This document shows positions 1-64,000 of a stretch of 64,000 nt of DNA, in pieces; positions within the stretch are counted from its first letter, which is position 1, and every line of letters begins with the position of its first letter. The translations under genes were made by a program, and so were the position numbers. Location of the stretch: contig JAHBZS010000023.1 in assembly GCA_019635285.1 (NCBI GenBank), forward strand, positions 1 through 64,000. Direction: 5' to 3'. The DNA is from Rubrivivax sp. (GTDB taxonomy: Bacteria > Pseudomonadota > Gammaproteobacteria > Burkholderiales > Burkholderiaceae_C). The notes under the pieces are model-generated. The model saw nothing but the letters and a program-made list of their open reading frames with translations. It ran no database searches and was not told the origin of the DNA.

Positions 1-330
1 CGCGTCGGCGTCGATGGACAAGGTGCGCGCCGCCAGCTGGAAGTGCAGGCTGCGGATGCCGGCGAGGCCGGCCAGCGCGGCGCGGATCTCGGCTTCTTCG
101 GCCGCGCAGTCCATGCTGGCGATGCGCAAGGGCGTGCCCCGGGCTGCGGCAGGTGCCGCGGCGGCCGGTGCCGCCGCCGTGGGGCCGGCGCAGCAGGCGT
201 CGTGCGCGTGCGTGGGGGTCTGTGCGTGGGCGTGGGCGTGGGCGTGTGCGTGGGCATGCGCATGCCCCTGCGCCTCCTCGTGCGAGTGCCCGTGGCCGGG
301 CCCGTGCCGGTGCGGTGTCGAGGTGTCCAT
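1..330 (-). CDS. Heavy-metal translocating P-type ATPase, N-terminal part (cut by window edge)
   Basis: Minus-strand frame open from an ATG at 330 to the window edge; 110 codons visible. The protein starts with a histidine-rich tail (repeated HA dipeptides, roughly residues 7-45), then a CC pair, then a heavy-metal-associated domain with the core MDCAAEE near residue 80. The MDCxxEE form is typical of Zn/Cd/Pb exporters (ZntA/CadA) rather than copper ATPases (CxxC). The transmembrane and catalytic domains lie outside the window. It is divergent from a MerR-family regulator and has a MerR-type promoter directly upstream, so metal-induced export of Zn, Cd or Pb is the likely role. The metal is inferred from family features. 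Confidence 0.85.
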   Translation of the reverse strand, partial: MDTSTPHRHGPGHGHSHEEAQGHAHAHAHAHAHAHAQTPTHAHDACCAGPTAAAPAAAAPAAARGTPLRIASMDCAAEEAEIRAALAGLAGIRSLHFQLAARTLSIDADA

Positions 331-336
331 GCAGGC

Positions 337-367
337 ATTGGAAACCCTGAAGCAGGTGTAGAGTCAA
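337..367 (-). promoter_or_regulatory. MerR-type metal-responsive promoter of the P-type ATPase gene
   Basis: On the minus strand a -35 box TTGACT (367-362) and a -10-like TCCAAT (342-337) are separated by 19 bp, the over-long spacing that MerR activators correct by DNA distortion. An imperfect dyad ACTCT...AGGGT (344-364) fills the spacer, as in ZntR, CadR and PbrR operators. It sits between the divergent ATPase and regulator genes. Confidence 0.7.
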
Positions 368-370
368 GCG

Positions 371-847
371 ATGAAGATCGGTGACTTGGCCGCCGCCACC
401 GACACCTCGGTGGAGAGCATCCGCTACTACGAGCGCGAGGGCCTGCTGCCGGTGCCGGCGCGCACCCAGGGCAACTACCGGGCGTACGACGCGGCGCACG
501 TGCAGCGGCTGCAGTTCATCCGCCGCTGCCGCGCGCTGGACATGACCCTGGACGAGGTGCGCGCGCTGCTGCAGTTCATCGACACGCCGCAGGACGATTG
601 CGCCGGCGTCAACGCGCTGCTGGACGAACACCTGGGCCACGTGCGCCACCGCATCGCCGAACTGCGCCGGCTGGAAAAGGAACTGCAGCAGTTGCGCGCG
701 CAGTGTGCGTCGCCGCGCGCGGCCGATGCCTGCGGCATCCTGCGCGGCCTGGCGCAGGGCGGCGAAGCCAGGCGCCCGGGCGCGGACGACGGCCACCACC
801 GGCACGACGACCTGCACCGGCCCAAGGCGCGGCCTGCCGCGCGCTGA
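371..847 (+). CDS. MerR-family heavy-metal regulator (CadR/PbrR type)
   Basis: 158 aa. The N-terminal winged helix-turn-helix (MKIGDLAAATDTSVESIRYY) is followed by the R(Y)YEREGLL signature, a long dimerisation helix (about residues 80-110) and a metal-binding loop. Cysteines 77, 112 and 121 match the three-cysteine pattern of CadR/PbrR/ZntR. The C-terminal tail contains a His cluster (GHHRHDD), a known feature of some CadR proteins. It is divergent from the His-rich P-type ATPase and probably activates it through the 19-bp-spaced promoter at 337-367. Which of Cd, Pb or Zn is sensed cannot be decided from sequence alone. Confidence 0.88.
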   Translation: MKIGDLAAATDTSVESIRYYEREGLLPVPARTQGNYRAYDAAHVQRLQFIRRCRALDMTLDEVRALLQFIDTPQDDCAGVNALLDEHLGHVRHRIAELRRLEKELQQLRAQCASPRAADACGILRGLAQGGEARRPGADDGHHRHDDLHRPKARPAAR

Positions 848-851
848 GCGC

Positions 852-2126
852 ATGCTCGACGTCGTCATCGTCGGCGCTGGCATCGCCGGGCTGATCCACC
901 TGCACTACGCGCGCCAGGCCGGGCTGGCCGCGCAGGTGCTGGAAGCCCAGCCCGGCCTCGGCGGCCTGTGGCGCAAGTTGCCGGCGTGGCAGGACATCCA
1001 GTTCAGCGCGGTCGAATGGGCCGTCGGCGACCTGCCGCTGGCCGGGACGCTGCAGCCGCAGCTCCTGGCCAACCTGCAGGCCTGGGCCGACCGCTTTGCG
1101 CTGCACGACGGCATCCGCTACGACAGCCCCGTGCGCCGTGCGCGCCACGACGGCCGCCAATGGGTGCTGGACACGCCGCAGGGCGAAGTGCTGGCGCGCC
1201 ATCTGGTGGCGGCCAGCGGCGGCCACAACACGCCGCTGATCCCCCCAGTGGCGCGGCACGACAGCCGCGTGCAGGAGTGGCATGCCGCGGCGCTGCACGA
1301 GCCCGCGCGGCTGGCCGGCCGCGACGTGATGGTGGTGGGCGGTGGCGCGTCGGCCTTCGACCTGATCGAACAGGGCCTGCTGCACGGGGCGCGCCGCATC
1401 GTCTGGGTGCATCGCGGGCTGCGCTGGTTTCTGCCCAGCCTGCGGCCAAAGGCCATGGCCAGCGTGCGGCCCTTCGCCAGGATGCAGGCCGGCGGGCTGA
1501 GCGCCGCGCAGCAGAGCGCGGCACTGGGCGCGGACATGGTGGCGCGCTATGCGAAGTTCGGCCTGCAGGCCATCCAGCCCGGGCGCCCGATGGACGTGCT
1601 GCACGACCAGCTCTTCCCGGGGCGCCCGCTGATGATCGAGCACTTCGCGCGGCTGCAGCGCCACGCCGCCACGGTGCAGGCCATCGAGGGCGGCCGCGTC
1701 GTGTTGTCCGACGGCAGCCGGCACGCGGTGGACGTGCTGCTGTGGGGCGCCGGCTACGGCACCGACCTGCGCTGGTTCGACGCGCCGGCCATCGCCTCGA
1801 TCGGCAGCGTCAACGAACTGTGCGGCCGCTGCGGCTGCATCTTCCGCAGCCTGGATGCGCCGGACCTGCACTTTCCCGGCGTCGGGCTCGACGGCATCGG
1901 CGCCGCGCCGTGGGCCTACATGCTGGTCGCGCGGTCGATCATGTCGCACATCCGCGGCACCGCGCGGCTGGACCTGCAGCCGGTGGGCCACAAGGTCAAC
2001 CACTTCGACCTGGTGCGCCACCTGGCGCCGCGCGACCCCGGCAGCTACCCGCCGGGGCGCGGCTGGGACTTCTACCGACGCCTTGCGCTGGACACGCCGG
2101 ACGACCGGCCCTACCCACTGCTCTAG
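852..2126 (+). CDS. FAD/NAD(P)-dependent flavin-containing monooxygenase-like protein
   Basis: 424 aa from ATG 852, four bases after the regulator's stop. An N-terminal FAD Rossmann motif (VIVGAGIAG, residues about 4-12) and a second nucleotide-binding motif (VMVVGGGASAFDL, about 160-172) define the two-dinucleotide-binding fold of class B flavoprotein monooxygenases and related oxidoreductases. The WGAGYGTDL segment near residue 300 is the usual late FAD contact region. The substrate is unknown. It is close behind the metal regulator but shows no obvious functional link to it. Confidence 0.75.
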   Translation: MLDVVIVGAGIAGLIHLHYARQAGLAAQVLEAQPGLGGLWRKLPAWQDIQFSAVEWAVGDLPLAGTLQPQLLANLQAWADRFALHDGIRYDSPVRRARHDGRQWVLDTPQGEVLARHLVAASGGHNTPLIPPVARHDSRVQEWHAAALHEPARLAGRDVMVVGGGASAFDLIEQGLLHGARRIVWVHRGLRWFLPSLRPKAMASVRPFARMQAGGLSAAQQSAALGADMVARYAKFGLQAIQPGRPMDVLHDQLFPGRPLMIEHFARLQRHAATVQAIEGGRVVLSDGSRHAVDVLLWGAGYGTDLRWFDAPAIASIGSVNELCGRCGCIFRSLDAPDLHFPGVGLDGIGAAPWAYMLVARSIMSHIRGTARLDLQPVGHKVNHFDLVRHLAPRDPGSYPPGRGWDFYRRLALDTPDDRPYPLL

Positions 2127-2139
2127 ACGGGAGAGCCGC

Positions 2140-2934
2140 ATGACCTCACCCCTGACCCCGCGGCCAAGCTGCTACGACCACCCCCGCTACTACGAGATCG
2201 CCTTCTCCTTTCGCGACCTGTCGCACGAGGTCGACGTCATCCAGCAGACCATCGAGTCCTTTGCCGGCCGGGAGGTCTCGAGCCTGCTGCAGCTGGGGTG
2301 CGGTCCCTGCCAGCACATGGCGGAACTGTCGCGACGCGGCCTGCGCTTCGAAGGCCTGGACATCAACCCGGCGATGCTCGACTACTCAAGGGACAAGGCC
2401 GCGTCGGCGGGCATCGCCGCCACGTTCCACCTGCAGTCGATGGTCGATTTCAGGCTGACCCAGCCGGTGGACTATGTCTTCATTGCGCTGGGCGACCTGT
2501 ACGTGCAATCGACGGACGAGCTGAAGTCACTCCTGCGCTGCGTGGCCGCGGCCCTGCGCCAGGGCGGCCTGTTCCTGCTGGACTGGTGCGTGCAGTTCGA
2601 GCCCGCCCGGATGTTCAAGGCCGAAGGCGACCGCTGGGAGATGGCGCAAGGCGATGTCCGCCTGTCCGCCCATGTCGTGATGCAGCCGTTCGACCATCCC
2701 CATCAGCTGTTCCGCGAGCAGCTGGACATCGACGTGGTGGATGGGCAGACGCAGCTCTCGCTGTCGAGCCACTCGGTCAAGCGCGCCGTCTATCCGCAGG
2801 AGCTGCTCGAGCTGGTGAGCGGCATGGGGCTCTTCGAGTTCGTGGGCTGGTGGAACGACTGGAACCTCGATCAGCCCCTGGGGGCGACGACCGACGCCAT
2901 CTACCGGCCGATCACCCTGCTGCGCAGGGTCTAG
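2140..2934 (+). CDS. Class I SAM-dependent methyltransferase
   Basis: 264 aa. The start at 2140 is preceded by a GGGAGAG purine tract. SAM motif I is LLQLGCGPC (residues 49-57), followed by an acidic loop LDINPAML about 20 residues later and a motif II-like region DYVFIALGDLYV. The fold is of the Methyltransf_25/11 type used for small-molecule methylation. It follows the monooxygenase by 13 bp, so the two are probably cotranscribed and may act on one metabolite (inference). It converges on the usp gene, only 3 bp apart. Confidence 0.8.
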   Translation: MTSPLTPRPSCYDHPRYYEIAFSFRDLSHEVDVIQQTIESFAGREVSSLLQLGCGPCQHMAELSRRGLRFEGLDINPAMLDYSRDKAASAGIAATFHLQSMVDFRLTQPVDYVFIALGDLYVQSTDELKSLLRCVAAALRQGGLFLLDWCVQFEPARMFKAEGDRWEMAQGDVRLSAHVVMQPFDHPHQLFREQLDIDVVDGQTQLSLSSHSVKRAVYPQELLELVSGMGLFEFVGWWNDWNLDQPLGATTDAIYRPITLLRRV

Positions 2935-2937
2935 CGC

Positions 2938-3381
2938 TTAAGCGCGCGTGATGACGATGAGCACGCTGCACGGCGCGTACTCGATCAGGCTCTGCGACAC
3001 CGAGGTGCCGCGCCACCAACGCTCGGCCCAGCTGTCCAGGTGCTTGTGGCCCAGCACGATCAGGTCGGCCTGCACGGCGGACGCCGCGCGGGCGATCTCG
3101 TCCACCGCATTGCCCACCACCACCCGCCCCTGGGCCTCCAGCCCGGCGCTGCGCAGCCGCTGCAGGCCGGCGTCGAGGACCGACTGGTAGTGCTCCTTCT
3201 CGTCGGTGTCGGCGGTGGGGCTGAGCGCCCAGGCATCGACGGCGACCATGGCGATGGGCGGCGCCATCACCGCCACCAGATGAAGCCGCGCCTGGCTCCA
3301 CTGGCCGATCTCCTGGCAGTCGAGCAGCGCCCGCTGCCCGGCTTCAGAGCCGTCATAGGCCAGCACGATGGTTTTGTACAC
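2938..3381 (-). CDS. Universal stress protein, UspA family
   Basis: 147 aa single Usp domain. It starts [12 protein letters not shown], the family's beta1 strand with the Asp that contacts ATP, and ends with the glycine-rich nucleotide loop [20 protein letters not shown] followed by APCSVLIV. The spacing resembles the G-x2-G-x9-G(S/T) ATP-binding motif, with an unusual Trp-rich insert in the loop. Cytosolic; a general stress role is inferred from the family. It stands alone and converges with the methyltransferase. Confidence 0.9.
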
Positions 3382-3484
3382 GGCACTCTCCTGGGATCGC
3401 TGCGGCGACGGGTGTCCGCGCCATCGTAGGCGGCATGGCGCCGTTCGGCAACGGCACGCGCAGCGCGGGGAATTCTCGGAAACC

Positions 3485-3538
3485 GCATAAGCAAGCGCGC
3501 ATCGCTTCGTTCCGCCGTGCAGGGGCCGTTCCTAGCAT
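3485..3538 (+). promoter_or_regulatory. Candidate CysB-type promoter module upstream of the first sulfate receptor
   Basis: GCATAAGCAAGCGCG (3485-3499) lies exactly 48 bp upstream of TAGCAT (3533-3538), a -10-like hexamer followed by GCCGCCCGT. The same two elements with the same 48-bp offset precede the second receptor gene (4603 and 4651). GCATAAGC also occurs upstream of cysB (14662). Shared arrangement on sulfur genes suggests a LysR-type CysB activator site plus core promoter. Assignment to CysB is inference. Confidence 0.45.
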
Positions 3539-3569
3539 GCCGCCCGTGTCTTCTCGGAGCCCGGCCCCC

Positions 3570-4583
3570 ATGACCCGCTTTTCCCTCGTTCGCCGCCTGG
3601 CGCTGCTCGGCCTCGCCGCGCTGGCCGCCGGCGCCGCCCAGGCCAAGGACCTGACGCTGCTCAATGTCAGCTACGACCCGACGCGCGAGCTGTATGCCGA
3701 CTTCAACAAGGCCTTCGCCACCTACTGGAAGGCCAAGACCGGCGATCAGGTTGCCGTCAGGCAGAGCCACGGCGGCTCGGGCAAGCAGGCGCGCTCGGTG
3801 ATCGACGGGCTGGACGCCGACGTGGTGACCCTGGCGCTGGCCTACGACATCGACGAGCTGGCCGAACGGGCCAGGCTGATCCCGCCCGACTGGCAGAAGC
3901 GCCTGCCGCACAACAGCAGCCCCTACACCAGCACCATCGTCTTTCTGGTGCGCAAGGGCAACCCCAAGGGCATCAAGGACTGGGACGACCTGGTCAAGCC
4001 GGGCGTGTCGGTGATCACGCCGAACCCCAAGACCAGCGGTGGCGCGCGCTGGAACTACCTCGCCGCCTGGGGCTATGCGCTGAAGAAATTCGGCAACGAC
4101 CCCGCCAAGGCGCAGCAGTTCGTGGCCTCGCTGTTCTCCAACGTGCCGGTGCTGGACTCCGGCGCCCGCGGCGCGCTGATCACCTTCACCGAACGCGGTG
4201 TCGGCGACGTCTTCATCTCCTGGGAGAACGAGGCCTTCCTGGCGGCCCAGGAGTTGGGGCCGGACAAGTTCCAGGTGGTCGTGCCCAGCTTGAGCATCCT
4301 GGCCGAGCCGCCGGTGGCGCTGGTCGACAAGGTGGTCGACCGCAAGGGCACGCGCGACGTGGCCACCGCCTACCTGCAGTACCTGTACACCCCGCAGGGC
4401 CAGGACATCGCCGCGCAGCACCACTACCGGCCGATCGATCCGAAGGTGGCTGCCAAGTACGACAAGCAGTTCGCCAAGGTGAGCCTGTTCACCATCGACG
4501 AGCTCTTCGGCGGCTGGGCCAAGGCGCAGAAGACGCACTTCGCCGACGGCGGCGTATTCGATCAGATCTACACGCGCAAATGA
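3570..4583 (+). CDS. sbp: Periplasmic sulfate-binding protein (first of a tandem pair)
   Basis: 337 aa. ATG 3570 begins a standard Sec signal peptide ([25 protein letters not shown]) followed by the mature start [17 protein letters not shown], the hallmark N-terminus of Sbp/CysP. The sulfate-site signature [16 protein letters not shown] and the [16 protein letters not shown] segment are both present. It captures sulfate or thiosulfate for the CysTWA importer encoded just downstream. A close paralogue follows at 4688; differences such as LALAYDID versus MNQALDID near the ligand pocket could give different substrate preference. In-frame codons upstream of 3570 do not encode a signal peptide, which decides the start. 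Confidence 0.92.
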
Positions 4584-4602
4584 GGTTGCTTAGTTGATTT
4601 GC

Positions 4603-4656
4603 GCATAAGCAATCGCGAAATCAGTTGTTTCCTGCAGGCGGCGCGCTGCTTAGCAT
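4603..4656 (+). promoter_or_regulatory. Second copy of the CysB-type promoter module
   Basis: GCATAAGCAATCGCG (4603-4617) and TAGCAT (4651-4656) repeat the elements found upstream of the first receptor gene with an identical 48-bp offset. The surrounding sequence has diverged, so retention of both elements and their spacing suggests function. It implies the second receptor and the downstream cysTWA genes have their own sulfur-responsive promoter. Confidence 0.45.
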
Positions 4657-4687
4657 GCGCGCCCGTTTGCTTTTTCCATCGATGCCC

Positions 4688-5713
4688 ATGAATCGCCCTG
4701 CCTTCGCCCGCACGCGCCGCGCGCTGCTGCTTGCCTCGCTGCTGACGGCGGGCGCGCCGCTGATCGCCGGCGCGCAGACCACGACGCTGCTCAACGTCAG
4801 CTACGACGTGGCGCGCGAGTTCTACAAGGACTACAACAAGGCCTTCCTGGCGCAATGGAAGCAGACCGGCGGCGGCGACCTGGTCATCAACCAGAGCCAC
4901 GGCGGGTCGAGCAAGCAGATCCGCTCGGTCATCGACGGGCTGGAAGCCGACGTGGTGACGATGAACCAGGCGCTGGACATCGACATGCTGGCGGCGCGCG
5001 GCGGCTTCGTGCCGCTGGACTGGGCCAAGCGCTTCCCCGACAACGCCGCGCCCACCACGTCGGTGACGGTGCTGCTGGTGCGCAAGGGCAACCCCAAGGG
5101 CATCAAGGACTGGGCCGACGTGGCCAAGCCGGGCACCTCGGTGGTCATCCCCAACCCCAAGCTCACCGGCAACGGCCGCTACAGCTACATCGCCGCCTAC
5201 GGCGCGGTGCTCAAGGCCGGCGGCACGCCGGCGCAGGCACGCGAACGCGTGCAGAAGATCTTCGCCAACGTGCCGGTGTTCGACGGCGGCGGCCGCGCGG
5301 CCACCACCACCTTCGTGCAGCGCAACATCGGCGACGCGCTGGCCACCTTCGAGAGCGAGGTCGACCTGATCCGCGAGGAATTCGGCGACGTCTTCGACGT
5401 GGTCTATCCGACCTGGACGGTGCTGGCCGAGAACCCGGTGGCCGTGGTGGACAAGGTGGTCGACAAGAAGGGCACGCGCAAGCAGGCCGAGGCCTACCTG
5501 AAGTGGCTGTGGTCACCGGAAGCGCAGGAGATCGCCGCGCAGCACGGCCTGCGCCCGCGCAGCGCCGCGGTGCTGGCCAAGCATGCCAAGGCCTTCCCCA
5601 AGGTCAACGCCTTCACGGTGGACGAGGTCTTCGGCGGCTGGCTCAAGGCGCAGAAGGAACACTTCGACGACGGCGCGATCTACGACCAGATCCTGGCGGC
5701 CAACCGCAAGTAA
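4688..5713 (+). CDS. sbp: Periplasmic sulfate-binding protein (second of a tandem pair)
   Basis: 341 aa from ATG 4688 (an ATG at 4682 is also possible). Signal peptide with an Arg-rich n-region (ARTRRALLLASLLTAGAPLIAGAQ), then [16 protein letters not shown] and the QSHGGSSKQIRSVIDG sulfate-site signature. Clearly homologous along its length to the preceding receptor, indicating tandem duplication. It is 12 bp from cysT, so it is the receptor most tightly linked to the transporter. Substrate is sulfate and/or thiosulfate by family. Confidence 0.92.
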   Translation: MNRPAFARTRRALLLASLLTAGAPLIAGAQTTTLLNVSYDVAREFYKDYNKAFLAQWKQTGGGDLVINQSHGGSSKQIRSVIDGLEADVVTMNQALDIDMLAARGGFVPLDWAKRFPDNAAPTTSVTVLLVRKGNPKGIKDWADVAKPGTSVVIPNPKLTGNGRYSYIAAYGAVLKAGGTPAQARERVQKIFANVPVFDGGGRAATTTFVQRNIGDALATFESEVDLIREEFGDVFDVVYPTWTVLAENPVAVVDKVVDKKGTRKQAEAYLKWLWSPEAQEIAAQHGLRPRSAAVLAKHAKAFPKVNAFTVDEVFGGWLKAQKEHFDDGAIYDQILAANRK

Positions 5714-5725
5714 CGCGGGGCTGCC

Positions 5726-6562
5726 TTGATCCTGAGCCGCACCCTGCTGCGGCGGCACAGCGTGCTGCCCGGCTTCGACCTCGCGCTGGGCTTCGCGCTG
5801 CTGTACCTCAGCCTGATCGTGCTGATCCCGCTGTCGGCGGCGTTCCTGAAGACCTTCACGATGACCTGGCCGGCCTTCTGGGACGCGGTCAGCTCGCCGC
5901 GCGTGGTCGCTTCGTACCGGTTGACCTTCGGCGCGTCCTTCGCGGCCGCGGGCCTGAACGCCGTGTTCGGCCTGGTCGTTGCCTGGGTGCTGGTGCGCTA
6001 TGACTTCCCGTTCAAGCGCCTGATCGACGCGCTGGTCGACCTGCCCTTCGCGCTGCCCACCGCGGTGGCCGGCATCGCGCTGACGGCCATCTATGCGGGC
6101 AACGGCTGGATCGGCCAGTTCCTGCCCTTCAAGGTGAGCTTCACGCCGCTGGGCGTGTTCGTGGCGCTGGTGTTCATCGGCGTGCCCTTCGTCGTGCGCA
6201 CCGTGCAGCCGGTGCTGGAGGACGTGAACCGCGAGCTGGAAGAGGCCGCGGCCACCTTGGGTGCCAGCCGCTGGCAGACCTTCACCAAGGTGATCCTGCC
6301 GATCGTGCTGCCGGCGCTGCTGACCGGCTTCGCGCTGGCCTTCGCACGCGCGCTGGGCGAATACGGCAGCGTCATCTTCATCGCCGGCAACATGCCGATG
6401 GTCAGCGAGATCACGCCGCTCTTGATCATCACCAAGCTCGAGCAATACGACTATGCCGGCGCCACGGCCATCGCCGTGGTCATGCTGGTCATCTCGTTCG
6501 TGCTGCTGCTGGTCATCAACAGCCTGCAGACCTGGGCGCGCAAGCGCCAGGGCGGCGTATGA
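5726..6562 (+). CDS. cysT: Sulfate/thiosulfate ABC transporter permease CysT (CysU)
   Basis: 278 aa, TTG start at 5726. Six hydrophobic segments typical of the CysT family and the permease EAA loop ([21 protein letters not shown], about residues 173-193) that docks on CysA. Inner-membrane half of the sulfate channel; pairs with CysW. Its stop overlaps the cysW start in ATGA, indicating translational coupling. Confidence 0.95.
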
Positions 6563-7461
6563 ACACACTGGCCGCCCCTGCCGCAAGCGCGCCGGCCGGC
6601 GTGGCGCCGCGCGCGCTGCGCTCGGCCACCACCGAGGCGCCCTGGGTGCGCGTGCTGCTCATCGCCGTGGCGCTGGGCTTCCTGACGCTGTTCCTGTTCG
6701 TGCCGCTGGTGACCGTGTTCTTCGAGGCCTTCAAGAAGGGCTGGGGCGTCTACCTGGCGGCGATCAGCGAGCCCGACGCGCGCTCGGCGATCTGGCTGAC
6801 GCTGCTGGTCGCCGGCATCAGCGTGCCGCTGAACCTGGTGTTCGGCATCGCCGCGGCCTGGGCCATCGCCAAGTTCGACTTCCGCGGCAAGAACCTGCTG
6901 CTGACCTTGATCGACCTGCCGTTCAGCGTCAGCCCGGTCATCGCCGGCCTGATCTACGTGCTGGTCTTCGGCCTGCAGGGCTGGCTGGGCCCGTGGCTGC
7001 AGGCGCACGACCTGAAGATCATCTTCGCCGTGCCCGGCATCGTGCTGGCCACGGTGTTCGTCACCTTCCCCTTCGTCGCGCGCGAGCTGATCCCGCTGAT
7101 GCAGGCGCAGGGCGTGGAGCAGGAGGAGGCCGCACGCGTGCTCGGCGCCAACGGCTGGCAGATGTTCTGGCGCGTCACGCTGCCCAACGTGAAGTGGGCG
7201 CTGCTCTACGGCGTCATCTTGTGCAACGCGCGGGCGATGGGCGAGTTCGGCGCGGTCAGCGTGGTCAGCGGCCACATCCGCGGCCAGACCAACACCATGC
7301 CGCTGCACATCGAGATCCTCTACAACGAATACCAGTTCGCCGCGGCCTTTGCGGTGGCCTCGCTGCTGGCCCTGCTGGCGCTGGTGACGCTGGGGCTGAA
7401 GTACCTGGTCGAGCAGCGCGTCAAGCACCAGAAGCGGGCCGCCGGCGACAGAGCGGAGTGA
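6559..7461 (+). CDS. cysW: Sulfate/thiosulfate ABC transporter permease CysW
   Basis: 300 aa. ATG 6559 overlaps the cysT stop. Six membrane segments, the EAA loop ([21 protein letters not shown]) and the CysW-specific stretch [20 protein letters not shown]. Second permease half of the sulfate importer. The next gene, cysA, begins 118 bp later after a stem-loop, so it may be expressed at a different level. Confidence 0.95.
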
Positions 7462-7531
7462 CGTCGATGAATCCTGTCAAGGCTGATCAGCACGAGCGGG
7501 CCGCGCGCCGGGCCGCTCCCAAGCCGGCCCG

Positions 7532-7548
7532 CACCCCCGCGGGGGGTG
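7532..7548. other. GC-rich stem-loop between cysW and cysA
   Basis: CACCCCC and GGGGGTG form a perfect 7-bp inverted repeat around a 3-nt centre within the 118-bp cysW-cysA gap. It has no T-tract, so it is more likely an mRNA-stabilising or processing hairpin, or a dispersed palindromic repeat, than a terminator. Confidence 0.4.
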
Positions 7549-7579
7549 GGCCGATGTACTCGTCGGACCGGGGGCGCCA

Positions 7580-8653
7580 GTGAGCATCGAGATCCGCAAC
7601 CTGAACAAGCGCTTCGGCGCCACCGTGGTCTGCAACGACCTGAACCTGGACATCCCGGCCGGCGAGCTGGTGGCGCTGCTCGGGCCGTCGGGCTCGGGCA
7701 AGACCACCTTGCTGCGCATCATCGCGGGCCTGGAGGTGCCGGACAGCGGCCATGTGCTGTTCCACGGCGAGGACGCGACGCACACCTCGGTGCGCGAGCG
7801 CAACGTCGGCTTCGTCTTCCAGCACTACGCGCTGTTCGGCCACATGACGATCTTCGAGAACGTCGCCTTCGGCCTGCGTGTGCGGCCCAAGGCGCGGCGC
7901 CCGTCCGATGGCCAGATCCAGTCCAAGGTGATGGAACTGCTGAAGCTGGTGCAGCTGGACTGGGTGGCCGACCGCTACCCGCACCAGCTGTCCGGCGGGC
8001 AGCGGCAGCGCATCGCGCTGGCGCGCGCGCTGGCGGTGGAGCCGAAGGTGCTGCTGCTGGACGAGCCCTTCGGCGCGCTCGACGCCAAGGTGCGCAAGGA
8101 GCTGCGCCGCTGGCTGCGCCGGCTGCACGACGAGATGCACGTCACCAGCGTGTTCGTCACCCACGACCAGGACGAGGCGATGGAGGTCGCCGACCGCATC
8201 GTCGTCATGAACCACGGCGCCATCGAGCAGCAGGGCACGCCCGATCAGGTCTACGACCACCCGGCCAGCCCCTTCGTGCTGCAGTTCCTGGGCGACGTGA
8301 ACCTGTTCCACGGCCGCTTCGGCCACGTGCCGGGCAGCGTCGAGGCCGGCACCGAGACCGTCTACGTGCGCCCGCACGAACTGGACATCATCGGCCATGC
8401 CGAGCCCGGCGCGCTGCCGGTGACGCTGTCGCAGGTGCTCACGGTGGGTGCGCAGACGCGCATCGAATTCAAGCGCGACGACGACGGCTCCTATGTCGAT
8501 GTGGAGATGCCGCGCAGCGAGTTTGCCGCGCTGCGCCAGCGCCTGTCCTTAAGCAGCGGCAGCCGCGTGCACCTGCGCGCGCGGCGCATCACGCGCTTCT
8601 CGGCCGACCGTGGCGTGCAGCACGACCTGCCCGATCCGGCGGCGATGATCTGA
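7580..8653 (+). CDS. cysA: Sulfate/thiosulfate ABC transporter ATPase CysA
   Basis: 357 aa, GTG start at 7580. Walker [10 protein letters not shown] (residues about 36-44), Q-loop FQHYALF, ABC signature LSGGQRQR, Walker [20 protein letters not shown] and H-loop [15 protein letters not shown]. The C-terminal TOBE-like regulatory domain includes [10 protein letters not shown]. Energises CysTW at the cytoplasmic face. The last base is 11 bp from the rhodanese gene. Confidence 0.95.
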
Positions 8654-8664
8654 AGGGCGCGACC

Positions 8665-9132
8665 ATGCCCAAGAGCCCGCCCGGCGAAGACCCGACGCAG
8701 ATCCTGTACCGCGCCTTCAGCCGCAGCGGCGGCAAGCCGCGCACCTATGCCGGCTACGTCACGCCGCAGGAGGCGCAGCGCCTGGCCGAGATGGGCGTGG
8801 CCAAGATCGTCGACCTGCGTACCGCCTTCGAGCGCGAGTACGTGGGCCACGTGCCGGGCACCCTGCATGTCGAATGGCTGCCGCTGGGCTCCAGCGAGCC
8901 CAACCCGGGCTTCATCGACGCGCTGCGCGGCGTGGCCGACCAGAAGGACACGCTGGTGTTCCTGTGCCGCAGCGGCAAGCGATCGGACGCCGCCGCCACC
9001 GCGGCCGCCGCGGCCGGCTTCGGCTGCGTGCTCAACGTCATCGGCGGCTTCGAGGGCGACCTGGACGAACACGGCCAGCGCGGCCGCTTGAGCGGCTGGC
9101 GCAAGGACGGCCTGCCCTGGAAGCAGGGCTGA
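8665..9132 (+). CDS. Rhodanese-domain sulfurtransferase-like protein
   Basis: 155 aa single rhodanese domain. The active-site loop is CRSGKRS (Cys near residue 104), matching the six-residue Cys loop of persulfide-forming rhodaneses, preceded by the strand TLVFL. An upstream KIVDLRT strand and the EVEWLPLG-like CH2A region fit the fold. No signal peptide, so cytoplasmic. It is the last gene of the sulfate operon, suggesting a role in handling reduced sulfur after uptake (inference). Confidence 0.82.
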   Translation: MPKSPPGEDPTQILYRAFSRSGGKPRTYAGYVTPQEAQRLAEMGVAKIVDLRTAFEREYVGHVPGTLHVEWLPLGSSEPNPGFIDALRGVADQKDTLVFLCRSGKRSDAAATAAAAAGFGCVLNVIGGFEGDLDEHGQRGRLSGWRKDGLPWKQG

Positions 9133-9217
9133 GAGCGCAGCGCGGCCGTGCGGGCGCACTGCCGAGCGCGGGTCGGAGGCCTGACCCTCCGCGGCGTCGG
9201 GCGGAGCCCGGCGAGCG

Positions 9218-10090
9218 TTATTCCTTGACCGACCCGGTCATGCCGGACACGTAGTACTCGACGAAGAACGAGTAGATGAAGGCCACCGGCAGCGAGCCGA
9301 ACAGCGCGCCGGCCATCAGCGAGCCCCAGTGGTAGACGTCGCCCTCGACGAGCTCGGTGACCACACCCACCGGCAGGGTCTTGATCTCGCTGGACGAGAC
9401 GAAGGTCAGCGCGTAGATGAATTCGTTCCACGACAGGGTGAAGGCGAAGATGCCGGCCGAGATCAGCCCCGGCACGGCCAGCGGCAGCACGATCTTCACC
9501 AGGATCTGCCAGCGGTTGGCGCCGTCGATCAGCGCGCATTCCTCCAACTCGAAGGGGATCGAGCGGAAGTAGCCCATCAGCAGCCAGGTGCAGAACGGGA
9601 TCAGGAAGGTCGGGTAGGTCAGGATCAGCGCCAGCCGCGTGTCGAACAGCCCCAGCTGAAAGACCACCGAGGCCAGCGGGATGAACAGGATCGACGGCGG
9701 CACCAGGTAGGCCAGGAAGATGGCCAGCCCGGTCTGCTTGGCACCGCTGAAGCGCAGCCGCTCGATGGCGTAGGCGGCGAACACCGAGGTGGCCAGCGAG
9801 AAGAAGGTGGCCACCACCGAGACCAGCAGCGTGTTCCACATCCACTGCGGATAGGCGGTCTGGAACAGCAGCTTGTTCACGTGCGCCAGCGTCGGCTCGA
9901 TGATCCAGAACGGATTGCCTTCGCGCGACAGCAATTCCTTGTTCGGCTTGAACGAGGTGATCGCCATCCAGTAGAACGGGAACAGCAGCACGAACAGGAA
10001 CACCGCCAGCGGCAGGTACACCGTGAGCAGCTTGCGCTTGCGCGATTCCAGGAACTCCATGCCGACGGTGTCGCTGCGGGCGTCGCTCAT
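9218..10090 (-). CDS. Carbohydrate ABC transporter permease, MalG/UgpE type
   Basis: 290 aa from ATG 10090. Six membrane segments starting at LLTVYLPLAVFLFVLLFPFY, and the EAA loop ECALIDGANRWQILVKIVLP near residue 200. Family CUT1 inner-membrane subunit. Start and stop overlap in ATGA with the partner permease upstream. Encoded in a minus-strand operon with ATPase, receptor and MalF-type permease; substrate is probably a sugar, polyol or glycerol-3-phosphate-like compound (inference). Confidence 0.9.
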   Translation of the reverse strand: MSDARSDTVGMEFLESRKRKLLTVYLPLAVFLFVLLFPFYWMAITSFKPNKELLSREGNPFWIIEPTLAHVNKLLFQTAYPQWMWNTLLVSVVATFFSLATSVFAAYAIERLRFSGAKQTGLAIFLAYLVPPSILFIPLASVVFQLGLFDTRLALILTYPTFLIPFCTWLLMGYFRSIPFELEECALIDGANRWQILVKIVLPLAVPGLISAGIFAFTLSWNEFIYALTFVSSSEIKTLPVGVVTELVEGDVYHWGSLMAGALFGSLPVAFIYSFFVEYYVSGMTGSVKE

Positions 10091-10989
10091 TTGTCCGCCC
10101 CACCCTGTTGCCAGGCGCGGCGCTGCAGCCCGAAGTAGCTGAACAGGATCGCGCCCAGCAGGAACGGCACCATGGCGATCGAGATCGCCGCGCCTTCGCC
10201 GAGCGCACCGCCGGAGATGGCGCGCTGGAAGGACAGCGTGGCCATCAGGTGCGTGGCGTTCAGCGGGCCGCCGCGGGTGATGACGTAGATCAGCTGGAAG
10301 TCGGTGAAGGTGAACAGCACCGAGAAGGTCATGACCACGGCGATGATCGGCGTCAGCAGCGGCAGCGTGATGCGCCGGAACTGCTGCCACGGCGTGGCGC
10401 CGTCGATTGCCGCCGCCTCGTAATACGACGGCGAGATGGTCTGCAGCCCGGCGAGCAGCGTGATGGCCACGAAGGGCACGCCGCGCCAGACGTTGGCGGC
10501 GATGACCGAGAAGCGCGCGTTCCACGGCGTGCCCAGGAAATCGATGTACTCGTCGATCAGCCCGAGCTTGAGAAGCCCCCAGCTGATGATCGAGAACTGG
10601 GCGTCGAAGATCCACCAGAAGGCGATCGCCGACAGCGCCGTCGGCACGATGTAGGGCAGCAGGATCACCGCGCGGAAGAAGGTCTTCAGCCGCAGGTTGC
10701 GGTTCAGTAGCAGCGCCAGCCACAGGCCGAGGAAGAACTTCAGCACGCTGGCCACCGTCGTGTAGAAGAGCGTGTTGAACAGCGCCAGCTGCGTGACGCT
10801 GTCGGTGGCCAGGAAGACGTAGTTCTCCAGGCCGATCCACTGGCCCGGCCGGCCCACCTTGGCGTCGGTGAAGCCCAGCCAGACGCCCAGCCCGAGCGGA
10901 TAGGTCAGGAACAGCAGCAGCAGCACCGCCGCCGGCAGCATGAAGATCAGGCCGAGCGCGTTGCGGCTGTTCTGCAGACGTTCGAGCAT
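10087..10989 (-). CDS. Carbohydrate ABC transporter permease, MalF/UgpA type
   Basis: 300 aa. First membrane segment ALGLIFMLPAAVLLLLFLTYPLG, five more follow, with the EAA loop YYEAAAIDGATPWQQFRRITLP. Sugar permease of the CUT1 family. It lies 100 bp downstream of the receptor gene, separated from it by a hairpin, and overlaps the second permease by 4 bp. Confidence 0.9.
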   Translation of the reverse strand: MLERLQNSRNALGLIFMLPAAVLLLLFLTYPLGLGVWLGFTDAKVGRPGQWIGLENYVFLATDSVTQLALFNTLFYTTVASVLKFFLGLWLALLLNRNLRLKTFFRAVILLPYIVPTALSAIAFWWIFDAQFSIISWGLLKLGLIDEYIDFLGTPWNARFSVIAANVWRGVPFVAITLLAGLQTISPSYYEAAAIDGATPWQQFRRITLPLLTPIIAVVMTFSVLFTFTDFQLIYVITRGGPLNATHLMATLSFQRAISGGALGEGAAISIAMVPFLLGAILFSYFGLQRRAWQQGGADK

Positions 10990-11058
10990 CAGCGCATCGA
11001 GTCAAGCACCGCCGCGGAACCGGCTTGGCCGGGGCCGCGGGTGGCGTGTCCTTGAGGG

Positions 11059-11077
11059 GGAGCGCCGAAGGCGCTCC
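11059..11077. other. Intercistronic hairpin between ABC receptor and permease genes
   Basis: GGAGCGCC and GGCGCTCC form a perfect 8-bp stem with a 3-nt loop (GAA). On the minus strand it follows the receptor stop and precedes the permeases. Such hairpins commonly protect the upstream receptor mRNA, giving receptor excess. There is no T-tract. The flanks (GAGGGGG / CGGGGGTGG) extend the symmetry and resemble the dispersed repeat type seen at 7532. Confidence 0.45.
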
Positions 11078-11089
11078 GGGGGTGGCCCA

Positions 11090-12415
11090 TCAGACTTTGT
11101 AGTAGCGCTCCGCCCGCTTCTGCGCCCGCTCCATCGCCTCCTTCGGCGTCTTCGAGCCGCTGATCGCCTCGGCCACCATGTTGACGACGATGAAGTCCGC
11201 CGCGGCGCCCGCCGAGGCGTAGCCCAGCTTGCCGGCGTAGCCCGCCGGCCGCAGGTTCTTCACCGCGTCGCGGTACGGCGTGTTCTTCGGGTCCACGGTC
11301 CAGATCGGCAGCTTGGCGTAGCCGTCCAGCGGCGTGGCGATGTACGCCGACGCGCCGGTCAGCCACGCGCCGAACTGCTCTTCTTCCATCATGAAGCGCA
11401 GGAACTCCTTCGCGGCGTTCGGGTACTTGGTGTACTTCATGATCATCTGGTTGAAGAACAGGTGCGACTCGGTCGGCACGCCCACCGGCCCGATGGGGAA
11501 GGCCGCATGCTGGATGTCGGCCGCCATCTCCTTGAGCTTCGGGTCGGGCGAGTTCTTTGCCGCCACGTAGATCGAGATGCCGTTGTTGGTGACCGAGACC
11601 TGGCCGTCCAGGAAGGCCTTGTTGTTGTTCGGGTCCAGCCAGGACAGCGTGCCCGGGATGAACGTGGCATAGAGCTCCTTGCCGTATTCCAGCGCCCGCA
11701 GCGTGCCGACGCTGTCGATCACCACCTTGTTGTCCTTGTCGACCAGCTGTCCGCCGAAGGCCCACATCAGCCAGTTGCACCACAGGCCGTCACCGGTGGC
11801 GTTGCCCAGCGCCATGCCGCCGGGCATGCCCTTGTCCTTGACCGCCTTCATCATCTTCAGGAAGCCGTCGGTGTCCTTGGGGAAGCTGTCGAAGCCGGCG
11901 GACTTCAGCACGCTGTCGCGGTAGACCATCATCGAGCCGGCCGCGCCCAGCGGGATGCCGATCCACTTCTTGCCGTCGGGCCGCAGGAAGGCCTGGCCGG
12001 CCGGGTACCAGCCGCCGTACTTCTTGCCGATGTATTCGGCCACGTCGGTCACGTCGAGCAGCTTGTCCGGGTACAGGTTGGCGTCGTCGTTGGTCGACAG
12101 GATGATGTCCGGGCCGGCGCCGGTGTTGGCCGCCACCGCGGCCTTGGGGCGCACGTCTTCCCAGCCTTCGTTGTCGACGCGCACCTCGACGCCCGTCTTC
12201 TCGGTGAACTTCTTGACGTTGGCCATGTAGGCGTCGATGTCGCCCTGCACGAAGCGGCTCCAGCGCAGCACGCGCAGCTTGGCGTCCTTCTCCGGCTTCA
12301 GGTTCAGCGTCTGCGCATGCACGGCCGGCGCCCAGAGGGCGGCGGCCGGCAGCGCAGCCGCCGCGGCGACACCGGCGGACCCTTCGAGGAACTTGCGGCG
12401 GTTGAAAGGATGCAT
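11090..12415 (-). CDS. ABC transporter extracellular solute-binding protein (sugar family 1), Tat-type signal
   Basis: 441 aa. The N-terminus MHPFNRRKFLEGSAGVAAAA has twin arginines followed by xFL, fitting Tat export of a folded receptor; cleavage is likely after AVHA. The body has the type 1 solute-binding pattern (VTVRVDN-like strand EVRVDNEGWEDVRPK, then GPDIIL, and GKKWIGIPLG). It serves the neighbouring MalF/MalG-type permeases and the UgpC-like ATPase. The ligand cannot be identified from sequence. Confidence 0.88.
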   Translation of the reverse strand: MHPFNRRKFLEGSAGVAAAAALPAAALWAPAVHAQTLNLKPEKDAKLRVLRWSRFVQGDIDAYMANVKKFTEKTGVEVRVDNEGWEDVRPKAAVAANTGAGPDIILSTNDDANLYPDKLLDVTDVAEYIGKKYGGWYPAGQAFLRPDGKKWIGIPLGAAGSMMVYRDSVLKSAGFDSFPKDTDGFLKMMKAVKDKGMPGGMALGNATGDGLWCNWLMWAFGGQLVDKDNKVVIDSVGTLRALEYGKELYATFIPGTLSWLDPNNNKAFLDGQVSVTNNGISIYVAAKNSPDPKLKEMAADIQHAAFPIGPVGVPTESHLFFNQMIMKYTKYPNAAKEFLRFMMEEEQFGAWLTGASAYIATPLDGYAKLPIWTVDPKNTPYRDAVKNLRPAGYAGKLGYASAGAAADFIVVNMVAEAISGSKTPKEAMERAQKRAERYYKV

Positions 12416-12451
12416 CGTCGTCTCCTTGGGTGGTGGGGCGGAAAAGGCGCC

Positions 12452-13525
<1,074 letters not shown>

Positions 13526-13613
13526 GCATGTCCCGGGTTTGCGGACGCAGGCCGCGAACGCAGTATGCGACCAGGCCCGCGCCGGCCGCCATCAGGGCAA
13601 ACCGGTAGCGCTA

Positions 13614-14570
13614 TCAGATGTCGAAACGGCTGCCCGGCGCCTGCGCCAGGGCCTGGTCGACGAGCGTGCGCGTCAGCGGCGGCGCGAAGCTGCGGATGAA
13701 CTCGTAGGCATAGCTGCGCAGGAAGGCGCCGCGGCGCACCGCCACGCGCGTCATGTTGCTGGCGAACAGGTGGCGCGCGTCGATGGCGTGCAGCGCGCTG
13801 TCCCGCGCCTCGTCGAAGGCCATCGAGGCGATGATGCCCACGCCCATGCCCAGCTCGACGTAGGTCTTGATGACATCGGCGTCCATCGCCGACAGCACCA
13901 GGTTCCAGGGCAGGCCGCGGCGCGCGAAGGCCTCGTCGATGTGCGTGCGGCCGGTGTAGCCGGGCTCGTAGGTGATGATCGGATGGCGCGCCAGCGCCTC
14001 CAGCGACAGGCTCTCGCCGCGCTGCGCCTGCTGCGCCAGCGCGTGGCCGCGCGGCACCACCACGGCGTGCGTCCAGCGGTAGCTGGGCAGCGCCACCAGC
14101 TCGTCGTACTCGGCCAGCGCCTCGGTGGCCACGCCGATGTCGGCCTCGCCGCTGAGCAGCATCTCGGCCACCTGCTTGGGCCCGCCCTGGTGCAGGCGCA
14201 GCACCACCTCGGGGTGCGCCGCGCTGAAGTCGCGCACCGCCGGGGGCAGCGCGTAGCGCGCCTGCGAATGCGTCGCGGCGATGGTCAGCACGCCGCGGCT
14301 CTGCGAGGCGAAGTTCTCGCCGGCGCGCTTTAGGTTGTCGGCCTCCAGCAGCAGCCGCTCGACGATGGGCAGCACCGCTGCGCCCGGGGGTGTCAGGCCG
14401 GTCAGGCGCTTGCCGGCGCGGTGGAACAGCTCGATGCCGAGTTCGTCTTCCAGCTCGCGGATCTGCCGGCTCACCCCGGGCTGCGAGGTGTGCAGCGACG
14501 CCGCCACGGCGGTGAGGTTGAAACCCTGGCGCACCGCCTCGCGCACCGAGCGCAACTGCTGGAAGTTCAC
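13614..14570 (-). CDS. cysB: LysR-type sulfur regulator CysB
   Basis: 318 aa. N-terminal winged HTH (MNFQQLRSVREAVRQGFNLTAVAASLHTSQ) with the CysB/Cbl-specific wording SQPGVSRQIRELEDELG and HRAGKRLTGLTPPG. The effector domain keeps AATHSQARYALP, QGGPKQVAEMLLSGEADIGVATE and the TGRTHID inducer-site loop. Activates sulfate assimilation genes when acetylserine accumulates and sulfate is scarce. It is encoded opposite to the sulfate operon, separated from it by the sugar ABC operon. Candidate binding motifs are at 3485, 4603 and 14662. Confidence 0.93.
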   Translation of the reverse strand: MNFQQLRSVREAVRQGFNLTAVAASLHTSQPGVSRQIRELEDELGIELFHRAGKRLTGLTPPGAAVLPIVERLLLEADNLKRAGENFASQSRGVLTIAATHSQARYALPPAVRDFSAAHPEVVLRLHQGGPKQVAEMLLSGEADIGVATEALAEYDELVALPSYRWTHAVVVPRGHALAQQAQRGESLSLEALARHPIITYEPGYTGRTHIDEAFARRGLPWNLVLSAMDADVIKTYVELGMGVGIIASMAFDEARDSALHAIDARHLFASNMTRVAVRRGAFLRSYAYEFIRSFAPPLTRTLVDQALAQAPGSRFDI

Positions 14571-14588
14571 GTGCTTGCCGGCGTCTAT

Positions 14589-14603
14589 ATACGATTTTCG
14601 TAT
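14589..14603. promoter_or_regulatory. AT-rich inverted repeat upstream of cysB
   Basis: ATACGA and TCGTAT form a perfect 6-bp inverted repeat around TTT, 19 bp upstream of the cysB start in the only AT-rich stretch nearby. It fits a LysR T-N11-A operator and probably overlaps the cysB promoter, consistent with autoregulation. A similar element (ATACG-N4-CGTAT) lies at another LysR start at 28453. Confidence 0.4.
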
Positions 14604-14651
14604 TATCGATGCCGATCTAGCCTGTGAATCCGCTCAATGCGCCTAAGCATA

Positions 14652-14679
14652 GGCGCGGCGCGCATAAGCACGCCGCGCC
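14652..14679 (-). terminator. Hairpin downstream of the TlpA-like gene
   Basis: GGCGCGGCG and CGCCGCGCC form a perfect 9-bp stem around a 10-nt loop that contains GCATAAGC. On the minus strand it starts 17 nt after the TlpA-like stop. No T-tract follows, so it may be a Rho-dependent end or stability hairpin; the loop sequence doubles as a candidate CysB motif. Confidence 0.35.
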
Positions 14680-14695
14680 CCAGGCGCGCGGGGCG

Positions 14696-15319
14696 TCAGC
14701 CGGCGTACTTGATGCTGCAGCCGTAGGGCGGCGCGGTGGGCGTGCTCACCGCCTTGCCGGCCAACGATTCGCCGAGCGCCGCGCGCACGAAGTTCTTCGC
14801 CGTCCTCACGTCGTCGGCATTGGCGCTGCGCTTGTCGTCGATGCCGCCGGCGTAGACCAGCATGCCTTTCGGGTCGATGACGTACATGTGCGGCGTGGTG
14901 CGCGCGCCGTAGCTGCGCCCGACCTTGCCGCTGACGTCCATCAGCAGCGCCGTCGGCGTGGCGCCCCAGGCCTGGTACTGCGCAGCCAGTGCGCCCGGCG
15001 CCAGGTAGTCGCCATGCCCCGGCGCGGTGGAACTGATGCCGAGCCAGACCACGTCCTTGGCCTTGGCGTCCTGCTGCAGCGCCTGCATGTTCTGCGAGCC
15101 GTAGTGCTTGAGGACGAAGGGGCAGCCGGGGTTGGTCCATTCCAGCACCACGTGCTTGCCCTTGAAGTCGGACAGCTTGACCACCTTGCCCTTGACGTCG
15201 ACCAGCTCGAAGGCCGGCGCCGGCTGGCCCACGGTGGCGGTCTGCGCCCCGGCCGACGCAGTCGCCAGCAGGACCGCGGCCAGGCCGAGCAGGCGGGGCA
15301 TCGGGTGGGCGTCCGGCAT
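14696..15319 (-). CDS. TlpA/peroxiredoxin-like periplasmic thioredoxin-fold protein
   Basis: 207 aa from ATG 15319. A signal peptide (LLGLAAVLLATASAGAQ) precedes a redoxin domain: VGQPAPAFELVDVKGKVVKLSDFKGK, then the active-site strand VLEWTNPGCPFVLKHY. Only one cysteine is in the active site (GCPFV), unlike CxxC thioredoxins, which suggests peroxiredoxin-like or single-Cys chemistry. A cis-Pro region (TTPHMYVID) is conserved. A further Cys occurs near the C-terminus (YGCSIKYAG) and might act as a resolving thiol (inference). It lies 14 bp downstream of dsbD, so electrons from DsbD may reduce it. Confidence 0.8.
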   Translation of the reverse strand: MPDAHPMPRLLGLAAVLLATASAGAQTATVGQPAPAFELVDVKGKVVKLSDFKGKHVVLEWTNPGCPFVLKHYGSQNMQALQQDAKAKDVVWLGISSTAPGHGDYLAPGALAAQYQAWGATPTALLMDVSGKVGRSYGARTTPHMYVIDPKGMLVYAGGIDDKRSANADDVRTAKNFVRAALGESLAGKAVSTPTAPPYGCSIKYAG

Positions 15320-15333
15320 GGCGGTCTCCTGTC

Positions 15334-17520
15334 TCAAGGCTGCAGCGTGGCCAGTGCCTCGCGCAAGATGTTTTGGCTCAGGATCTCCGGCAACAGCATC
15401 GGCTCGCGGCCGGGGCGCAGCAGCACGTAGACCGGTACGCCGTTGCGGCCCAGCCGGGCCAGGGCCTGGGTGATGGTGGCGTCGCGGCGCGTCCAGTCGG
15501 CGCGCACCAGCACCACGTTGGCCCGCTGGAAGGCCTGCCGGGCTTCGTCGGTGTTCAGCACCAGGCGCTTGTTGACCTGGCAGCTGACGCACCAGGCGGC
15601 GGTGAAATCGATGAACACCGGCCGCCCTTCGGCGGCATAGCGCTGCAGCGCCTGCTCGTCATAAGGCTGCCAGTCGCCTTCGGCCTGGGCGGTGGCCGCG
15701 CTCGCACCCGGCGTGGCCAGCGGCGCTTCGACGGGCCAGCTCCAGGCCAGCAGCGCGGCCAGCGCCAGCACGCCGGCGCCCTTGCCCGGCAGGCCGCGCA
15801 GGCCGCCGACGCGCAGCAGCCACAGCAGCAGGCCCACGCCCACCAGCGTCATCAGCACCCGCGCCATCGCGCTGACGCCGGCCTGCTGGCCCAGCACCCA
15901 CAGCAGCCACACAGCGGTGGCGAACATCGGGAAGGCCAGGCCCTGCTTCAGCCGCTCCATCCAGGCGCCGGGCCGCGGCAGGCGGCGGCGCCAGCCCGGC
16001 GCCACCGTCAGCGCCATGTACGGCAGCGCCATGCCCAGGCCGAGCGCGGCGAACACCGCCAGCGCCATCGGCGGCGACTGCGTCAGCGCATAGCCCAGCG
16101 CGGCCCCCATGAACGGCGCCGTGCAGGGGCTGGCGGCGACGACGGCGAGCACGCCGCAGGCGAAGGCGTCGCCCGCCGGGCGCCGGGCGCGCCAGCTGGC
16201 GGCGCGCTGCGGCAGCAGGTTGCCGAACTCGAACACGCCCATCAGGTTCAGCCCGATGGCGAAGAACAGCAGCGCCAGCAGGAACACCATGCCCGGCTCC
16301 TGCAACTGGAAGCCCCAGCCGACCGCGCTGCCGGCCGCCTGCAGGCCGATCAGCGCCGCCGCCAGCGCCAGGAAGCTGGCCACCACGCCGGCGCCATAGG
16401 CCAGCGCCTGCGTGCGCAGCGCGCGCGGCTCGGCGCTCTGCTGGGCCAGCGACAGCAGCTTGATCGACAGCACCGGGAAGACGCAGGGCATCAGGTTGAG
16501 CAGCACGCCGCCGGCAAAGGCCAGCAGCAGCACCAGCCCCAGGCCCAGGCCGGCCAGCGGCGGGGGCGCCACGGCCAGCGCGCGGGTCGGCTGGCCGTCG
16601 AGCCGCCGCGCGCCGTCGGGCAGCTGGATCGCGGCCACCTCGCGCAGCGGCGCGCTGAATTCCGCCATCGGCCCGGCACCGCCCCAGGGCGCGGCGCTGC
16701 CTTGCGCGACGACGATGCCTTGCAGCGTGGCGGGTGGCGCGGCATCGGGCAGCAGCCGCATCTTCAAGGCGTAGCCGCGCGGCGTGGCGTGCAGCTCGTG
16801 CACCGCAGTCTCGATCAGCTGTTCGGCGAAAGGGAACACCTCGACCGGCGGCAGCGCGGCCGGCACGGCGCCGCTGGGTTCCAGCGTCAGCAGCAGGTCG
16901 CGGCCGCTGCGCTGCAGCGCGGCGTTCCAGCCCTGCAGCGGCTGCGGGCGCTGCGCCGCCGCCTGCTCGAACTGCGCCGTCCAGGGCGTACTGCCGGGCG
17001 TCGCACCCGTGCCGGCCACCGGCAGCAGCAGCTCCAGCGTCGCGCTTTCGGGAATGCAGACGTCGTGGCACACCAGCCACTGGGCCTGGGCGACCAGCCG
17101 CAGCTCCGTGCCGGGCTTGGCGTTGGCGGGCGCGGTGAAGCGCATCGGCAGCAGCAGCTCGCCCTCGTAGCCGTAATTGACCAGCGGCCCGATCGGCAGC
17201 CGCCGCGGCGCCGGCCATTCGATGTCGTCGACGCGGGCGCCGGCGGGCAGCTGCCAGTCGATGCTGGTGGGCAGGCCGGAATCGCCGGGGTTGCGCCAAT
17301 AGGTGTGCCACTGCGGGATGTGCTGCAGCCGCAGGCCGATCTGCAGGCTGTCGCCCGGCGCCACCGCGCTGCGCTCGGCCACCAGTTCGGCGGTGACGTG
17401 CTCGGTCTTGACGGCGCGGGCCTGCAGCGGCGGCGCCAGCACGGCCAGGCACAACGTCAGCAGCAGCGGCCAGCAAGCGCGCAAGAACACAACTCCCGCG
17501 GAGAACAGGTCGCCGAGCAT
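15334..17520 (-). CDS. dsbD: Thiol:disulfide interchange protein DsbD (ScsB-like)
   Basis: 728 aa from ATG 17520; a shorter GTG start about ten codons in is possible. Signal sequence, then an N-terminal periplasmic domain with CHDVC, a membrane core with one cysteine in NLMPCVFPVLSIK and another in AASPCTAPFMG (the pair that carries electrons across the membrane), and a C-terminal thioredoxin domain with AAWCVSCQVNKR. All six redox cysteines of the DsbD relay are present. It moves reducing power from cytoplasmic thioredoxin to the periplasm. The next gene encodes a likely recipient. Confidence 0.92.
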   Translation of the reverse strand: MLGDLFSAGVVFLRACWPLLLTLCLAVLAPPLQARAVKTEHVTAELVAERSAVAPGDSLQIGLRLQHIPQWHTYWRNPGDSGLPTSIDWQLPAGARVDDIEWPAPRRLPIGPLVNYGYEGELLLPMRFTAPANAKPGTELRLVAQAQWLVCHDVCIPESATLELLLPVAGTGATPGSTPWTAQFEQAAAQRPQPLQGWNAALQRSGRDLLLTLEPSGAVPAALPPVEVFPFAEQLIETAVHELHATPRGYALKMRLLPDAAPPATLQGIVVAQGSAAPWGGAGPMAEFSAPLREVAAIQLPDGARRLDGQPTRALAVAPPPLAGLGLGLVLLLAFAGGVLLNLMPCVFPVLSIKLLSLAQQSAEPRALRTQALAYGAGVVASFLALAAALIGLQAAGSAVGWGFQLQEPGMVFLLALLFFAIGLNLMGVFEFGNLLPQRAASWRARRPAGDAFACGVLAVVAASPCTAPFMGAALGYALTQSPPMALAVFAALGLGMALPYMALTVAPGWRRRLPRPGAWMERLKQGLAFPMFATAVWLLWVLGQQAGVSAMARVLMTLVGVGLLLWLLRVGGLRGLPGKGAGVLALAALLAWSWPVEAPLATPGASAATAQAEGDWQPYDEQALQRYAAEGRPVFIDFTAAWCVSCQVNKRLVLNTDEARQAFQRANVVLVRADWTRRDATITQALARLGRNGVPVYVLLRPGREPMLLPEILSQNILREALATLQP

Positions 17521-17548
17521 AGCCTGTGCGTCTGGCAGACTGCCGCGC

Positions 17549-18241
17549 ATGCCGCCGATCACCCTGCTTCCCGGTTTGGCTTGCGACGCCGAGCTGTGGC
17601 GCGACCAGATGGCCGCGTTGAGCCCACGGTACCCGGTGCAAGTCGCCGACGTGCACATGCGCTTCGCCACGCTGCCGCAGATGGCCGAGGCGCTGCTGGC
17701 CGAACAGCCCGGCGAGCTGCTGCTCTGCGGCGCGTCGATGGGTGGCATGCTGGCGCTGGAGGTGGTGCGCCGGGCGCCGCGGCGCGTCAAGGCGCTGGCC
17801 TTGCTGGGCAGCACCGCGCGGCCGGACACGCCGGAGCAGATCCGCCTGCGCAGCGACGCGCTGGTCCTGTTCGAGCAAGGGCGCCTGCGCGAGGTGCTGC
17901 AGGCCAACCTGTTCTTCGCCTTCGACCCGGCGCATGCGCGGGCCCTGGCGCCGGACTACCTGGCGATGGTCGAGCGCGCCGGCGCCGCGCAGCTGATGGC
18001 GCAGAACCGCGCCGTGATGGCGCGCGCCGACCAGCGACCCCTGCTGCCGCACATCACCTGCCCGACGCTGGTGGTGGTGGGCCGGTCCGACGCGCTGACC
18101 CCGCCGGCCCACGCGCAGGAGATGGCCGCCGCCATCCCGGGCGCACGTCTGGAAGTTATGGACGAATGTGGGCACATGCTCACTTGGGAGCAGCCACGGC
18201 GCGTCAACGAGCTATTGCTCGACTGGCTCGCCGGCCTTTGA
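17549..18241 (+). CDS. Alpha/beta hydrolase
   Basis: 230 aa. Nucleophile elbow GASMGGM (Ser near residue 63), the acid loop [12 protein letters not shown], and a late His in [12 protein letters not shown] give a complete Ser-Asp-His triad. Small hydrolase of the BioH/MenH-like family; substrate unknown. Divergent from dsbD with 28 bp between starts, and its 3' end overlaps the mnmA 3' end by 30 bp, convergently. Confidence 0.85.
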
Positions 18242-19360
18242 AGGCGCCGCCGCCGCCCAGCGCGCGGCGCGCTGGATGACGCCGCCGCCCAGGCAGACGT
18301 CGCCGTCGTAGAGCACCGCCGATTGGCCCGGCGTCACCGCCCACTGCGGCGCGTCGAAGTCGAGTCGGAAGCCCGGCTCGCTCGGCACAAAAGCGCAGGC
18401 TGCGTCCGCCTGGCGGTAGCGCGACTTGGCGGCGTAGCGCCCGGTGAGCGGCGGCGTGCCGGCGACCCAGCTGCAGTCGTCGGCCCACAGGCTGCGCGAC
18501 TGCAGCGCCGCATGGTCGTGGCCCTGCACCACCTGCAGCACGTTGGCCGCCAGGTCCTTGCCGGCCACGTACCACGGCGCGTGCTCGGCACCGCCGCGGG
18601 CTGCCCCGCGCTCTTTGACGCCGCCGATGCCCAGCCCCTGGCGCTGGCCCAGGGTGTAGAAGCTCAGGCCCACATGGCGGCCGAGGTGGCGTCCGCGCTC
18701 GTCGCGGATCGGGCCCGGCTCGTGGCTCAGCCAGCGGTTCAGGAATTCGCGGAACGGCCGCTCGCCGATGAAGCAGATGCCGGTGGAGTCCTTCTTCTGC
18801 GCGTTCGGCAGGCCGATCTCGGCGGCGAGGCGCCGCACCTCGGTCTTGGCCAGTTCGCCCACCGGGAAGCGCGTGCGCGCCAGCTGCGCCTGGCTCAGCC
18901 GGTGCAGGAAGTAGCTCTGGTCCTTCAGCGGGTCCAGGCCTTTCAGCAGCTCGAAGCGCCCTTCGCGCCGGCGCACGCGCGCATAGTGGCCGGTGGCGAT
19001 GGCTTCGGCGCCCAGCCGCAGCGCATGGTCCAGGAAGGCCTTGAACTTGATCTCGGCGTTGCACAGCACGTCGGGGTTCGGCGTGCGCCCGGCCCGGTAC
19101 TCGCGCAGGAACTCGGCGAACACGCGCTCGCGGTATTCCGCGGCGAAGTTGACGTGCTCGATCTCGATGCCCAGCACGTCGGCCACCGCCGCGGCGTCGA
19201 CGAAATCGACGTTGGCGCTGCAGTAGGCATCGTCGTCGTCGCCCTCCCAGTTCTTCATGAACAGGCCCACCACCTCGTGGCCCTGCTGCTTGAGCAGCCA
19301 GGCGCTGACGGCCGAATCGACGCCGCCGGAAAGACCCACCACGATGCGCTGCTTGTTCAC
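18212..19360 (-). CDS. mnmA: tRNA-specific 2-thiouridylase MnmA
   Basis: 382 aa from GTG 19360 ([16 protein letters not shown]). The PP-loop SGGVDS binds ATP to adenylate uridine 34; catalytic cysteines occur in [12 protein letters not shown] and in [15 protein letters not shown]. The C-terminal beta-barrel is complete ([19 protein letters not shown]). Makes the s2U of tRNA Lys, Glu and Gln, using sulfur relayed from IscS. Full length. An upstream in-frame alternative would add ten residues without homology to the family start. Confidence 0.95.
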
Positions 19361-19407
19361 GTCGGCGATTATCCTTTCCGCCTGGCACACGACACGGAGA
19401 CCGGCAG

Positions 19408-19998
19408 ATGGCCAAGACGGTGGAGTTCTTCTTCGATTTCGGCAGCCCGACCGCCTACCTGGCCTGGACGCAGCTGCCCAAGCTGGCCGCCGACGCCGGC
19501 GCCGAACTGGTCTGGCGCCCGATGCTGCTGGGCGGCGTGTTCAAGGCCACCGGCAACGCCAGCCCGGCGCAGGTGGCGGCCAAGAGCCGCTGGATGAACG
19601 ACGACATGGCGCGCTGGGCGCGCCGCTACGGCGTGCCGTTTGCGCAGAACCCGCACTTCCCGATCAATACGCTGACCCTGATGCGCGGCGCGGTGGGCCT
19701 GCAGATGCGCCGGCCGGCCGACTTCGAGCGCTACGTGGCCGCGGTCTACCACGCGATGTGGGTCGAGCCGCAGAACCTGGGCGATGCCGCGGTGCTGGCC
19801 GCGGCGCTGCAGCGCGCCGGTTTCGATGTCGAGGCGCTGCTGGCCCTGGTCAACGACCCGGAGGTCAAGGCCCGGCTGGTGGCCAATACCGAGGAGGCGG
19901 TGGCCCGCGGCGTGTTCGGCGCGCCCACGGTGTTCGTCGGCTCGCAGATGTTCTTCGGCCAGGACCGGCTGGACTTCGTGCGCGAAGCCTTGGCCTGA
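19408..19998 (+). CDS. 2-hydroxychromene-2-carboxylate isomerase family (DsbA fold)
   Basis: 196 aa. [23 protein letters not shown] carries the DFxSPxxYL signature of this GSH-dependent, kappa-class GST-like family, with the Ser that activates glutathione. The late segment [24 protein letters not shown] is the cis-Pro/ligand region. Possible role in aromatic compound breakdown or GSH conjugation; no aromatic genes are adjacent, so the substrate is unknown. Confidence 0.88.
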
Positions 19999-20213
19999 TC
20001 GAACGGTGCGGCCAGCCGGCGCAGGCGTTCGGCCTGGCCGCCGAGCGGATGCCGCGCTTGGCCTGCAGGGGGCAGGCAGGACGCACGGCTACGTCGATCG
20101 TGTGCCGGCGTTACGGGCGCTGGACGCGGCGCGGTCCGCGCCTGGCCGCGGGTGGCAGTGACCTCATCCCGCGCGCTTTGCGGTAGGCTAGATGCCTGCA
20201 CCGGAAGACACCG

Positions 20214-20567
20214 ATGACACGCCCCTCCAAATCCCGTTCGCTGCCGGCCGCGGCCCGCGCGCCGGCACGGCCCGCCGTTCCCCCAACGCCGGACGACGAG
20301 GTCATCGACACCAGCGACCTTGGCGAGCGCATCCTGATGCGCCCCGACGGCTACTACTGGCTGGCGCCCGACGGCCGGCAGGAGATCGGCCCCTTCGACA
20401 GCTTTGCCGAGGCCATGGCCGACATGGACTCGGGCGACGCCGGCGGCTGGACGCCGGGCGAGACCCTGGCCGAGGCCGAAAGCGAGATCGGTGTGGCCGA
20501 CTGGATCGACCCCGACAGCGGCCTGCCCGCCGAAGGCCAGGCGCCGACGCATCTGGAACGCGAATGA
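20214..20567 (+). CDS. Conserved hypothetical acidic protein
   Basis: 117 aa, no recognised domain. A basic, Pro/Ala-rich N-terminus (about 28 residues) is followed by an acidic body with GERILMRPDGYYWLAPDGRQEIGPFDSFAEA, which looks like a small beta-hairpin domain, and a Trp/Asp-rich C-terminus. No signal peptide or membrane segment. It is 34 bp upstream of the DHH phosphoesterase gene and may be cotranscribed. The 215 bp before it contains no gene that I can support. Confidence 0.55.
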   Translation: MTRPSKSRSLPAAARAPARPAVPPTPDDEVIDTSDLGERILMRPDGYYWLAPDGRQEIGPFDSFAEAMADMDSGDAGGWTPGETLAEAESEIGVADWIDPDSGLPAEGQAPTHLERE

Positions 20568-20601
20568 GCCTGCCGCGGGCACGCTGATCTCATCACCCGA
20601 C

Positions 20602-21561
20602 ATGCAACGATTCGACGTCTGCAACGGCGACGCCGACGGCTTGTGCGCGGTCGTGCAATGGCGCCTGGCGCATCCCGCCGAGGCCGTGCTGGTGACCGGG
20701 CTGAAGCGCGAGATCGCGCTGCTGCAGCAGGTGCAGGCGACGGCCGGCGACGAGGTGCTGGTCTGCGACCTGTCGATGCAGCGCAACCTGCAGCCGCTGC
20801 GCGCGCTGCTGGCGCAGGGCGTGCAGGTGCGCTACTTCGACCATCACAAGGTCGACGACATCCCTCAGCACCCGGCGCTGCAGGCGCACATCGACTTCGA
20901 CCCGCGCGTGTGCACCAGCCTGCTGATGGACCGCCACCTGGGCGGGCGTTTCCGCGCCTGGGCGCTGGTCGGCGCGTATGGCGACAACCTCACCGCCGTG
21001 GCCGACGCGCTGGCGACGGACATGGGCCTGGACGCCGCCACGCGGCGCCAGCTGCGCCTGCTGGGCGAGGCCATCAACTACAACGCCTATGGCGAGGCCC
21101 CGGCCGATCAGCACATCTCGCCGCAGCGCCTGTATGCGCTGATGCAGCGGCATGCGCAGCCGCAGCAGCTGTTGCGCGACGAGCGCATCGGCGACGAGCT
21201 GGACGCGCTGCGCCACGCTGACCTGCAGCAGGCGCTGGCGCAGCCGTTACATGTGTTGGGCGCGCGCGCCCGCTGGATGCAGTTGCCCGACGCGCCGTGG
21301 AGCCGCCGCGTCATCGGCGGCCTGGCCAACGACCTGGCCTCGGCCGAGCCGGGCATGGCGCATGCGGTGCTGCAGGACGACGGCCGCGGCGGCTACGTGG
21401 TCAGCCTGCGGGCACCGAAAAACGCGCCGGGCGGCGCCGACGCCTTCTGCCGCCGCTTCGGCGGCGGGGGCCGCGCCGGTGCGGCGGGCATCGACCATCT
21501 GCCGAAAGGCGATCGCGAGCGCTTCCTCGCCGAACTCGGCGTCGCGCGCTGGGGCGACTGA
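20602..21561 (+). CDS. DHH-family phosphoesterase
   Basis: 319 aa. Metal-binding motifs: DVCNGDADGLC near the start, LVCDLSM, and the DHH-type motif YFDHHKVDD near residue 75. The C-terminal DHHA1-like segment has RRFGGGGRAGAAGID. Related to RecJ/NrnA-type Mn-dependent phosphodiesterases. The substrate could be oligoribonucleotides or cyclic dinucleotide products, not decidable here. Confidence 0.85.
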   Translation: MQRFDVCNGDADGLCAVVQWRLAHPAEAVLVTGLKREIALLQQVQATAGDEVLVCDLSMQRNLQPLRALLAQGVQVRYFDHHKVDDIPQHPALQAHIDFDPRVCTSLLMDRHLGGRFRAWALVGAYGDNLTAVADALATDMGLDAATRRQLRLLGEAINYNAYGEAPADQHISPQRLYALMQRHAQPQQLLRDERIGDELDALRHADLQQALAQPLHVLGARARWMQLPDAPWSRRVIGGLANDLASAEPGMAHAVLQDDGRGGYVVSLRAPKNAPGGADAFCRRFGGGGRAGAAGIDHLPKGDRERFLAELGVARWGD

Positions 21562-21601
21562 CCCCCTGCCAGGCCAAGGCGGCCCGGCGGACCCCGCGGC
21601 G

Positions 21602-22030
21602 CTAGAAGGCGCGACCTTCCTTTTGCGCCAGCGCAGGGGCGGGCGGTGCGGCTTCGGGCACCGCGTCGTCCACGACCGGCGCCCCGGGCTTGGGCGCCAG
21701 CGCATCGATGACCACCGTGGCCGCGGCATAGGCAGCGGCATGCAAGGCATCATCCTGCAAGCTGCCGTCCAGATGCGCGGCCAGCATCAGCGCCAGCGGC
21801 GACAGCGCGGCATGTCCGCGCGGGCGCAGCAGTTCCCATGCTTCGATGCCGAACGCCTTGCCCAGTTTCTCCAGCTCGTCGACGCGGGTTGACACCACGG
21901 CACGGCGGATGCGGTCCAGCGTACCGTTGGTCACCCCACTGCGCGCAGTGATCTTCGGCAGCGTGTCCAGGTCGGGTCGCGAGGCCATCAGCGCCCGCAA
22001 ATTCGCCGACAAAATGTCTCTTGGTCTCAT
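21602..22030 (-). CDS. HTH-type transcriptional regulator (phage-repressor-like)
   Basis: 142 aa from ATG 22030. N-terminal XRE-like helix-turn-helix (SANLRALMASRPDLDTLPKI then SGVTNGTLDRIRRA), followed by LEKLGKAFGIEAWELLRP, a linker and an Ala-rich C-terminal domain with a Pro/Ala tail. Resembles small repressors of prophage origin. A perfect inverted repeat 10 bp upstream (22040-22055) is a likely operator for autorepression. It is downstream of nadE on the same strand. Confidence 0.75.
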   Translation of the reverse strand: MRPRDILSANLRALMASRPDLDTLPKITARSGVTNGTLDRIRRAVVSTRVDELEKLGKAFGIEAWELLRPRGHAALSPLALMLAAHLDGSLQDDALHAAAYAAATVVIDALAPKPGAPVVDDAVPEAAPPAPALAQKEGRAF

Positions 22031-22039
22031 GTGCCCAGT

Positions 22040-22055
22040 GTGCAGCAAACTGCAC
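22040..22055. promoter_or_regulatory. Inverted-repeat operator upstream of the HTH regulator
   Basis: GTGCAG and CTGCAC are perfect 6-bp arms around CAAA, located 10 bp before the regulator's start codon. Size and place fit an autoregulatory operator of an XRE-type repressor. Confidence 0.45.
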
Positions 22056-22096
22056 GACCAAGATCGGGATCACCCCTGTCCCGGGGACGGGCATGC

Positions 22097-24156
<2,060 letters not shown>

Positions 24157-24160
<4 letters not shown>

Positions 24161-25500
24161 GGCGCGCTCCTGGCCTCGATTGTGGCCGCCGGCAGCACCG
24201 CGGCATGCGCGGCCAGCGCGTCGTCCAGCGCCGCCACGAAGGTGTCGACCTCGGCGTCGCCGAAGGGCAGCGACAGCGCCGTCATGCCGCGCCGCGCCAT
24301 GAAGACACCGCGCTCCAGCAGCGCGAAATAGAGCAGGTCGCGCACGCGCCCATCGCAGCCGGCCAGATCGGCCGCGTTGCGCAACGGCCGCCGCGTGGGG
24401 TGCAAGGTCATCAGCGAGCCCAGCCCGCTGGCCTGCAGCGCCAGGCCGCGCGCGTCGAACAGCGCATTGCAGCGTGCGCGCAGGCGCTCGCCGCGCTGGT
24501 TCAGCGCGTCCACCGCGGCGGGCGTCCACAGCTGGCGCAGGCCGGCCAGCCCGGCGGCCATGCTCAGCACGTTGTTGTTGAAGGTGCCGGCATGGCCCAG
24601 CGCGTCGGCGCGGCGCGGGTCGAAGCGTTGCATCACCTCGCGCCGGCCGCCGAAGGCGCCGAAGGACAGCCCGCCGCCGAAATACTTGCCCAGCGTCGTC
24701 AGATCCGGCCGGATGCCCAGCAGCGACTGGCGGCCGCCGATGGCCAGCCGGGAGGTCATCACCTCGTCGAAGATCAGCAGGGCGCCGCAGTCGTCGGCCA
24801 GCTGGCGCAGGCCCTGCAGGAACGCCGCCTCGCCGGGGATGCAGCCGCCGGCGCCGAGCATCGGCTCCACCAGGATGGCGGCCAGCGCCGCGCCGTCGCG
24901 CTGCACGTGGGCGCGCACCGCATCCAGGTCGTTGTACGGCGCCATCAGCCAGTCGTGCGGCACGTTCACCGCGCCGGCCGCGCCGCCAAAGGACAGCACG
25001 CCGCCGTGGTACGCGCCTTCGAAGACCAGCACCTTGCGCCGCCCGGTGTGCGCCACCGCGGCGGCCAGCGCCAGCAGGTTGGCCTCGGTGCCGCTGTTGG
25101 TGAAGCGCAGCAGCTCCATCGCCGGGAAGCGCTGCACGATCTCGCGCGCCAGCTCCACCTCGCGCAGCGTGTGCGACGACAGGCTGATGCCGCCCGCCAG
25201 TGCCTCGACGATGGCCTGGTGGATGGGCGCGGCCGAATGGCCGTAGAGCCCGGCGGTGAACTCGCCCAGCGCGTCCAGGTACTCGTGGCCGTCGGCGTCC
25301 CACAGCCGGCAGCCCTGGCCGCGCACCATGGCCAGCGGGAACGGCGCCTGGAACAGCACGCTGCGCGTGTTGCCGCCGGGCAGCACCTCGGCGGCGAGCT
25401 CCAACTGGCGTGCGCTGGCGGGGTGGCGGGCGCGATAGGCGTCGACCGCGGCGGCCAGCGCCCGGTCCAGCGCCGCCGACGGGGGGCTCGCGGTGTTCAT
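24157..25500 (-). CDS. Class III PLP aminotransferase, glutamate-1-semialdehyde aminomutase-like
   Basis: 447 aa. [20 protein letters not shown] then [22 protein letters not shown] is the class III/HemL start; [14 protein letters not shown] binds the cofactor phosphate; IFDEVMTSR supplies the pyridine-N Asp; the PLP lysine is in [18 protein letters not shown]. Likely not the housekeeping HemL, given the divergent TSR and KYFGGG contexts and its coupling to nadE. Substrate unknown. It would be transcribed on the minus strand from the 25501-25872 gap. Confidence 0.82.
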
Positions 25501-25552
25501 CGTTGCTCCTGCTGCTGTGCCACGCAGCATAGGCGATGGCCCGCATCGCGGC

Positions 25553-25798
25553 TCAGAGCCGCAGGTGCATAGAGGCCTGTTCCTGCCGCCTGCGGTCCTG
25601 CAGCACCTCGGGCGCGCCGATGTCGCGCAGGCCATGCAGGCTCATCTGCGCCAGCTCGCGCTCGGCGCGCCGCACGCCCTGGGCCCGCGCTCAGCGCCGA
25701 CGCAGAGACGCCCAGACCTCACGCAGCTGACCGACGTGGCGCCGCGCCGCCAGGGCGGCCAGGGAGGCGACGGGAGGCGGGAGGTTTCGGGTCTGCAT
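25553..25798 (-). pseudogene. DUF1127-family small protein gene interrupted by an in-frame TGA
   Basis: The minus-strand frame from ATG 25798 encodes 35 residues ending SLRRR, then TGA at 25693-25691, then continues in the same frame through ARAQGVRRAERELAQ and MSLHGLRDIGAPEVLQ to a stop at 25553. The second half is the DUF1127 core (ELxxMSxxxLRDIG). DUF1127 genes often lie divergent from a GcvA-like LysR gene, exactly as here. Without the TGA the protein would be 81 residues. A sequencing error or internal restart at the Met of MSLHGLRDIG are alternatives. This accounts for most of the 372-bp gap between the aminotransferase and LysR genes. Confidence 0.6.
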
Positions 25799-25800
25799 CT

Positions 25801-25871
25801 GGTAAGAATAGATCTGCGAAAGTTGCCAAGAAATCAACATCTCCTAAGTAATTTGGTCAAAATCTCTTACC
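25801..25871. promoter_or_regulatory. AT-rich divergent regulatory region with outer inverted repeat
   Basis: A 70-bp AT-rich island between the DUF1127 remnant and the LysR gene. GGTAAGA (25801-25807) and TCTTACC (25865-25871) are perfect 7-bp arms at its two ends. This is probably the shared promoter and LysR binding region; the arms could be one operator or two half-sites. Confidence 0.4.
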
Positions 25872-25872
25872 A

Positions 25873-26778
25873 ATGGCCCGCTTGCCCCTGAATACCTTGC
25901 CGACCTTCCGGGCCGTCGCCGCGCGGGCCAACCTGCGTGCGGCGGCGGAGGAGCTGCACCTGACGCACAGCGCCGTCAGCCAGCAGATCAAGCTGCTGGA
26001 GCAGCAGATCGGCTTCCCGCTGTTCGACCGGCGTGGCCGCCGCGTGGTGCTGAATGCCGCCGGCGCGGCGCTGCTGCGCGCGGTGGAGCCGGCGCTGGCG
26101 CAACTGGACGAAGGCCTGCGCGCGGCGGCCGCGGCCTCGGGCGCCGGCGGGCAGCGCGTGCGCCTCACCTTGCTGTCGTCCTTCGCGCAGCGCTGGCTGC
26201 TGCCGCGCATCGGCCGCTGGCGCGAGCGCCATCCGGACATTGGGCTGGAGCTGCACACCTCGCAGGTGGTGGTGGACCTGCCGCGCGAAGGCTTCCATGC
26301 CGCGCTGCGCCAGGGCGACGGCCAGTGGCGCGGCTTGCAGTCGCTGTGCCTGACCGATTCGCCGTTCATCGCCGTCGGCTCGCCGCAGGCGGCGCAGCGC
26401 CTGCGTGGCCGCGACGTCGCCGCGCTGGCCGACGAGCCGCTGCTGGGCAACATCGCCATGTGGCAGCGCTGGTTCGCGCTGCAGGGCGTGCGTGCGCGCG
26501 TCAACCCGGTGGCGGCCTTCAACGACGCCGGGCTGATGCTGCAGGCCGTCGAACAGAACCTGGGGCTGGCGCTGTCGCGCGAGATCCTGGCCGCCGATGC
26601 GCTGCGCGATGGCCGGCTGGTGCGGCTGTCGCCCAGCGTCATCGACGCCGGGCTGGGCGACGCCTACTGGCTCGCCTTTCCGCCGGCGCTGGCCGACTGG
26701 CCGCCGCTGCGGGCGCTGCGTCAGTGGCTGGTCGACGAACTGGCCGCGTCGCAGCAGGAGCTGCAGGCGCTGCGCTGA
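25873..26778 (+). CDS. LysR-family regulator, GcvA-like
   Basis: 301 aa. N-terminal HTH (PLNTLPTFRAVAARANLRAAAEELHLTHSAVSQQIKLLE) with the PLxxLxxFxxxAR opening and LTHSAVSQQI recognition helix typical of the GcvA/DsdC group, then a type 2 periplasmic-binding-like effector domain. Divergent from a broken DUF1127 gene, a common arrangement for this LysR group. Target genes unknown. Confidence 0.88.
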   Translation: MARLPLNTLPTFRAVAARANLRAAAEELHLTHSAVSQQIKLLEQQIGFPLFDRRGRRVVLNAAGAALLRAVEPALAQLDEGLRAAAAASGAGGQRVRLTLLSSFAQRWLLPRIGRWRERHPDIGLELHTSQVVVDLPREGFHAALRQGDGQWRGLQSLCLTDSPFIAVGSPQAAQRLRGRDVAALADEPLLGNIAMWQRWFALQGVRARVNPVAAFNDAGLMLQAVEQNLGLALSREILAADALRDGRLVRLSPSVIDAGLGDAYWLAFPPALADWPPLRALRQWLVDELAASQQELQALR

Positions 26779-26785
26779 GCGCCGC

Positions 26786-27163
26786 TCAAGCCGCCGTTTC
26801 CAGCGCCGGCAGAGGGCCGAAGAAGCCGGTCACGCGCGCCAGCCGCCCACGCGCGTCGAGCTGGGCGATGTCGATGCCTTCCAGCGCCACCGTGCCGTCG
26901 GGCGCGTACAGCCGCCAGCCGTAGCGGGCGACGCCGTGGTGCAGGTCGATGCCGCTGCTGCGCTGGAAGCGGTGGCCGGGGAAGTGCGCCAGCAGCTGGT
27001 CGGCCTGCGCGACGATCTGCGCGTGGCCACGCGCGGCCAGCGGCGGGTCGACCAGCTCGGCGTCCTCGGCCCACAACCGCTGCACGGCGGCGCTGCGGCG
27101 CTGGCGGTCGGGGTCGGCATAAGCGGCCAGGTGGTCGTCGATCAGGCGTTGGATGTCGCTCAT
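26786..27163 (-). CDS. NTF2/SnoaL-like domain protein
   Basis: 125 aa from ATG 27163. Pattern IQRLIDDHLAAYADPDRQRR, LWAEDAELVDPP, then FPGHRFQRSSGIDLHHGVARYGWRLYAPDG matches the nuclear transport factor 2-like cone fold found in isomerases and polyketide cyclases. Cytosolic, no signal peptide. Convergent with the LysR gene. Function unknown. Confidence 0.72.
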   Translation of the reverse strand: MSDIQRLIDDHLAAYADPDRQRRSAAVQRLWAEDAELVDPPLAARGHAQIVAQADQLLAHFPGHRFQRSSGIDLHHGVARYGWRLYAPDGTVALEGIDIAQLDARGRLARVTGFFGPLPALETAA

Positions 27164-27304
27164 CGGAAGCGCTCCTGAAGAAGTGAATGGGCAGCCCATG
27201 CTCGGCGCTTTGCCGCGCCGCGTCGATGACCCCGCAGGTCATCGACGGCCCGCGGCGCGCGCACCAGACTGGCGCCATCCCCCCAGCAAGAAAGGACCCT
27301 CGAC

Positions 27305-27544
27305 ATGTCGGCAAGCGACCTCCTCCCCCTGGCCGTGGCCGTGCTCATCGCTATCCCCGCGCTCGGCTCGTGCATCGGCGTCGGCATGGCGGCGATGAAG
27401 ATGCTCGAAGGCTGCGCGCGCCAGCCCGAGCTGATGACCGACCTGCAGACCAAGTTCTTCCTGGCGGTGGGCGTGGTCGACGGCGCCTTCATCATCGCCA
27501 CCGGCGTCGGCCTGTGGTTCGCCACCGCCAACCCCTTCAAGTGA
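27305..27544 (+). CDS. atpE: Orphan F0 ATP synthase subunit c
   Basis: 79 aa, the same length as E. coli subunit c. Two membrane hairpin helices: LLPLAVAVLIAIPALGSCIGVGMAAMKMLEG, a polar loop CARQPELMTDLQTKF (the ARQP loop contacts the rotor), then FFLAVGVVDGAFIIATGVGLWF. The ion-carrying carboxylate is Asp in VVDGAF; no Na+-type ETT pattern. A ribosome-binding AAGAAAGGA precedes ATG. No other ATP synthase gene is nearby, so it is separated from the usual atp operon: either an extra paralogue or a relocated gene. The 3' end overlaps the following LysR gene by 8 bp on the opposite strand. Confidence 0.8.
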   Translation: MSASDLLPLAVAVLIAIPALGSCIGVGMAAMKMLEGCARQPELMTDLQTKFFLAVGVVDGAFIIATGVGLWFATANPFK

Positions 27545-28454
27545 GCGCGCTGCGCTGCAGCTCGCGCGGGAGGGCCTCGGCCAGGAAGTCGTAGACGCGC
27601 TTGACCACCTTGTTGCCGCGGATCTCGCGGTGCACCGCCAGCCAGCAGGGCAGCGGCGGGATCTGCAGCATCGGCAGCAGCGCGCGCACGCCGGGCCACG
27701 AGGCCAGGCAGTACGCGGTGACGAAGCCGATGCCCGCGCCGCTGGCCACCAGCTGCCCGTAGGCCACCTGGTCGTCGGTGCGCAGTGCGAAGCTCTCGCG
27801 CGACAGCGGCAGCCCCTGGCGGGCGAAGCCGCGCTGAATCGACGTGTCGCGGTCGAAGCCGATCAGCCGGTGCTGCAGCAGGTCCTGCGGCCGGCGCGGC
27901 GTGCCGTGGCGCTGCAGATAGGAGCTATGCGCCGCGGCCACGATCGGCAGATCGGCCAGCTTGCGGGCCACCAGCGAGCCCTGCGTCGGCCGCAGCATGC
28001 GCACCGCGATGTCGGCCTCGCGCCGCAGCAGGTTGCTCAACGCGTTCGATCCGACCAGCTCCAGCTGGATGCCCGGCTCGGCCTGCTGCAGCGCGGCCAG
28101 CACCGGCGGCAGCAGCCAGGCCGCGGCGACGTGGCTGGTGCTGATGCGCACGCTGCCGGTCGTGGCTTCGCGCCGCCGCGCCAGCTGCAGCGCCAGCCGG
28201 TCGGCGCCCGCTTCCATCTGCCGTGCCGCCTCGGCGATGGCCAGCGCCGCCGCGGTGGGCGTGACGCCGCGGCCGGTGCGCTCGAACAGCGGCAGACCCA
28301 GCTGGGCCTCCAGCTCGGCGACATGCCGGCTCAGCGTCGGCTGGTGCGCGCCGCTGCTTCGCGCCGCGCCGGTCAGGCTGCCGGCATCGAGCACGGCGAG
28401 GAAGCTGCGCACCAGCCGCCAGTCGAAGCTTGGCCCGAGGGCTGCATTGGGCAT
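27537..28454 (-). CDS. LysR-family regulator divergent from an NAD(P)-binding protein gene
   Basis: 305 aa. HTH region FDWRLVRSFLAVLDAGSLTGAARSSGAHQPTLSRHVAELEAQLG, then an effector domain with ISTSHVAAAWLLPPVLAAL. It belongs to the group that usually controls an adjacent divergent oxidoreductase gene; the operator-like palindrome at 28453-28466 overlaps its own start codon, so autoregulation and control of the gene at 28551 are likely. Confidence 0.88.
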   Translation of the reverse strand: MPNAALGPSFDWRLVRSFLAVLDAGSLTGAARSSGAHQPTLSRHVAELEAQLGLPLFERTGRGVTPTAAALAIAEAARQMEAGADRLALQLARRREATTGSVRISTSHVAAAWLLPPVLAALQQAEPGIQLELVGSNALSNLLRREADIAVRMLRPTQGSLVARKLADLPIVAAAHSSYLQRHGTPRRPQDLLQHRLIGFDRDTSIQRGFARQGLPLSRESFALRTDDQVAYGQLVASGAGIGFVTAYCLASWPGVRALLPMLQIPPLPCWLAVHREIRGNKVVKRVYDFLAEALPRELQRSALT

Positions 28455-28466
28455 ACGGAATCGTAT
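28453..28466. promoter_or_regulatory. LysR-type operator in a divergent promoter region
   Basis: ATACG and CGTAT are perfect 5-bp arms around GAAT, a T-N11-A class palindrome. It overlaps the LysR start codon and lies 85 bp before the divergent NAD(P)-binding protein gene. The 97-bp region is AT-rich for this genome. Confidence 0.5.
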
Positions 28467-28550
28467 AGCTCGAATACCCACATAGGCAATTGTCGGATGG
28501 GCTGGCCACGCCCACACTGCGGCGCACTCCCTCCACCCCAAGGAACCGCG

Positions 28551-29558
28551 ATGAACAGATCCGAACGCAGCGTGCTGGTGCTCGGCGCCAACGGCCGCTT
28601 CGGCCAGGCGGCGATACAAGCCTTCGCCGCGGCCGGCTGGCGCGTGCTGGCCCAGGCACGCCGTGCGCCGCCATCGGCGCTGCCGGCCGGGGTGCGCTTG
28701 CTGGCGCAACCGATGCCGGAGCTGGCCGCGGCGGCCGCCGGCGTGCAGGTCGTGGTGCACGCGCTGAACCCGCCCTATCCGCTGTGGGGCCGGCAGGCGC
28801 TGCCGCTGGCACGCCAGGCGATGGACCTGGCGCAGCGCTTGGGCGCCCGCTTCATGCTGCCGGGCAACGTCTACAACTTCGGCCGCACCATGCCGGCGCG
28901 GCTGCAGCCCGACACCGCGCAGCAGGCCGACACCGTCAAGGGACGCATCCGCGTGGCGATGGAAGCGGAGCTGCAGGCGCGCAGCGCGCAGGGGCTGCAG
29001 GCGGTGGTCATCCGCGCCGGCGACTTCTACGGCGGCGGAAGTGGCGCCTGGCTGGACCGGGTGGTGCTGGGCTCGCTGTCCAAGGGCAAGCTGGTCTATC
29101 CGGGCCCGCTGGACGTGCCGCATGCCTGGGCCTACCTGCCCGACCTGGCACAGGCCTTCGTCGCCGTGGCAGCGCGGCCCGACCTGCCCGCGTTCACGCG
29201 CCTGCATTTCGCCGGCGACACGCTGACCGGCGCGCAGCTGCTGACGGCCGTGGAGCGCGCCGCGGCCGGTCTGGGCCTCGCGCCGGCCACGGGCTGGCGC
29301 CGCGGCGGCCTGCCCTGGGGGCTGATGCGCCTGGGCGCGCCCTTCGTGCCGATGTGGCGCGAGCTGCTGGAGATGGAATACCTGTGGCGTGTGCCGCATG
29401 CGCTGGACGGCAGCGCCTTGCTGAGCGCGGCCGGCCCACTGCCGACGACGCCGTTGGACGCGGCCCTGCGCGCCGTGCTGCAGGACTTGGGGGATGGCGG
29501 CGCCGGTGCGGCGGCGGCGTCCGCTGCTGCAGCCAAGCCGGCGGCACGCAGCTCCTGA
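28551..29558 (+). CDS. NAD(P)-dependent epimerase/SDR-family protein
   Basis: 335 aa. Rossmann motif VLVLGANGRFGQAAIQAF (residues about 8-25), the LPGNVYNFG segment in place of the usual SDR active-site region, and VIRAGDFYGGGSGAWLD, typical of extended atypical SDRs of the NmrA/epimerase group. The C-terminal Ala-rich tail looks disordered. Start at ATG 28551 after AAGGAAC. Probably regulated by the divergent LysR. Substrate unknown. Confidence 0.8.
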   Translation: MNRSERSVLVLGANGRFGQAAIQAFAAAGWRVLAQARRAPPSALPAGVRLLAQPMPELAAAAAGVQVVVHALNPPYPLWGRQALPLARQAMDLAQRLGARFMLPGNVYNFGRTMPARLQPDTAQQADTVKGRIRVAMEAELQARSAQGLQAVVIRAGDFYGGGSGAWLDRVVLGSLSKGKLVYPGPLDVPHAWAYLPDLAQAFVAVAARPDLPAFTRLHFAGDTLTGAQLLTAVERAAAGLGLAPATGWRRGGLPWGLMRLGAPFVPMWRELLEMEYLWRVPHALDGSALLSAAGPLPTTPLDAALRAVLQDLGDGGAGAAAASAAAAKPAARSS

Positions 29559-29689
29559 GCCTGCCCAGCCCGCGCCGGCGCGCCTGAGCCGGCGGTTCGT
29601 GGCGCCAGGGCTTCACGCGCCACGGCGCGCGGCCGTCGCGGTGGCGCCGCTGGTGCGTGGCTTGGCAGGGACGTAGCGGCCTGCGCGGA

Positions 29690-30688
29690 TCAGCCGGCCG
29701 CCCGCTGCAGATGCTCGGCCAGCAGCCGCGCGCTGGCCGAGGCCAGCGGCGGCGGCCGCAGTGCGATGACGAAGCGGCGCACCGCCCAGGCATCCGACAG
29801 CGGCACCAGCGCCAGCCGGCCGGCGCCGGCGTGCGGCACCGCCACCTCGCGCGGCAGCACCGCCAGCCCCAGCCCGGCGGCGACGATGCGGCAGGCCGCA
29901 TCGATGCTCGACACCTGCATGCGGTGCGCCGGCACGCGGCCCAGCAGCGCGGCCTGGCGGCGCATCAGCTGGTCCATCAGCCCGCCCGGCGCCACGCCCA
30001 CCGACACCTGGTCCAGGGTCTCGGCGTAGCTCAGGCGCGGCCGCCGCGCCAGCGCGTGGGTCGGCGCCATGGCCACGCACAGGTGGTCGCTGCGGTAGGG
30101 CAGCGTGTGCAGCCCCTCCAGTTCGGCCACGTCCCACAGCACGCCGGCATCCGCCGCGCCTTCGCGCAGGCTGCGCACGATGTCCGGGCTGGTGCGCTCG
30201 TCCAGGCTGACGCGCACCTGGGCGTGCCGCGCCACGAAGCCGGCGATGTCCTCGGGCAACTGCTCGGCCAGCACCGACGGGCTGGCGAGCACGCGCACGC
30301 TGCCCTGCGCGCCCTGGCCGAAGGCGTCCAGCTCGCCGCGCACGCGCTGCAGCGCCGACAGCACCTCGCGGGCGCGGGACAGCAGGGCTTCGCCGGCCGG
30401 CGTCGGCTCGACGCCGCGGCGGCGGCGCAGCAGCAGCGGCACGCCGAATTCGGCCTCGAGCGCGCCGATGCGCTTGCTCAGCGCCGACGCCACCAGCGCC
30501 TCGCGCTCGGCGGCGCGCGCGATGCTGCCTTCCTCGCACACGGCGATGAAGTGCTGCAGCGAAACCGGGTCGAGGAGCCTGCTCAGATCTGCACCCTGCG
30601 CGCAATGCGTTCCGGGACGAGCGCCAGGGGACCGTCCGCCGCACTCGTGCCGTTCCCGATTGGAACGCTTGGGCTGAAGAAATAGCAC
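29690..30688 (-). CDS. LysR-family regulator next to the HMG-CoA-lyase-type operon
   Basis: LysR core: DPVSLQHFIAVCEEGSIARAAERE (HTH), VASALSKRIGALEAEFGVPLL, then an effector domain with VRVLASPSVLAEQLPEDI and GVLWDVAELEGLH. The start is uncertain. GTG 30688 gives 332 aa with an unusual 34-residue N-terminal extension and only 37 bp to the divergent operon; a CTG at 30586 gives a family-typical 298 aa and a 139-bp intergenic region. Likely regulator of the lyase/CoA-transferase operon that starts at 30726. Confidence 0.82.
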   Translation of the reverse strand: MLFLQPKRSNRERHECGGRSPGARPGTHCAQGADLSRLLDPVSLQHFIAVCEEGSIARAAEREALVASALSKRIGALEAEFGVPLLLRRRRGVEPTPAGEALLSRAREVLSALQRVRGELDAFGQGAQGSVRVLASPSVLAEQLPEDIAGFVARHAQVRVSLDERTSPDIVRSLREGAADAGVLWDVAELEGLHTLPYRSDHLCVAMAPTHALARRPRLSYAETLDQVSVGVAPGGLMDQLMRRQAALLGRVPAHRMQVSSIDAACRIVAAGLGLAVLPREVAVPHAGAGRLALVPLSDAWAVRRFVIALRPPPLASASARLLAEHLQRAAG

Positions 30689-30725
30689 TCGTATCTTCAC
30701 CAGGGAACGCCTAAAGTGCGCCGCC

Positions 30726-31658
30726 ATGGACACCCCCCTCACCCCGGTCAGCGTGCGCGAAGTGGGCCTGCGCGACGGCCTGCAGAGCATCGCCCGCACC
30801 CTGCCCACGGCGCAGAAGATCGAATGGCTGCGCGCCGCCCATGCCGCCGGCCAGCGTGAGATCGAGGTCGGCTCCTTCGTGCCGGCGCGGCTGCTGCCGC
30901 AGCTGGCCGACACCGCCGAGATCGTCGCGGCGGCGAAGACGCTGCCCGGCCTGGTGGCGTCGGTGCTGGTGCCCAACCTGAAGGGCGCGCTGGCGGCGCT
31001 GGACAGCGGCGCCGACGCGATGCTGCTGCCGCTGTCGGCCAGCCATGCACACAGCCTGGCCAACCTGCGCAAGACGCCCGACGAGGCCGTCGCCGACATC
31101 GGCCGCATCCGCGCCGAACGCGACGCACGCGGCGCGCGCTGCGAGATCGAGGTCGGCCTGAGCACCGCCTTCGGCTGCACCCTGCAGGGCAAGGTCGAGG
31201 AAGCCGAAGTGCTGCGCCTGCTGCAGGCGGCGCTGGACGCGGGCGCCGAACGGGTCGGCCTGGCCGATACGGTCGGTTATGCCGACCCGCTGCAGGTGCG
31301 CCGGCTGTTCGAGAAGGGCTTCGCCATCGCCGGCGAGCGCCTGTCCTGCGGCCACTTCCACGACACCCGCGGGCTGGGGCTGGCCAACGTCTTCGCCGCC
31401 TGGCAGGTGGGCGTGCGCCGCTTCGACGCCTGCCTGGGCGGCATCGGCGGCTGCCCGCACGCGCCCGGCGCCAGCGGCAATGTGGCCACCGAGGACGTGG
31501 CCTACCTGTTCGCCAGCATGGGCGTGCCCACCGGCCTGGACTTCGACGCGCTGATCGCGCTGCGCGGGCGGGTCGGCCAGTGGCTGGAGGGCGAAGCGCT
31601 GCACGGCAGCATCGCGCGCGCCGGCCTGCCCAAGACCTTGCAGAAGGAGCCGGCATGA
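30726..31658 (+). CDS. Hydroxymethylglutaryl-CoA lyase family protein
   Basis: 310 aa TIM-barrel lyase. VSVREVGLRDGLQ holds the catalytic Arg-Asp, HFHDTRGLGLANVFA the metal-binding HxH, and the glycine loop ACLGGIGGCPHAPGASGNVATED contains the catalytic Cys of HMG-CoA lyases. Cleaves 3-hydroxy-3-methylglutaryl-CoA or a related citramalyl-type CoA ester to a keto acid and acetyl-CoA. First gene of an operon with a CoA-transferase (ATGA overlap), a Bug receptor and an aconitase-like enzyme, which suggests catabolism of a methyl-branched di- or tricarboxylate (inference). Confidence 0.85.
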   Translation: MDTPLTPVSVREVGLRDGLQSIARTLPTAQKIEWLRAAHAAGQREIEVGSFVPARLLPQLADTAEIVAAAKTLPGLVASVLVPNLKGALAALDSGADAMLLPLSASHAHSLANLRKTPDEAVADIGRIRAERDARGARCEIEVGLSTAFGCTLQGKVEEAEVLRLLQAALDAGAERVGLADTVGYADPLQVRRLFEKGFAIAGERLSCGHFHDTRGLGLANVFAAWQVGVRRFDACLGGIGGCPHAPGASGNVATEDVAYLFASMGVPTGLDFDALIALRGRVGQWLEGEALHGSIARAGLPKTLQKEPA

Positions 31659-32872
31659 ACGCGCCGCAGCCCGCCGCCGAGATGAACGCGCCGCAGCCGC
31701 TGAAAGGCCTGCGCGTCGTCGAATTCACCCACATGGTGATGGGCCCGACCTGCGGCATGGTGCTGGCCGACCTGGGCGCCGAGGTCATCAAGGTCGAGCC
31801 CATCGACGGCGAGGGCACGCGCACCCTGCTCGGCGCCGGCGCGGGCTTCTTCCCGATGTTCAACCGCAACAAGAAGAGCATCGCCATCGACCTGAAGCAG
31901 CCCGAAGGCGCCGCGGTGGCGCGCCGGCTGGCGGCCAGCGCGGATGTCGTGGCCGAGAACTTCAAGCCCGGCGCGCTGCAGAAGTTCGGCCTGGACTACG
32001 CGTCGCTGTCGGCGCAGAACGAGCGGCTCATCTACGTCAGCCACAAGGGCTTCCTGCCCGGGCCCTACGAACACCGCACCGCGCTGGACGAGGTGGTGCA
32101 GATGATGGGCGGGCTGGCCTACATGACCGGCCGCCCCGGCGACCCGCTGCGCGCCGGCAGCAGCGTCAACGACATCATGGGCGGGCTGTTCGGCGCCATC
32201 GGCGCGCTGGGCGCGCTCATTCAGCGCGGCATCACCGGCAAGGGCATGGAGGTGCAGAGCGCGCTGTTCGAGAACAACGTGTTCCTGGTCGGCCAGCACA
32301 TGCTGCAGTACGCGGTGACCGGCCGCCCCGCGGCGCCGATGCCGGCGCGCGTCAGCCCGTGGGCCATCTACGACGTGTTCGAAGTGCAGGGCGGCGAGCA
32401 GATCTTCCTGGCCGCGGTCAGCGACGCGCAGTGGCAGACGATGTGCGACGCGCTGGGCTTCGACGACCTGAAGGCCGACCCGGCGCTGCGCACCAACAAC
32501 CAGCGGGTCGAGGCCCGGCCGCAGCTGCTGGCCACCCTGCGCGAACGCCTGGCGGGGCGCAGCGCCGCCGAGCTGTCGGCGATCTTCGAGCGCGTGGGCC
32601 TGCCCTTCGCGCCGATCCGCAAGCCCGAGGACCTGTACGACGACCCGCACCTGCAGGCCACCGGCGGCCTGGCGGACATCGAGCTGCCCGACGGCGCGAA
32701 GGCCGGGCAGACCGTGAAGACCACGCTGTTCCCGATCACCCTGGCCGGCGAGCGCCTGCCGGTGCGCCTGCAACCGCCGCGCTTCGCCGCGCACACCGGC
32801 GAGCTGCTGGCCGGGCTGGGCTACACGCCCGGCGAGATCGACGATTTCAAGCAACGGGCCGTGGTGGCCTGA
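31655..32872 (+). CDS. CaiB/BaiF family (class III) CoA-transferase
   Basis: 405 aa. The pattern LKGLRVVEFTHMVMGPTCGMVLADLGAEVIKVE is the family N-terminus; the catalytic Asp is in SSVNDIMGGLFGA. Transfers CoA between carboxylates, probably activating the substrate for the upstream lyase. The N-terminus contains MNAPQP twice (codons 1-6 and 10-15), so a second start at 31682 is plausible; ATG 31655 overlaps the lyase stop and is preferred. Confidence 0.88.
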   Translation: MNAPQPAAEMNAPQPLKGLRVVEFTHMVMGPTCGMVLADLGAEVIKVEPIDGEGTRTLLGAGAGFFPMFNRNKKSIAIDLKQPEGAAVARRLAASADVVAENFKPGALQKFGLDYASLSAQNERLIYVSHKGFLPGPYEHRTALDEVVQMMGGLAYMTGRPGDPLRAGSSVNDIMGGLFGAIGALGALIQRGITGKGMEVQSALFENNVFLVGQHMLQYAVTGRPAAPMPARVSPWAIYDVFEVQGGEQIFLAAVSDAQWQTMCDALGFDDLKADPALRTNNQRVEARPQLLATLRERLAGRSAAELSAIFERVGLPFAPIRKPEDLYDDPHLQATGGLADIELPDGAKAGQTVKTTLFPITLAGERLPVRLQPPRFAAHTGELLAGLGYTPGEIDDFKQRAVVA

Positions 32873-32891
32873 AGACAAGGAGACACCGACG

Positions 32892-33866
32892 ATGAACCGA
32901 GACTTCTCGCGCCGCCAGGTGCTGACCGGCCTGGCCGGCGTGGCCGCGACATGCGCCGCCCCGGCCTGGGCGCAGGCCGACAAGAGCGTGCGCTTCATCC
33001 TGCCCAACGCCACCGGCTCCGGCGTCGACGCCATCACGCGCTCGGCGCAGGCCGCGCTGGCCAAGGCGCTGGGCCATCCGGTGATCGTCGACAACCAGCC
33101 CGGCGCCGGCGGCATCGTCGGGCTGCAGGCGCTGGCGCGTTCGCCGGCCGACGGCTTCACGCTCGGCGTAGTGTCGAACAACGTGGTCATCTTCCCCAGC
33201 GTCTACAAGTCGCTGCCCTTCGACATGCCGGGCGACTTCACGCCGATCGCCGTGGTCGGCTACACGCCGGTGCTGCTGGTGGTCAACGCCAAGGTGCCGG
33301 CCAGCAACGCCAAGGAGTTCATCGCGCTGCTCAAGGCGAGGAACGGCGACATGACCTTCGCCTCCGGCGGCAACGGCACCATCCTGCACCTGGCGTCGGA
33401 GATGTTCCTCGACCAGACCGGCACCAAGGCGCGGCACATTCCGTACAAGGGCGTCGGCCCGATGCTCACCGACCTGATCGGCGGCCAGGTCGACTTCGCC
33501 ACCGCGGCGCTGCCCAGTGTGCAGGCGCACTTGAAGAGCGGCGCGCTCAAGGCCATCGGCGTGGCCACCGCGCAGCGCGTGCCCGCGGCGCCGGAGGTGC
33601 CCACCTTCGTCGAGCAGGGCGTGCCGAGCTACGTGGTCGAGGCCTGGTTCGCGGTGATCGCGCCGAAGAACCTGCCGCCGGCCGAGGTGCAGCGCGTGCA
33701 TGCGGCGGTGGTCGCGGCCTTCGCCGACCCCGCGGTGAAGGAGGCCATGGACAAGCAGGGCAACGTCATCAACGTCGGCCCGGCCGACAAGGCCATGCCC
33801 TTCTTCCGCAGCGAGATGGCGCGCTTCGCGCAGATGGTCAAGAAGGCCGGCGTCGAGCTGCAGTGA
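32892..33866 (+). CDS. Bug-family (TctC-type) tricarboxylate solute-binding protein
   Basis: 324 aa. Tat-like signal ([23 protein letters not shown]), then [42 protein letters not shown], the Bug hallmark. [20 protein letters not shown]-like stretch completes the fold. Bug proteins bind carboxylates for TctAB transporters or act as sensors; no tctA/tctB is in this window. Probable receptor for the acid degraded by the surrounding enzymes. Confidence 0.9.
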
Positions 33867-33876
33867 CGTCGCCACG

Positions 33877-35784
33877 ATGAACTTCGGCCGGATCCTGTTC
33901 CTCTGCACCGACCCGGAACGGGTGCGCGCGCAGCTGGCCGGCCGCGAGCTGGACCGAGCCGCCGCCGGCGCGCTGCGCGACGAGATCTCCACCGACGAGA
34001 TCACGCCGCTGCCCAGCGTGGTGCACTTCGACGCGACGCTGGGCCGGCACGCGCACACCGGCTTCACCGCCGGCGGCGAGCGGCCGATCGCGCGCGACGC
34101 GCTGCGCGCGGCCGGCATCGAGGTGCTGGTGGCCGGCAAGCGCTACGGCAAGGGCAGCTCGCGCGAGCACAGCCCGCTGGCCGAGCTGTCGGCGGGGGTG
34201 CGGCTGGTCATCGCCGAGAGCTTCGAGCGCATCTACCGGCAGAACGCCGACAACCTGGGCCTGTTCACCAGCACCGACCTCGGCCTGGTGCCGCGGCTGC
34301 TGCGCGGCGAGGCCCTCACGCAGGACGAGCTGCTGGCTGGGCGCGACCCCCAGGCCGCGGCGATCCTGCGTGCCGGCGGGCTGCTGGCCTACGGCAGCGG
34401 GCCCGACGGCGACGCGCCGCGGCCTGCGCCCGGCCCGAAGACGCTGTTCCACAAGATCGTCGAGCGCCATGCGCTCAAGCCCGGCTTCGTGCGCGTCGAC
34501 CGGCGCTTCATCCACGAGATCTACACCGGCATGTGCGCGCAGCTGCTGCAGCAGCGCTTCGGCGACGGCTACGCGCTGCACGACCCGGCCAGCATCGTCT
34601 GCTTCGAAGACCACCATGCCTACGTCGAGCGCAGCCCGGTGCACGTGGCCAACGGCCTGGTGGCCAGCGTGCACAAGCTGGCGCAGGCGCACCGCGACTT
34701 CGTCGCGCGGCACGGGCTGACCGACCACGGCCTGGCCGCCGACGGGGCGGGCGGCGACCTCGGGGCCGAGGGCATCTCGCACGCGCTGATGGCCGAGCGC
34801 TATGCACTGCCCGGCGAGCTGATCGTCGGCACCGATTCACACACGCCGCACAGCGGCGCGCTGGGCTGCGTGGCCTTCGGCGTCGGCACCACCGACATGG
34901 CCAACGCCTTCATGACCGGCGCGGTGCGCGCAGGTGCGCCTGAGGTGCTGCGCATCGAGGTCGACGGCGCGCTGGCGCCCGGCGTCAGCGCCAAGGATCT
35001 GGTGCTGCACCTGCTGGCGCTGCCGGCGATCCGCGCCGGCGCCGGCGTCGGCCGCGTCTTCGAGTTCGGCGGCGCGGCCGTGCGCGCGCTGGACATCGAC
35101 GAGCGCGCCACGCTGACCAACATGGTCGCCGAACTCGGCGGCTTCACCGGCCTGGTCGAGCCGGACGAGGTGACCGTGCAGTTCCTGCGCGAGCGCCGCG
35201 GCATCGACTTCCGCATCGAGCCCTGGATGCGCAGCGACGAAGGCGCGCCCTATGCCGAGGTGATGCGCATCGACGCGAGCGCTGTGTCGACGATGGTCGC
35301 GCGCCCCGGCGACCCCGGCCTGGGGCTGCCGCTGCGCGAGCTGGCCGAGCGCCCGCGCCTGGATATCGCCTACGGCGGCTCGTGCACGGCGGGCAAGCGT
35401 GAGGACTTCGCGCAGTACCACGCCGTGCTGGACTGGGCGCTGCGGCACGGCCAGCGTGTCGCGCCGGGCGTCGCGCTGTACCTGCAGTTCGGCACCGAGG
35501 ACGTGCGCCGCCATTGCGAAGCGCAAGGCTGGCTGCCCACCTTCGAAGCGGTGGGCGCGCAACTGCTGCAGCCGGCCTGCGGCGCGTGCATGAATTGCGG
35601 CCCGGGGGCGTCGACCGACGCGGCCCAGGTGACGGTGAGCGCCGTCAACCGCAACTTCCCCGGCCGCAACGGCCCCGGCCAGGTGTGGCTGGCCAGCCCG
35701 GCCACGGTGGCGGCCAGCGCCATCGCCGGCCGGCTGCTGTCCTTCGACGAACTGCGGGCGCGGCCTCCCGTGGCCGCCGTGTAG
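33877..35784 (+). CDS. Aconitase-superfamily hydro-lyase with small domain at the N-terminus
   Basis: 635 aa. Residues about 1-170 are a LeuD-like swivel domain ([26 protein letters not shown]), followed by a LeuC-like catalytic part: [35 protein letters not shown], and the 4Fe-4S ligands in [11 protein letters not shown] and [15 protein letters not shown]. The order small-then-large is the reverse of AcnA. Reaction is hydration/dehydration of a 2- or 3-hydroxy acid related to isopropylmalate or citrate; substrate unknown. Ten bp after the Bug gene, so part of the operon. Confidence 0.85.
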
Positions 35785-35871
35785 GCGTCGCCCGGCCGCG
35801 GCGGGGCGGCCGCGCAGCGCCGGCGCGCATTGGCGCTATCGTCGGGCCTGAGCCCCGCCGCGAGACCGCCC

Positions 35872-36849
35872 TTGTCGCACCCCCTGCTGGACGTCACCGA
35901 TCTGCGTGTCACGCTGCACACGGCGCGTGGCCCGGCCGCGGCGCTGCGCGAGGTGTCGTTCTCGATGCAGCGTGGCGATACCGTCGGGCTGATCGGCGAA
36001 TCGGGCTGCGGCAAGAGCATCACCGCGCTGGCGCTGATGGGCCTGCTGCCCGAGGGCGCGCGCGTGTCCGGCTCGATCCGCTTCGACGGCACCGAACTGA
36101 CCACGCTGGACGAAGACGCGCTGTGCAAGCTGCGCGGCAGCCGTATCGGCATGGTCTTCCAGGAGCCGATGACCGCGCTGAACCCGCTGCACACCATCGG
36201 CCAGCAGATCGCCGAGCCGCTGCGCCTGCATCAGGGCCTGTCCGCGGCGGCCGCGCGTGCCGAGGCCTTGCGGCTGCTGGAGCGCGTGCACCTGCCCGAC
36301 GCCAAGCGGCGCCTGGACGCCTATCCGCACCAGATGTCCGGCGGGCAGCGCCAGCGCGTGGTTATCGCCATCGCGCTGGCCTGCGGCCCCGACCTGCTGA
36401 TCGCCGACGAACCGACCACCGCGCTGGACGTGACCATCCAGCGCGAGGTGCTGGACCTGATCGGCGAGCTGGTGGCCGCCGACGGCATGGGCCTGCTGCT
36501 CATCAGCCACGACCTGGGCGTGATGGCCGAGACGGTGCGCCGCATGCTGGTGATGTATGGCGGCACGGTGGTCGAGAGCGGGCCCACCGAGCAGGTGTTC
36601 CGCACGCTCGCGCATCCCTATTCGCGCGGGCTGTTCGCGGCGCGGCCGCGCCTCGGGCTGGCGCGCGGCACGCGGCTGGCCACCATCCCTGGCCGCGTGC
36701 CGGAGCTGGCCGACCTGCCGGCGGGCTGCCCCTTCGCCGAGCGCTGCAGCTTGGTCATCGACGCCTGCCGGCGTGCGCTGCCGCCGCCGCTGCCCGTGGC
36801 GCCCGGCCACGACGCGCGCTGCCTGCGCCTGGACTCGACGCTGGCATGA
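35872..36849 (+). CDS. Oligopeptide/dipeptide ABC transporter ATPase, DppD/OppD type
   Basis: 325 aa from TTG 35872 ([13 protein letters not shown]); a TTG at 35830 is less likely. Walker A GESGCGKS, signature MSGGQRQRV, Walker [18 protein letters not shown]-loop [12 protein letters not shown]. The C-terminal oligo_HPY module has [11 protein letters not shown] and the Cys-rich segment [18 protein letters not shown] that binds an Fe-S cluster in this family. Partner of the next gene. No permease gene is nearby. Confidence 0.9.
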
Positions 36850-36871
36850 GCGCGCCGTGCGGAGGGCTTGT

Positions 36872-37702
<831 letters not shown>

Positions 37703-37733
37703 GATCGCATCCACCCCGAGCAAGGAGAACCCG

Positions 37734-39230
37734 ATGAAGCTGCAACGCCGTACCCTGAACCTGATGCTGGCCGCCGCACTCGCGCTGGGCGGCGCGGCGC
37801 TGGACGCGCAGGCCCAGGGCCGCAAGGACAGCGTGGTGCTGGGCATGGTGCTCGAGCCCGCGCCGGGACTGGACCCGACCACCGCGCCGGCCGCGGCCAT
37901 CGGCGAGATCGTGCACTACAACATCCTCGAGGGCCTGACCAAGATCAACGTCGACGGCACGGTGACGCCGCTGCTGGCCGAAAGCTGGCAGGCCTCGCCC
38001 GACGGCAAGACCTACACCTTCAAGCTGCGCAAGGGCATCAAGTTCCAGGACGGCGAGCCCTTCGACGCCGCGGCGGTGAAGTTCAGCTTCGAGCGCGCCA
38101 AGGCCGACGGCTCGACCAACAAGGCCAAGAAGGCGGTGTTCGACAACATCTCCAGCATCGCCACGCCCGACCCGCAGACGGTGATCCTGGTGCTCAACAA
38201 CGCCGACGGCACGATCCCCTTCCGCCTGGGCGAGAACACCGCGGTGATCCTCAGCCCGAAGAGCGCGGCAACCACGGCCACCAAGCCGGTGGGCACCGGT
38301 CCCTACACCTTCGACAGCTGGCAGAAGGGCAGCGCCATTACGCTGCTCAAGTGGCCCGGCTACCGCAACCCGGGCGCCATCAAGATCAACAAGGTGACCT
38401 TCCGCTTCATCAACGACCCGGCCGCGCAGACGGCTGCGCTGCTGGCCGGCGACATCGACGGCATGCCGCGCTTCAACCGCGACCCCAGCCAGTTCAAGGC
38501 CGACAAGCGCTTCACCGTGGAGCTGGGCGACACCGCCGGCAAGGGCATCATGGCCATCAACAACAAGAAGCCGCCGCTGAACGACGTGCGCGTGCGCCGC
38601 GCGCTGATGCATGCCATCGACCGCAAGGCCTTCATCGACGGCGCCATCGACGGCCTGGGCAAGCCCATCGGCAGCCACTTCGCGCCCACCGATGCCGGCT
38701 ACGTGGACCTGACCAAGGTCTACCCCTACGACCCCGAAAAGGCCAAGGCGCTGCTCAAGGAAGCCGGCGTGGCCACGCCGCTGAACCTGACGCTGCCGCT
38801 GCCGCCGCCGCAGTACGCGCGCAAGGGCGGCGAGATCGTCGCCGCGCAGCTGGCCAAGGTGGGCGTCAACGTCAAGATCGAAAACGTCGAATGGGCGCAG
38901 TGGCTCAGCGGCCCGTTCAAGGGCAACTTCGACCTGACGATCATCAACCACGTCGAGCCGCTGGACTACGCGCAGTACGGCAACACCGCCTACTACTGGG
39001 GCTACGACAGCCCCGCCTTCCGCGACCTGCTGGCCAAGCATGCGGCGGCGGGCAGCGTGCGCGAGCGCAGCGAGGCCTGGGCCGCGCTGCAGAAGAAGCT
39101 GGCCGAGGACGCGGTCAACGCCTACATCTTCAACCCGGCGCAGGTGGCCGTGGCGCGCAAGGGGCTGAAGGGGTTGTGGGCCAGCTCGCCGATCTTCGCC
39201 AACGACATCGCCGCGGTGTCGTGGCAGTGA
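37734..39230 (+). CDS. Peptide/nickel ABC transporter solute-binding protein (family 5)
   Basis: 498 aa. ATG 37734 after AAGGAGAA. Signal peptide RTLNLMLAAALALGGAALDAQAQ; then the family 5 pattern YNILEGLTKINVDGTVTPLLAESWQASPDGKTYTFKLRKGIKFQDGEPFDAAAVKFSFER. PVGTGPYTFDSWQ and VRRALMHAIDRKAF are also diagnostic. Binds a peptide or amide-like ligand; the amidase six bases downstream suggests an amide substrate (inference). Confidence 0.9.
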   Translation: MKLQRRTLNLMLAAALALGGAALDAQAQGRKDSVVLGMVLEPAPGLDPTTAPAAAIGEIVHYNILEGLTKINVDGTVTPLLAESWQASPDGKTYTFKLRKGIKFQDGEPFDAAAVKFSFERAKADGSTNKAKKAVFDNISSIATPDPQTVILVLNNADGTIPFRLGENTAVILSPKSAATTATKPVGTGPYTFDSWQKGSAITLLKWPGYRNPGAIKINKVTFRFINDPAAQTAALLAGDIDGMPRFNRDPSQFKADKRFTVELGDTAGKGIMAINNKKPPLNDVRVRRALMHAIDRKAFIDGAIDGLGKPIGSHFAPTDAGYVDLTKVYPYDPEKAKALLKEAGVATPLNLTLPLPPPQYARKGGEIVAAQLAKVGVNVKIENVEWAQWLSGPFKGNFDLTIINHVEPLDYAQYGNTAYYWGYDSPAFRDLLAKHAAAGSVRERSEAWAALQKKLAEDAVNAYIFNPAQVAVARKGLKGLWASSPIFANDIAAVSWQ

Positions 39231-39236
39231 GCAGGC

Positions 39237-40631
39237 ATGGCTGAACTGCACCAGCTCAGCGCGGCCGAGCTGCTGGCGCTGTACGCGGCGCGCGAGGTCT
39301 CGCCGCTGGAGGCCACGCGCGCGGTCATCGCGCACATCCAGGCCTGGGAGCCGCACCTGCGGGCCACCTACGCCTTCGACCCCGAAGGCGCGCTGGCGCA
39401 GGCGCGCGCGTCCGAGACCCGTTGGCTGCGGAGCCAGGCGCAGGGCGCCCTGGACGGCGTGCCCACGCTGCTGAAGGAGAACATCGCGACCAAGGGCGTG
39501 CCGATGCCGCTGGGCACGGCCGCCACCGAACTGGTGCCCGCCGCCGAGGATGCGCCGCCGGCCGCGCGGCTGCGCGAATCCGGTGCGGTGCTGTTGGGCA
39601 AGAGCACGATGCCGGACTACGGCATGCTGTCCTCGGGGCTGTCCAGCTTCCACCCGCTGACGCGCAACCCCTGGGATCTTTCCAAGAACCCCGGCGGCAG
39701 CAGCGCCGGCGCCGGGGCCGGCGCGGCCGCGGGCTACGGCCCGCTGCACGTGGGCACCGACATCGGCGGCTCGGTGCGGCTGCCGGGCGCGTGGTGCGGC
39801 GTGTTCGCGCTCAAGCCCAGCCTGGGGCGCATCCCGATCAAGCCGCCCTATGCCGGCCGCGTCGCCGGGCCGATGACGCGCACCGTGCGCGACGCCGCGC
39901 TGCTGATGAGCGAGCTGTCCCGGCCCGACTGGCGCGACACGATGAGCCTGCCCGCGCAGGACATCGATTGGCTGCAGCTGGAGCGCGAGGTGAAGGGCCT
40001 GCGCCTGGGCCTGCAGATGGACGCCGGCTGGGGCCTGGCCGTCGAGCCCGAGACCGCGGCCGCGGTGCAGGCCGCGGCCCGCGCCTTCGAAGCCGCCGGT
40101 GCCATCGTCGAGCCGATGGCGGCATTCATGACGCGCGACATGGCCGACGGCATGGACCGCTTCTGGCGCATGCGTTCGTACCTGGACATCGGCGCGCTGC
40201 CGCCGGCGCGCCAGGACAAGGTGCTGCCCTACATCCGCCAGTGGGTGGCCAGCGGCGCCAGCCTGACGGCGGCGCAGGTGTTCCACGGCTACAGCCAGAT
40301 GGGCGTGATGCGCGAGGCCGCGGTCAACGCCTGCCAGCGCTTCGATTACGTGCTCTCGCCGGTCAGCCCGGTGCCCAGCTATGACGCCACCTGGGCCAGC
40401 CCGACCAACGACCCGATGCGGCCGTTCGAGCACATCGCCTTCACGCTGCCCTTCAACATGAGCGAGCAGCCGTCGGCGTCGATCAACTGCGGCTATACGC
40501 AAGCCGGGTTGCCCATCGGCCTGCAGATCACCGGCGCGCGCTTCGACGACCTGGGCGTGCTGCAGCTGGCCGCGGCCTGGGAGCGCATGCGCCCGGCGCA
40601 GCGGCCCTGGCCGCAGCCGCCGCGGGGCTGA
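39237..40631 (+). CDS. Amidase (amidase signature family)
   Basis: 464 aa. The Ser-cisSer-Lys triad is complete: Lys in GVPTLLKENIATKG, cis-Ser in NPGGSSAGAGAGAAAG, nucleophile Ser in GTDIGGSVRLPGAWCG. Hydrolyses C-N amide bonds. Six bp after the ABC receptor gene, so the operon may import and hydrolyse an amide or short peptide. C-terminus contains QAGLPIGLQITGARFDD, normal for the family. Confidence 0.92.
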   Translation: MAELHQLSAAELLALYAAREVSPLEATRAVIAHIQAWEPHLRATYAFDPEGALAQARASETRWLRSQAQGALDGVPTLLKENIATKGVPMPLGTAATELVPAAEDAPPAARLRESGAVLLGKSTMPDYGMLSSGLSSFHPLTRNPWDLSKNPGGSSAGAGAGAAAGYGPLHVGTDIGGSVRLPGAWCGVFALKPSLGRIPIKPPYAGRVAGPMTRTVRDAALLMSELSRPDWRDTMSLPAQDIDWLQLEREVKGLRLGLQMDAGWGLAVEPETAAAVQAAARAFEAAGAIVEPMAAFMTRDMADGMDRFWRMRSYLDIGALPPARQDKVLPYIRQWVASGASLTAAQVFHGYSQMGVMREAAVNACQRFDYVLSPVSPVPSYDATWASPTNDPMRPFEHIAFTLPFNMSEQPSASINCGYTQAGLPIGLQITGARFDDLGVLQLAAAWERMRPAQRPWPQPPRG

Positions 40632-40718
40632 GGCGCGGCTGGGCTACATTCGCGCGCATGAGCCTGCCGCGCCGCCGCGAAGAGGATCACCGCAGGGCCT
40701 AGCCCGAGGGTGCGCTCG

Positions 40719-42071
40719 ATGTCCCGCCTCGACCCGCGCGGCAATCCCGGCGGCACGCGCCACGCTGACGCGCAGGCCGCGGCCGAAACGGCGCTGTGGC
40801 GCATGATGTCCTTCTACGACACGCCGCTGGCCGACCTGGACGCGGCCAGCGCGCACGACCCCGGCTGGGCGCTGCCGCACGTCATGCGCGCCGGCTTCCT
40901 GCTGAGCCTGACCGAGCCGTCGCTGGTGCCCGAGGCCGAGCAGCACCTGCAGCGCGCCACGGCGTTGGCCGACGGCGCGCCGGCGCGCGAGCGCGCGCAC
41001 CTGGACGCCGTGCAGGCCACGCTGGAAGGCCGCTGGCAAGCCGCCTGCCGCATCTGGGACGACGTGCTGGTGGAGTACCCGCGCGACGCACTGGCGCTGC
41101 AGTGGGCGCAGCTGTGGGACTTCTACCGCGGCGACGCCGCCAACCTGCGGCTGCGGCCGGCACGTGCGCTGCCCGAGTGGGACGAGGCCGACCCGCTGTA
41201 CCCGTACCTGCTGAGCCTGTATGCCTTCGGGCTGGAGGAGAGCAACCTGTACCCGCAGGCCGAGGAGGTGGGCCGGCGCGCGCTGGGCCTCAACCCCAAG
41301 GTGCCGTGGGCGGTGCATGCGGTGGCGCATGTGATGGAGATGCAAGGCCGCTTCGAGGAAGGCAGTGCCTGGCTGCGCCAGTACCAGGCGGACTGGTCCG
41401 AAGGCAACGGCTTCTCCGGCCACCTGTGGTGGCACAAGGGGCTGTTCCGGCTGGAGTCGATGGACCTGGAAGGCGCGCTGCGCCTGGCCGACAAGCGCCT
41501 CGCGCCCGAGCAGCTGCAGATCACGCTGCAGCGCGTGGATGCGGCCGCGCTGCTGTGGCGGCTGCGCCTGCTGGGCGGCGACGTGATGGCGCGCTGCGTG
41601 CGCCTGCTCGAAGGCTGGGACCTGGCGCCCGAGACGGCCGGCTACTACGCCTTCAACGACCTGCATGCGGTGCTGGCGCTGCTGGGCGCCGGCGAGTTCG
41701 TGCGCGCCGAGGCCTGGGTGGCGCGCTGTGCCGAGCGCGCGCTGGCGGCCGACGACGCACGCCGCAGCAACCACCTGATGGCCCGCGAGGTCGGCCTGCC
41801 GCTGATGCGCGCGCTGCTGGCCTACGAGCGCGGCGAGGTCGACGCCGCGGCCGACGCGCTGTACGCGGCCCGCGGGCAGGCGCAGCGCTTCGGCGGCAGC
41901 CATGCACAACGCGACCTGATCGACCAGACGCTGCTGTCGGCCGCCGCCCGCGGCACGCGCCGCGGCATCGGCCGCGCGCTGATCAACGAACGCCTGATGG
42001 GCAAGCCGGCGACGCCGCTGACCCAGCACTGGCGAGCGCAGCTCGACCTGCGCACGGGGGCCGCCGCGTAA
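40719..42071 (+). CDS. TTC38-like tetratricopeptide repeat protein
   Basis: 450 aa from ATG 40719 (GTG 40710 also possible). All-alpha repeat protein; the segment LNPKVPWAVHAVAHVMEMQGRFEEGSAWL is the characteristic core of the TTC38 family, with WWHKGLFRLE further on. No signal peptide or membrane segment. Molecular role unknown. Confidence 0.75.
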   Translation: MSRLDPRGNPGGTRHADAQAAAETALWRMMSFYDTPLADLDAASAHDPGWALPHVMRAGFLLSLTEPSLVPEAEQHLQRATALADGAPARERAHLDAVQATLEGRWQAACRIWDDVLVEYPRDALALQWAQLWDFYRGDAANLRLRPARALPEWDEADPLYPYLLSLYAFGLEESNLYPQAEEVGRRALGLNPKVPWAVHAVAHVMEMQGRFEEGSAWLRQYQADWSEGNGFSGHLWWHKGLFRLESMDLEGALRLADKRLAPEQLQITLQRVDAAALLWRLRLLGGDVMARCVRLLEGWDLAPETAGYYAFNDLHAVLALLGAGEFVRAEAWVARCAERALAADDARRSNHLMAREVGLPLMRALLAYERGEVDAAADALYAARGQAQRFGGSHAQRDLIDQTLLSAAARGTRRGIGRALINERLMGKPATPLTQHWRAQLDLRTGAAA

Positions 42072-42222
42072 GGCCTTGCGCCTTTGGTGCGCCGGCGCGC
42101 CCAAAGCTGCCCTTAAGGTTTCCAGCGCACCGTCCGGTCTGTGGCCGTCGCACCCGACCCCTTCCTGATCGAAGGCCGGGGGTTGCGTGCGTCGCGCCAG
42201 CCCCCGGATTCTCCCTTGTACC

Positions 42223-43935
42223 GTGACCGCCGACCCTGACACCGCCGCCGCGCCGCGCCGCGCCAGCGCCGGGAACTCGAATGCCCCCGGGTCGCCGGCG
42301 ACGATGCCCGGCACCGCCGGCTGGACCCTGCGCTGCGGGCTGCTGCTGCTGGCGCTGGCGGCGCTGTGGTTCGGCCTGCTCGGGCAGCGCTCGCTCATCC
42401 ATTCGGACGAAGGACGGTACGCCACCCTGGCGCTGGGCATGCTGCGCAGCGGCGACTGGGTCACGCCGCGTCTCAATGGCCTGCTGTATTTCGAGAAGCC
42501 GGTCCTGGCGTACTGGATCGGCGCGGCCGCGTTCCAGGTCTTCGGCATCAACGAGTTTGCTGCGCGCTTGTGGCCCGCGCTGGCCGGCTTCCTGACGGTC
42601 CTGCTGGTCGGCTACACGGGTGCGCGGCTGTGGGGACGCGAGACCGGCCTGCGCGCCGCGGCCGTCGCGGCGTCGGCCACCTGGATGGTCGGCAACAGCC
42701 ACTTCCTCACGCTCGACATGGGGCTGACGCTGTGCCTCACGCTGGTGCTGTGCGCGCTGCTGATGGCGCAGCGCGAGGACCTCGACGCGACGTCCAGGCG
42801 GGCCTGGATGTGGGCGGCCTGGGCCGGCATGGCGCTGGCCGTGCTGAGCAAGGGCCTGGTGGGCATCGTGATTCCCGGCGCGACGCTGGTGATCTGGAGC
42901 GCCTGGCAACGCAGCTTCGGATTCTGGCGCCGCATGCACTGGACCTCGGGTCTGGCGATCGCGCTGGCCATCGCCGCGCCCTGGTTCATCGCCGTGTCGC
43001 TGCGCAACCCGGGCTTCGCGGACTTCTTCTTCATCCACGAGCACTTCGCCCGCTATCTCACCAAAGTGCATCACCGCGAGGGCGCGTGGTGGTACTTCGT
43101 GCCCTTGCTGCTGGTGGGCCTGCTGCCGTGGACCGGCGCCTTGCCCTGGCTGCGGCCCGGGCAGGACGAGGCCGTGTCGGCGCGCCGCATGCTGCTGGCC
43201 TGGTGCGGGTTCATCTTCGTGTTCTTCAGCGCCTCGGGCTCGAAGCTGCCTTCGTACATCCTGCCGATGTTCCCGGCGCTGGCCTTGCTGGTGGCCGATG
43301 CACTGCGCCGCGCCAGTCCGCGTGCGCTCCAGCGGCACCTGCTCGTGCTGGGCCTGGGCGGGGTCGCCGTGATGGCCGTGGCGACGCAGTACGGGCGCTT
43401 CGTGTCGCCCTCGCTGCCGCTCGACGCGGCGCGTGCGCTGGGGCGCGGCGCGCTGGCGGGCGCGGCCGTATTCCTGGTCGGCGTGCTGCTTGCCAGCGGG
43501 TGGCTGAGGCGCGCGCGCGTCAGCGCCGCCGTGCTCTCGCTGGCCTTCGCGCAGACGGCGGCCGTGCTCATCGTGATGCAGAGCCACGACACCTACGGCC
43601 AGCTCAAGAGCGCGGCGCCCATCGCGGCCGCGCTGCAGGGCGAGCTGGCGCCCCACACGCCGGTGTTCGCCGTGCGCAGCTACGACCAGAGCCTGCCGTT
43701 CTACCTGCGCCGCACGGTCACGCTGGTCGACTACGTCGACGAGTTCGCCTACGGCGAGCAGCACGAGCCCGAGCGCTGGATCCCGACGCTCGACGCCTTC
43801 ATGCTGCGCTGGCAGGCTGCGCCGCACGCGCTGGCCTACATGACGCACGAAACCCTGCGCAACCTGCGTGAGGCGGGCTTCCAGGCCCGCGTCGTCTACC
43901 AGGACGCGCGCCGCGTCGTCGTCGCCAAGCCATGA
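42223..43935 (+). CDS. arnT: ArnT-like undecaprenyl-phosphate L-Ara4N transferase (GT39/83)
   Basis: 570 aa from GTG 42223; GTG 42187 or ATG 42304 are alternatives since no strong RBS is seen. A multi-span membrane protein beginning WTLRCGLLLLALAALWFGLLG, then the catalytic acidic loop HSDEGRYATLALGM, and FEKPVLAYWIGAAAF, the ArnT/PMT pattern. FSASGSKLPSYILPMFPALALL is typical of ArnT. Transfers 4-amino-4-deoxy-arabinose to lipid A on the periplasmic side, lowering net charge and polymyxin binding. It overlaps the next gene in ATGA and opens an arn operon. Confidence 0.85.
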   Translation: MTADPDTAAAPRRASAGNSNAPGSPATMPGTAGWTLRCGLLLLALAALWFGLLGQRSLIHSDEGRYATLALGMLRSGDWVTPRLNGLLYFEKPVLAYWIGAAAFQVFGINEFAARLWPALAGFLTVLLVGYTGARLWGRETGLRAAAVAASATWMVGNSHFLTLDMGLTLCLTLVLCALLMAQREDLDATSRRAWMWAAWAGMALAVLSKGLVGIVIPGATLVIWSAWQRSFGFWRRMHWTSGLAIALAIAAPWFIAVSLRNPGFADFFFIHEHFARYLTKVHHREGAWWYFVPLLLVGLLPWTGALPWLRPGQDEAVSARRMLLAWCGFIFVFFSASGSKLPSYILPMFPALALLVADALRRASPRALQRHLLVLGLGGVAVMAVATQYGRFVSPSLPLDAARALGRGALAGAAVFLVGVLLASGWLRRARVSAAVLSLAFAQTAAVLIVMQSHDTYGQLKSAAPIAAALQGELAPHTPVFAVRSYDQSLPFYLRRTVTLVDYVDEFAYGEQHEPERWIPTLDAFMLRWQAAPHALAYMTHETLRNLREAGFQARVVYQDARRVVVAKP

Positions 43936-44312
43936 AGCCCGCCGACTTCGCCCTGGTGCTGCTCGGCGTGTTGCTCAACGCCGCGGCGCAGCTGCTGCTC
44001 AAGGCGGGCGCCAACAGCGTCGGCCCGATCAGCGGCTTCGCCGCGCTGCGCACCAGCGGGCCGCAGTTGCTGCTGCACTACGGCACCCTCGGCGGACTGG
44101 CCTGCTATGTCGTCAGCGTGGTCGTCTGGATCGTCGCGCTGTCGCGCGTGGAAGTCAGCATCGCCTATCCGATGCTCTCGCTGGGCTACGTGGTCAATGC
44201 CGTGCTCGCCTGGTGGCTGTTCGGCGAGGCCGTGAACCTGCAGCGCTGGATCGGCATCGCCGTGGTCATCATCGGCGTGGTGCTGATCGCCCGCAGCGGG
44301 AGCAGCGGCTGA
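43932..44312 (+). CDS. Small four-helix EamA/SMR-type protein, ArnE/ArnF-like
   Basis: 126 aa with four membrane helices: FALVLLGVLLNAAAQLLLKAGAN, GLACYVVSVVVWIVALSRVEVS, AYPMLSLGYVVNAVLAWWLFGE, WIGIAVVIIGVVLIAR. SMR/EamA half-transporter. In arn operons ArnE and ArnF form the flippase for undecaprenyl-phosphate-L-Ara4N. Only one subunit gene is present here, so it may act as a homodimer (inference). Confidence 0.82.
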   Translation: MKPADFALVLLGVLLNAAAQLLLKAGANSVGPISGFAALRTSGPQLLLHYGTLGGLACYVVSVVVWIVALSRVEVSIAYPMLSLGYVVNAVLAWWLFGEAVNLQRWIGIAVVIIGVVLIARSGSSG

Positions 44313-44331
44313 GCGCCGTGGGGATCGCAGC

Positions 44332-45468
44332 GTGAGTTCGGACCCCGACTTCCTGCCCTTCACCCGGCCGGCCATCGACGAGGCCACCATTGCCGAGGTG
44401 GCGGCGGTGCTGCGTTCGGGCTGGATCACCACCGGGCCGAAGTGCCGCGACTTCGAAGCGGCGTTGTCGCAGCGCTTCGGGGGCCGCCCCGTGCGGCTCG
44501 CCAGCTCGGCGACCGCGGCGCTGGAGCTGGCGCTGCGCATCGCCGGTGTGGGCCCCGGCGACGAGGTGATCACCACGCCGCTGTCCTGGGTGGCCACCGC
44601 CAACGTGATCCTCTCCGTCGGTGCGACGGCCGTGTTCGTCGACGTCGATCCGGCGACGCGCAACATCGATCTGGAGCGGGTCGCACAGGCCGTGACGCCG
44701 CGCACGCGCGCCATCGTGCCGGTGGACCTGGCCGGACTGCCGGTCGATCGCGACCGGCTCTACGAGATGGCGCGCCGGCACGGTCTGCGCGTCATCGAGG
44801 ATGCGGCGCAATCCTTCGGCGCGAACTGGCGCGGGCGCGAGGTGGGCGCCTCGGGCGACCTGGTGGCGTTCAGCTTCCATGCCAACAAGAACCTGACCAC
44901 GGCCGAGGGCGGCTGCCTGGTCATGAACAGCGAGGCCGAGGCGCGCTGCTTCGAGAAACTGCGCCTGCAGGGCGTGACCCGCCACGCCGACGGGGGCATG
45001 GACGTCGACCTGCTGGGCGGCAAGGCCAATCTGACCGACGTGGCCGCCGCGATCGGCCTGGGGCAGCTGCGCCACATCGAGGCCTTCACCGCCCGCCGGC
45101 GCGAGCTGGCCAGGCGTTACTTCGAGCGCTGGGACCGCGCCCTGGGCTGCGCCCTGCCGCCGGCGGACTTCGAACAGAGCAACTGGCACATGTTCCAGCC
45201 GCTGCTGCCGCTGGAGCGCATCGCGCTGAGCCGCGGCGCCTTCATCGAGGCGATGCGGGCGCAGGGCATCGGCGTGGGCGTGCACTACCCGGCGATGCAC
45301 CTGTTCACGCTGTACCGCGAGCGCGGCTACGCGCCGGGGGATATGCCCGCCGCGGAACACATCGGTGCCCGCACGGTGACGCTGCCGCTGTTTCCGTTGA
45401 TGCGCGACGAGGACGTCGACCGCGTCTGTGCCGCCGTCACCCGGGTCTTGCGCCCTGTCCTGACATGA
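44332..45468 (+). CDS. arnB: UDP-4-amino-4-deoxy-L-arabinose aminotransferase ArnB
   Basis: 378 aa, GTG start at 44332. DegT/DnrJ/EryC1 aminotransferase: FLPFTRPAIDEATIAEVAAVLRSGWITTGPK, cofactor pocket SSATAALELALR, VIEDAAQSFGA, and the PLP lysine in FSFHANKNLTTAEGG. Converts UDP-4-ketopentose to UDP-L-Ara4N with glutamate. The final TGA overlaps the ATG of arnC. Confidence 0.9.
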   Translation: MSSDPDFLPFTRPAIDEATIAEVAAVLRSGWITTGPKCRDFEAALSQRFGGRPVRLASSATAALELALRIAGVGPGDEVITTPLSWVATANVILSVGATAVFVDVDPATRNIDLERVAQAVTPRTRAIVPVDLAGLPVDRDRLYEMARRHGLRVIEDAAQSFGANWRGREVGASGDLVAFSFHANKNLTTAEGGCLVMNSEAEARCFEKLRLQGVTRHADGGMDVDLLGGKANLTDVAAAIGLGQLRHIEAFTARRRELARRYFERWDRALGCALPPADFEQSNWHMFQPLLPLERIALSRGAFIEAMRAQGIGVGVHYPAMHLFTLYRERGYAPGDMPAAEHIGARTVTLPLFPLMRDEDVDRVCAAVTRVLRPVLT

Positions 45469-46448
45469 AGCACGAGCCCTTCACGCTCGACGATGCGGGC
45501 CTGTGCCCGCCCGGCACGCTGCCGCTGAGCGTGGTCATACCGGTCTACAACGAAGAGCCCGGCCTGGCGGCGCTGTTCGAGCGGCTGTACCCGGCGCTCG
45601 ACGCCCTGGGCATCGGCTACGAAGTCATCTTCGTCGACGACGGCAGCCGCGACCGCTCCGCGGCGCTGCTGGCGGCGCAGTTCCAGCGCCGGCCCGACGT
45701 CACCCGTGTCATCGTCTTCAACGGCAACTTCGGCCAGCACCGCGCCATCCTGGCAGGCTTCGAGTACTGCCGCGGCGAGCGCATCGTGACGCTGGACGCC
45801 GACCTGCAGAACCCGCCCGAAGACATCCACCTGCTGCTCGAGCAGATGGACGCGGGCTTCGACTGCGTCGGCTCCATCCGGCGCGGCCGGCAGGACACCG
45901 CCTGGCGGCGCTGGGCCAGCCGCGCGATGAACCGGCTGCGCAAGCGGCTGACGAAGATCGAGATGACCGACCAGGGCTGCATGTTGCGCGCCTACAGCCG
46001 CAACGTGGTCCAGCTGATCAACCAGTGCAACGAGATGAACACCTTCGTCCCGGCGCTGGCGCTGCAGTTCGCCCGCCGGCCGACCGAGGTGGAGGTGAGT
46101 CACGAGGAGCGCCGCGCCGGCGAGTCGAAGTACTCGCTCTACAGCCTGATCCGGCTGAACTTCGACCTCGTCACCGGATTCTCCGTGGTGCCGCTGCAGT
46201 TCTTCTCGATGCTCGGCATGGTGGTGTCGCTGCTTTCCGGCCTGCTGGTCGTGCTGCTGGTGGCGCGGCGCCTGTGGCTCGGGCCGGAGGAGGGCGGCCT
46301 CTTCACGCTGTTTGCCATCGCCTTCTTCCTGATCGGCCTGGCGCTGTTCGGCATCGGCCTGCTCGGCGAATACGTCGGCCGCGTCTACCAGGAGGTGCGG
46401 CAACGCCCGCGCTACGTGATCAGCGCGATCCTGGAGAAAAAGCCGTGA
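45465..46448 (+). CDS. arnC: Undecaprenyl-phosphate 4-deoxy-4-formamido-L-arabinose transferase ArnC
   Basis: 327 aa GT2 glycosyltransferase: [33 protein letters not shown] (metal/UDP site), [26 protein letters not shown], then two C-terminal membrane helices ([21 protein letters not shown] and [21 protein letters not shown]). Moves L-Ara4FN from UDP to undecaprenyl phosphate on the cytoplasmic face. Overlaps both neighbours by 4 bp. Confidence 0.92.
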
Positions 46449-47386
46449 GCGCCGTGCCGGCGTCGGCGATCGTCTTCGCCTACCACCAGGTCGGCGTGCG
46501 CTGCCTGCGCGTGCTGCTGGACGCCGGTATCGATGTGCGGCTGGTGGTGACGCACCGCGACGCACCGGGCGAGACCCTCTGGTTCGACAGCGTGGCGGCG
46601 CTGGCGCAGCAGCGCGGGCTGCGCTGCATCACGCCCGGCGACCCCGCCGACCCCGCGCTGCTGGACGCGGCGCGCGGCGCGGCGCCCGACTTCCTCTTCA
46701 GCTTCTACTACCGCCACATGCTCGGCACCGAGCTGCTGGGCGTGCCCAGACGCGGGGCCTTCAACATGCATGGCTCGCTGCTGCCCGCGTACCGCGGCCG
46801 CGCGCCGGTGAACTGGGCGGTGCTGCGCGGCGAGCGCGAGACCGGCGCCACGCTGCACGTGATGGAGGCCAAGCCCGACAGCGGCCCCATCGTCGACCAG
46901 TGCGCGGTGCCCATCCTGATCGACGACACGGCGCGCGAGGTGTTCGACAAGGTCGTGGTGGCCGCCGAGATCGTGCTCGCGCGCAGCTTGCCTGGGCTGG
47001 TCGCGGGCCATGCCCCGCGGCGCCCGCAGAACCTCGGCGCAGGCTCGTACTTCGGTGGCCGCAGGCCGGAAGACGGTTGCATTCCCGCCGCGGCGCCCGG
47101 CCTGCAGATCCACCACCTGGTGCGGGCCGTCAGCCCGCCCTACCCCGGCGCGTTCTTCCGGGCCCGGGGCCATCGCATCGCCATCCACCGCACCTTGCCG
47201 CTGCCGTCGGCGGCGGGCGAGCCCGGCAAGACCTTCCGCCTGGTGGCAAGCGGCGACACCCTCTTGCTGGTCGGTGCCGACGGCCAGCCGTTGCGCGTGC
47301 TCGAAGCCGCGCTCGACGGCACGCCGCTCGGCCCGGCGCGCCTGGTCGAGGTGTTCGGCGCCGCGGTGGTCGAACCCGAGGTCTGA
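46445..47386 (+). CDS. arnA: ArnA formyltransferase half (separate gene)
   Basis: 313 aa, GTG start at 46445 overlapping the arnC stop. N10-formyl-THF transferase: [14 protein letters not shown] and [24 protein letters not shown] with the catalytic Asn/His, [15 protein letters not shown] with the Asp. A C-terminal Fmt-like domain follows. In E. coli this domain is fused to the dehydrogenase as one ArnA; here the two are separate genes 20 bp apart. Formylates UDP-L-Ara4N. Confidence 0.88.
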
Positions 47387-47406
47387 CCTTGAGTACAGGA
47401 GCTCCC

Positions 47407-48447
47407 ATGAAAGTTCTGCTGGTCGGCGTGAACGGTTTCATCGGCCACCATCTGACGCGGCGCATCGTCGAGTCCACCGACTGGGAGGTCTATGGCATGG
47501 ACATGAACAGCGACCGCGTCGCGCCATGGATGCAGCACCCGCGCTTCCACTTCTTCGAGGGCGACATCACCATCAACAAGGAGTGGATCGAATACCACGT
47601 GCGCAAGTGCGACGTGGTGCTGCCGCTGGTGGCGGTGGCCACGCCGGCGACCTATGTGCGCGAGCCCTTGCGCGTGTTCGAGCTGGACTTCGAGGCCAAC
47701 CTGCCGATCGTCCGCCACTGCGTCAAGTACCGCAAGCGCGTCATCTTCCCCAGCACCAGCGAGGTCTACGGCATGAGCGGCGATGCCGAATTCGACCCCG
47801 ACGGCTCGGCGCTGGTCTACGGCCCGATCAACAAGCAGCGCTGGATCTACGCCTGCTCCAAGCAGCTGATGGACCGCGTGATCCATGCCTATGGCCTGCA
47901 GGAAGGGTTGAAGTACACCTTGTTCCGGCCCTTCAACTGGATCGGCCCCGGCCTGGACAGCCTGCACACCCCCAAGGAAGGGTCGAGCCGGGTCATCACG
48001 CAGTTCCTCGGGCACATCGTGCGCGGCGAGCCGATCCAGCTGGTCGACGGCGGCGCGCAGCAGCGCACCTTCACCTACGTCGACGACGGCATCGACGCGC
48101 TGCTGCGCATCCTGGCCAACCCGGACGGGCGCGCGGACGGCCAGATCTACAACATCGGCAACCCGGCCAACCGCTTCTCGATCCGCGAACTGGCCGAGAT
48201 GATGCTGGCGCTGGCGCGCGAGATTCCCGAATACCGCGAGGGCGCCGCCGGCACGCGCATCGTCGAGACCTCGTCGCAGAGCTACTACGGCGAGGGCTAC
48301 CAGGACATGCTGCACCGCGTGCCCAAGATCGACAACACGATGGCGGACCTGGGCTGGGCGCCGCGCGTCGCCATGCCCGAGGCGCTGCGCCGCATCTTCG
48401 AGTTCTATCGCCACGAGATCGACAGCGCGCGCCACCTCAACGACTGA
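47407..48447 (+). CDS. arnA: ArnA dehydrogenase half: UDP-glucuronate decarboxylase (separate gene)
   Basis: 346 aa extended [23 protein letters not shown] Rossmann motif, active-site region [10 protein letters not shown] with Ser/Thr and [11 protein letters not shown] (YxxxK), then [13 protein letters not shown], strongly ArnA_C-like. Oxidises and decarboxylates UDP-glucuronic acid to UDP-4-ketopentose, the first committed L-Ara4N step. UDP-glucuronate must come from a ugd gene elsewhere. Confidence 0.9.
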
Positions 48448-48456
48448 CCGCAAGGC

Positions 48457-49371
48457 ATGGCGCGCATCGCACTCAAGGTCGACGTCGACACCTGGCGCGG
48501 CACGCGCGAAGGCGTGCCCGCGCTGGTCGCGCTGCTGCGGCGCGAGCATGCGAACGCCAGCTTCCTGTTCAGCCTGGGCCCCGACCACACGGGCCGTGCG
48601 ATCCGCCGCGCGCTGCGTCCGGGCTTCTTCCGCAAGGTGGCGCGCACCTCGGTGGTCGAGCACTACGGCTGGCGCACGCTGATGTACGGCACGCTGCTGC
48701 CCGGGCCGGACATCGGGCGGCGCGAAGCCGCCACGCTGCGTGCAGTGCGCGACGCCGGCTTCGAGGTCGGCGTGCATTGCTGGGACCACGTGCGCTGGCA
48801 GGACGGCGTGGCCGAGGCCGACCCCGCGTGGACCGAGCACCAGATGGTGCGGGCCCTGGAGCGCTTCGTCGACCTCTTCGGCATGCCGCCGCGCGTGCAT
48901 GGCGCCGCAGGCTGGCAGATGAACGACGCGGCCTATCGCCTGGAAGCGCAGCTGGGCTTCGAGGTCGTCTCCGACACGCGCGGCTCGGGCCCCTTCGTGC
49001 CCGTCGACGCGCAAGGCCGCGTGCTCGGCCCGCCCCAGTTGCCGACCACGCTGCCCACGCTGGACGAGCTGATCGGCCGGGACGGCATCGAGGTGGCCAA
49101 CGTCGACCAGCACCTGCTGGCGATGACCCTGCGCGCCGAGCAGGACCAGGTCTACACGCTGCACGCCGAACTGGAAGGCATGCGGCTGATGCCGGTGTTC
49201 CAGCGGCTGCTGCGCGGCTGGCGCGCGCAGGGCCATGCGCTGGTGACGCTGGGCGCCCTGCGTGCGGCGCTCGACGACGCGACCGTGCCGCGACGTTGCC
49301 CGGCGTGGGGGGAGCTGCCGGGGCGCAGCGGCCTGGTCGCCATGCCGGGCGCGGTCTTCGCGGCGGGTTGA
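48457..49371 (+). CDS. arnD: 4-deoxy-4-formamido-L-arabinose-phosphoundecaprenol deformylase ArnD
   Basis: 304 aa polysaccharide-deacetylase-like protein: MARIALKVDVDTWRGTREGVPAL carries the catalytic DVD, FLFSLGPDHTGRAIRRA is typical ArnD wording, and VGVHCWDHVRWQD carries the metal-binding His motif. Removes the formyl group from the lipid-linked sugar so that it can be flipped and transferred by ArnT. Last gene of the operon; followed convergently by a GST gene. Confidence 0.92.
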   Translation: MARIALKVDVDTWRGTREGVPALVALLRREHANASFLFSLGPDHTGRAIRRALRPGFFRKVARTSVVEHYGWRTLMYGTLLPGPDIGRREAATLRAVRDAGFEVGVHCWDHVRWQDGVAEADPAWTEHQMVRALERFVDLFGMPPRVHGAAGWQMNDAAYRLEAQLGFEVVSDTRGSGPFVPVDAQGRVLGPPQLPTTLPTLDELIGRDGIEVANVDQHLLAMTLRAEQDQVYTLHAELEGMRLMPVFQRLLRGWRAQGHALVTLGALRAALDDATVPRRCPAWGELPGRSGLVAMPGAVFAAG

Positions 49372-49405
49372 GGTCGGGCCCGTCGCCGGGGCGGCGGCGC
49401 CGCCG

Positions 49406-50056
49406 TCACACCCAGGGTGGGGCCAGGCCTTCGGCAGCCAGCGTGCGCTGCAGCGCCGGGCGTTGAAGCAGCCGCTGCAGGTACGGCCCGAGCTGCGGGT
49501 AGTCGCGCGCCGGCCGCGTCTCGAAGCCGCGGGTCCAGCGGCACAGCATCCAGGCGTAGGGATCGGCGGCGCTGTAGTCCGCGCCCAGCAGCCACGGCCC
49601 GCCGTGCGATGCCAGCTGGTTGTCGAGCTGCTGCAGCAAGGTGGCGATGCGCGCCTCGGCATGCGCCTTGACCTGGGCCGCGGCGGCGCTGTCGCCGTCA
49701 TTCACCAGCCGCTCCGGATAGAAGTAGTGGATCAGCAGGGCCTGCAGCGTGTTGGTCAGCCACACCAGCCATTTGTAGAAGTGCGCGCGCTCCACGCTGC
49801 CCAGCGGCGGCGCCAGCCGTGCCGCGGGGTGCGTGTCGGCCAGGTGCAGGCAGATGGCGGCGGTCTCGTACAGCACCAGCGGGCCGTCCTGCAGCACCGG
49901 GATCAGGCCGTTGGGGTTGAGCTGCAGGTACGCGGCGGACTTGTGCGCGTCGCGTGTGCGGTCGACGAGCACCAGTTCGAAGGGCGCGCCGATCTCGTGC
50001 AGCAGCACGTGCGGCGCCAGGCTGGCGTTGCCGGGGTAGTAGTGCAGGCGGAGCAT
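49406..50056 (-). CDS. Glutathione S-transferase
   Basis: 216 aa. N-terminal thioredoxin-like domain MLRLHYYPGNASLAPHVLLHEIGAPFELVLVD, the cis-Pro strand NPNGLIPVLQDGPLVLYETAAICLHLAD with the glutathione-binding ESA-like triplet (YET), then an alpha-helical C-terminal domain with PWLLGADYSAADPYAWML. Beta-class-like cytosolic GST; substrate unknown. Divergent from the patatin pseudogene. Confidence 0.92.
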   Translation of the reverse strand: MLRLHYYPGNASLAPHVLLHEIGAPFELVLVDRTRDAHKSAAYLQLNPNGLIPVLQDGPLVLYETAAICLHLADTHPAARLAPPLGSVERAHFYKWLVWLTNTLQALLIHYFYPERLVNDGDSAAAAQVKAHAEARIATLLQQLDNQLASHGGPWLLGADYSAADPYAWMLCRWTRGFETRPARDYPQLGPYLQRLLQRPALQRTLAAEGLAPPWV

Positions 50057-50091
50057 GCCGGCGAGTATCGCTCTGCTAGAGTGCCGCCGCG

Positions 50092-51209
50092 ATGCCGCCC
50101 CCCTCGTCCGCCGCCTTCGTCTGCACCGCCGCGCAACGCCATGCGCAGACGGTGCTGGTGCTGCAGGGCGGCGGCGCGTTGGGGGCCTACCAGGCCGGCG
50201 CCTACGAAGGCTTTGCCGCCGCCGGCGTGGCGCCCGACTGGGTGGCCGGCGTGTCCATCGGCGCGATCAACGCGGCGCTGATCGCCGGCAACCCGCCGGA
50301 GCGGCGCGTGGCGCGGCTGCGCGAGTTCTGGCAGCGCATCTCGGTGCCGCTGGCGTCCGCGCCCTTACCGTGCCGGCGCCCTGGCGTCCGTGGGCCAACC
50401 GCTGGTCGGCGGCGTCGGCCACGGCCTTCGGCATCCCCGGCTTCTTCAAGCCGCGCCATCCGGTCGGCGTGTTCGCCGGCCTGAGCTGGTACGACACCGC
50501 GCCGCTGAAGGCCACGCTGCTGGAGCTGGTGGACTTCGATCGCATCAACCGCGCCGACGTGCGGCTGTCGGTGGGCGCGGTGGACGTGCGCAGCGGCAAT
50601 TCCGAATACTTCGACAACACGCGCATGCGCCTCGGCCCCGAGCACATCATGGCCAGCGGCGCGCTGCCGCCGGGCTTTCCGCCGGTGCAGATCGGCGACG
50701 CGTGGTACTGGGACGGCGGGCTGGTCTCCAACTCGCCGCTGTGGTACGTGCTGGACGAGGCGCCGGACATCGACGCGCTGATCCTGCAGGTGGACCTGTT
50801 CAGCGCCAGCGGCAAGCTGCCCACCAACCTGGACCAGGTGCAGGAGCGCGTGATGGACATCCGCTACTCCAGCAAGACGCGCTTCAACAGCAACGAGCTG
50901 CGCCGCCGCGAGGCGCTGAAGGCCTCGTTCCGCCGCCTGCTGGACAAGCTGCCGGCGGCGCTGCGCGACGATGCCGACGTCAAGCACCTGGCCGCGGCCA
51001 GCCGGCAGAACCACGTCTCGCTGGTGCACCTGATCAACCGCCACGACACCGGCTCGGCCGGCGTCAAGGACTACGAGTTCTCGCGCGCCACGGTCGACGA
51101 CCTGTGGCAGGCCGGCCGCGCCGACGTGGAGCGCAGCGCCGCCGAGTCCGACTGGGACGATGCCCTGCAGCCGCACGAAGGCCTGCGCGTCTACGACCTG
51201 ACGCGCTGA
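50092..51209 (+). pseudogene. Patatin-like phospholipase (DUF3734 type), frameshifted
   Basis: The first part (ATG 50092) encodes the oxyanion loop LQGGGALGAYQAG and nucleophile elbow GVSIGAINAAL, up to EFWQRISVPLASA. Homology then continues in a different frame from about 50365: LTVPAPWRPWANRWSAASATAFGIPGFFKPRH, ending at 51209, and includes the catalytic YWDGGLVSN. The switch lies in a C-rich run near 50355-50372; two extra bases or one missing base would explain it. Both halves together give a normal family length of about 370 residues. Either a recent pseudogene or a sequencing error. Confidence 0.75.
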
Positions 51210-51224
51210 GCGGCGACTGCGCCG

Positions 51225-51683
51225 CTAGCGCGTGCCGCCGAAGCGGCGTGCGATCAGCCCGTCCAGCGACAGCTTGCCCGGCCCCCACAGCAGCAGGCCC
51301 AGCAGCAGGCTGCCCCAGAACTGGTGCTGCTGCAGCGCGGCCGGCGCGATCTCCGCCAGGCTGAGCACCGCCACAACGTTGACCACCGACAGCCCGGCCG
51401 CGGCAAAGCGCCCGGCCAGGCCCAGCGCCAGCAGCACCGGCAGCGCCAGCTCACCGCCGGTGCCCATCCACGCGGCCACGGTGGGCGACAGCAGCGGCAC
51501 CTGGTATTCGTTTTCGAACAGCGCCAGCGTGGTGTCCCAGTCGCGGATCTTGGTCAGCCCGGACAGCCAGAACACCTGCGCCACGTACAGCCGCGCGGCC
51601 AGCAGCGCCAGCGGCTGCAAGCTGTCCAGCCAGCCGACGGCGCGGCGCAAGGTGGGCGCCAGCGTGGTGGCGATGGAGGTCAT
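51225..51683 (-). CDS. DoxX-family membrane protein of the bufferin operon
   Basis: 152 aa, four membrane helices (LALLAARLYVAQVFWLSGLTKI; SPTVAAWMGTGGELALPVLLALG; AAAGLSVVNVVAVLSLAEIA; FWGSLLLGLLLWGPGKLSLDGLI). DoxX-like proteins often close bufferin operons. Start overlaps the bufC stop in ATGA. Function in the membrane is unresolved; possibly redox or quinone-linked (inference). Confidence 0.85.
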   Translation of the reverse strand: MTSIATTLAPTLRRAVGWLDSLQPLALLAARLYVAQVFWLSGLTKIRDWDTTLALFENEYQVPLLSPTVAAWMGTGGELALPVLLALGLAGRFAAAGLSVVNVVAVLSLAEIAPAALQQHQFWGSLLLGLLLWGPGKLSLDGLIARRFGGTR

Positions 51684-52465
51684 GGCGTCTCCTCGACGGC
51701 GGCGATGGCGGCGCCGCGCAGCGCCTCGATCAGCCAGGGTTCAAAGGCGAAGTCGCTGCCGCCCGCCTGCAGCGCCGCGGCCAGCGGCTGCGCGCGCAGC
51801 AGCGCCTGCGTGAAGCGTGCCTCGGCCGGCGCCAGCGCGCGCACCGTGGCGCGCCAGCCTTGGCGCTGCACCAGCGCGCTCTCGGCCTGCCGCGCGGCCA
51901 GCGCGGCGCGCGCCGGCGCAAAGGCATCGGCGCCGCTGCGCCGGTGCGCCAGCCACAGCGTGGCGATGGGATAGGCCGAGGCCAGCAGCGCGGTGCCGGG
52001 CTGCAGGCGCAGCCGCAGGCGCTGCGGGTCCACGTCGGCCAGCAACGGCAGGCCCTGCACGTCCTGCGCGTCGGCGGCCTGCTCGGCCTGGTGCACGGCC
52101 CAGTCGAGCCGCGCCATGTCGGCGAGATAGGGCTCGCTGGCCAGCTGCGCGTCGTCGGCGATGAAGGCCGGCAGGCCGGCGCCCCACTGCGCCAGGTCGC
52201 CGCGCAACGGCGGGTCGGCCTGCCAGTGGGCACGCGCCAGCGCGGCGAAGGACTCGTCGCCCAGCAGCAGCTGCAGCGTGGGGTAGGCCGCGGCCAGCGC
52301 ACGCTCGGCATGCGCGCCGGCGTTGGCGCGGTAGGCCGCCAGGCCGGCGGCCGCTTGTTCCGGCGTGCGCATCCAGCCCGACAAGACCTGCGCCGGCGCG
52401 TCGCGCCACAGCACGCGCAGCAGCGCCTGCTGGCGTTGCGCCTCGTGAGCGAGGTCGGGGCTCAT
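51680..52465 (-). CDS. bufC1: BufC-type RiPP maturation partner (DUF2063)
   Basis: 261 aa from ATG 52465, which overlaps the stop of the small upstream ORF; ATG 52477 is an alternative. N-terminal DUF2063 domain: RQQALLRVLWRDAP, GLAAYRANAGAHAERALAAAYPTLQLLLGDESFAALARAHW, YLADMARLDWAVHQAE. This family delivers the precursor peptide to the MNIO enzyme encoded next door. Known from bufferin and methanobactin-like systems. Confidence 0.82.
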   Translation of the reverse strand: MSPDLAHEAQRQQALLRVLWRDAPAQVLSGWMRTPEQAAAGLAAYRANAGAHAERALAAAYPTLQLLLGDESFAALARAHWQADPPLRGDLAQWGAGLPAFIADDAQLASEPYLADMARLDWAVHQAEQAADAQDVQGLPLLADVDPQRLRLRLQPGTALLASAYPIATLWLAHRRSGADAFAPARAALAARQAESALVQRQGWRATVRALAPAEARFTQALLRAQPLAAALQAGGSDFAFEPWLIEALRGAAIAAVEETP

Positions 52466-52575
52466 TTCGTGGCCCATGGCTCGGCCTTGTGGGCGACCAC
52501 GTGCGTGACCTCGTGCGCGGCCCTGCGCGCGGCGTGCACCGGCGCGGGCGGAGGGCGGCGGTGCGTTACCGTCAT
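52462..52575 (-). CDS. 37-residue His-rich small ORF bridging bufB and bufC
   Basis: ATG 52575 overlaps the bufB stop (ATGA), and its own stop overlaps the ATG of bufC (ATGA again), so it fills the 107-bp space with no untranslated base. The peptide begins MTVTHRRPPPAP and continues with VHAARRAAHEVTHVVAHKAE: basic, five His, one Pro run, no Cys, no signal peptide, no membrane helix. Perfect double coupling is what a real gene in this operon would show, but GC-rich DNA readily gives open frames, so coding is not proven. Function unknown; a metal-binding or scaffold peptide is one possibility. Confidence 0.5.
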   Translation of the reverse strand: MTVTHRRPPPAPVHAARRAAHEVTHVVAHKAEPWATK

Positions 52576-53450
52576 GCCACCACCTGTCCGGCCCGCCCCG
52601 GCTCGGCCGGCACGGCTTCGGTCAACACCTGTTCGGCCAGCGCCGCCTCGTCCAGCAGCACGTGCAGCGGCGGCAGCGCGGTGTCCCATTCGATCAGCGT
52701 GGGCCGCGGCCCCAGGCGCCGCACCGTGTGGCGGAACACCTGCCACACCGGCGCCCGCACGCGGCTGCCATGGTCGTCGATGACCAGCGGGCCGCCGTCG
52801 TCGTAGCCCGCCAGGTGGATCTCGCCGACGATGGCCGGGTCGATGGCATCGACCCACGCGCAGGCCGCAGCCACCGCGTCTTGCCCGTCGTTCAGCGCAT
52901 TCACCACCAGGTTGTTCACATCCAGCAGCAGCCCGCAGCCGCATCGCCGCGCCAGCGCGTTGAAGAACGCCGGCTCGGCGATGGCATCGTCATCCCAGCG
53001 CAGATAGGCCGACAGGTTCTCCACCAGCATCGGCCGGCGCAGCCGGTCCTGCACCCGCGCCACGTTGTCGGCCAGGATGGCCAGCGACGCGTCGGTGAAG
53101 GCGATGGGCAGCAAATCGTTGGCATGGTGCACCGGCCCGCCGGCGTGCCACGGCGCGCGCGCGAACGCCGCGTGGTCGCTGACGCGCACCGGCTCGACGC
53201 GCTGCACCAGCCGGGCCAGCTGGTCCAGATGCCACGGGTCGATGCCGGCGGCCGAGCCCAGCGCCAGCCCCACGCCGTGCAGGCTGACCGGCCCGCGCTG
53301 GCGCACCTGCTGCAGCAGCTGCGGTGCGGCGCCGCCGTCGGCGAAGAAGTTCTCGGCATGCACCTCGACGAAGGCCGGCAACGGCGCACACGCGAAGAAG
53401 TCCGCGTAGTGCGGCTGGCGCAGGCCGATGCCGGTGTGCTGCATGGTCAT
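52572..53450 (-). CDS. bufB1: MNIO enzyme BufB (DUF692), bufferin maturase
   Basis: 292 aa TIM-barrel multinuclear non-heme iron oxidase: GIGLRQPHYADFF, FVEVHAENFF, LHGVGLALGS, RVSDHAAFAR, MLVENLSAYLRW, LLDVNNLVVNA, VGEIHLAGY and TLIEWDTALPP provide the His/Glu/Asp/Asn metal ligands of the family. Known members convert Cys residues of bufferin precursors into thiooxazole heterocycles. It is 21 bp downstream of the precursor gene. Confidence 0.9.
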   Translation of the reverse strand: MTMQHTGIGLRQPHYADFFACAPLPAFVEVHAENFFADGGAAPQLLQQVRQRGPVSLHGVGLALGSAAGIDPWHLDQLARLVQRVEPVRVSDHAAFARAPWHAGGPVHHANDLLPIAFTDASLAILADNVARVQDRLRRPMLVENLSAYLRWDDDAIAEPAFFNALARRCGCGLLLDVNNLVVNALNDGQDAVAAACAWVDAIDPAIVGEIHLAGYDDGGPLVIDDHGSRVRAPVWQVFRHTVRRLGPRPTLIEWDTALPPLHVLLDEAALAEQVLTEAVPAEPGRAGQVVA

Positions 53451-53471
53451 CCGCAATGGATGGGGGCGGCC

Positions 53472-53756
53472 TCAGCTCTTCTTGACCTTCATCTTGGCCT
53501 CGGCCTCGGTCATGCCCTTCATCTGCATGCAGGTGCCCTTGGCCACGTACTTCCAGTCGTCGGGGGCCATGTCCATCTTGCTCTGGCCGGCGCAGGAATG
53601 CGAGCCGGACAGGTTGGCGCAGTCGTTCTGGCCGGCCTTGGCGATGCCGAAGCACTTTTCCTTGGCCATGGCTTTGTCCTGTGCCGCCACCGGGGCCGCG
53701 AGGCCCAGCGCCAGTGCGGAAGCCAGCGCGGACGAGACGATCAGTCGGGTATTCAT
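53472..53756 (-). CDS. bufA1: Bufferin precursor peptide BufA1 (DUF2282)
   Basis: 94 aa. Sec signal peptide MNTRLIVSSALASALALGLA ending AAPVAAQ, then a core with four cysteines in EKCFG, NDCAN, HSCAG and GTCMQ, the DUF2282 pattern. After export and modification such peptides bind copper in the periplasm and protect against excess metal. It leads the minus-strand bufA-bufB-bufC-doxX operon, divergent from an ECF sigma factor gene. Confidence 0.9.
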   Translation of the reverse strand: MNTRLIVSSALASALALGLAAPVAAQDKAMAKEKCFGIAKAGQNDCANLSGSHSCAGQSKMDMAPDDWKYVAKGTCMQMKGMTEAEAKMKVKKS

Positions 53757-53871
53757 CGAGTACTCCTTGAGGCTGTGAGGCCGGACGCGGGCTGCGGCCG
53801 ACGCGAAAGTAGTCGGCGGCGCCGCGCAGTCCTTACACTGCCGCTGCGATGAAGTTTCAGAAGGGTTGCGC

Positions 53872-54426
53872 TTGAGCGATTTCGCCCGTGAGGTGCAGGC
53901 GCTGCGGCCGGAGCTGCTGCGCTTTGCGCGCTACCAGCTGCGCAACGACGACTGGGCCGAGGACGCGGTGTCCGAAACCGTGCTGGCGGCGCTGGAGAAG
54001 CCGCAGGCCTTCAGCGGCCGTTCGCAGCTGAAGACCTGGCTCATCGGCATCCTGAAGCACAAGCTCATCGACCAGCTGCGCCGCCGCGCGCGCGAGGTCA
54101 GCGCCACCACCGACGACGACGAGTCCGACCTGGACACCCTGCTGTTCCACGAGAACGGCCACTGGCGCGAGGCGCCGAAGGAATGGGGCGACCCGGAGCA
54201 CGCGCTGCGCGAACGCCAGTTCTTCGTCGTGCTGGAGGCCTGTGTCGCGCACCTGCCGGCCACGCAGGGCCGCGTTTTCATGATGCGCGAATGGCTGGAG
54301 CTGGAGGCCGACGAGATCTGTAAGCAGATGGCCATCAGCGCGACCAACCTGTGGGTGCTGCTGCATCGCGCGCGATTGCGCCTGCGAGAATGCCTGCAGC
54401 AATCCTGGTTCGACACCCACCGATGA
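53872..54426 (+). CDS. ECF-type RNA polymerase sigma factor
   Basis: 184 aa. TTG 53872 is chosen because AGAAGGG lies six bases before it; TTG 53866 is too close. Region 2: FARYQLRNDDWAEDAVSETVLAALEKPQAFSGRSQLKTWLIGILKHKLID; region 4: CVAHLPATQGRVFMMREWLELEADEICKQMAISATNLWVLLHRARLRLREC. It belongs to the ECF group usually paired with a short zinc-finger anti-sigma and DUF2282 operons. A TGTAAGG element on the minus strand at 53837-53831 in the 115-bp divergent gap could be part of its target promoter for bufA1. Confidence 0.9.
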   Translation: MSDFAREVQALRPELLRFARYQLRNDDWAEDAVSETVLAALEKPQAFSGRSQLKTWLIGILKHKLIDQLRRRAREVSATTDDDESDLDTLLFHENGHWREAPKEWGDPEHALRERQFFVVLEACVAHLPATQGRVFMMREWLELEADEICKQMAISATNLWVLLHRARLRLRECLQQSWFDTHR

Positions 54427-54614
54427 AAGCCAAGCTCAACTGCCGCGAAGTGACCGCGCTGGTGCTGGCCGGCGAAGACCGCCGCCTGACGCTGGGCGAA
54501 CGCGTCGGCATGCGCCTGCACCTGCTGATCTGCAAGGCCTGCCCGCGCTTTGTGCAGCAGGTGACGCTGATGCGGCGGGCGTTGAATCGGTGGAAGGCGG
54601 ATGTGGAGGGGTGA
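54423..54614 (+). CDS. Short zinc-finger anti-sigma factor
   Basis: 63 aa, ATG overlapping the sigma factor stop (ATGA). LNCREVTALVLAGEDRRLTLGERVGMRLHLLICKACPRFVQQV holds the Cys and the HxxxCxxC of zf-HC2 anti-sigma domains. No membrane segment, so probably a soluble redox or metal sensor that releases the sigma factor to induce the bufferin operon (inference). Confidence 0.85.
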   Translation: MKAKLNCREVTALVLAGEDRRLTLGERVGMRLHLLICKACPRFVQQVTLMRRALNRWKADVEG

Positions 54615-54723
54615 AGGGGGAGTTGGAGGTGGCTGGCGCCTCGTTCGCTCTGTGGTGGCGGTTCTGAAGGTTGGCACTAGACTGATCTGGGTCATTCGTG
54701 TTCCGCTGACTGGCGCTCGTGAC

Positions 54724-55423
54724 CGGTTCATCCCCGCGTGCGTGGGGAACACTCGGTCTTTTCCTCGATCACATCGCCGACGGTCGGTTCATCCCCACGT
54801 GCGTGGGGAACACGGCTGTGCTTTGCGACCGACCGGACGCTGTACCGGTTCATCCCCACGTGCGTGGGGAACACAGTTCCAGGTAGTCCGCGCTCGGCGT
54901 GGTGGACGGTTCATCCCCACGTGCGTGGGGAACACCCCATGTCCAGCGCCTGCAGGGTCTCGAAGACCGGTTCATCCCCACGTGCGTGGGGAACACGCCC
55001 CACAAGAACACGCCGGCATTGCTGCCTGGGGTTCATCCCCACGTGCGTGGGGAACACAAGGGCAGCAGCAACGGCGTGTGCTCGGCCATCGGTTCATCCC
55101 CACGTGCGTGGGGAACACCGCGCGCGCGGCGGGATCAAGCTTGGCGATGTCGGTTCATCCCCACGTGCGTGGGGAACACAAGCTGACGCGCCGCGATGGC
55201 CAGGTGTTCGCCGGTTCATCCCCACGTGCGTGGGGAACACACGATGCCGCCCTGGCGGCGACGCACGTAGAACGGTTCATCCCCACGTGCGTGGGGAACA
55301 CCTGCATCTCCGCGCCCCCGGCGGTGCCGTTGTCGGTTCATCCCCACGTGCGTGGGGAACACGTGGCCGGGTCGACCCGGACGGTGCGGACGTTCGGTTC
55401 ATCCCCACGTGCGTGGGGAACAC
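54724..55423 (-). CRISPR. Type I-E CRISPR array, 12 repeats and 11 spacers
   Basis: Twelve 29-bp repeats with strict 61-bp periodicity (starts at 54724, 54785, 54846, 54907, 54968, 55029, 55090, 55151, 55212, 55273, 55334, 55395) and 11 spacers of exactly 32 bp. The crRNA-sense repeat on the minus strand begins GTGTTCCCCACGCACG and ends GTGGGGATGAACCG; the stem is CCCCACG/CGTGGGG and the 8-nt handle ATGAACCG. The repeat at 54724 has one change (A to G, plus-strand 54736) and the one at 55029 a changed outer base (C to G). A degenerate repeat at the low-coordinate end marks it as leader-distal, so transcription runs minus, as for the cas genes. No leader precedes the cas1-side repeat. Confidence 0.98.
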
Positions 55424-55443
55424 CAGCCCGACCAGCACGACGG

Positions 55444-55938
55444 CTACCCATTCCACTTCACGCCGAACTGCTGCGCCAGCAGCTGGTAGGTGCGGCGCAC
55501 ACGCGCACCTTCGATGCCACGCAGCTGATCGACGCTGCGGCGCGACGGCGGCTCCTCGCCGAAACGCATCGCGTACATCTTGCGTACCACCTTCAGGCGC
55601 AGGTCCTCGTCCAGCGCCAGCCGCGCCTGATACAGCAGCCGGTCCGAGCGCGCGCCGCCGGGCTGGCCGGCCGAATACAGCCGCACGCCGGCTTCGCCCA
55701 CCCACACCACCAGCGTGCCCACGCGCGCGGCCAGCGCCGCGGCGCGGTGCGACATGCGTGTGCCCGGCTCCAGCATGATGCAGGCCACTCCGCCCACGGG
55801 GATGTGCGTGCGGATGCCGGTCACGTCCACCACCACGAAGGCGCCGTCGAGCAAGTCGATCTCGCCGCGTTCGATGAACACCACCGACAGCCGGTCCTTG
55901 ATCGGGATCGGCTTCAGTGGCGGCAGCAGGCCGCTCAA
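55444..55938 (-). pseudogene. cas1: Truncated type I-E cas1
   Basis: 164 aa from TTG 55938 (TTGA overlap with the PIN gene stop). Excellent Cas1e N-terminal half: PLKPIPIKDRLSVVFIERGEIDLLDGAFV, DVTGIRTHIPVGGVACIMLEPGTRMSH, YSAGQPGGARSDRLLYQARLALDEDLRLKVVRKM, RRSVDQLRGIEGARVR. It stops at TAG right after GVKWNG, where intact Cas1e (about 300 residues) continues for about 140 more. One metal-ligand Glu (residue 143, E. coli E141) is kept; the His and Asp ligands (E. coli H208, D218, D221) are missing. No cas2 follows; the first repeat is 20 bp away. Almost certainly inactive for spacer integration. Confidence 0.92.
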
Positions 55939-56420
55939 CCGGGCGCCTCGTTTGCGGCCGCCAGCGCCTGCGAAACGGCAGCGTGGCTGAGGCGTTGGCC
56001 GCCGGCGCGCAGCTGCTCCACCAGCGGGCTGATGGCGGGCAGGTGGCCAGCGCGCTTGGCCAGCACCAGCACACCCAGCGTGCCGATGATGTCCAGGCCC
56101 AGCTCCAGCGCGCACTGCCGAGCCGCATGGTCATCGGCCAGCAGGCCGGCACCAATCTGAATCGCCCGCCCGATGGCCGCGCACTCACCGGGGTCGAGCC
56201 CGTCCCGGACGATGGGTTCGGCATCGCATGCCACCAACAAGTTCTGGTCGAGCGCGGCCTGGATGCGCAGCGTGTCGGCGTTGTCCGGCCGCGCCATGCA
56301 TTCGTCGAGCACGGCCGTGGGCACCTGCACCTGTACGAACAACTTCGGCAGCAGGGCCAGCAGGTCAAGCCGGCCCAGCGAGATCAGCGGCCCGGCATCG
56401 CTGACGACGATGCTGGCCAT
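55935..56420 (-). CDS. PIN-like DUF3368 protein (putative toxin) inside the cas operon
   Basis: 161 aa. VVSDAGPLISLGRLDLLALLPKLF carries the first PIN Asp, VPTAVLDECMARPDN the Glu, and the DPGECAAIGRAIQIGAGLLADDHAARQCALELGL segment holds the GExxAI and DD acidic motifs that complete a PIN nuclease site. DUF3368 proteins are commonly paired with UPF0175 antitoxins, as here (4-bp gap). Its stop overlaps the start of truncated cas1, so the pair is embedded in the operon between casE and cas1. Confidence 0.85.
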   Translation of the reverse strand: MASIVVSDAGPLISLGRLDLLALLPKLFVQVQVPTAVLDECMARPDNADTLRIQAALDQNLLVACDAEPIVRDGLDPGECAAIGRAIQIGAGLLADDHAARQCALELGLDIIGTLGVLVLAKRAGHLPAISPLVEQLRAGGQRLSHAAVSQALAAANEAPG

Positions 56421-56424
56421 GGCA

Positions 56425-56751
56425 CTACGGGCCGAAGGCGGCAAGCTCGCGCTCCAGTTCGCCGGGTTCCAGCCGGATGGTGGCGATGCCGCGCGCACCC
56501 AGCGCGTCAATCATCTCGCTATACGACAGCCCCGCAATACGGGCGGCCACGCCCAGGCTGATCTGCTGGCTGTCATACAACCGTGCCGCCAGTTCCAGGC
56601 GCACCTCGCTGGTGTCGATGTCGGCGCCGAGTGGCACGGCCAGCAATACCGGCTCGCCCTCATGGGTGACCAGCGAGGCCTCACCGCGAGCGGCATCGTC
56701 CAGCAGGCGCTGCGGCTGGCGGGAGAGGTCTTCAGTAGTGAGGGTGTGCAT
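56425..56751 (-). CDS. UPF0175-family antitoxin-like protein
   Basis: 108 aa from ATG 56751. The first half resembles a Phd-type operator-binding fold (LSRQPQRLLDDAARGEASLVTHEGEPVLLAVPL); the second half is the UPF0175 helix-rich motif (RLELAARLYDSQQISLGVAARIAGLSYSEMIDALGARGI). Likely antitoxin and DNA-binding partner of the adjacent DUF3368 PIN protein. Starts 31 bp after casE on the same strand. Confidence 0.82.
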   Translation of the reverse strand: MHTLTTEDLSRQPQRLLDDAARGEASLVTHEGEPVLLAVPLGADIDTSEVRLELAARLYDSQQISLGVAARIAGLSYSEMIDALGARGIATIRLEPGELERELAAFGP

Positions 56752-56782
56752 GGCGGGCTCCGGCGCTGTTCTCGATTCAAGC

Positions 56783-57607
56783 TTAAACGACCGGGCGTAC
56801 GAGCAGCAATCCGCAGCCGAAGGCCTTGGCTCTGCCGACACCCTGCACCAAGGCTTGGCGGAGCAGGTTGGGATCGAACACCTGGACTTCGCCTTCGTAG
56901 TCGATCGATGAAAACTGGAGCATCCCTCCGCCACGCGGCAGACGATGCTGGTAGTACGCATCCCAGCGCAAAGCGGGCCCGGGATCGTCGCTCCAGTAGT
57001 CGCCGCGCTCGCAGATAGTCAAACCCCATCGGGGCAGCCTGTCAAGCAGCCATGCGCGGGCGGCCTGGTCCACCAGTCGATCGAACTCGTCGCGTTGGGA
57101 GCGCGAAGGTTTCCAGCCCTTCACATGACCACAGGCCTTCTTGGCAGCCATGATGACATCGTGGAACTCGCGGCGGCCGTGGTGGGACTTGGGCGGTTTT
57201 TCGCTCATTGCCGCGCGGCGGGCGTTGTACTGCGCCAGGGCTTCGGACCCCAGTTCCTCCCGCGTGGCAGTGGTCGGGTTGGCACGCAGGCGGAAATGCA
57301 GGCGCATGCCGGTTTCGAGGTCCGGCGGATAGGGACGTGGGTGGATGTCCACGTGCAGGGCTCCGGCGACCGGCCTGGGCTCGCGCTTGGAAACCACGTA
57401 GTACTGCGGCAGCCCTCGCGGATCGCGTTCCGCGCGGAACACAAAGTCGCGTGGCCTTCCCTCACCGGGGAACAGCCGCCACAGCAATGCGTGCTCACGA
57501 TAGGCGTTGCCATGCATCAGATCGAACAGATGTGCCGGGTCGAGTCCGTCGCGCCGCACCGTGATGCGGCTGAACAAGTGGTGCGACGGGGAAGGGGTGC
57601 TTGTCAT
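56783..57607 (-). CDS. casE: CRISPR endoribonuclease Cas6e (CasE/Cse3)
   Basis: 274 aa from ATG 57607 (ATGA overlap with casD). HLFDLMHGNAYREHALLWRLFPG aligns with the E. coli catalytic region YQLHQGLWHLFP; His39 corresponds to H20. MRLHFRLRANPT is the second ferredoxin fold opening and ALVQGVGRAKAFGCGLLLVRPV the C-terminal Gly-rich loop. It cleaves the repeat hairpin just before the 8-nt handle and stays bound. It has an extra C-terminal-proximal insert compared with E. coli (199 aa). Confidence 0.95.
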   Translation of the reverse strand: MTSTPSPSHHLFSRITVRRDGLDPAHLFDLMHGNAYREHALLWRLFPGEGRPRDFVFRAERDPRGLPQYYVVSKREPRPVAGALHVDIHPRPYPPDLETGMRLHFRLRANPTTATREELGSEALAQYNARRAAMSEKPPKSHHGRREFHDVIMAAKKACGHVKGWKPSRSQRDEFDRLVDQAARAWLLDRLPRWGLTICERGDYWSDDPGPALRWDAYYQHRLPRGGGMLQFSSIDYEGEVQVFDPNLLRQALVQGVGRAKAFGCGLLLVRPVV

Positions 57608-58398
57608 GCCGGAACCTCCATGCGCATGTACTCCTCGCGCTGCGTGAACTGCCACCGCCTGCGCGACAGCGGTTCGTCGCGCTGCGTCAAGGTCAGCGAG
57701 GGCGGCGCATCGGGAGCCAGACCTGCTTCACCGAGCCGGCTATCCCAGTAGTAGTGCCACTGATGTCCGAGACCGAGCCTGTCGCGCAGCTGAAGGTCGC
57801 GCTGCGCGGGAGGCTCGTCGCGCTCATCTGCAGAGGTCCATTCGGGCAGCAGCACGGCGTCGAAAGAATCGAGCGCTGACTTCAGCGTCGCATGTTGTCC
57901 CACCCGGGCTGCCACGGGCGCCGCCAGCGGACAGGAGCGACGCCCCAGATACAACACGAAGGTTGGCCGCTCAAGTGCTTTCTGCAATTGCGCCAGCGAG
58001 TACGCGCCGCTGGCATCTGCCAACTGCACAGCGACGATGCTGACGCTGTCACAGCGGTATTCACGCGCCGACAGAAGCGTTCCCAGCTTGGGGCGCTCCG
58101 GCCATGCGATTTCTTGGCGGCGCGTCCTATAGCGCTGCTTGCGCAGTTCGGGGGCCACCTGCACCGTATGGAAGTCGCGCAGCGGAAAACCCATCGAGTG
58201 CAGCTTGATGCCGAATCGCAGGTTGGCCGACAGCGCGGCATGCGCATCGTCATCGTCGCGCCGCAGGCCGAGCGCCGCGGCTAGCAGGCCCAACAACGCG
58301 GATCGCGACGGGTGCGTGCCCGAATGGCGCGATTCGCCCACGGCGATGCTGCCCCAGCTCGCCATCGGCGCGATGAGCCTGAAGACGAGAGCCTGCAT
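57604..58398 (-). CDS. casD: Cascade subunit Cas5e (CasD)
   Basis: 264 aa from ATG 58398. MQALVFRLIAPMASWGSIAVGESRHSGTHPSRSALLGLLAAALGLRR is the Cas5e signature start; FHTVQVAP and FVLYLGRRSCPLAAPV follow. Caps the 5' handle of crRNA in Cascade. Four bases after casC and overlapping casE. Confidence 0.95.
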   Translation of the reverse strand: MQALVFRLIAPMASWGSIAVGESRHSGTHPSRSALLGLLAAALGLRRDDDDAHAALSANLRFGIKLHSMGFPLRDFHTVQVAPELRKQRYRTRRQEIAWPERPKLGTLLSAREYRCDSVSIVAVQLADASGAYSLAQLQKALERPTFVLYLGRRSCPLAAPVAARVGQHATLKSALDSFDAVLLPEWTSADERDEPPAQRDLQLRDRLGLGHQWHYYWDSRLGEAGLAPDAPPSLTLTQRDEPLSRRRWQFTQREEYMRMEVPA

Positions 58399-58402
58399 CA
58401 CC

Positions 58403-59443
58403 TCAGGCCTCCGACGCGAAGGCAATCAGCTCGGCCTTGGTGCCCGAACCCTCGAGCACATTGAACTCGTTGCGTTGCTCGGCGCAAGGGCCGTAGACCT
58501 TCTCCATGTTGTCGCGCAGCTTTTGCAACCGGGCGACGGACTCGCGGCCGTAGTCCGTTCCGTCCACCGGCCGCAGGAAGGCCAGCGACAGCGAGCGTGG
58601 CTGCTGCGGCCCCTTCTCTGCAAGCGCATAGTGAACATAGGCGCGCGAGGCAAAGCTGTTCTGCTTGCCGCTCGGGCCGACGGTCAGCGTCGACTCGACC
58701 AGGGCAGCCAGCGCCTTCGTCGTCAGCGTGGCGTCGCCACCCAGATTCTGCTCAAGGCGGTCGCGGTCGACGCAGAGGTACAGGTACAGCACTGCTGCAG
58801 CGAACCCCGCCTCCCCCACGTGGCCGGCACCGGTCTCGTCACGTCCCTTGTTCAGATCATCGACCGCAGTGAAGTAGTCGTCTTCGATGCCGGCCGCGTG
58901 CACGCTGACGGCGTGTGCCACCTGCACCGCCGCGTCCTCGTTCCACTGCGGACGGTGCGCCACCATGCGGCCGAACATCGCAATGTCGACGGCGTGCTGT
59001 TCGTGGAGCAGCGTGTCCAGCTCGACGTCGGTTGGCGCGCGGCGTTCCGCGGCAAGTCGGGCGATCAACGTGTCGAGTGAAGCCCGCTCGGCCGGCGAGA
59101 CGTGCACCAGCGTTTCGGTTTCGAGCAGATTTTCTGCGCGCGGCTTGCCGTAGACGCCCGTGAGCTTCTGTGCCCACTCTTTGGCTTGTGCTTCGGCGAC
59201 GCCGGCCTTCTTCAGCGCGTCGAGGGCTTCGACGCCCAACTTCTTGGTGCGCGTGCCGACGTGGCCTGCCAGTGCCGACTGGAACAGGTTCGAAGTGCGC
59301 CATGCACGTTTCAGGCTCTGCGACGACACGCGAATCCGGTCGCGGCCGCCCATCTTGGCTGTCTTCGGACGGCCCAGGTCGTCACGGTTCAGATTGGACG
59401 GCGGATAGGACACCAGCAGATGCAGTTGCACGAAAGTGGTCAT
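58403..59443 (-). CDS. casC: Cascade backbone subunit Cas7e (CasC/Cse4)
   Basis: 346 aa. FVQLHLLVSYPPSNLNRDDLGRPKTAKMGGRDRIRVSSQSLKRAWRTS is the Cas7e N-terminus; the thumb-like region PTDVELDTLLHEQHAVDIAMFGRM and HAVSVHAAGIEDDYFTAVDDLN are present. Six copies line the crRNA and flip every sixth base. Full length. 33 bp after casB. Confidence 0.96.
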   Translation of the reverse strand: MTTFVQLHLLVSYPPSNLNRDDLGRPKTAKMGGRDRIRVSSQSLKRAWRTSNLFQSALAGHVGTRTKKLGVEALDALKKAGVAEAQAKEWAQKLTGVYGKPRAENLLETETLVHVSPAERASLDTLIARLAAERRAPTDVELDTLLHEQHAVDIAMFGRMVAHRPQWNEDAAVQVAHAVSVHAAGIEDDYFTAVDDLNKGRDETGAGHVGEAGFAAAVLYLYLCVDRDRLEQNLGGDATLTTKALAALVESTLTVGPSGKQNSFASRAYVHYALAEKGPQQPRSLSLAFLRPVDGTDYGRESVARLQKLRDNMEKVYGPCAEQRNEFNVLEGSGTKAELIAFASEA

Positions 59444-59476
59444 GGAGCAGTCTCCGAAATGGGTCGTCGTGATGAA

Positions 59477-60100
59477 TCAGGTCTCGGCCTTCGCCGTGGG
59501 TGAGGTGCGCGGGAACTCACCGAAGTAGGACAGGGCCCAGCGAACGCGGACGCGATCGGTGGCCACGATGGGCTTGTGCCCGCGCAGTTCGTCGATCCAT
59601 CCGAACAGATCGTTGGCCAGTTCGACGATGTGGATCGACTGCCCCGCGAGCATGTCCAGTGCGCGTCGCACCCGCAGGAACAGGTCTTCTTCCGTTTCGG
59701 CTGCCAGCAGCTGTTCGAATCGCAGCCGGCTGAGCAGCGGCCCAGCACCGCCCTCGCGTGGCTTGCCGAGTTGCGATGCAAACGGCCTGGCGGCGGCGCC
59801 TGCGGCATGATCGACCCGCGCGATCAACCCGACGACCAATGCGCAGGCGGCCGGCTCGGTGACCAGCATGGGCCTGCCGACTTCGCTCAGCGCGAAGATC
59901 AGACGGACACAGGCGGGCTGCAGCACCACGTCGCCTGGCGTCGTGCAACGGCGCAGCGACGCCCTGTCCCCTCGGCCGAGATCGTGGAAGCCTTTGCGGC
60001 GCGACCACGCTTGCGCATCGTCTTCGGCAATCGGCTGCAGACCGTGCCACCAGCGATGCAGCACCTTTTCCTGCTCCTGATTCAACCAGGAACTGCTCAT
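59477..60100 (-). CDS. casB: Cascade small subunit Cse2 (CasB)
   Basis: 207 aa from ATG 60100 (ATGA overlap with casA). ASLRRCTTPGDVVLQPACVRLIFAL, GLIARVDHAAGAAARPFASQLGK, PLLSRLRFEQLLAAETEEDLFLRVRRALDML and VRVRWALSYFGEF are the Cse2 motifs with basic residues that hold the displaced strand. All-helical. Confidence 0.94.
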   Translation of the reverse strand: MSSSWLNQEQEKVLHRWWHGLQPIAEDDAQAWSRRKGFHDLGRGDRASLRRCTTPGDVVLQPACVRLIFALSEVGRPMLVTEPAACALVVGLIARVDHAAGAAARPFASQLGKPREGGAGPLLSRLRFEQLLAAETEEDLFLRVRRALDMLAGQSIHIVELANDLFGWIDELRGHKPIVATDRVRVRWALSYFGEFPRTSPTAKAET

Positions 60101-61677
60101 GCGGCCTCCTTTGCGTGGCGTTGAACTTCGCTGCGCAAGGCCTTCATCGGTTTGGCGGCGCGCAACCATTTCTCCAGGTCGGCACGGGCATCGACCACGC
60201 GCTTCAAGTCGGCGCATTGTTCGTAGGCACCTTCGGCCCATTGATCGAACAGCCGCAGGGTGTGTTCTATGACCGCGGCGTGCCAGCGGCTGTACACAGC
60301 AGCCAGCGACGGGCCGTAGAGCGCCTGCTGTTGCTGCAGATCGTCAAGCATCGCGTAGAACGCGCCTTCGGTGCGCTGCCAGAAGCTCTGGGGCACTGCC
60401 GGGTCGTCCTTGTGGTCTTTGGGTCTGTCGAACCAGGCTTGCTTGACGTGGCTGCGCAGCAGCCCTGCAGCCTCCTGCGCCACCTCCAGCATTGCACGCA
60501 CGGCGCGGGCGAAGTCGTCGATCCTGTCCGGTGGCACCGCATGCACAGGCAGTGTCGTGTCGTACCAGCACCTGGCCTTCGCGTTGTCGAGATCGAAACC
60601 AAAAACCCACAGGCGCGGCGCACCCGTATGCTCCAGCGCCGACCAGCGTTCCGCCAGGTAGTGACGCACGACCTGTGCCGGCTCGGGCTGACGCTCGTTG
60701 CCCAGCATTAGCCCGAGCCAGTGGCGATAGCCGATCCCCCCCTTCTGTCCCTTGACGGACAAAGGCAGTTCTTTTTTCTTCGGGTCATGGTAGTAAGGTG
60801 TCAGCGGGTGCTCCCAGCCGAGGTAGTTCACGCCATAGTTCTTGGTGCTGAAGCACCTCAGCAGGCGGTCCGTCGCGGCGTTGCAGACACTGCAGCGGCC
60901 GGCTTCGGTGCTGGTCCAGTCCAGGCGGATGCGCCGGGGCATGCCCCAGTAGGCTTGCAAGGGATGGCCATCGGCCGGAGCGGTCTGGCCGTCCTTGCGC
61001 TCGCTGGTGCGGGTCGGACCCAGCCACGGCAGGATGGCGGCACGCTCGTTGCCGGCCTGCTGGCCCGCACGCTGCCGGATCGCAGTCTTCGGCATCACGT
61101 TGAGCCACAGCTTGTGCCACAGTGCCGCCGGCCTGCCAGGCGCTTCGGGTGGCCGGATCAGCGTCGTGAGCGGCCCGCCCCCACGCATCGACACGCGGTG
61201 GCCCACGCCGCCGGAGGGTGCATTGCATTGCAGGGCGAACAATGCTGTGGCTGCGCAGGCTGGGCAGAGGCCGGATTGGCGGGATGCCGGCCCGAAATAC
61301 AGGTTGATGTCCGAGCCCTGGTCGATCAGCAATTCACCGATGTCACGCAGCCGGAATTCAGGCGTCGGCTGCAGGTCCTGCATGAAGGCGGGGCCGTCTG
61401 CGTTGAGGATGAAGGCATCGGCCCAAGGGGCGAAAGCGGCTTGCAACTCCTCGGTGGTGGGAGGCGTCCGCCAGCGCTTCAGCCATTCATCCTCGTCCGC
61501 TGGCGCATAAGCGGTCTGCAGCAGGCCGATCAGGAACTGGTATTGCGCGCCCTGGAAGTCGGGGCGCGGCGCATCGAGATCAGACAGATCCAGGTTCGCA
61601 ACGCTGCTCGGATGTATCGGAAGGGCGACTCCTTCCATGTGCACTGCCTGCAACCAGTTGTCGTGTACCAGATTCAT
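60097..61677 (-). CDS. casA: Cascade large subunit Cse1/Cas8e (CasA)
   Basis: 526 aa from ATG 61677; GGGAG at 61686-61682 is the ribosome-binding site. Zinc-site cysteines C138, C141 (LCPAC) and C262, C265 (RCSVC) match the four-Cys site of Cse1. LNLYFGP-like strand INLYFGPAS, the L1 region near residues 120-150 and a C-terminal four-helix bundle (YSRWHAAVIEHTLRLFDQW) are present. Recognises the PAM and recruits Cas3. First gene of the Cascade unit; its promoter region holds a probable self-target of a crRNA-like RNA. Confidence 0.95.
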   Translation of the reverse strand: MNLVHDNWLQAVHMEGVALPIHPSSVANLDLSDLDAPRPDFQGAQYQFLIGLLQTAYAPADEDEWLKRWRTPPTTEELQAAFAPWADAFILNADGPAFMQDLQPTPEFRLRDIGELLIDQGSDINLYFGPASRQSGLCPACAATALFALQCNAPSGGVGHRVSMRGGGPLTTLIRPPEAPGRPAALWHKLWLNVMPKTAIRQRAGQQAGNERAAILPWLGPTRTSERKDGQTAPADGHPLQAYWGMPRRIRLDWTSTEAGRCSVCNAATDRLLRCFSTKNYGVNYLGWEHPLTPYYHDPKKKELPLSVKGQKGGIGYRHWLGLMLGNERQPEPAQVVRHYLAERWSALEHTGAPRLWVFGFDLDNAKARCWYDTTLPVHAVPPDRIDDFARAVRAMLEVAQEAAGLLRSHVKQAWFDRPKDHKDDPAVPQSFWQRTEGAFYAMLDDLQQQQALYGPSLAAVYSRWHAAVIEHTLRLFDQWAEGAYEQCADLKRVVDARADLEKWLRAAKPMKALRSEVQRHAKEAA

Positions 61678-61692
61678 CGTGCTCCCGGTCAA

Positions 61693-61698
61693 ACTATA
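61693..61698 (-). promoter_or_regulatory. Candidate -10 element for casA
   Basis: TATAGT on the minus strand, 15 nt before the casA ATG and directly beside the AAG PAM of the Cascade self-target. No convincing -35 box is seen at 16-18 bp, which fits a weak or activator-dependent promoter. A transcript from it would have a very short leader that just includes GGGAG. Confidence 0.4.
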
Positions 61699-61701
61699 AC
61701 G

Positions 61702-61725
61702 AAGCTTCGAAATTGTGTGTGAGCT
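61702..61725 (+). promoter_or_regulatory. Probable Cascade self-target (PAM plus protospacer-like site) in the casA promoter
   Basis: AAG (61702-61704), a functional type I-E PAM, is followed by CTTCGAAATTGTGTGTGAGC (61705-61724). Compared with the spacer-like segment 61768-61788, positions 1-5, 7-9, 11, 13, 15-17 and 19-21 agree (16 of 21); mismatches are 6, 10, 12, 14 and 18. Positions 6, 12 and 18 are flipped out in I-E Cascade and not read, so only 10 and 14 are true mismatches. Binding here would cover the region just upstream of the casA -10 and overlap the -10-like TACAAT (61725-61730) of the plus-strand RNA. Confidence 0.75.
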
Positions 61726-61734
61726 ACAATTAGA

Positions 61735-61820
61735 GGGTTCTCCGCAAGCATATGCGGAGATGACCCACTTCGCAATCGAGCGTGGGCTGGTTCTCCATAT
61801 TCGTGGGGATGTCGTTAACC
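61735..61820 (+). ncRNA. crRNA-like regulatory RNA (CreR/CreA-like mini-CRISPR) in the cas3-casA gap
   Basis: Two degenerate repeats in plus orientation. The first (61735-61767) has a perfect 8-bp stem TCTCCGCA/TGCGGAGA and ends ATGACCCA, agreeing at 6 of 8 positions with the array handle ATGAACCG. The second (61788-61820) contains TTCTCCATATTCGTGGGGATG, 16 of 21 identical to the array repeat, with a 6-bp stem including one G-U pair. Between them lies a 20-nt spacer-like segment, CTTCGCAATCGAGCGTGGGC (61768-61787), which matches a PAM-flanked site in the casA promoter. TACAAT at 61725-61730 is a good -10 box for a start near 61737. The 3' end overlaps the cas3 stop codon antisense. Expression is not shown. 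Confidence 0.75.
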
Positions 61821-64000
61821 CTGAGACCCCGTGCGCCATCCGGCCACGGGGTCATACAGGGCGACGACCGGACGCTGCCTGTTGTCGATCCCTTCGGCGC
61901 GCCACACGCCCGGTGCCTGTGAAGGGACCATGACCAGAAGCGTCGCGTACTTCAGCGCGCGGTGGCGGGTGCGCAGATCGTCGAGTGCTGCCGCGTCAGC
62001 AACCTCCCATGCCGGTGTGGCCGCGGCGAAAAGACGCGACGGCACCTTCACTGTGCTTGCGTCCCAGGGGTGCGGGTGGTCCGCCGCCCAGGGCCGCAGC
62101 GTGTGGCCTTCGCGGAGCAGCAGGACGACCTCACGACCTTCCTCGGCAAGACGAGTTGGCGTGTTCAACTCTTGATCCCATTCGCCGGCCTCCCAGGTGT
62201 AGCCCTGGTCGAGTTCGAGGCAGTTGCGCCGCGCCAGGGTGCGTTCGGCGTAGAGGTTGCCCTCCTGTTTCTCGCGCGACGGCAGCAGCGCCTTTGGTAT
62301 GTGCGCCTCCGCATCGGGGCCGTAGACGCTTTCGATCAGCAGACGCGCCTGGAGTGGCAACGCGATCGCGCCCGTTTGAAGAAGGATGCGCTGCGACAGC
62401 CACAGGCGCCCGGTGTCGGGGTAGATGGTTGCGGCGCGGCGAAATCTGCTTCGATACCACTGGGCTGGCGGATCGTCCGACCACTCCGGCGCGAACACGT
62501 GCAGCACTGGCGGCGGACGGCCCTCGGTTGCCGCCGGGTTGCATAGCGCGTCACGCACGTGCCGGTGCAGACGGCCTGCGCGCTGCATCAGCGCGTCGAT
62601 GGGGGCCATGTCGACGATCAGGACGTCGACGCAGTAGTCCAGCCCGACTTCCAGCACCGGAGAGCCCACGACGATCTGCCCACGACGCTGCTCGTGCCGG
62701 GACGCCTTGCCCAGCATGTCGAGAACCCGTGTCTCGATATCGAGCCGATCCGACAGCGCATAGCGGCTGTGGAACAGGGTGATGCGCTCAGGGTCAAGTT
62801 CAGGCAACGAGCGCAATGCCTCCCATGATTCGCGCGCGTCGTCCACGGTGTTGCGGATCCAGGCGACCGAGTTTCCCGCGAGTGCGGCCTCGCAGATCCT
62901 GGTCATCACCTCGCCTTCGTCGTGCAGGAAGGTTACCGGCACGCGGCGGCTGACTTCCGCTCGCGACGCGATCTCCATGCATTCGGGTTGAGCGTCCTTG
63001 CACTGATGCGTCAGCAGCGGATAGCGATCATCTGGTGGCAGTTCGATTCGATCCAGTTGCGCGCCCTGTCGGAAGGCATTGACCAGGCTCTCGCGCAGTT
63101 CGCCGGGCAGCGTCGCCGACAGCAGAACCGCGCTACCGCCTTGCCCTGCATGGGCCCTTAGCAGCGCACACAACAGCTCCGAGGTGTAGCCATCGAAACT
63201 GTGAATCTCGTCGATGACAAGCACCTTGCCTGCCATGCCCAGCAGGCGCAGCGACTGGTGCTGGGCCGGCATCACCGCCAGCAGCGCCTGATCGATGGTG
63301 CCGACGCCAAGGTCTGCCAGCAGCGCCTTCTTGTTCGAGTCTCCCAGCCAGGCGCTGCAGTTGCCGCTGGCGGATTCCTCTCCCGGGGCATACGCGCGGT
63401 CAGCCGGGGACGTAGGCAGCACCCGGAAGTCGTCCAGCAGGTGTCGGGAGCCATGTGCCAGCACCAGGTTCGGCCTGGGTGTGGCCTCGAATAGCCGCGT
63501 TTGTACCGGTCCGACGCGGCGGAACATCTGGTTGGCGGTGGCCATCGTCGGCAGTCCGAAATAGAGGCCGGCTCCAGGGTGCGCGGCCATCAGTCGATGG
63601 GCCAGGATCAACGCGGCTTCGGTCTTTCCGGCGCCAGTGACATCCTCCAGTACGAACAGCTGAGGCCCCTGACCGATCTTGATCTCCGCAACCAGTCGCT
63701 GCAGAGGCGTGAGTTCTCGAAGGTGATCGAACAACTGGTTCGGCGTCACGAATGCTCGGACCCGAGTCTCGGCGAGTCCCGTCGCGGCGATTGCGGCGTC
63801 GGCGCGCGGGCATGCGTACTCATGCCAGTAGCGCTCGACCGGCATGGGTTCGCTCACGTATCGGAAGTGATCCTGGTTTGAGCCGATCCAGTCGGCCAGG
63901 ACGCCGAGCCCGGCAACTCGCCAGGACGCTGAGGTGGCGCCTGCGTGCAGGGCGTCGGAAGAGAGCGTGGTTCCTTCAGGCGTCAGCAACAGTTGCGCTG
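61815..64000 (-). CDS. cas3: CRISPR helicase-nuclease Cas3, C-terminal part (N-terminus outside window)
   Basis: 728 codons are visible; the frame is open to the window edge and the HD nuclease domain lies beyond it. Helicase motifs: Q-like FDHLRELTPLQRLVAEI, Walker A VTGAGKTEAALIL, DExH box VLVIDEIHSFDGYT, motif III LLSATLPGELRE, motif V VGSPVLEVGLDYCVDVLIVDMAPIDAL, motif VI QRAGRLHRH. C-terminal accessory domain with TWEAGEWDQE. Unwinds and degrades DNA marked by Cascade. No frameshift in the visible part. Separated from casA by 137 bp containing the crRNA-like element, and probably transcribed from its own upstream promoter. Confidence 0.95.
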   Translation of the reverse strand, partial: AQLLLTPEGTTLSSDALHAGATSASWRVAGLGVLADWIGSNQDHFRYVSEPMPVERYWHEYACPRADAAIAATGLAETRVRAFVTPNQLFDHLRELTPLQRLVAEIKIGQGPQLFVLEDVTGAGKTEAALILAHRLMAAHPGAGLYFGLPTMATANQMFRRVGPVQTRLFEATPRPNLVLAHGSRHLLDDFRVLPTSPADRAYAPGEESASGNCSAWLGDSNKKALLADLGVGTIDQALLAVMPAQHQSLRLLGMAGKVLVIDEIHSFDGYTSELLCALLRAHAGQGGSAVLLSATLPGELRESLVNAFRQGAQLDRIELPPDDRYPLLTHQCKDAQPECMEIASRAEVSRRVPVTFLHDEGEVMTRICEAALAGNSVAWIRNTVDDARESWEALRSLPELDPERITLFHSRYALSDRLDIETRVLDMLGKASRHEQRRGQIVVGSPVLEVGLDYCVDVLIVDMAPIDALMQRAGRLHRHVRDALCNPAATEGRPPPVLHVFAPEWSDDPPAQWYRSRFRRAATIYPDTGRLWLSQRILLQTGAIALPLQARLLIESVYGPDAEAHIPKALLPSREKQEGNLYAERTLARRNCLELDQGYTWEAGEWDQELNTPTRLAEEGREVVLLLREGHTLRPWAADHPHPWDASTVKVPSRLFAAATPAWEVADAAALDDLRTRHRALKYATLLVMVPSQAPGVWRAEGIDNRQRPVVALYDPVAGWRTGSQG

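What the first reader, a model, noticed from the sequence alone, without database searches (positions are those of the whole stretch)
61702..61725. The crRNA-like spacer matches a PAM-flanked site in the casA promoter, with mismatches at the flipped positions
The site begins directly after AAG, a valid I-E PAM, and the handle boundary predicted from the repeat puts spacer position 1 exactly at the first protospacer base. Seed bases 1-5 and 7-9 match. Of five mismatches in 21 positions, three are at 6, 12 and 18, which I-E Cascade does not pair. Three independent predictions (handle end, PAM, 6-nt periodicity) coincide, which is hard to get by chance. Limited pairing would allow binding without Cas3 cutting, so Cascade would repress casA when free and relieve repression when depleted by anti-CRISPRs or titrated by crRNAs.
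Basis: partly seen in the sequence, partly recalled or inferred. Interest (0 to 1): 0.95.

Follow-up and report, generated by a model that had tools for sequence, protein, structure and literature searches.

The report
CRISPR guide targeting its own operon
A tiny CRISPR-like RNA gene beside a bacterial CRISPR operon carries a guide that matches the start region of that same operon in the way the CRISPR complex reads DNA, so the immune machinery probably throttles its own production; this kind of switch is already described and this is a clear new example.

Summary
A two-repeat mini-CRISPR lies between cas3 and casA of a type I-E operon. Its guide (from 61768) matches 61705-61725 directly after AAG (61702-61704): 16 of 21 bases, mismatches at 6, 10, 12, 14, 18. 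It is the best of 127,903 sites in the window; 0 of 20,000 shuffled guides equal it; AAG plus positions 1-5 and 7-9 occurs once in the genome.

Of 103 distinct casA upstream regions, 29 carry such a pair; no PAM was required, yet 25 of the 31 top-scoring sites follow AAG. Matching is about 96% at positions 1-5, background at 6, 12 and 18, and fades after 17. In orthologous pairs, guide and site change together at positions 1, 2, 4, 5, 7-10, never at 6.

This is what published CreR RNAs do (Liu et al. 2023, type I-E included; known to me only through reviews). Less expected: guide lengths form two classes, 20-24 and 30-33 nt, near the sizes for four and six Cas7 subunits. The window has the short class, beside a truncated cas1.

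The parts
61702..61704 (+). PAM, AAG
   Evidence: AAG recovered without PAM requirement in 25 of 31 top-scoring loci
61705..61725 (+). protospacer-like target site upstream of casA (the last base pairs with a base of the second repeat)
61735..61767 (+). first degenerate repeat of the mini-CRISPR, hairpin plus 5' handle ATGACCCA (61760-61767)
   Evidence: RNA fold (z -2.3; 3 of 200 shuffles fold as well)
61768..61787 (+). guide (spacer), 20 nt, short class
61788..61816 (+). second degenerate repeat; its own handle is decayed (ATGTCGTT)
   Evidence: (not within 9 mismatches of the array repeat)
61693..61698 (-). possible casA -10 element TATAGT, 3 nt beyond the PAM
   Evidence: read by eye; not found by the consensus scan nor preferred by my scoring
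61725..61730 (+). possible -10 element TACAAT of the mini-CRISPR transcript, abutting the target
   Evidence: read by eye; inference
60097..61677 (-). casA (cse1)
   Evidence: TIGR02547, 312 bits
61815..64000 (-). cas3, continuing beyond the window; HD domain present in the contig
59477..60106 (-). casB (cse2)
   Evidence: TIGR02548
58403..59443 (-). casC (cas7e)
   Evidence: TIGR01869
57604..58407 (-). casD (cas5e)
   Evidence: TIGR01868
56783..57640 (-). casE (cas6e), the predicted processing enzyme
   Evidence: TIGR01907
54724..55423 (-). CRISPR array, 12 repeats of 29 nt with 32-nt spacers (61-nt period)

Best explanation
The element is a cas-regulating crRNA-like RNA (CreR) of a type I-E system. 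Shown by sequence: a two-repeat mini-CRISPR with a Cas6e-type hairpin and handle, and a PAM-flanked partial match of its guide just upstream of casA. Inferred: the RNA is transcribed away from casA, cut by Cas6e and loaded into Cascade; Cascade then binds 61702-61725 through the PAM and positions 1-5, 7-9, 11, 13, 15-17 and 19-21 and blocks transcription of casA-E. The match is too limited for Cas3 destruction. Repression holds while free Cascade is plentiful and lifts when Cascade is taken up by ordinary crRNAs or disabled by anti-CRISPR proteins.
For: Exact anatomy. Best of 127,903 sites and 0 of 20,000 shuffled guides; single AAG+seed site in the genome. Population signal: with PAM required, 22 of 82 regions score 10 or more against 0 of 492 dinucleotide shuffles. 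Without PAM, 31 of 53 regions with a handle-hairpin candidate score 9 or more in their own region (25 AAG) against 163 of 5,406 in other loci's regions (4 AAG). Leave-one-out matching: positions 1-5 109 of 113; position 6 6 of 26, position 12 7 of 26, position 18 7 of 26. Orthologous groups: 14 compensated and 4 uncompensated differences at positions 1-5 and 7-10; at position 6, 0 of 5 compensated. Cas6e and all Cascade subunits present, Cas3 HD present. Published precedent for I-E CreR (passage in PMC13131331) and for binding with AAG plus 5 seed bases while more than 18 bp are needed for interference (abstract and passages of PMC5904413).
Against: No RNA, binding or expression data. The promoter is not established; across the 29 loci 18 targets overlap my best predicted promoter against 38% for random placement, a modest excess, and the window is not among the 18. 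PMC5904413 passages say that off-target Cascade sites in E. coli were transcriptionally inert and cite strong loss of promoter repression with 6 PAM-distal mismatches. The closest relative with a pair (Aromatoleum toluvorans, casA 59%) has its site on the other strand with AAA in place of the PAM, and L052, also casA-related, shows none. The five same-genus casA regions counted (casA 40-44% identical) show none. Compensated changes were not seen at positions 11-17 (0 of 28 differing cells).
Confidence: 0.85

Rival explanations
1. A decayed relic: the element once regulated casA, but the system is degenerating and the match is now without function.
For: cas1 is truncated and abuts the array; the repeats of the mini-CRISPR are degenerate and two mismatches (10, 14) lie at positions that normally pair.
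Against: 16 of 18 pairing positions and the PAM are intact; Cascade and Cas3 genes are intact frames; degenerate repeats are described as normal for such RNAs (PMC9458426 passage on creTA).
Confidence: 0.08
2. The main regulated promoter is that of the mini-CRISPR itself, or both divergent promoters at once, rather than casA alone.
For: The target abuts a possible -10 (TACAAT, 61725-61730) of the mini-CRISPR transcript and in 28 of 29 loci the mini-CRISPR runs divergently from casA.
Against: Neither promoter is mapped; the reviews describe cas repression.
Confidence: 0.05
3. CreA-like antitoxin guide controlling a toxin (CreTA or CrePA).
For: Same kind of guide; a UPF0175/DUF3368 pair sits in the operon.
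Against: The only matching PAM-plus-seed site in the genome is upstream of casA, about 5 kb from that pair.
Confidence: 0.01
4. Chance similarity, or a duplicated stretch without function.
For: Short, GC-rich genome.
Against: a duplication would not spare mismatches to positions 6, 12 and 18.
Confidence: 0.01

Closest known systems
CreR, cas-regulating RNAs from modulatory mini-CRISPRs (Liu et al. 2023, Cell Host Microbe, pmid 37659410; paper not held; described in PMC13131331, PMC12948488, PMC12737573)
   Same: Mini-CRISPR by the cas genes; partial complementarity to the cas promoter region; type I-E named among the systems.
   Different: I could not see which I-E loci or guide lengths the paper covers. 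Here the guide is 20 nt and the system lacks an intact cas1.
CreA of CreTA / CrePA (type I-B and others; PMC9458426, PMC12737573 passages)
   Same: crRNA-like RNA with degenerate repeats, PAM-flanked partial promoter match, Cascade as repressor.
   Different: Target is upstream of casA, not a toxin gene.
Long-form tracrRNA (tracr-L) autoregulation of Cas9 (recalled; SpyCas9 autorepression is mentioned in PMC13131331)
   Same: Effector represses its own operon through a natural guide; relieved by anti-CRISPRs.
   Different: Type II, a natural single guide, no mini-CRISPR.

Membership tests
CreR | mini-CRISPR of degenerate repeats associated with cas genes | tested here: met
CreR | guide with limited complementarity to a PAM-flanked site upstream of the cas effector operon | tested here: met
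CreR | the site lies in the cas promoter | tested here: inconclusive
   24-47 nt before the casA start codon, but no promoter called by consensus
CreR | complementarity too limited for interference | tested here: met
   16 pairs in 21 against the more than 18 bp reported for E. coli (abstract); inference from another species
CreR | Cas6 processing and loading into Cascade | not testable with these tools
   genes present
CreR | repression of cas genes, relieved by crRNA competition or anti-CRISPRs | not testable with these tools
   needs expression data
CreA (CreTA/CrePA) | guide targets the promoter of a toxin | tested here: not met
   single PAM-plus-seed site in the genome, upstream of casA

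The most novel reading that the evidence does not exclude
Type I-E cas-regulating RNAs come in two guide-length classes: one at ordinary spacer length and one about 12 nt (two Cas7 segments) shorter, which would assemble a smaller, four-Cas7 Cascade used for regulation. The window is of the short class, in a system whose adaptation module is broken and whose array abuts the cas1 fragment, so that cas genes and perhaps crRNAs hang on one autoregulated promoter.
Probability: 0.4. Interest if true: 0.65.

Novelty: new member of a known kind. Interest (0 to 1): 0.5.

Why it matters
It shows from sequence alone that CRISPR effectors are used as repressors of their own operons in many type I-E systems. 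It also gives a natural, evolved record of how Cascade reads DNA: AAG, seed 1-5, no pairing at 6, 12 and 18, and no constraint beyond about position 17. If the two guide-length classes hold up, nature uses the modular length of Cascade to separate regulation from killing, which can be tested directly with a 20-nt against a 32-nt guide.

Tried and rejected
Position-by-position covariation between the window and its closest relative with a pair (L008, Aromatoleum toluvorans): first noted as compensatory in my notebook, then rejected, because the L008 site is on the other strand and follows AAA; the two sites are not orthologous.

Finding the element by DNA similarity in plasmids gave nothing; Rfam at E up to 1 over 61500-62000 gave nothing. 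Fixed promoter overlap as proof of function was dropped: the excess is modest (18 of 29 against 445 of 1,160 random placements) and the window itself does not overlap my best predicted promoter. L009 has candidate repeats but no convincing site (score 8.1, GAG). The wide cross-locus control is not clean: 163 of 5,406 foreign pairs reach 9 and 26 reach 13, nearly all without AAG; I did not examine why.

Rows set aside before the count of 103: 12 duplicates, 8 loci without a usable casA start (L006, L029, L063, L065, L072, L132, L136, L137), 4 without an N-terminal match (L067, L087; L108, L110). Two of the 31 loci scoring 9 or more have a trinucleotide outside AAG, ATG, AAA, AAC, GAG, AGG and were left out of the 29; AAA and AAC were added to that list. 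Nine later loci are not in the counts: five repeat earlier regions and four are new (L140, L141, L143, L147); L143 shows a pair by eye, the other three show none by eye in what I printed, and were not scored. No cas2 search was run on the genome.

Full report
What is there. The window holds a type I-E operon on the minus strand: cas3, casA, casB, casC, casD, casE, a UPF0175 and a DUF3368 gene, a cas1 fragment and a 12-repeat array. Between cas3 and casA, on the opposite strand, lies a two-repeat mini-CRISPR: a hairpin with handle ATGACCCA, a 20-nt guide from 61768, and a second, decayed repeat. Folded alone, the RNA forms both hairpins (z -2.3, 3 of 200 shuffles as stable). The guide matches 61705-61725, right after AAG, with mismatches at 6, 10, 12, 14 and 18.

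Is it more than chance? In the window the site is the best of 127,903, PAM or not, and 0 of 20,000 (137 nt) and 0 of 4,000 (480 nt) shuffled guides reach its score. AAG plus positions 1-5 and 7-9 occurs once in the assembly, here.

Relatives. CasA relatives were taken from the genus (6 of 81 genomes with a match), family (15 of 399), order (17 of 399), class (25 of 369), another family of the order (16 of 297), the phylum (12 of 200), one small family (3 of 5) and named genomes (29 loci). The genome's family holds a Comamonadaceae bacterium and Allofranklinella, since loci of those named records recur as same-family genomes. After removing duplicates and unusable starts, 103 regions remained.

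In each region I looked for a handle with a hairpin before it, took the following bases as guide, and sought the best match nearby, ignoring positions 6, 12, 18 and 24. In a first pass with a PAM required, 22 of 82 regions scored 10 or more against 0 of 492 dinucleotide shuffles; at 9 or more it was 26 against 5. So the PAM is recovered from the data. Twenty-nine pairs are kept for the profile (25 AAG, 2 AAA, 1 AAC, 1 ATG); 28 of 29 mini-CRISPRs run opposite to casA.

The pairing profile. Each position was scored while left out of the selection: positions 1-5 match in 22/22, 22/23, 21/23, 22/22 and 22/23; position 6 in 6/26; positions 7-11 in 21/22, 21/22, 18/24, 20/22, 19/24; position 12 in 7/26; positions 13-17 in 19/24, 18/24, 15/26, 14/26, 13/26; position 18 in 7/26; positions 19-24 in 6, 5, 4, 11, 6 and 8 of 26. 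Positions 6, 12 and 18 are thus at the 25% expected of unpaired bases, and the match fades beyond 17. In E. coli off-target binding, position 6 still matched in 45% of cases (PMC5904413 passage), higher than here.

Co-change. In four groups with guide and site in the same places (L011/L016/L021; L018/L019; L092/L095; L074/L085; six comparisons, not independent), differences at positions 1-5 and 7-10 were compensated 14 times and not 4 times (position 3 twice, position 7 twice). At position 6 none of 5 was compensated, and at 11-17 none of 28. For the window's own pair no orthologous pair was found: L008 (casA 59%) has a pair on the other strand with AAA.

How it most likely works. CreR RNAs are described as crRNA-like guides that direct Cas effectors to the cas promoter by limited complementarity, in types I-B, I-E and V-A, with relief by crRNA competition and by anti-CRISPRs (passages and one section of reviews; the primary paper is not held). 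In E. coli, AAG with as few as 5 seed bases suffices for Cascade binding while more than 18 bp are needed for interference (PMC5904413 abstract and passages). The window's 16 pairs fall in between. Against a strong effect: the same paper reports that off-target binding was transcriptionally inert and cites strong loss of promoter repression with six PAM-distal mismatches. A promoter is not established at the site.

Guide length. The second repeat was placed by its hairpin and GTTC register, searching lengths 14-45. Lengths: 20 (10 loci), 21 (4), 22 (2), 24 (1), 30 (1), 31 (1), 32 (5), 33 (5); none from 25 to 29. Ordinary spacers in the window's array are 32 nt. In a type I-F1 study spacer length and Cas7 number follow L = 6N - 4, so 20 means four and 32 means six subunits (PMC7296934 passage); three to six Cas7 are reported with altered crRNAs in E. 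coli and T. fusca (PMC6828817 passage). In Haloarcula a 24-nt spacer repressed its target without interference (PMC10989794 abstract). In type I-E, however, 6- or 12-nt truncation slows but does not stop Cas3, so mismatches are probably also needed. The two classes do not differ visibly in pairing profile. Related loci are counted separately, so the distribution needs phylogenetic correction. My searches of the held library showed no account of two length classes, but they cover open-access papers only and not the primary paper.

Verdict. A new, very clear member of a known kind, CreR, with a population-level pairing footprint and a length pattern that deserve a look.

Noticed in passing
window 55444-56115 (-) and 54724-55423 (-): cas1 matches only positions 2-158 of the 269-position Cas1e model and its stop codon lies about 20 nt from the first array repeat; no room for the rest of cas1, cas2 or a usual leader. 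The genome search found only this and one weak hit on contig C35 (24.8 bits). The system looks interference-only, unless the assembly is wrong here.
   Followed up: partly
window 55935-56961 (-): A UPF0175 / DUF3368 gene pair, which looks like a toxin-antitoxin pair, sits between casE and cas1 inside the cas operon (the toxin-antitoxin reading is recalled).
   Followed up: no
29 casA upstream regions: Guide lengths of the mini-CRISPRs fall into 20-24 nt (17 loci) and 30-33 nt (12 loci) with none between, about two Cas7 segments apart.
   Followed up: partly
L009 (Stutzerimonas azotifigens): Close relative of L011 that keeps mini-CRISPR remnants with an altered first handle but seems to have lost the stretch that holds the target in L011; a possible natural loss of the switch.
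   Followed up: no
L109: The only one of 29 loci whose mini-CRISPR runs in the same direction as casA.
   Followed up: no
window 61725-61730 (+): A possible -10 of the mini-CRISPR transcript abuts the target site, so Cascade might also repress the guide's own gene.
   Followed up: no
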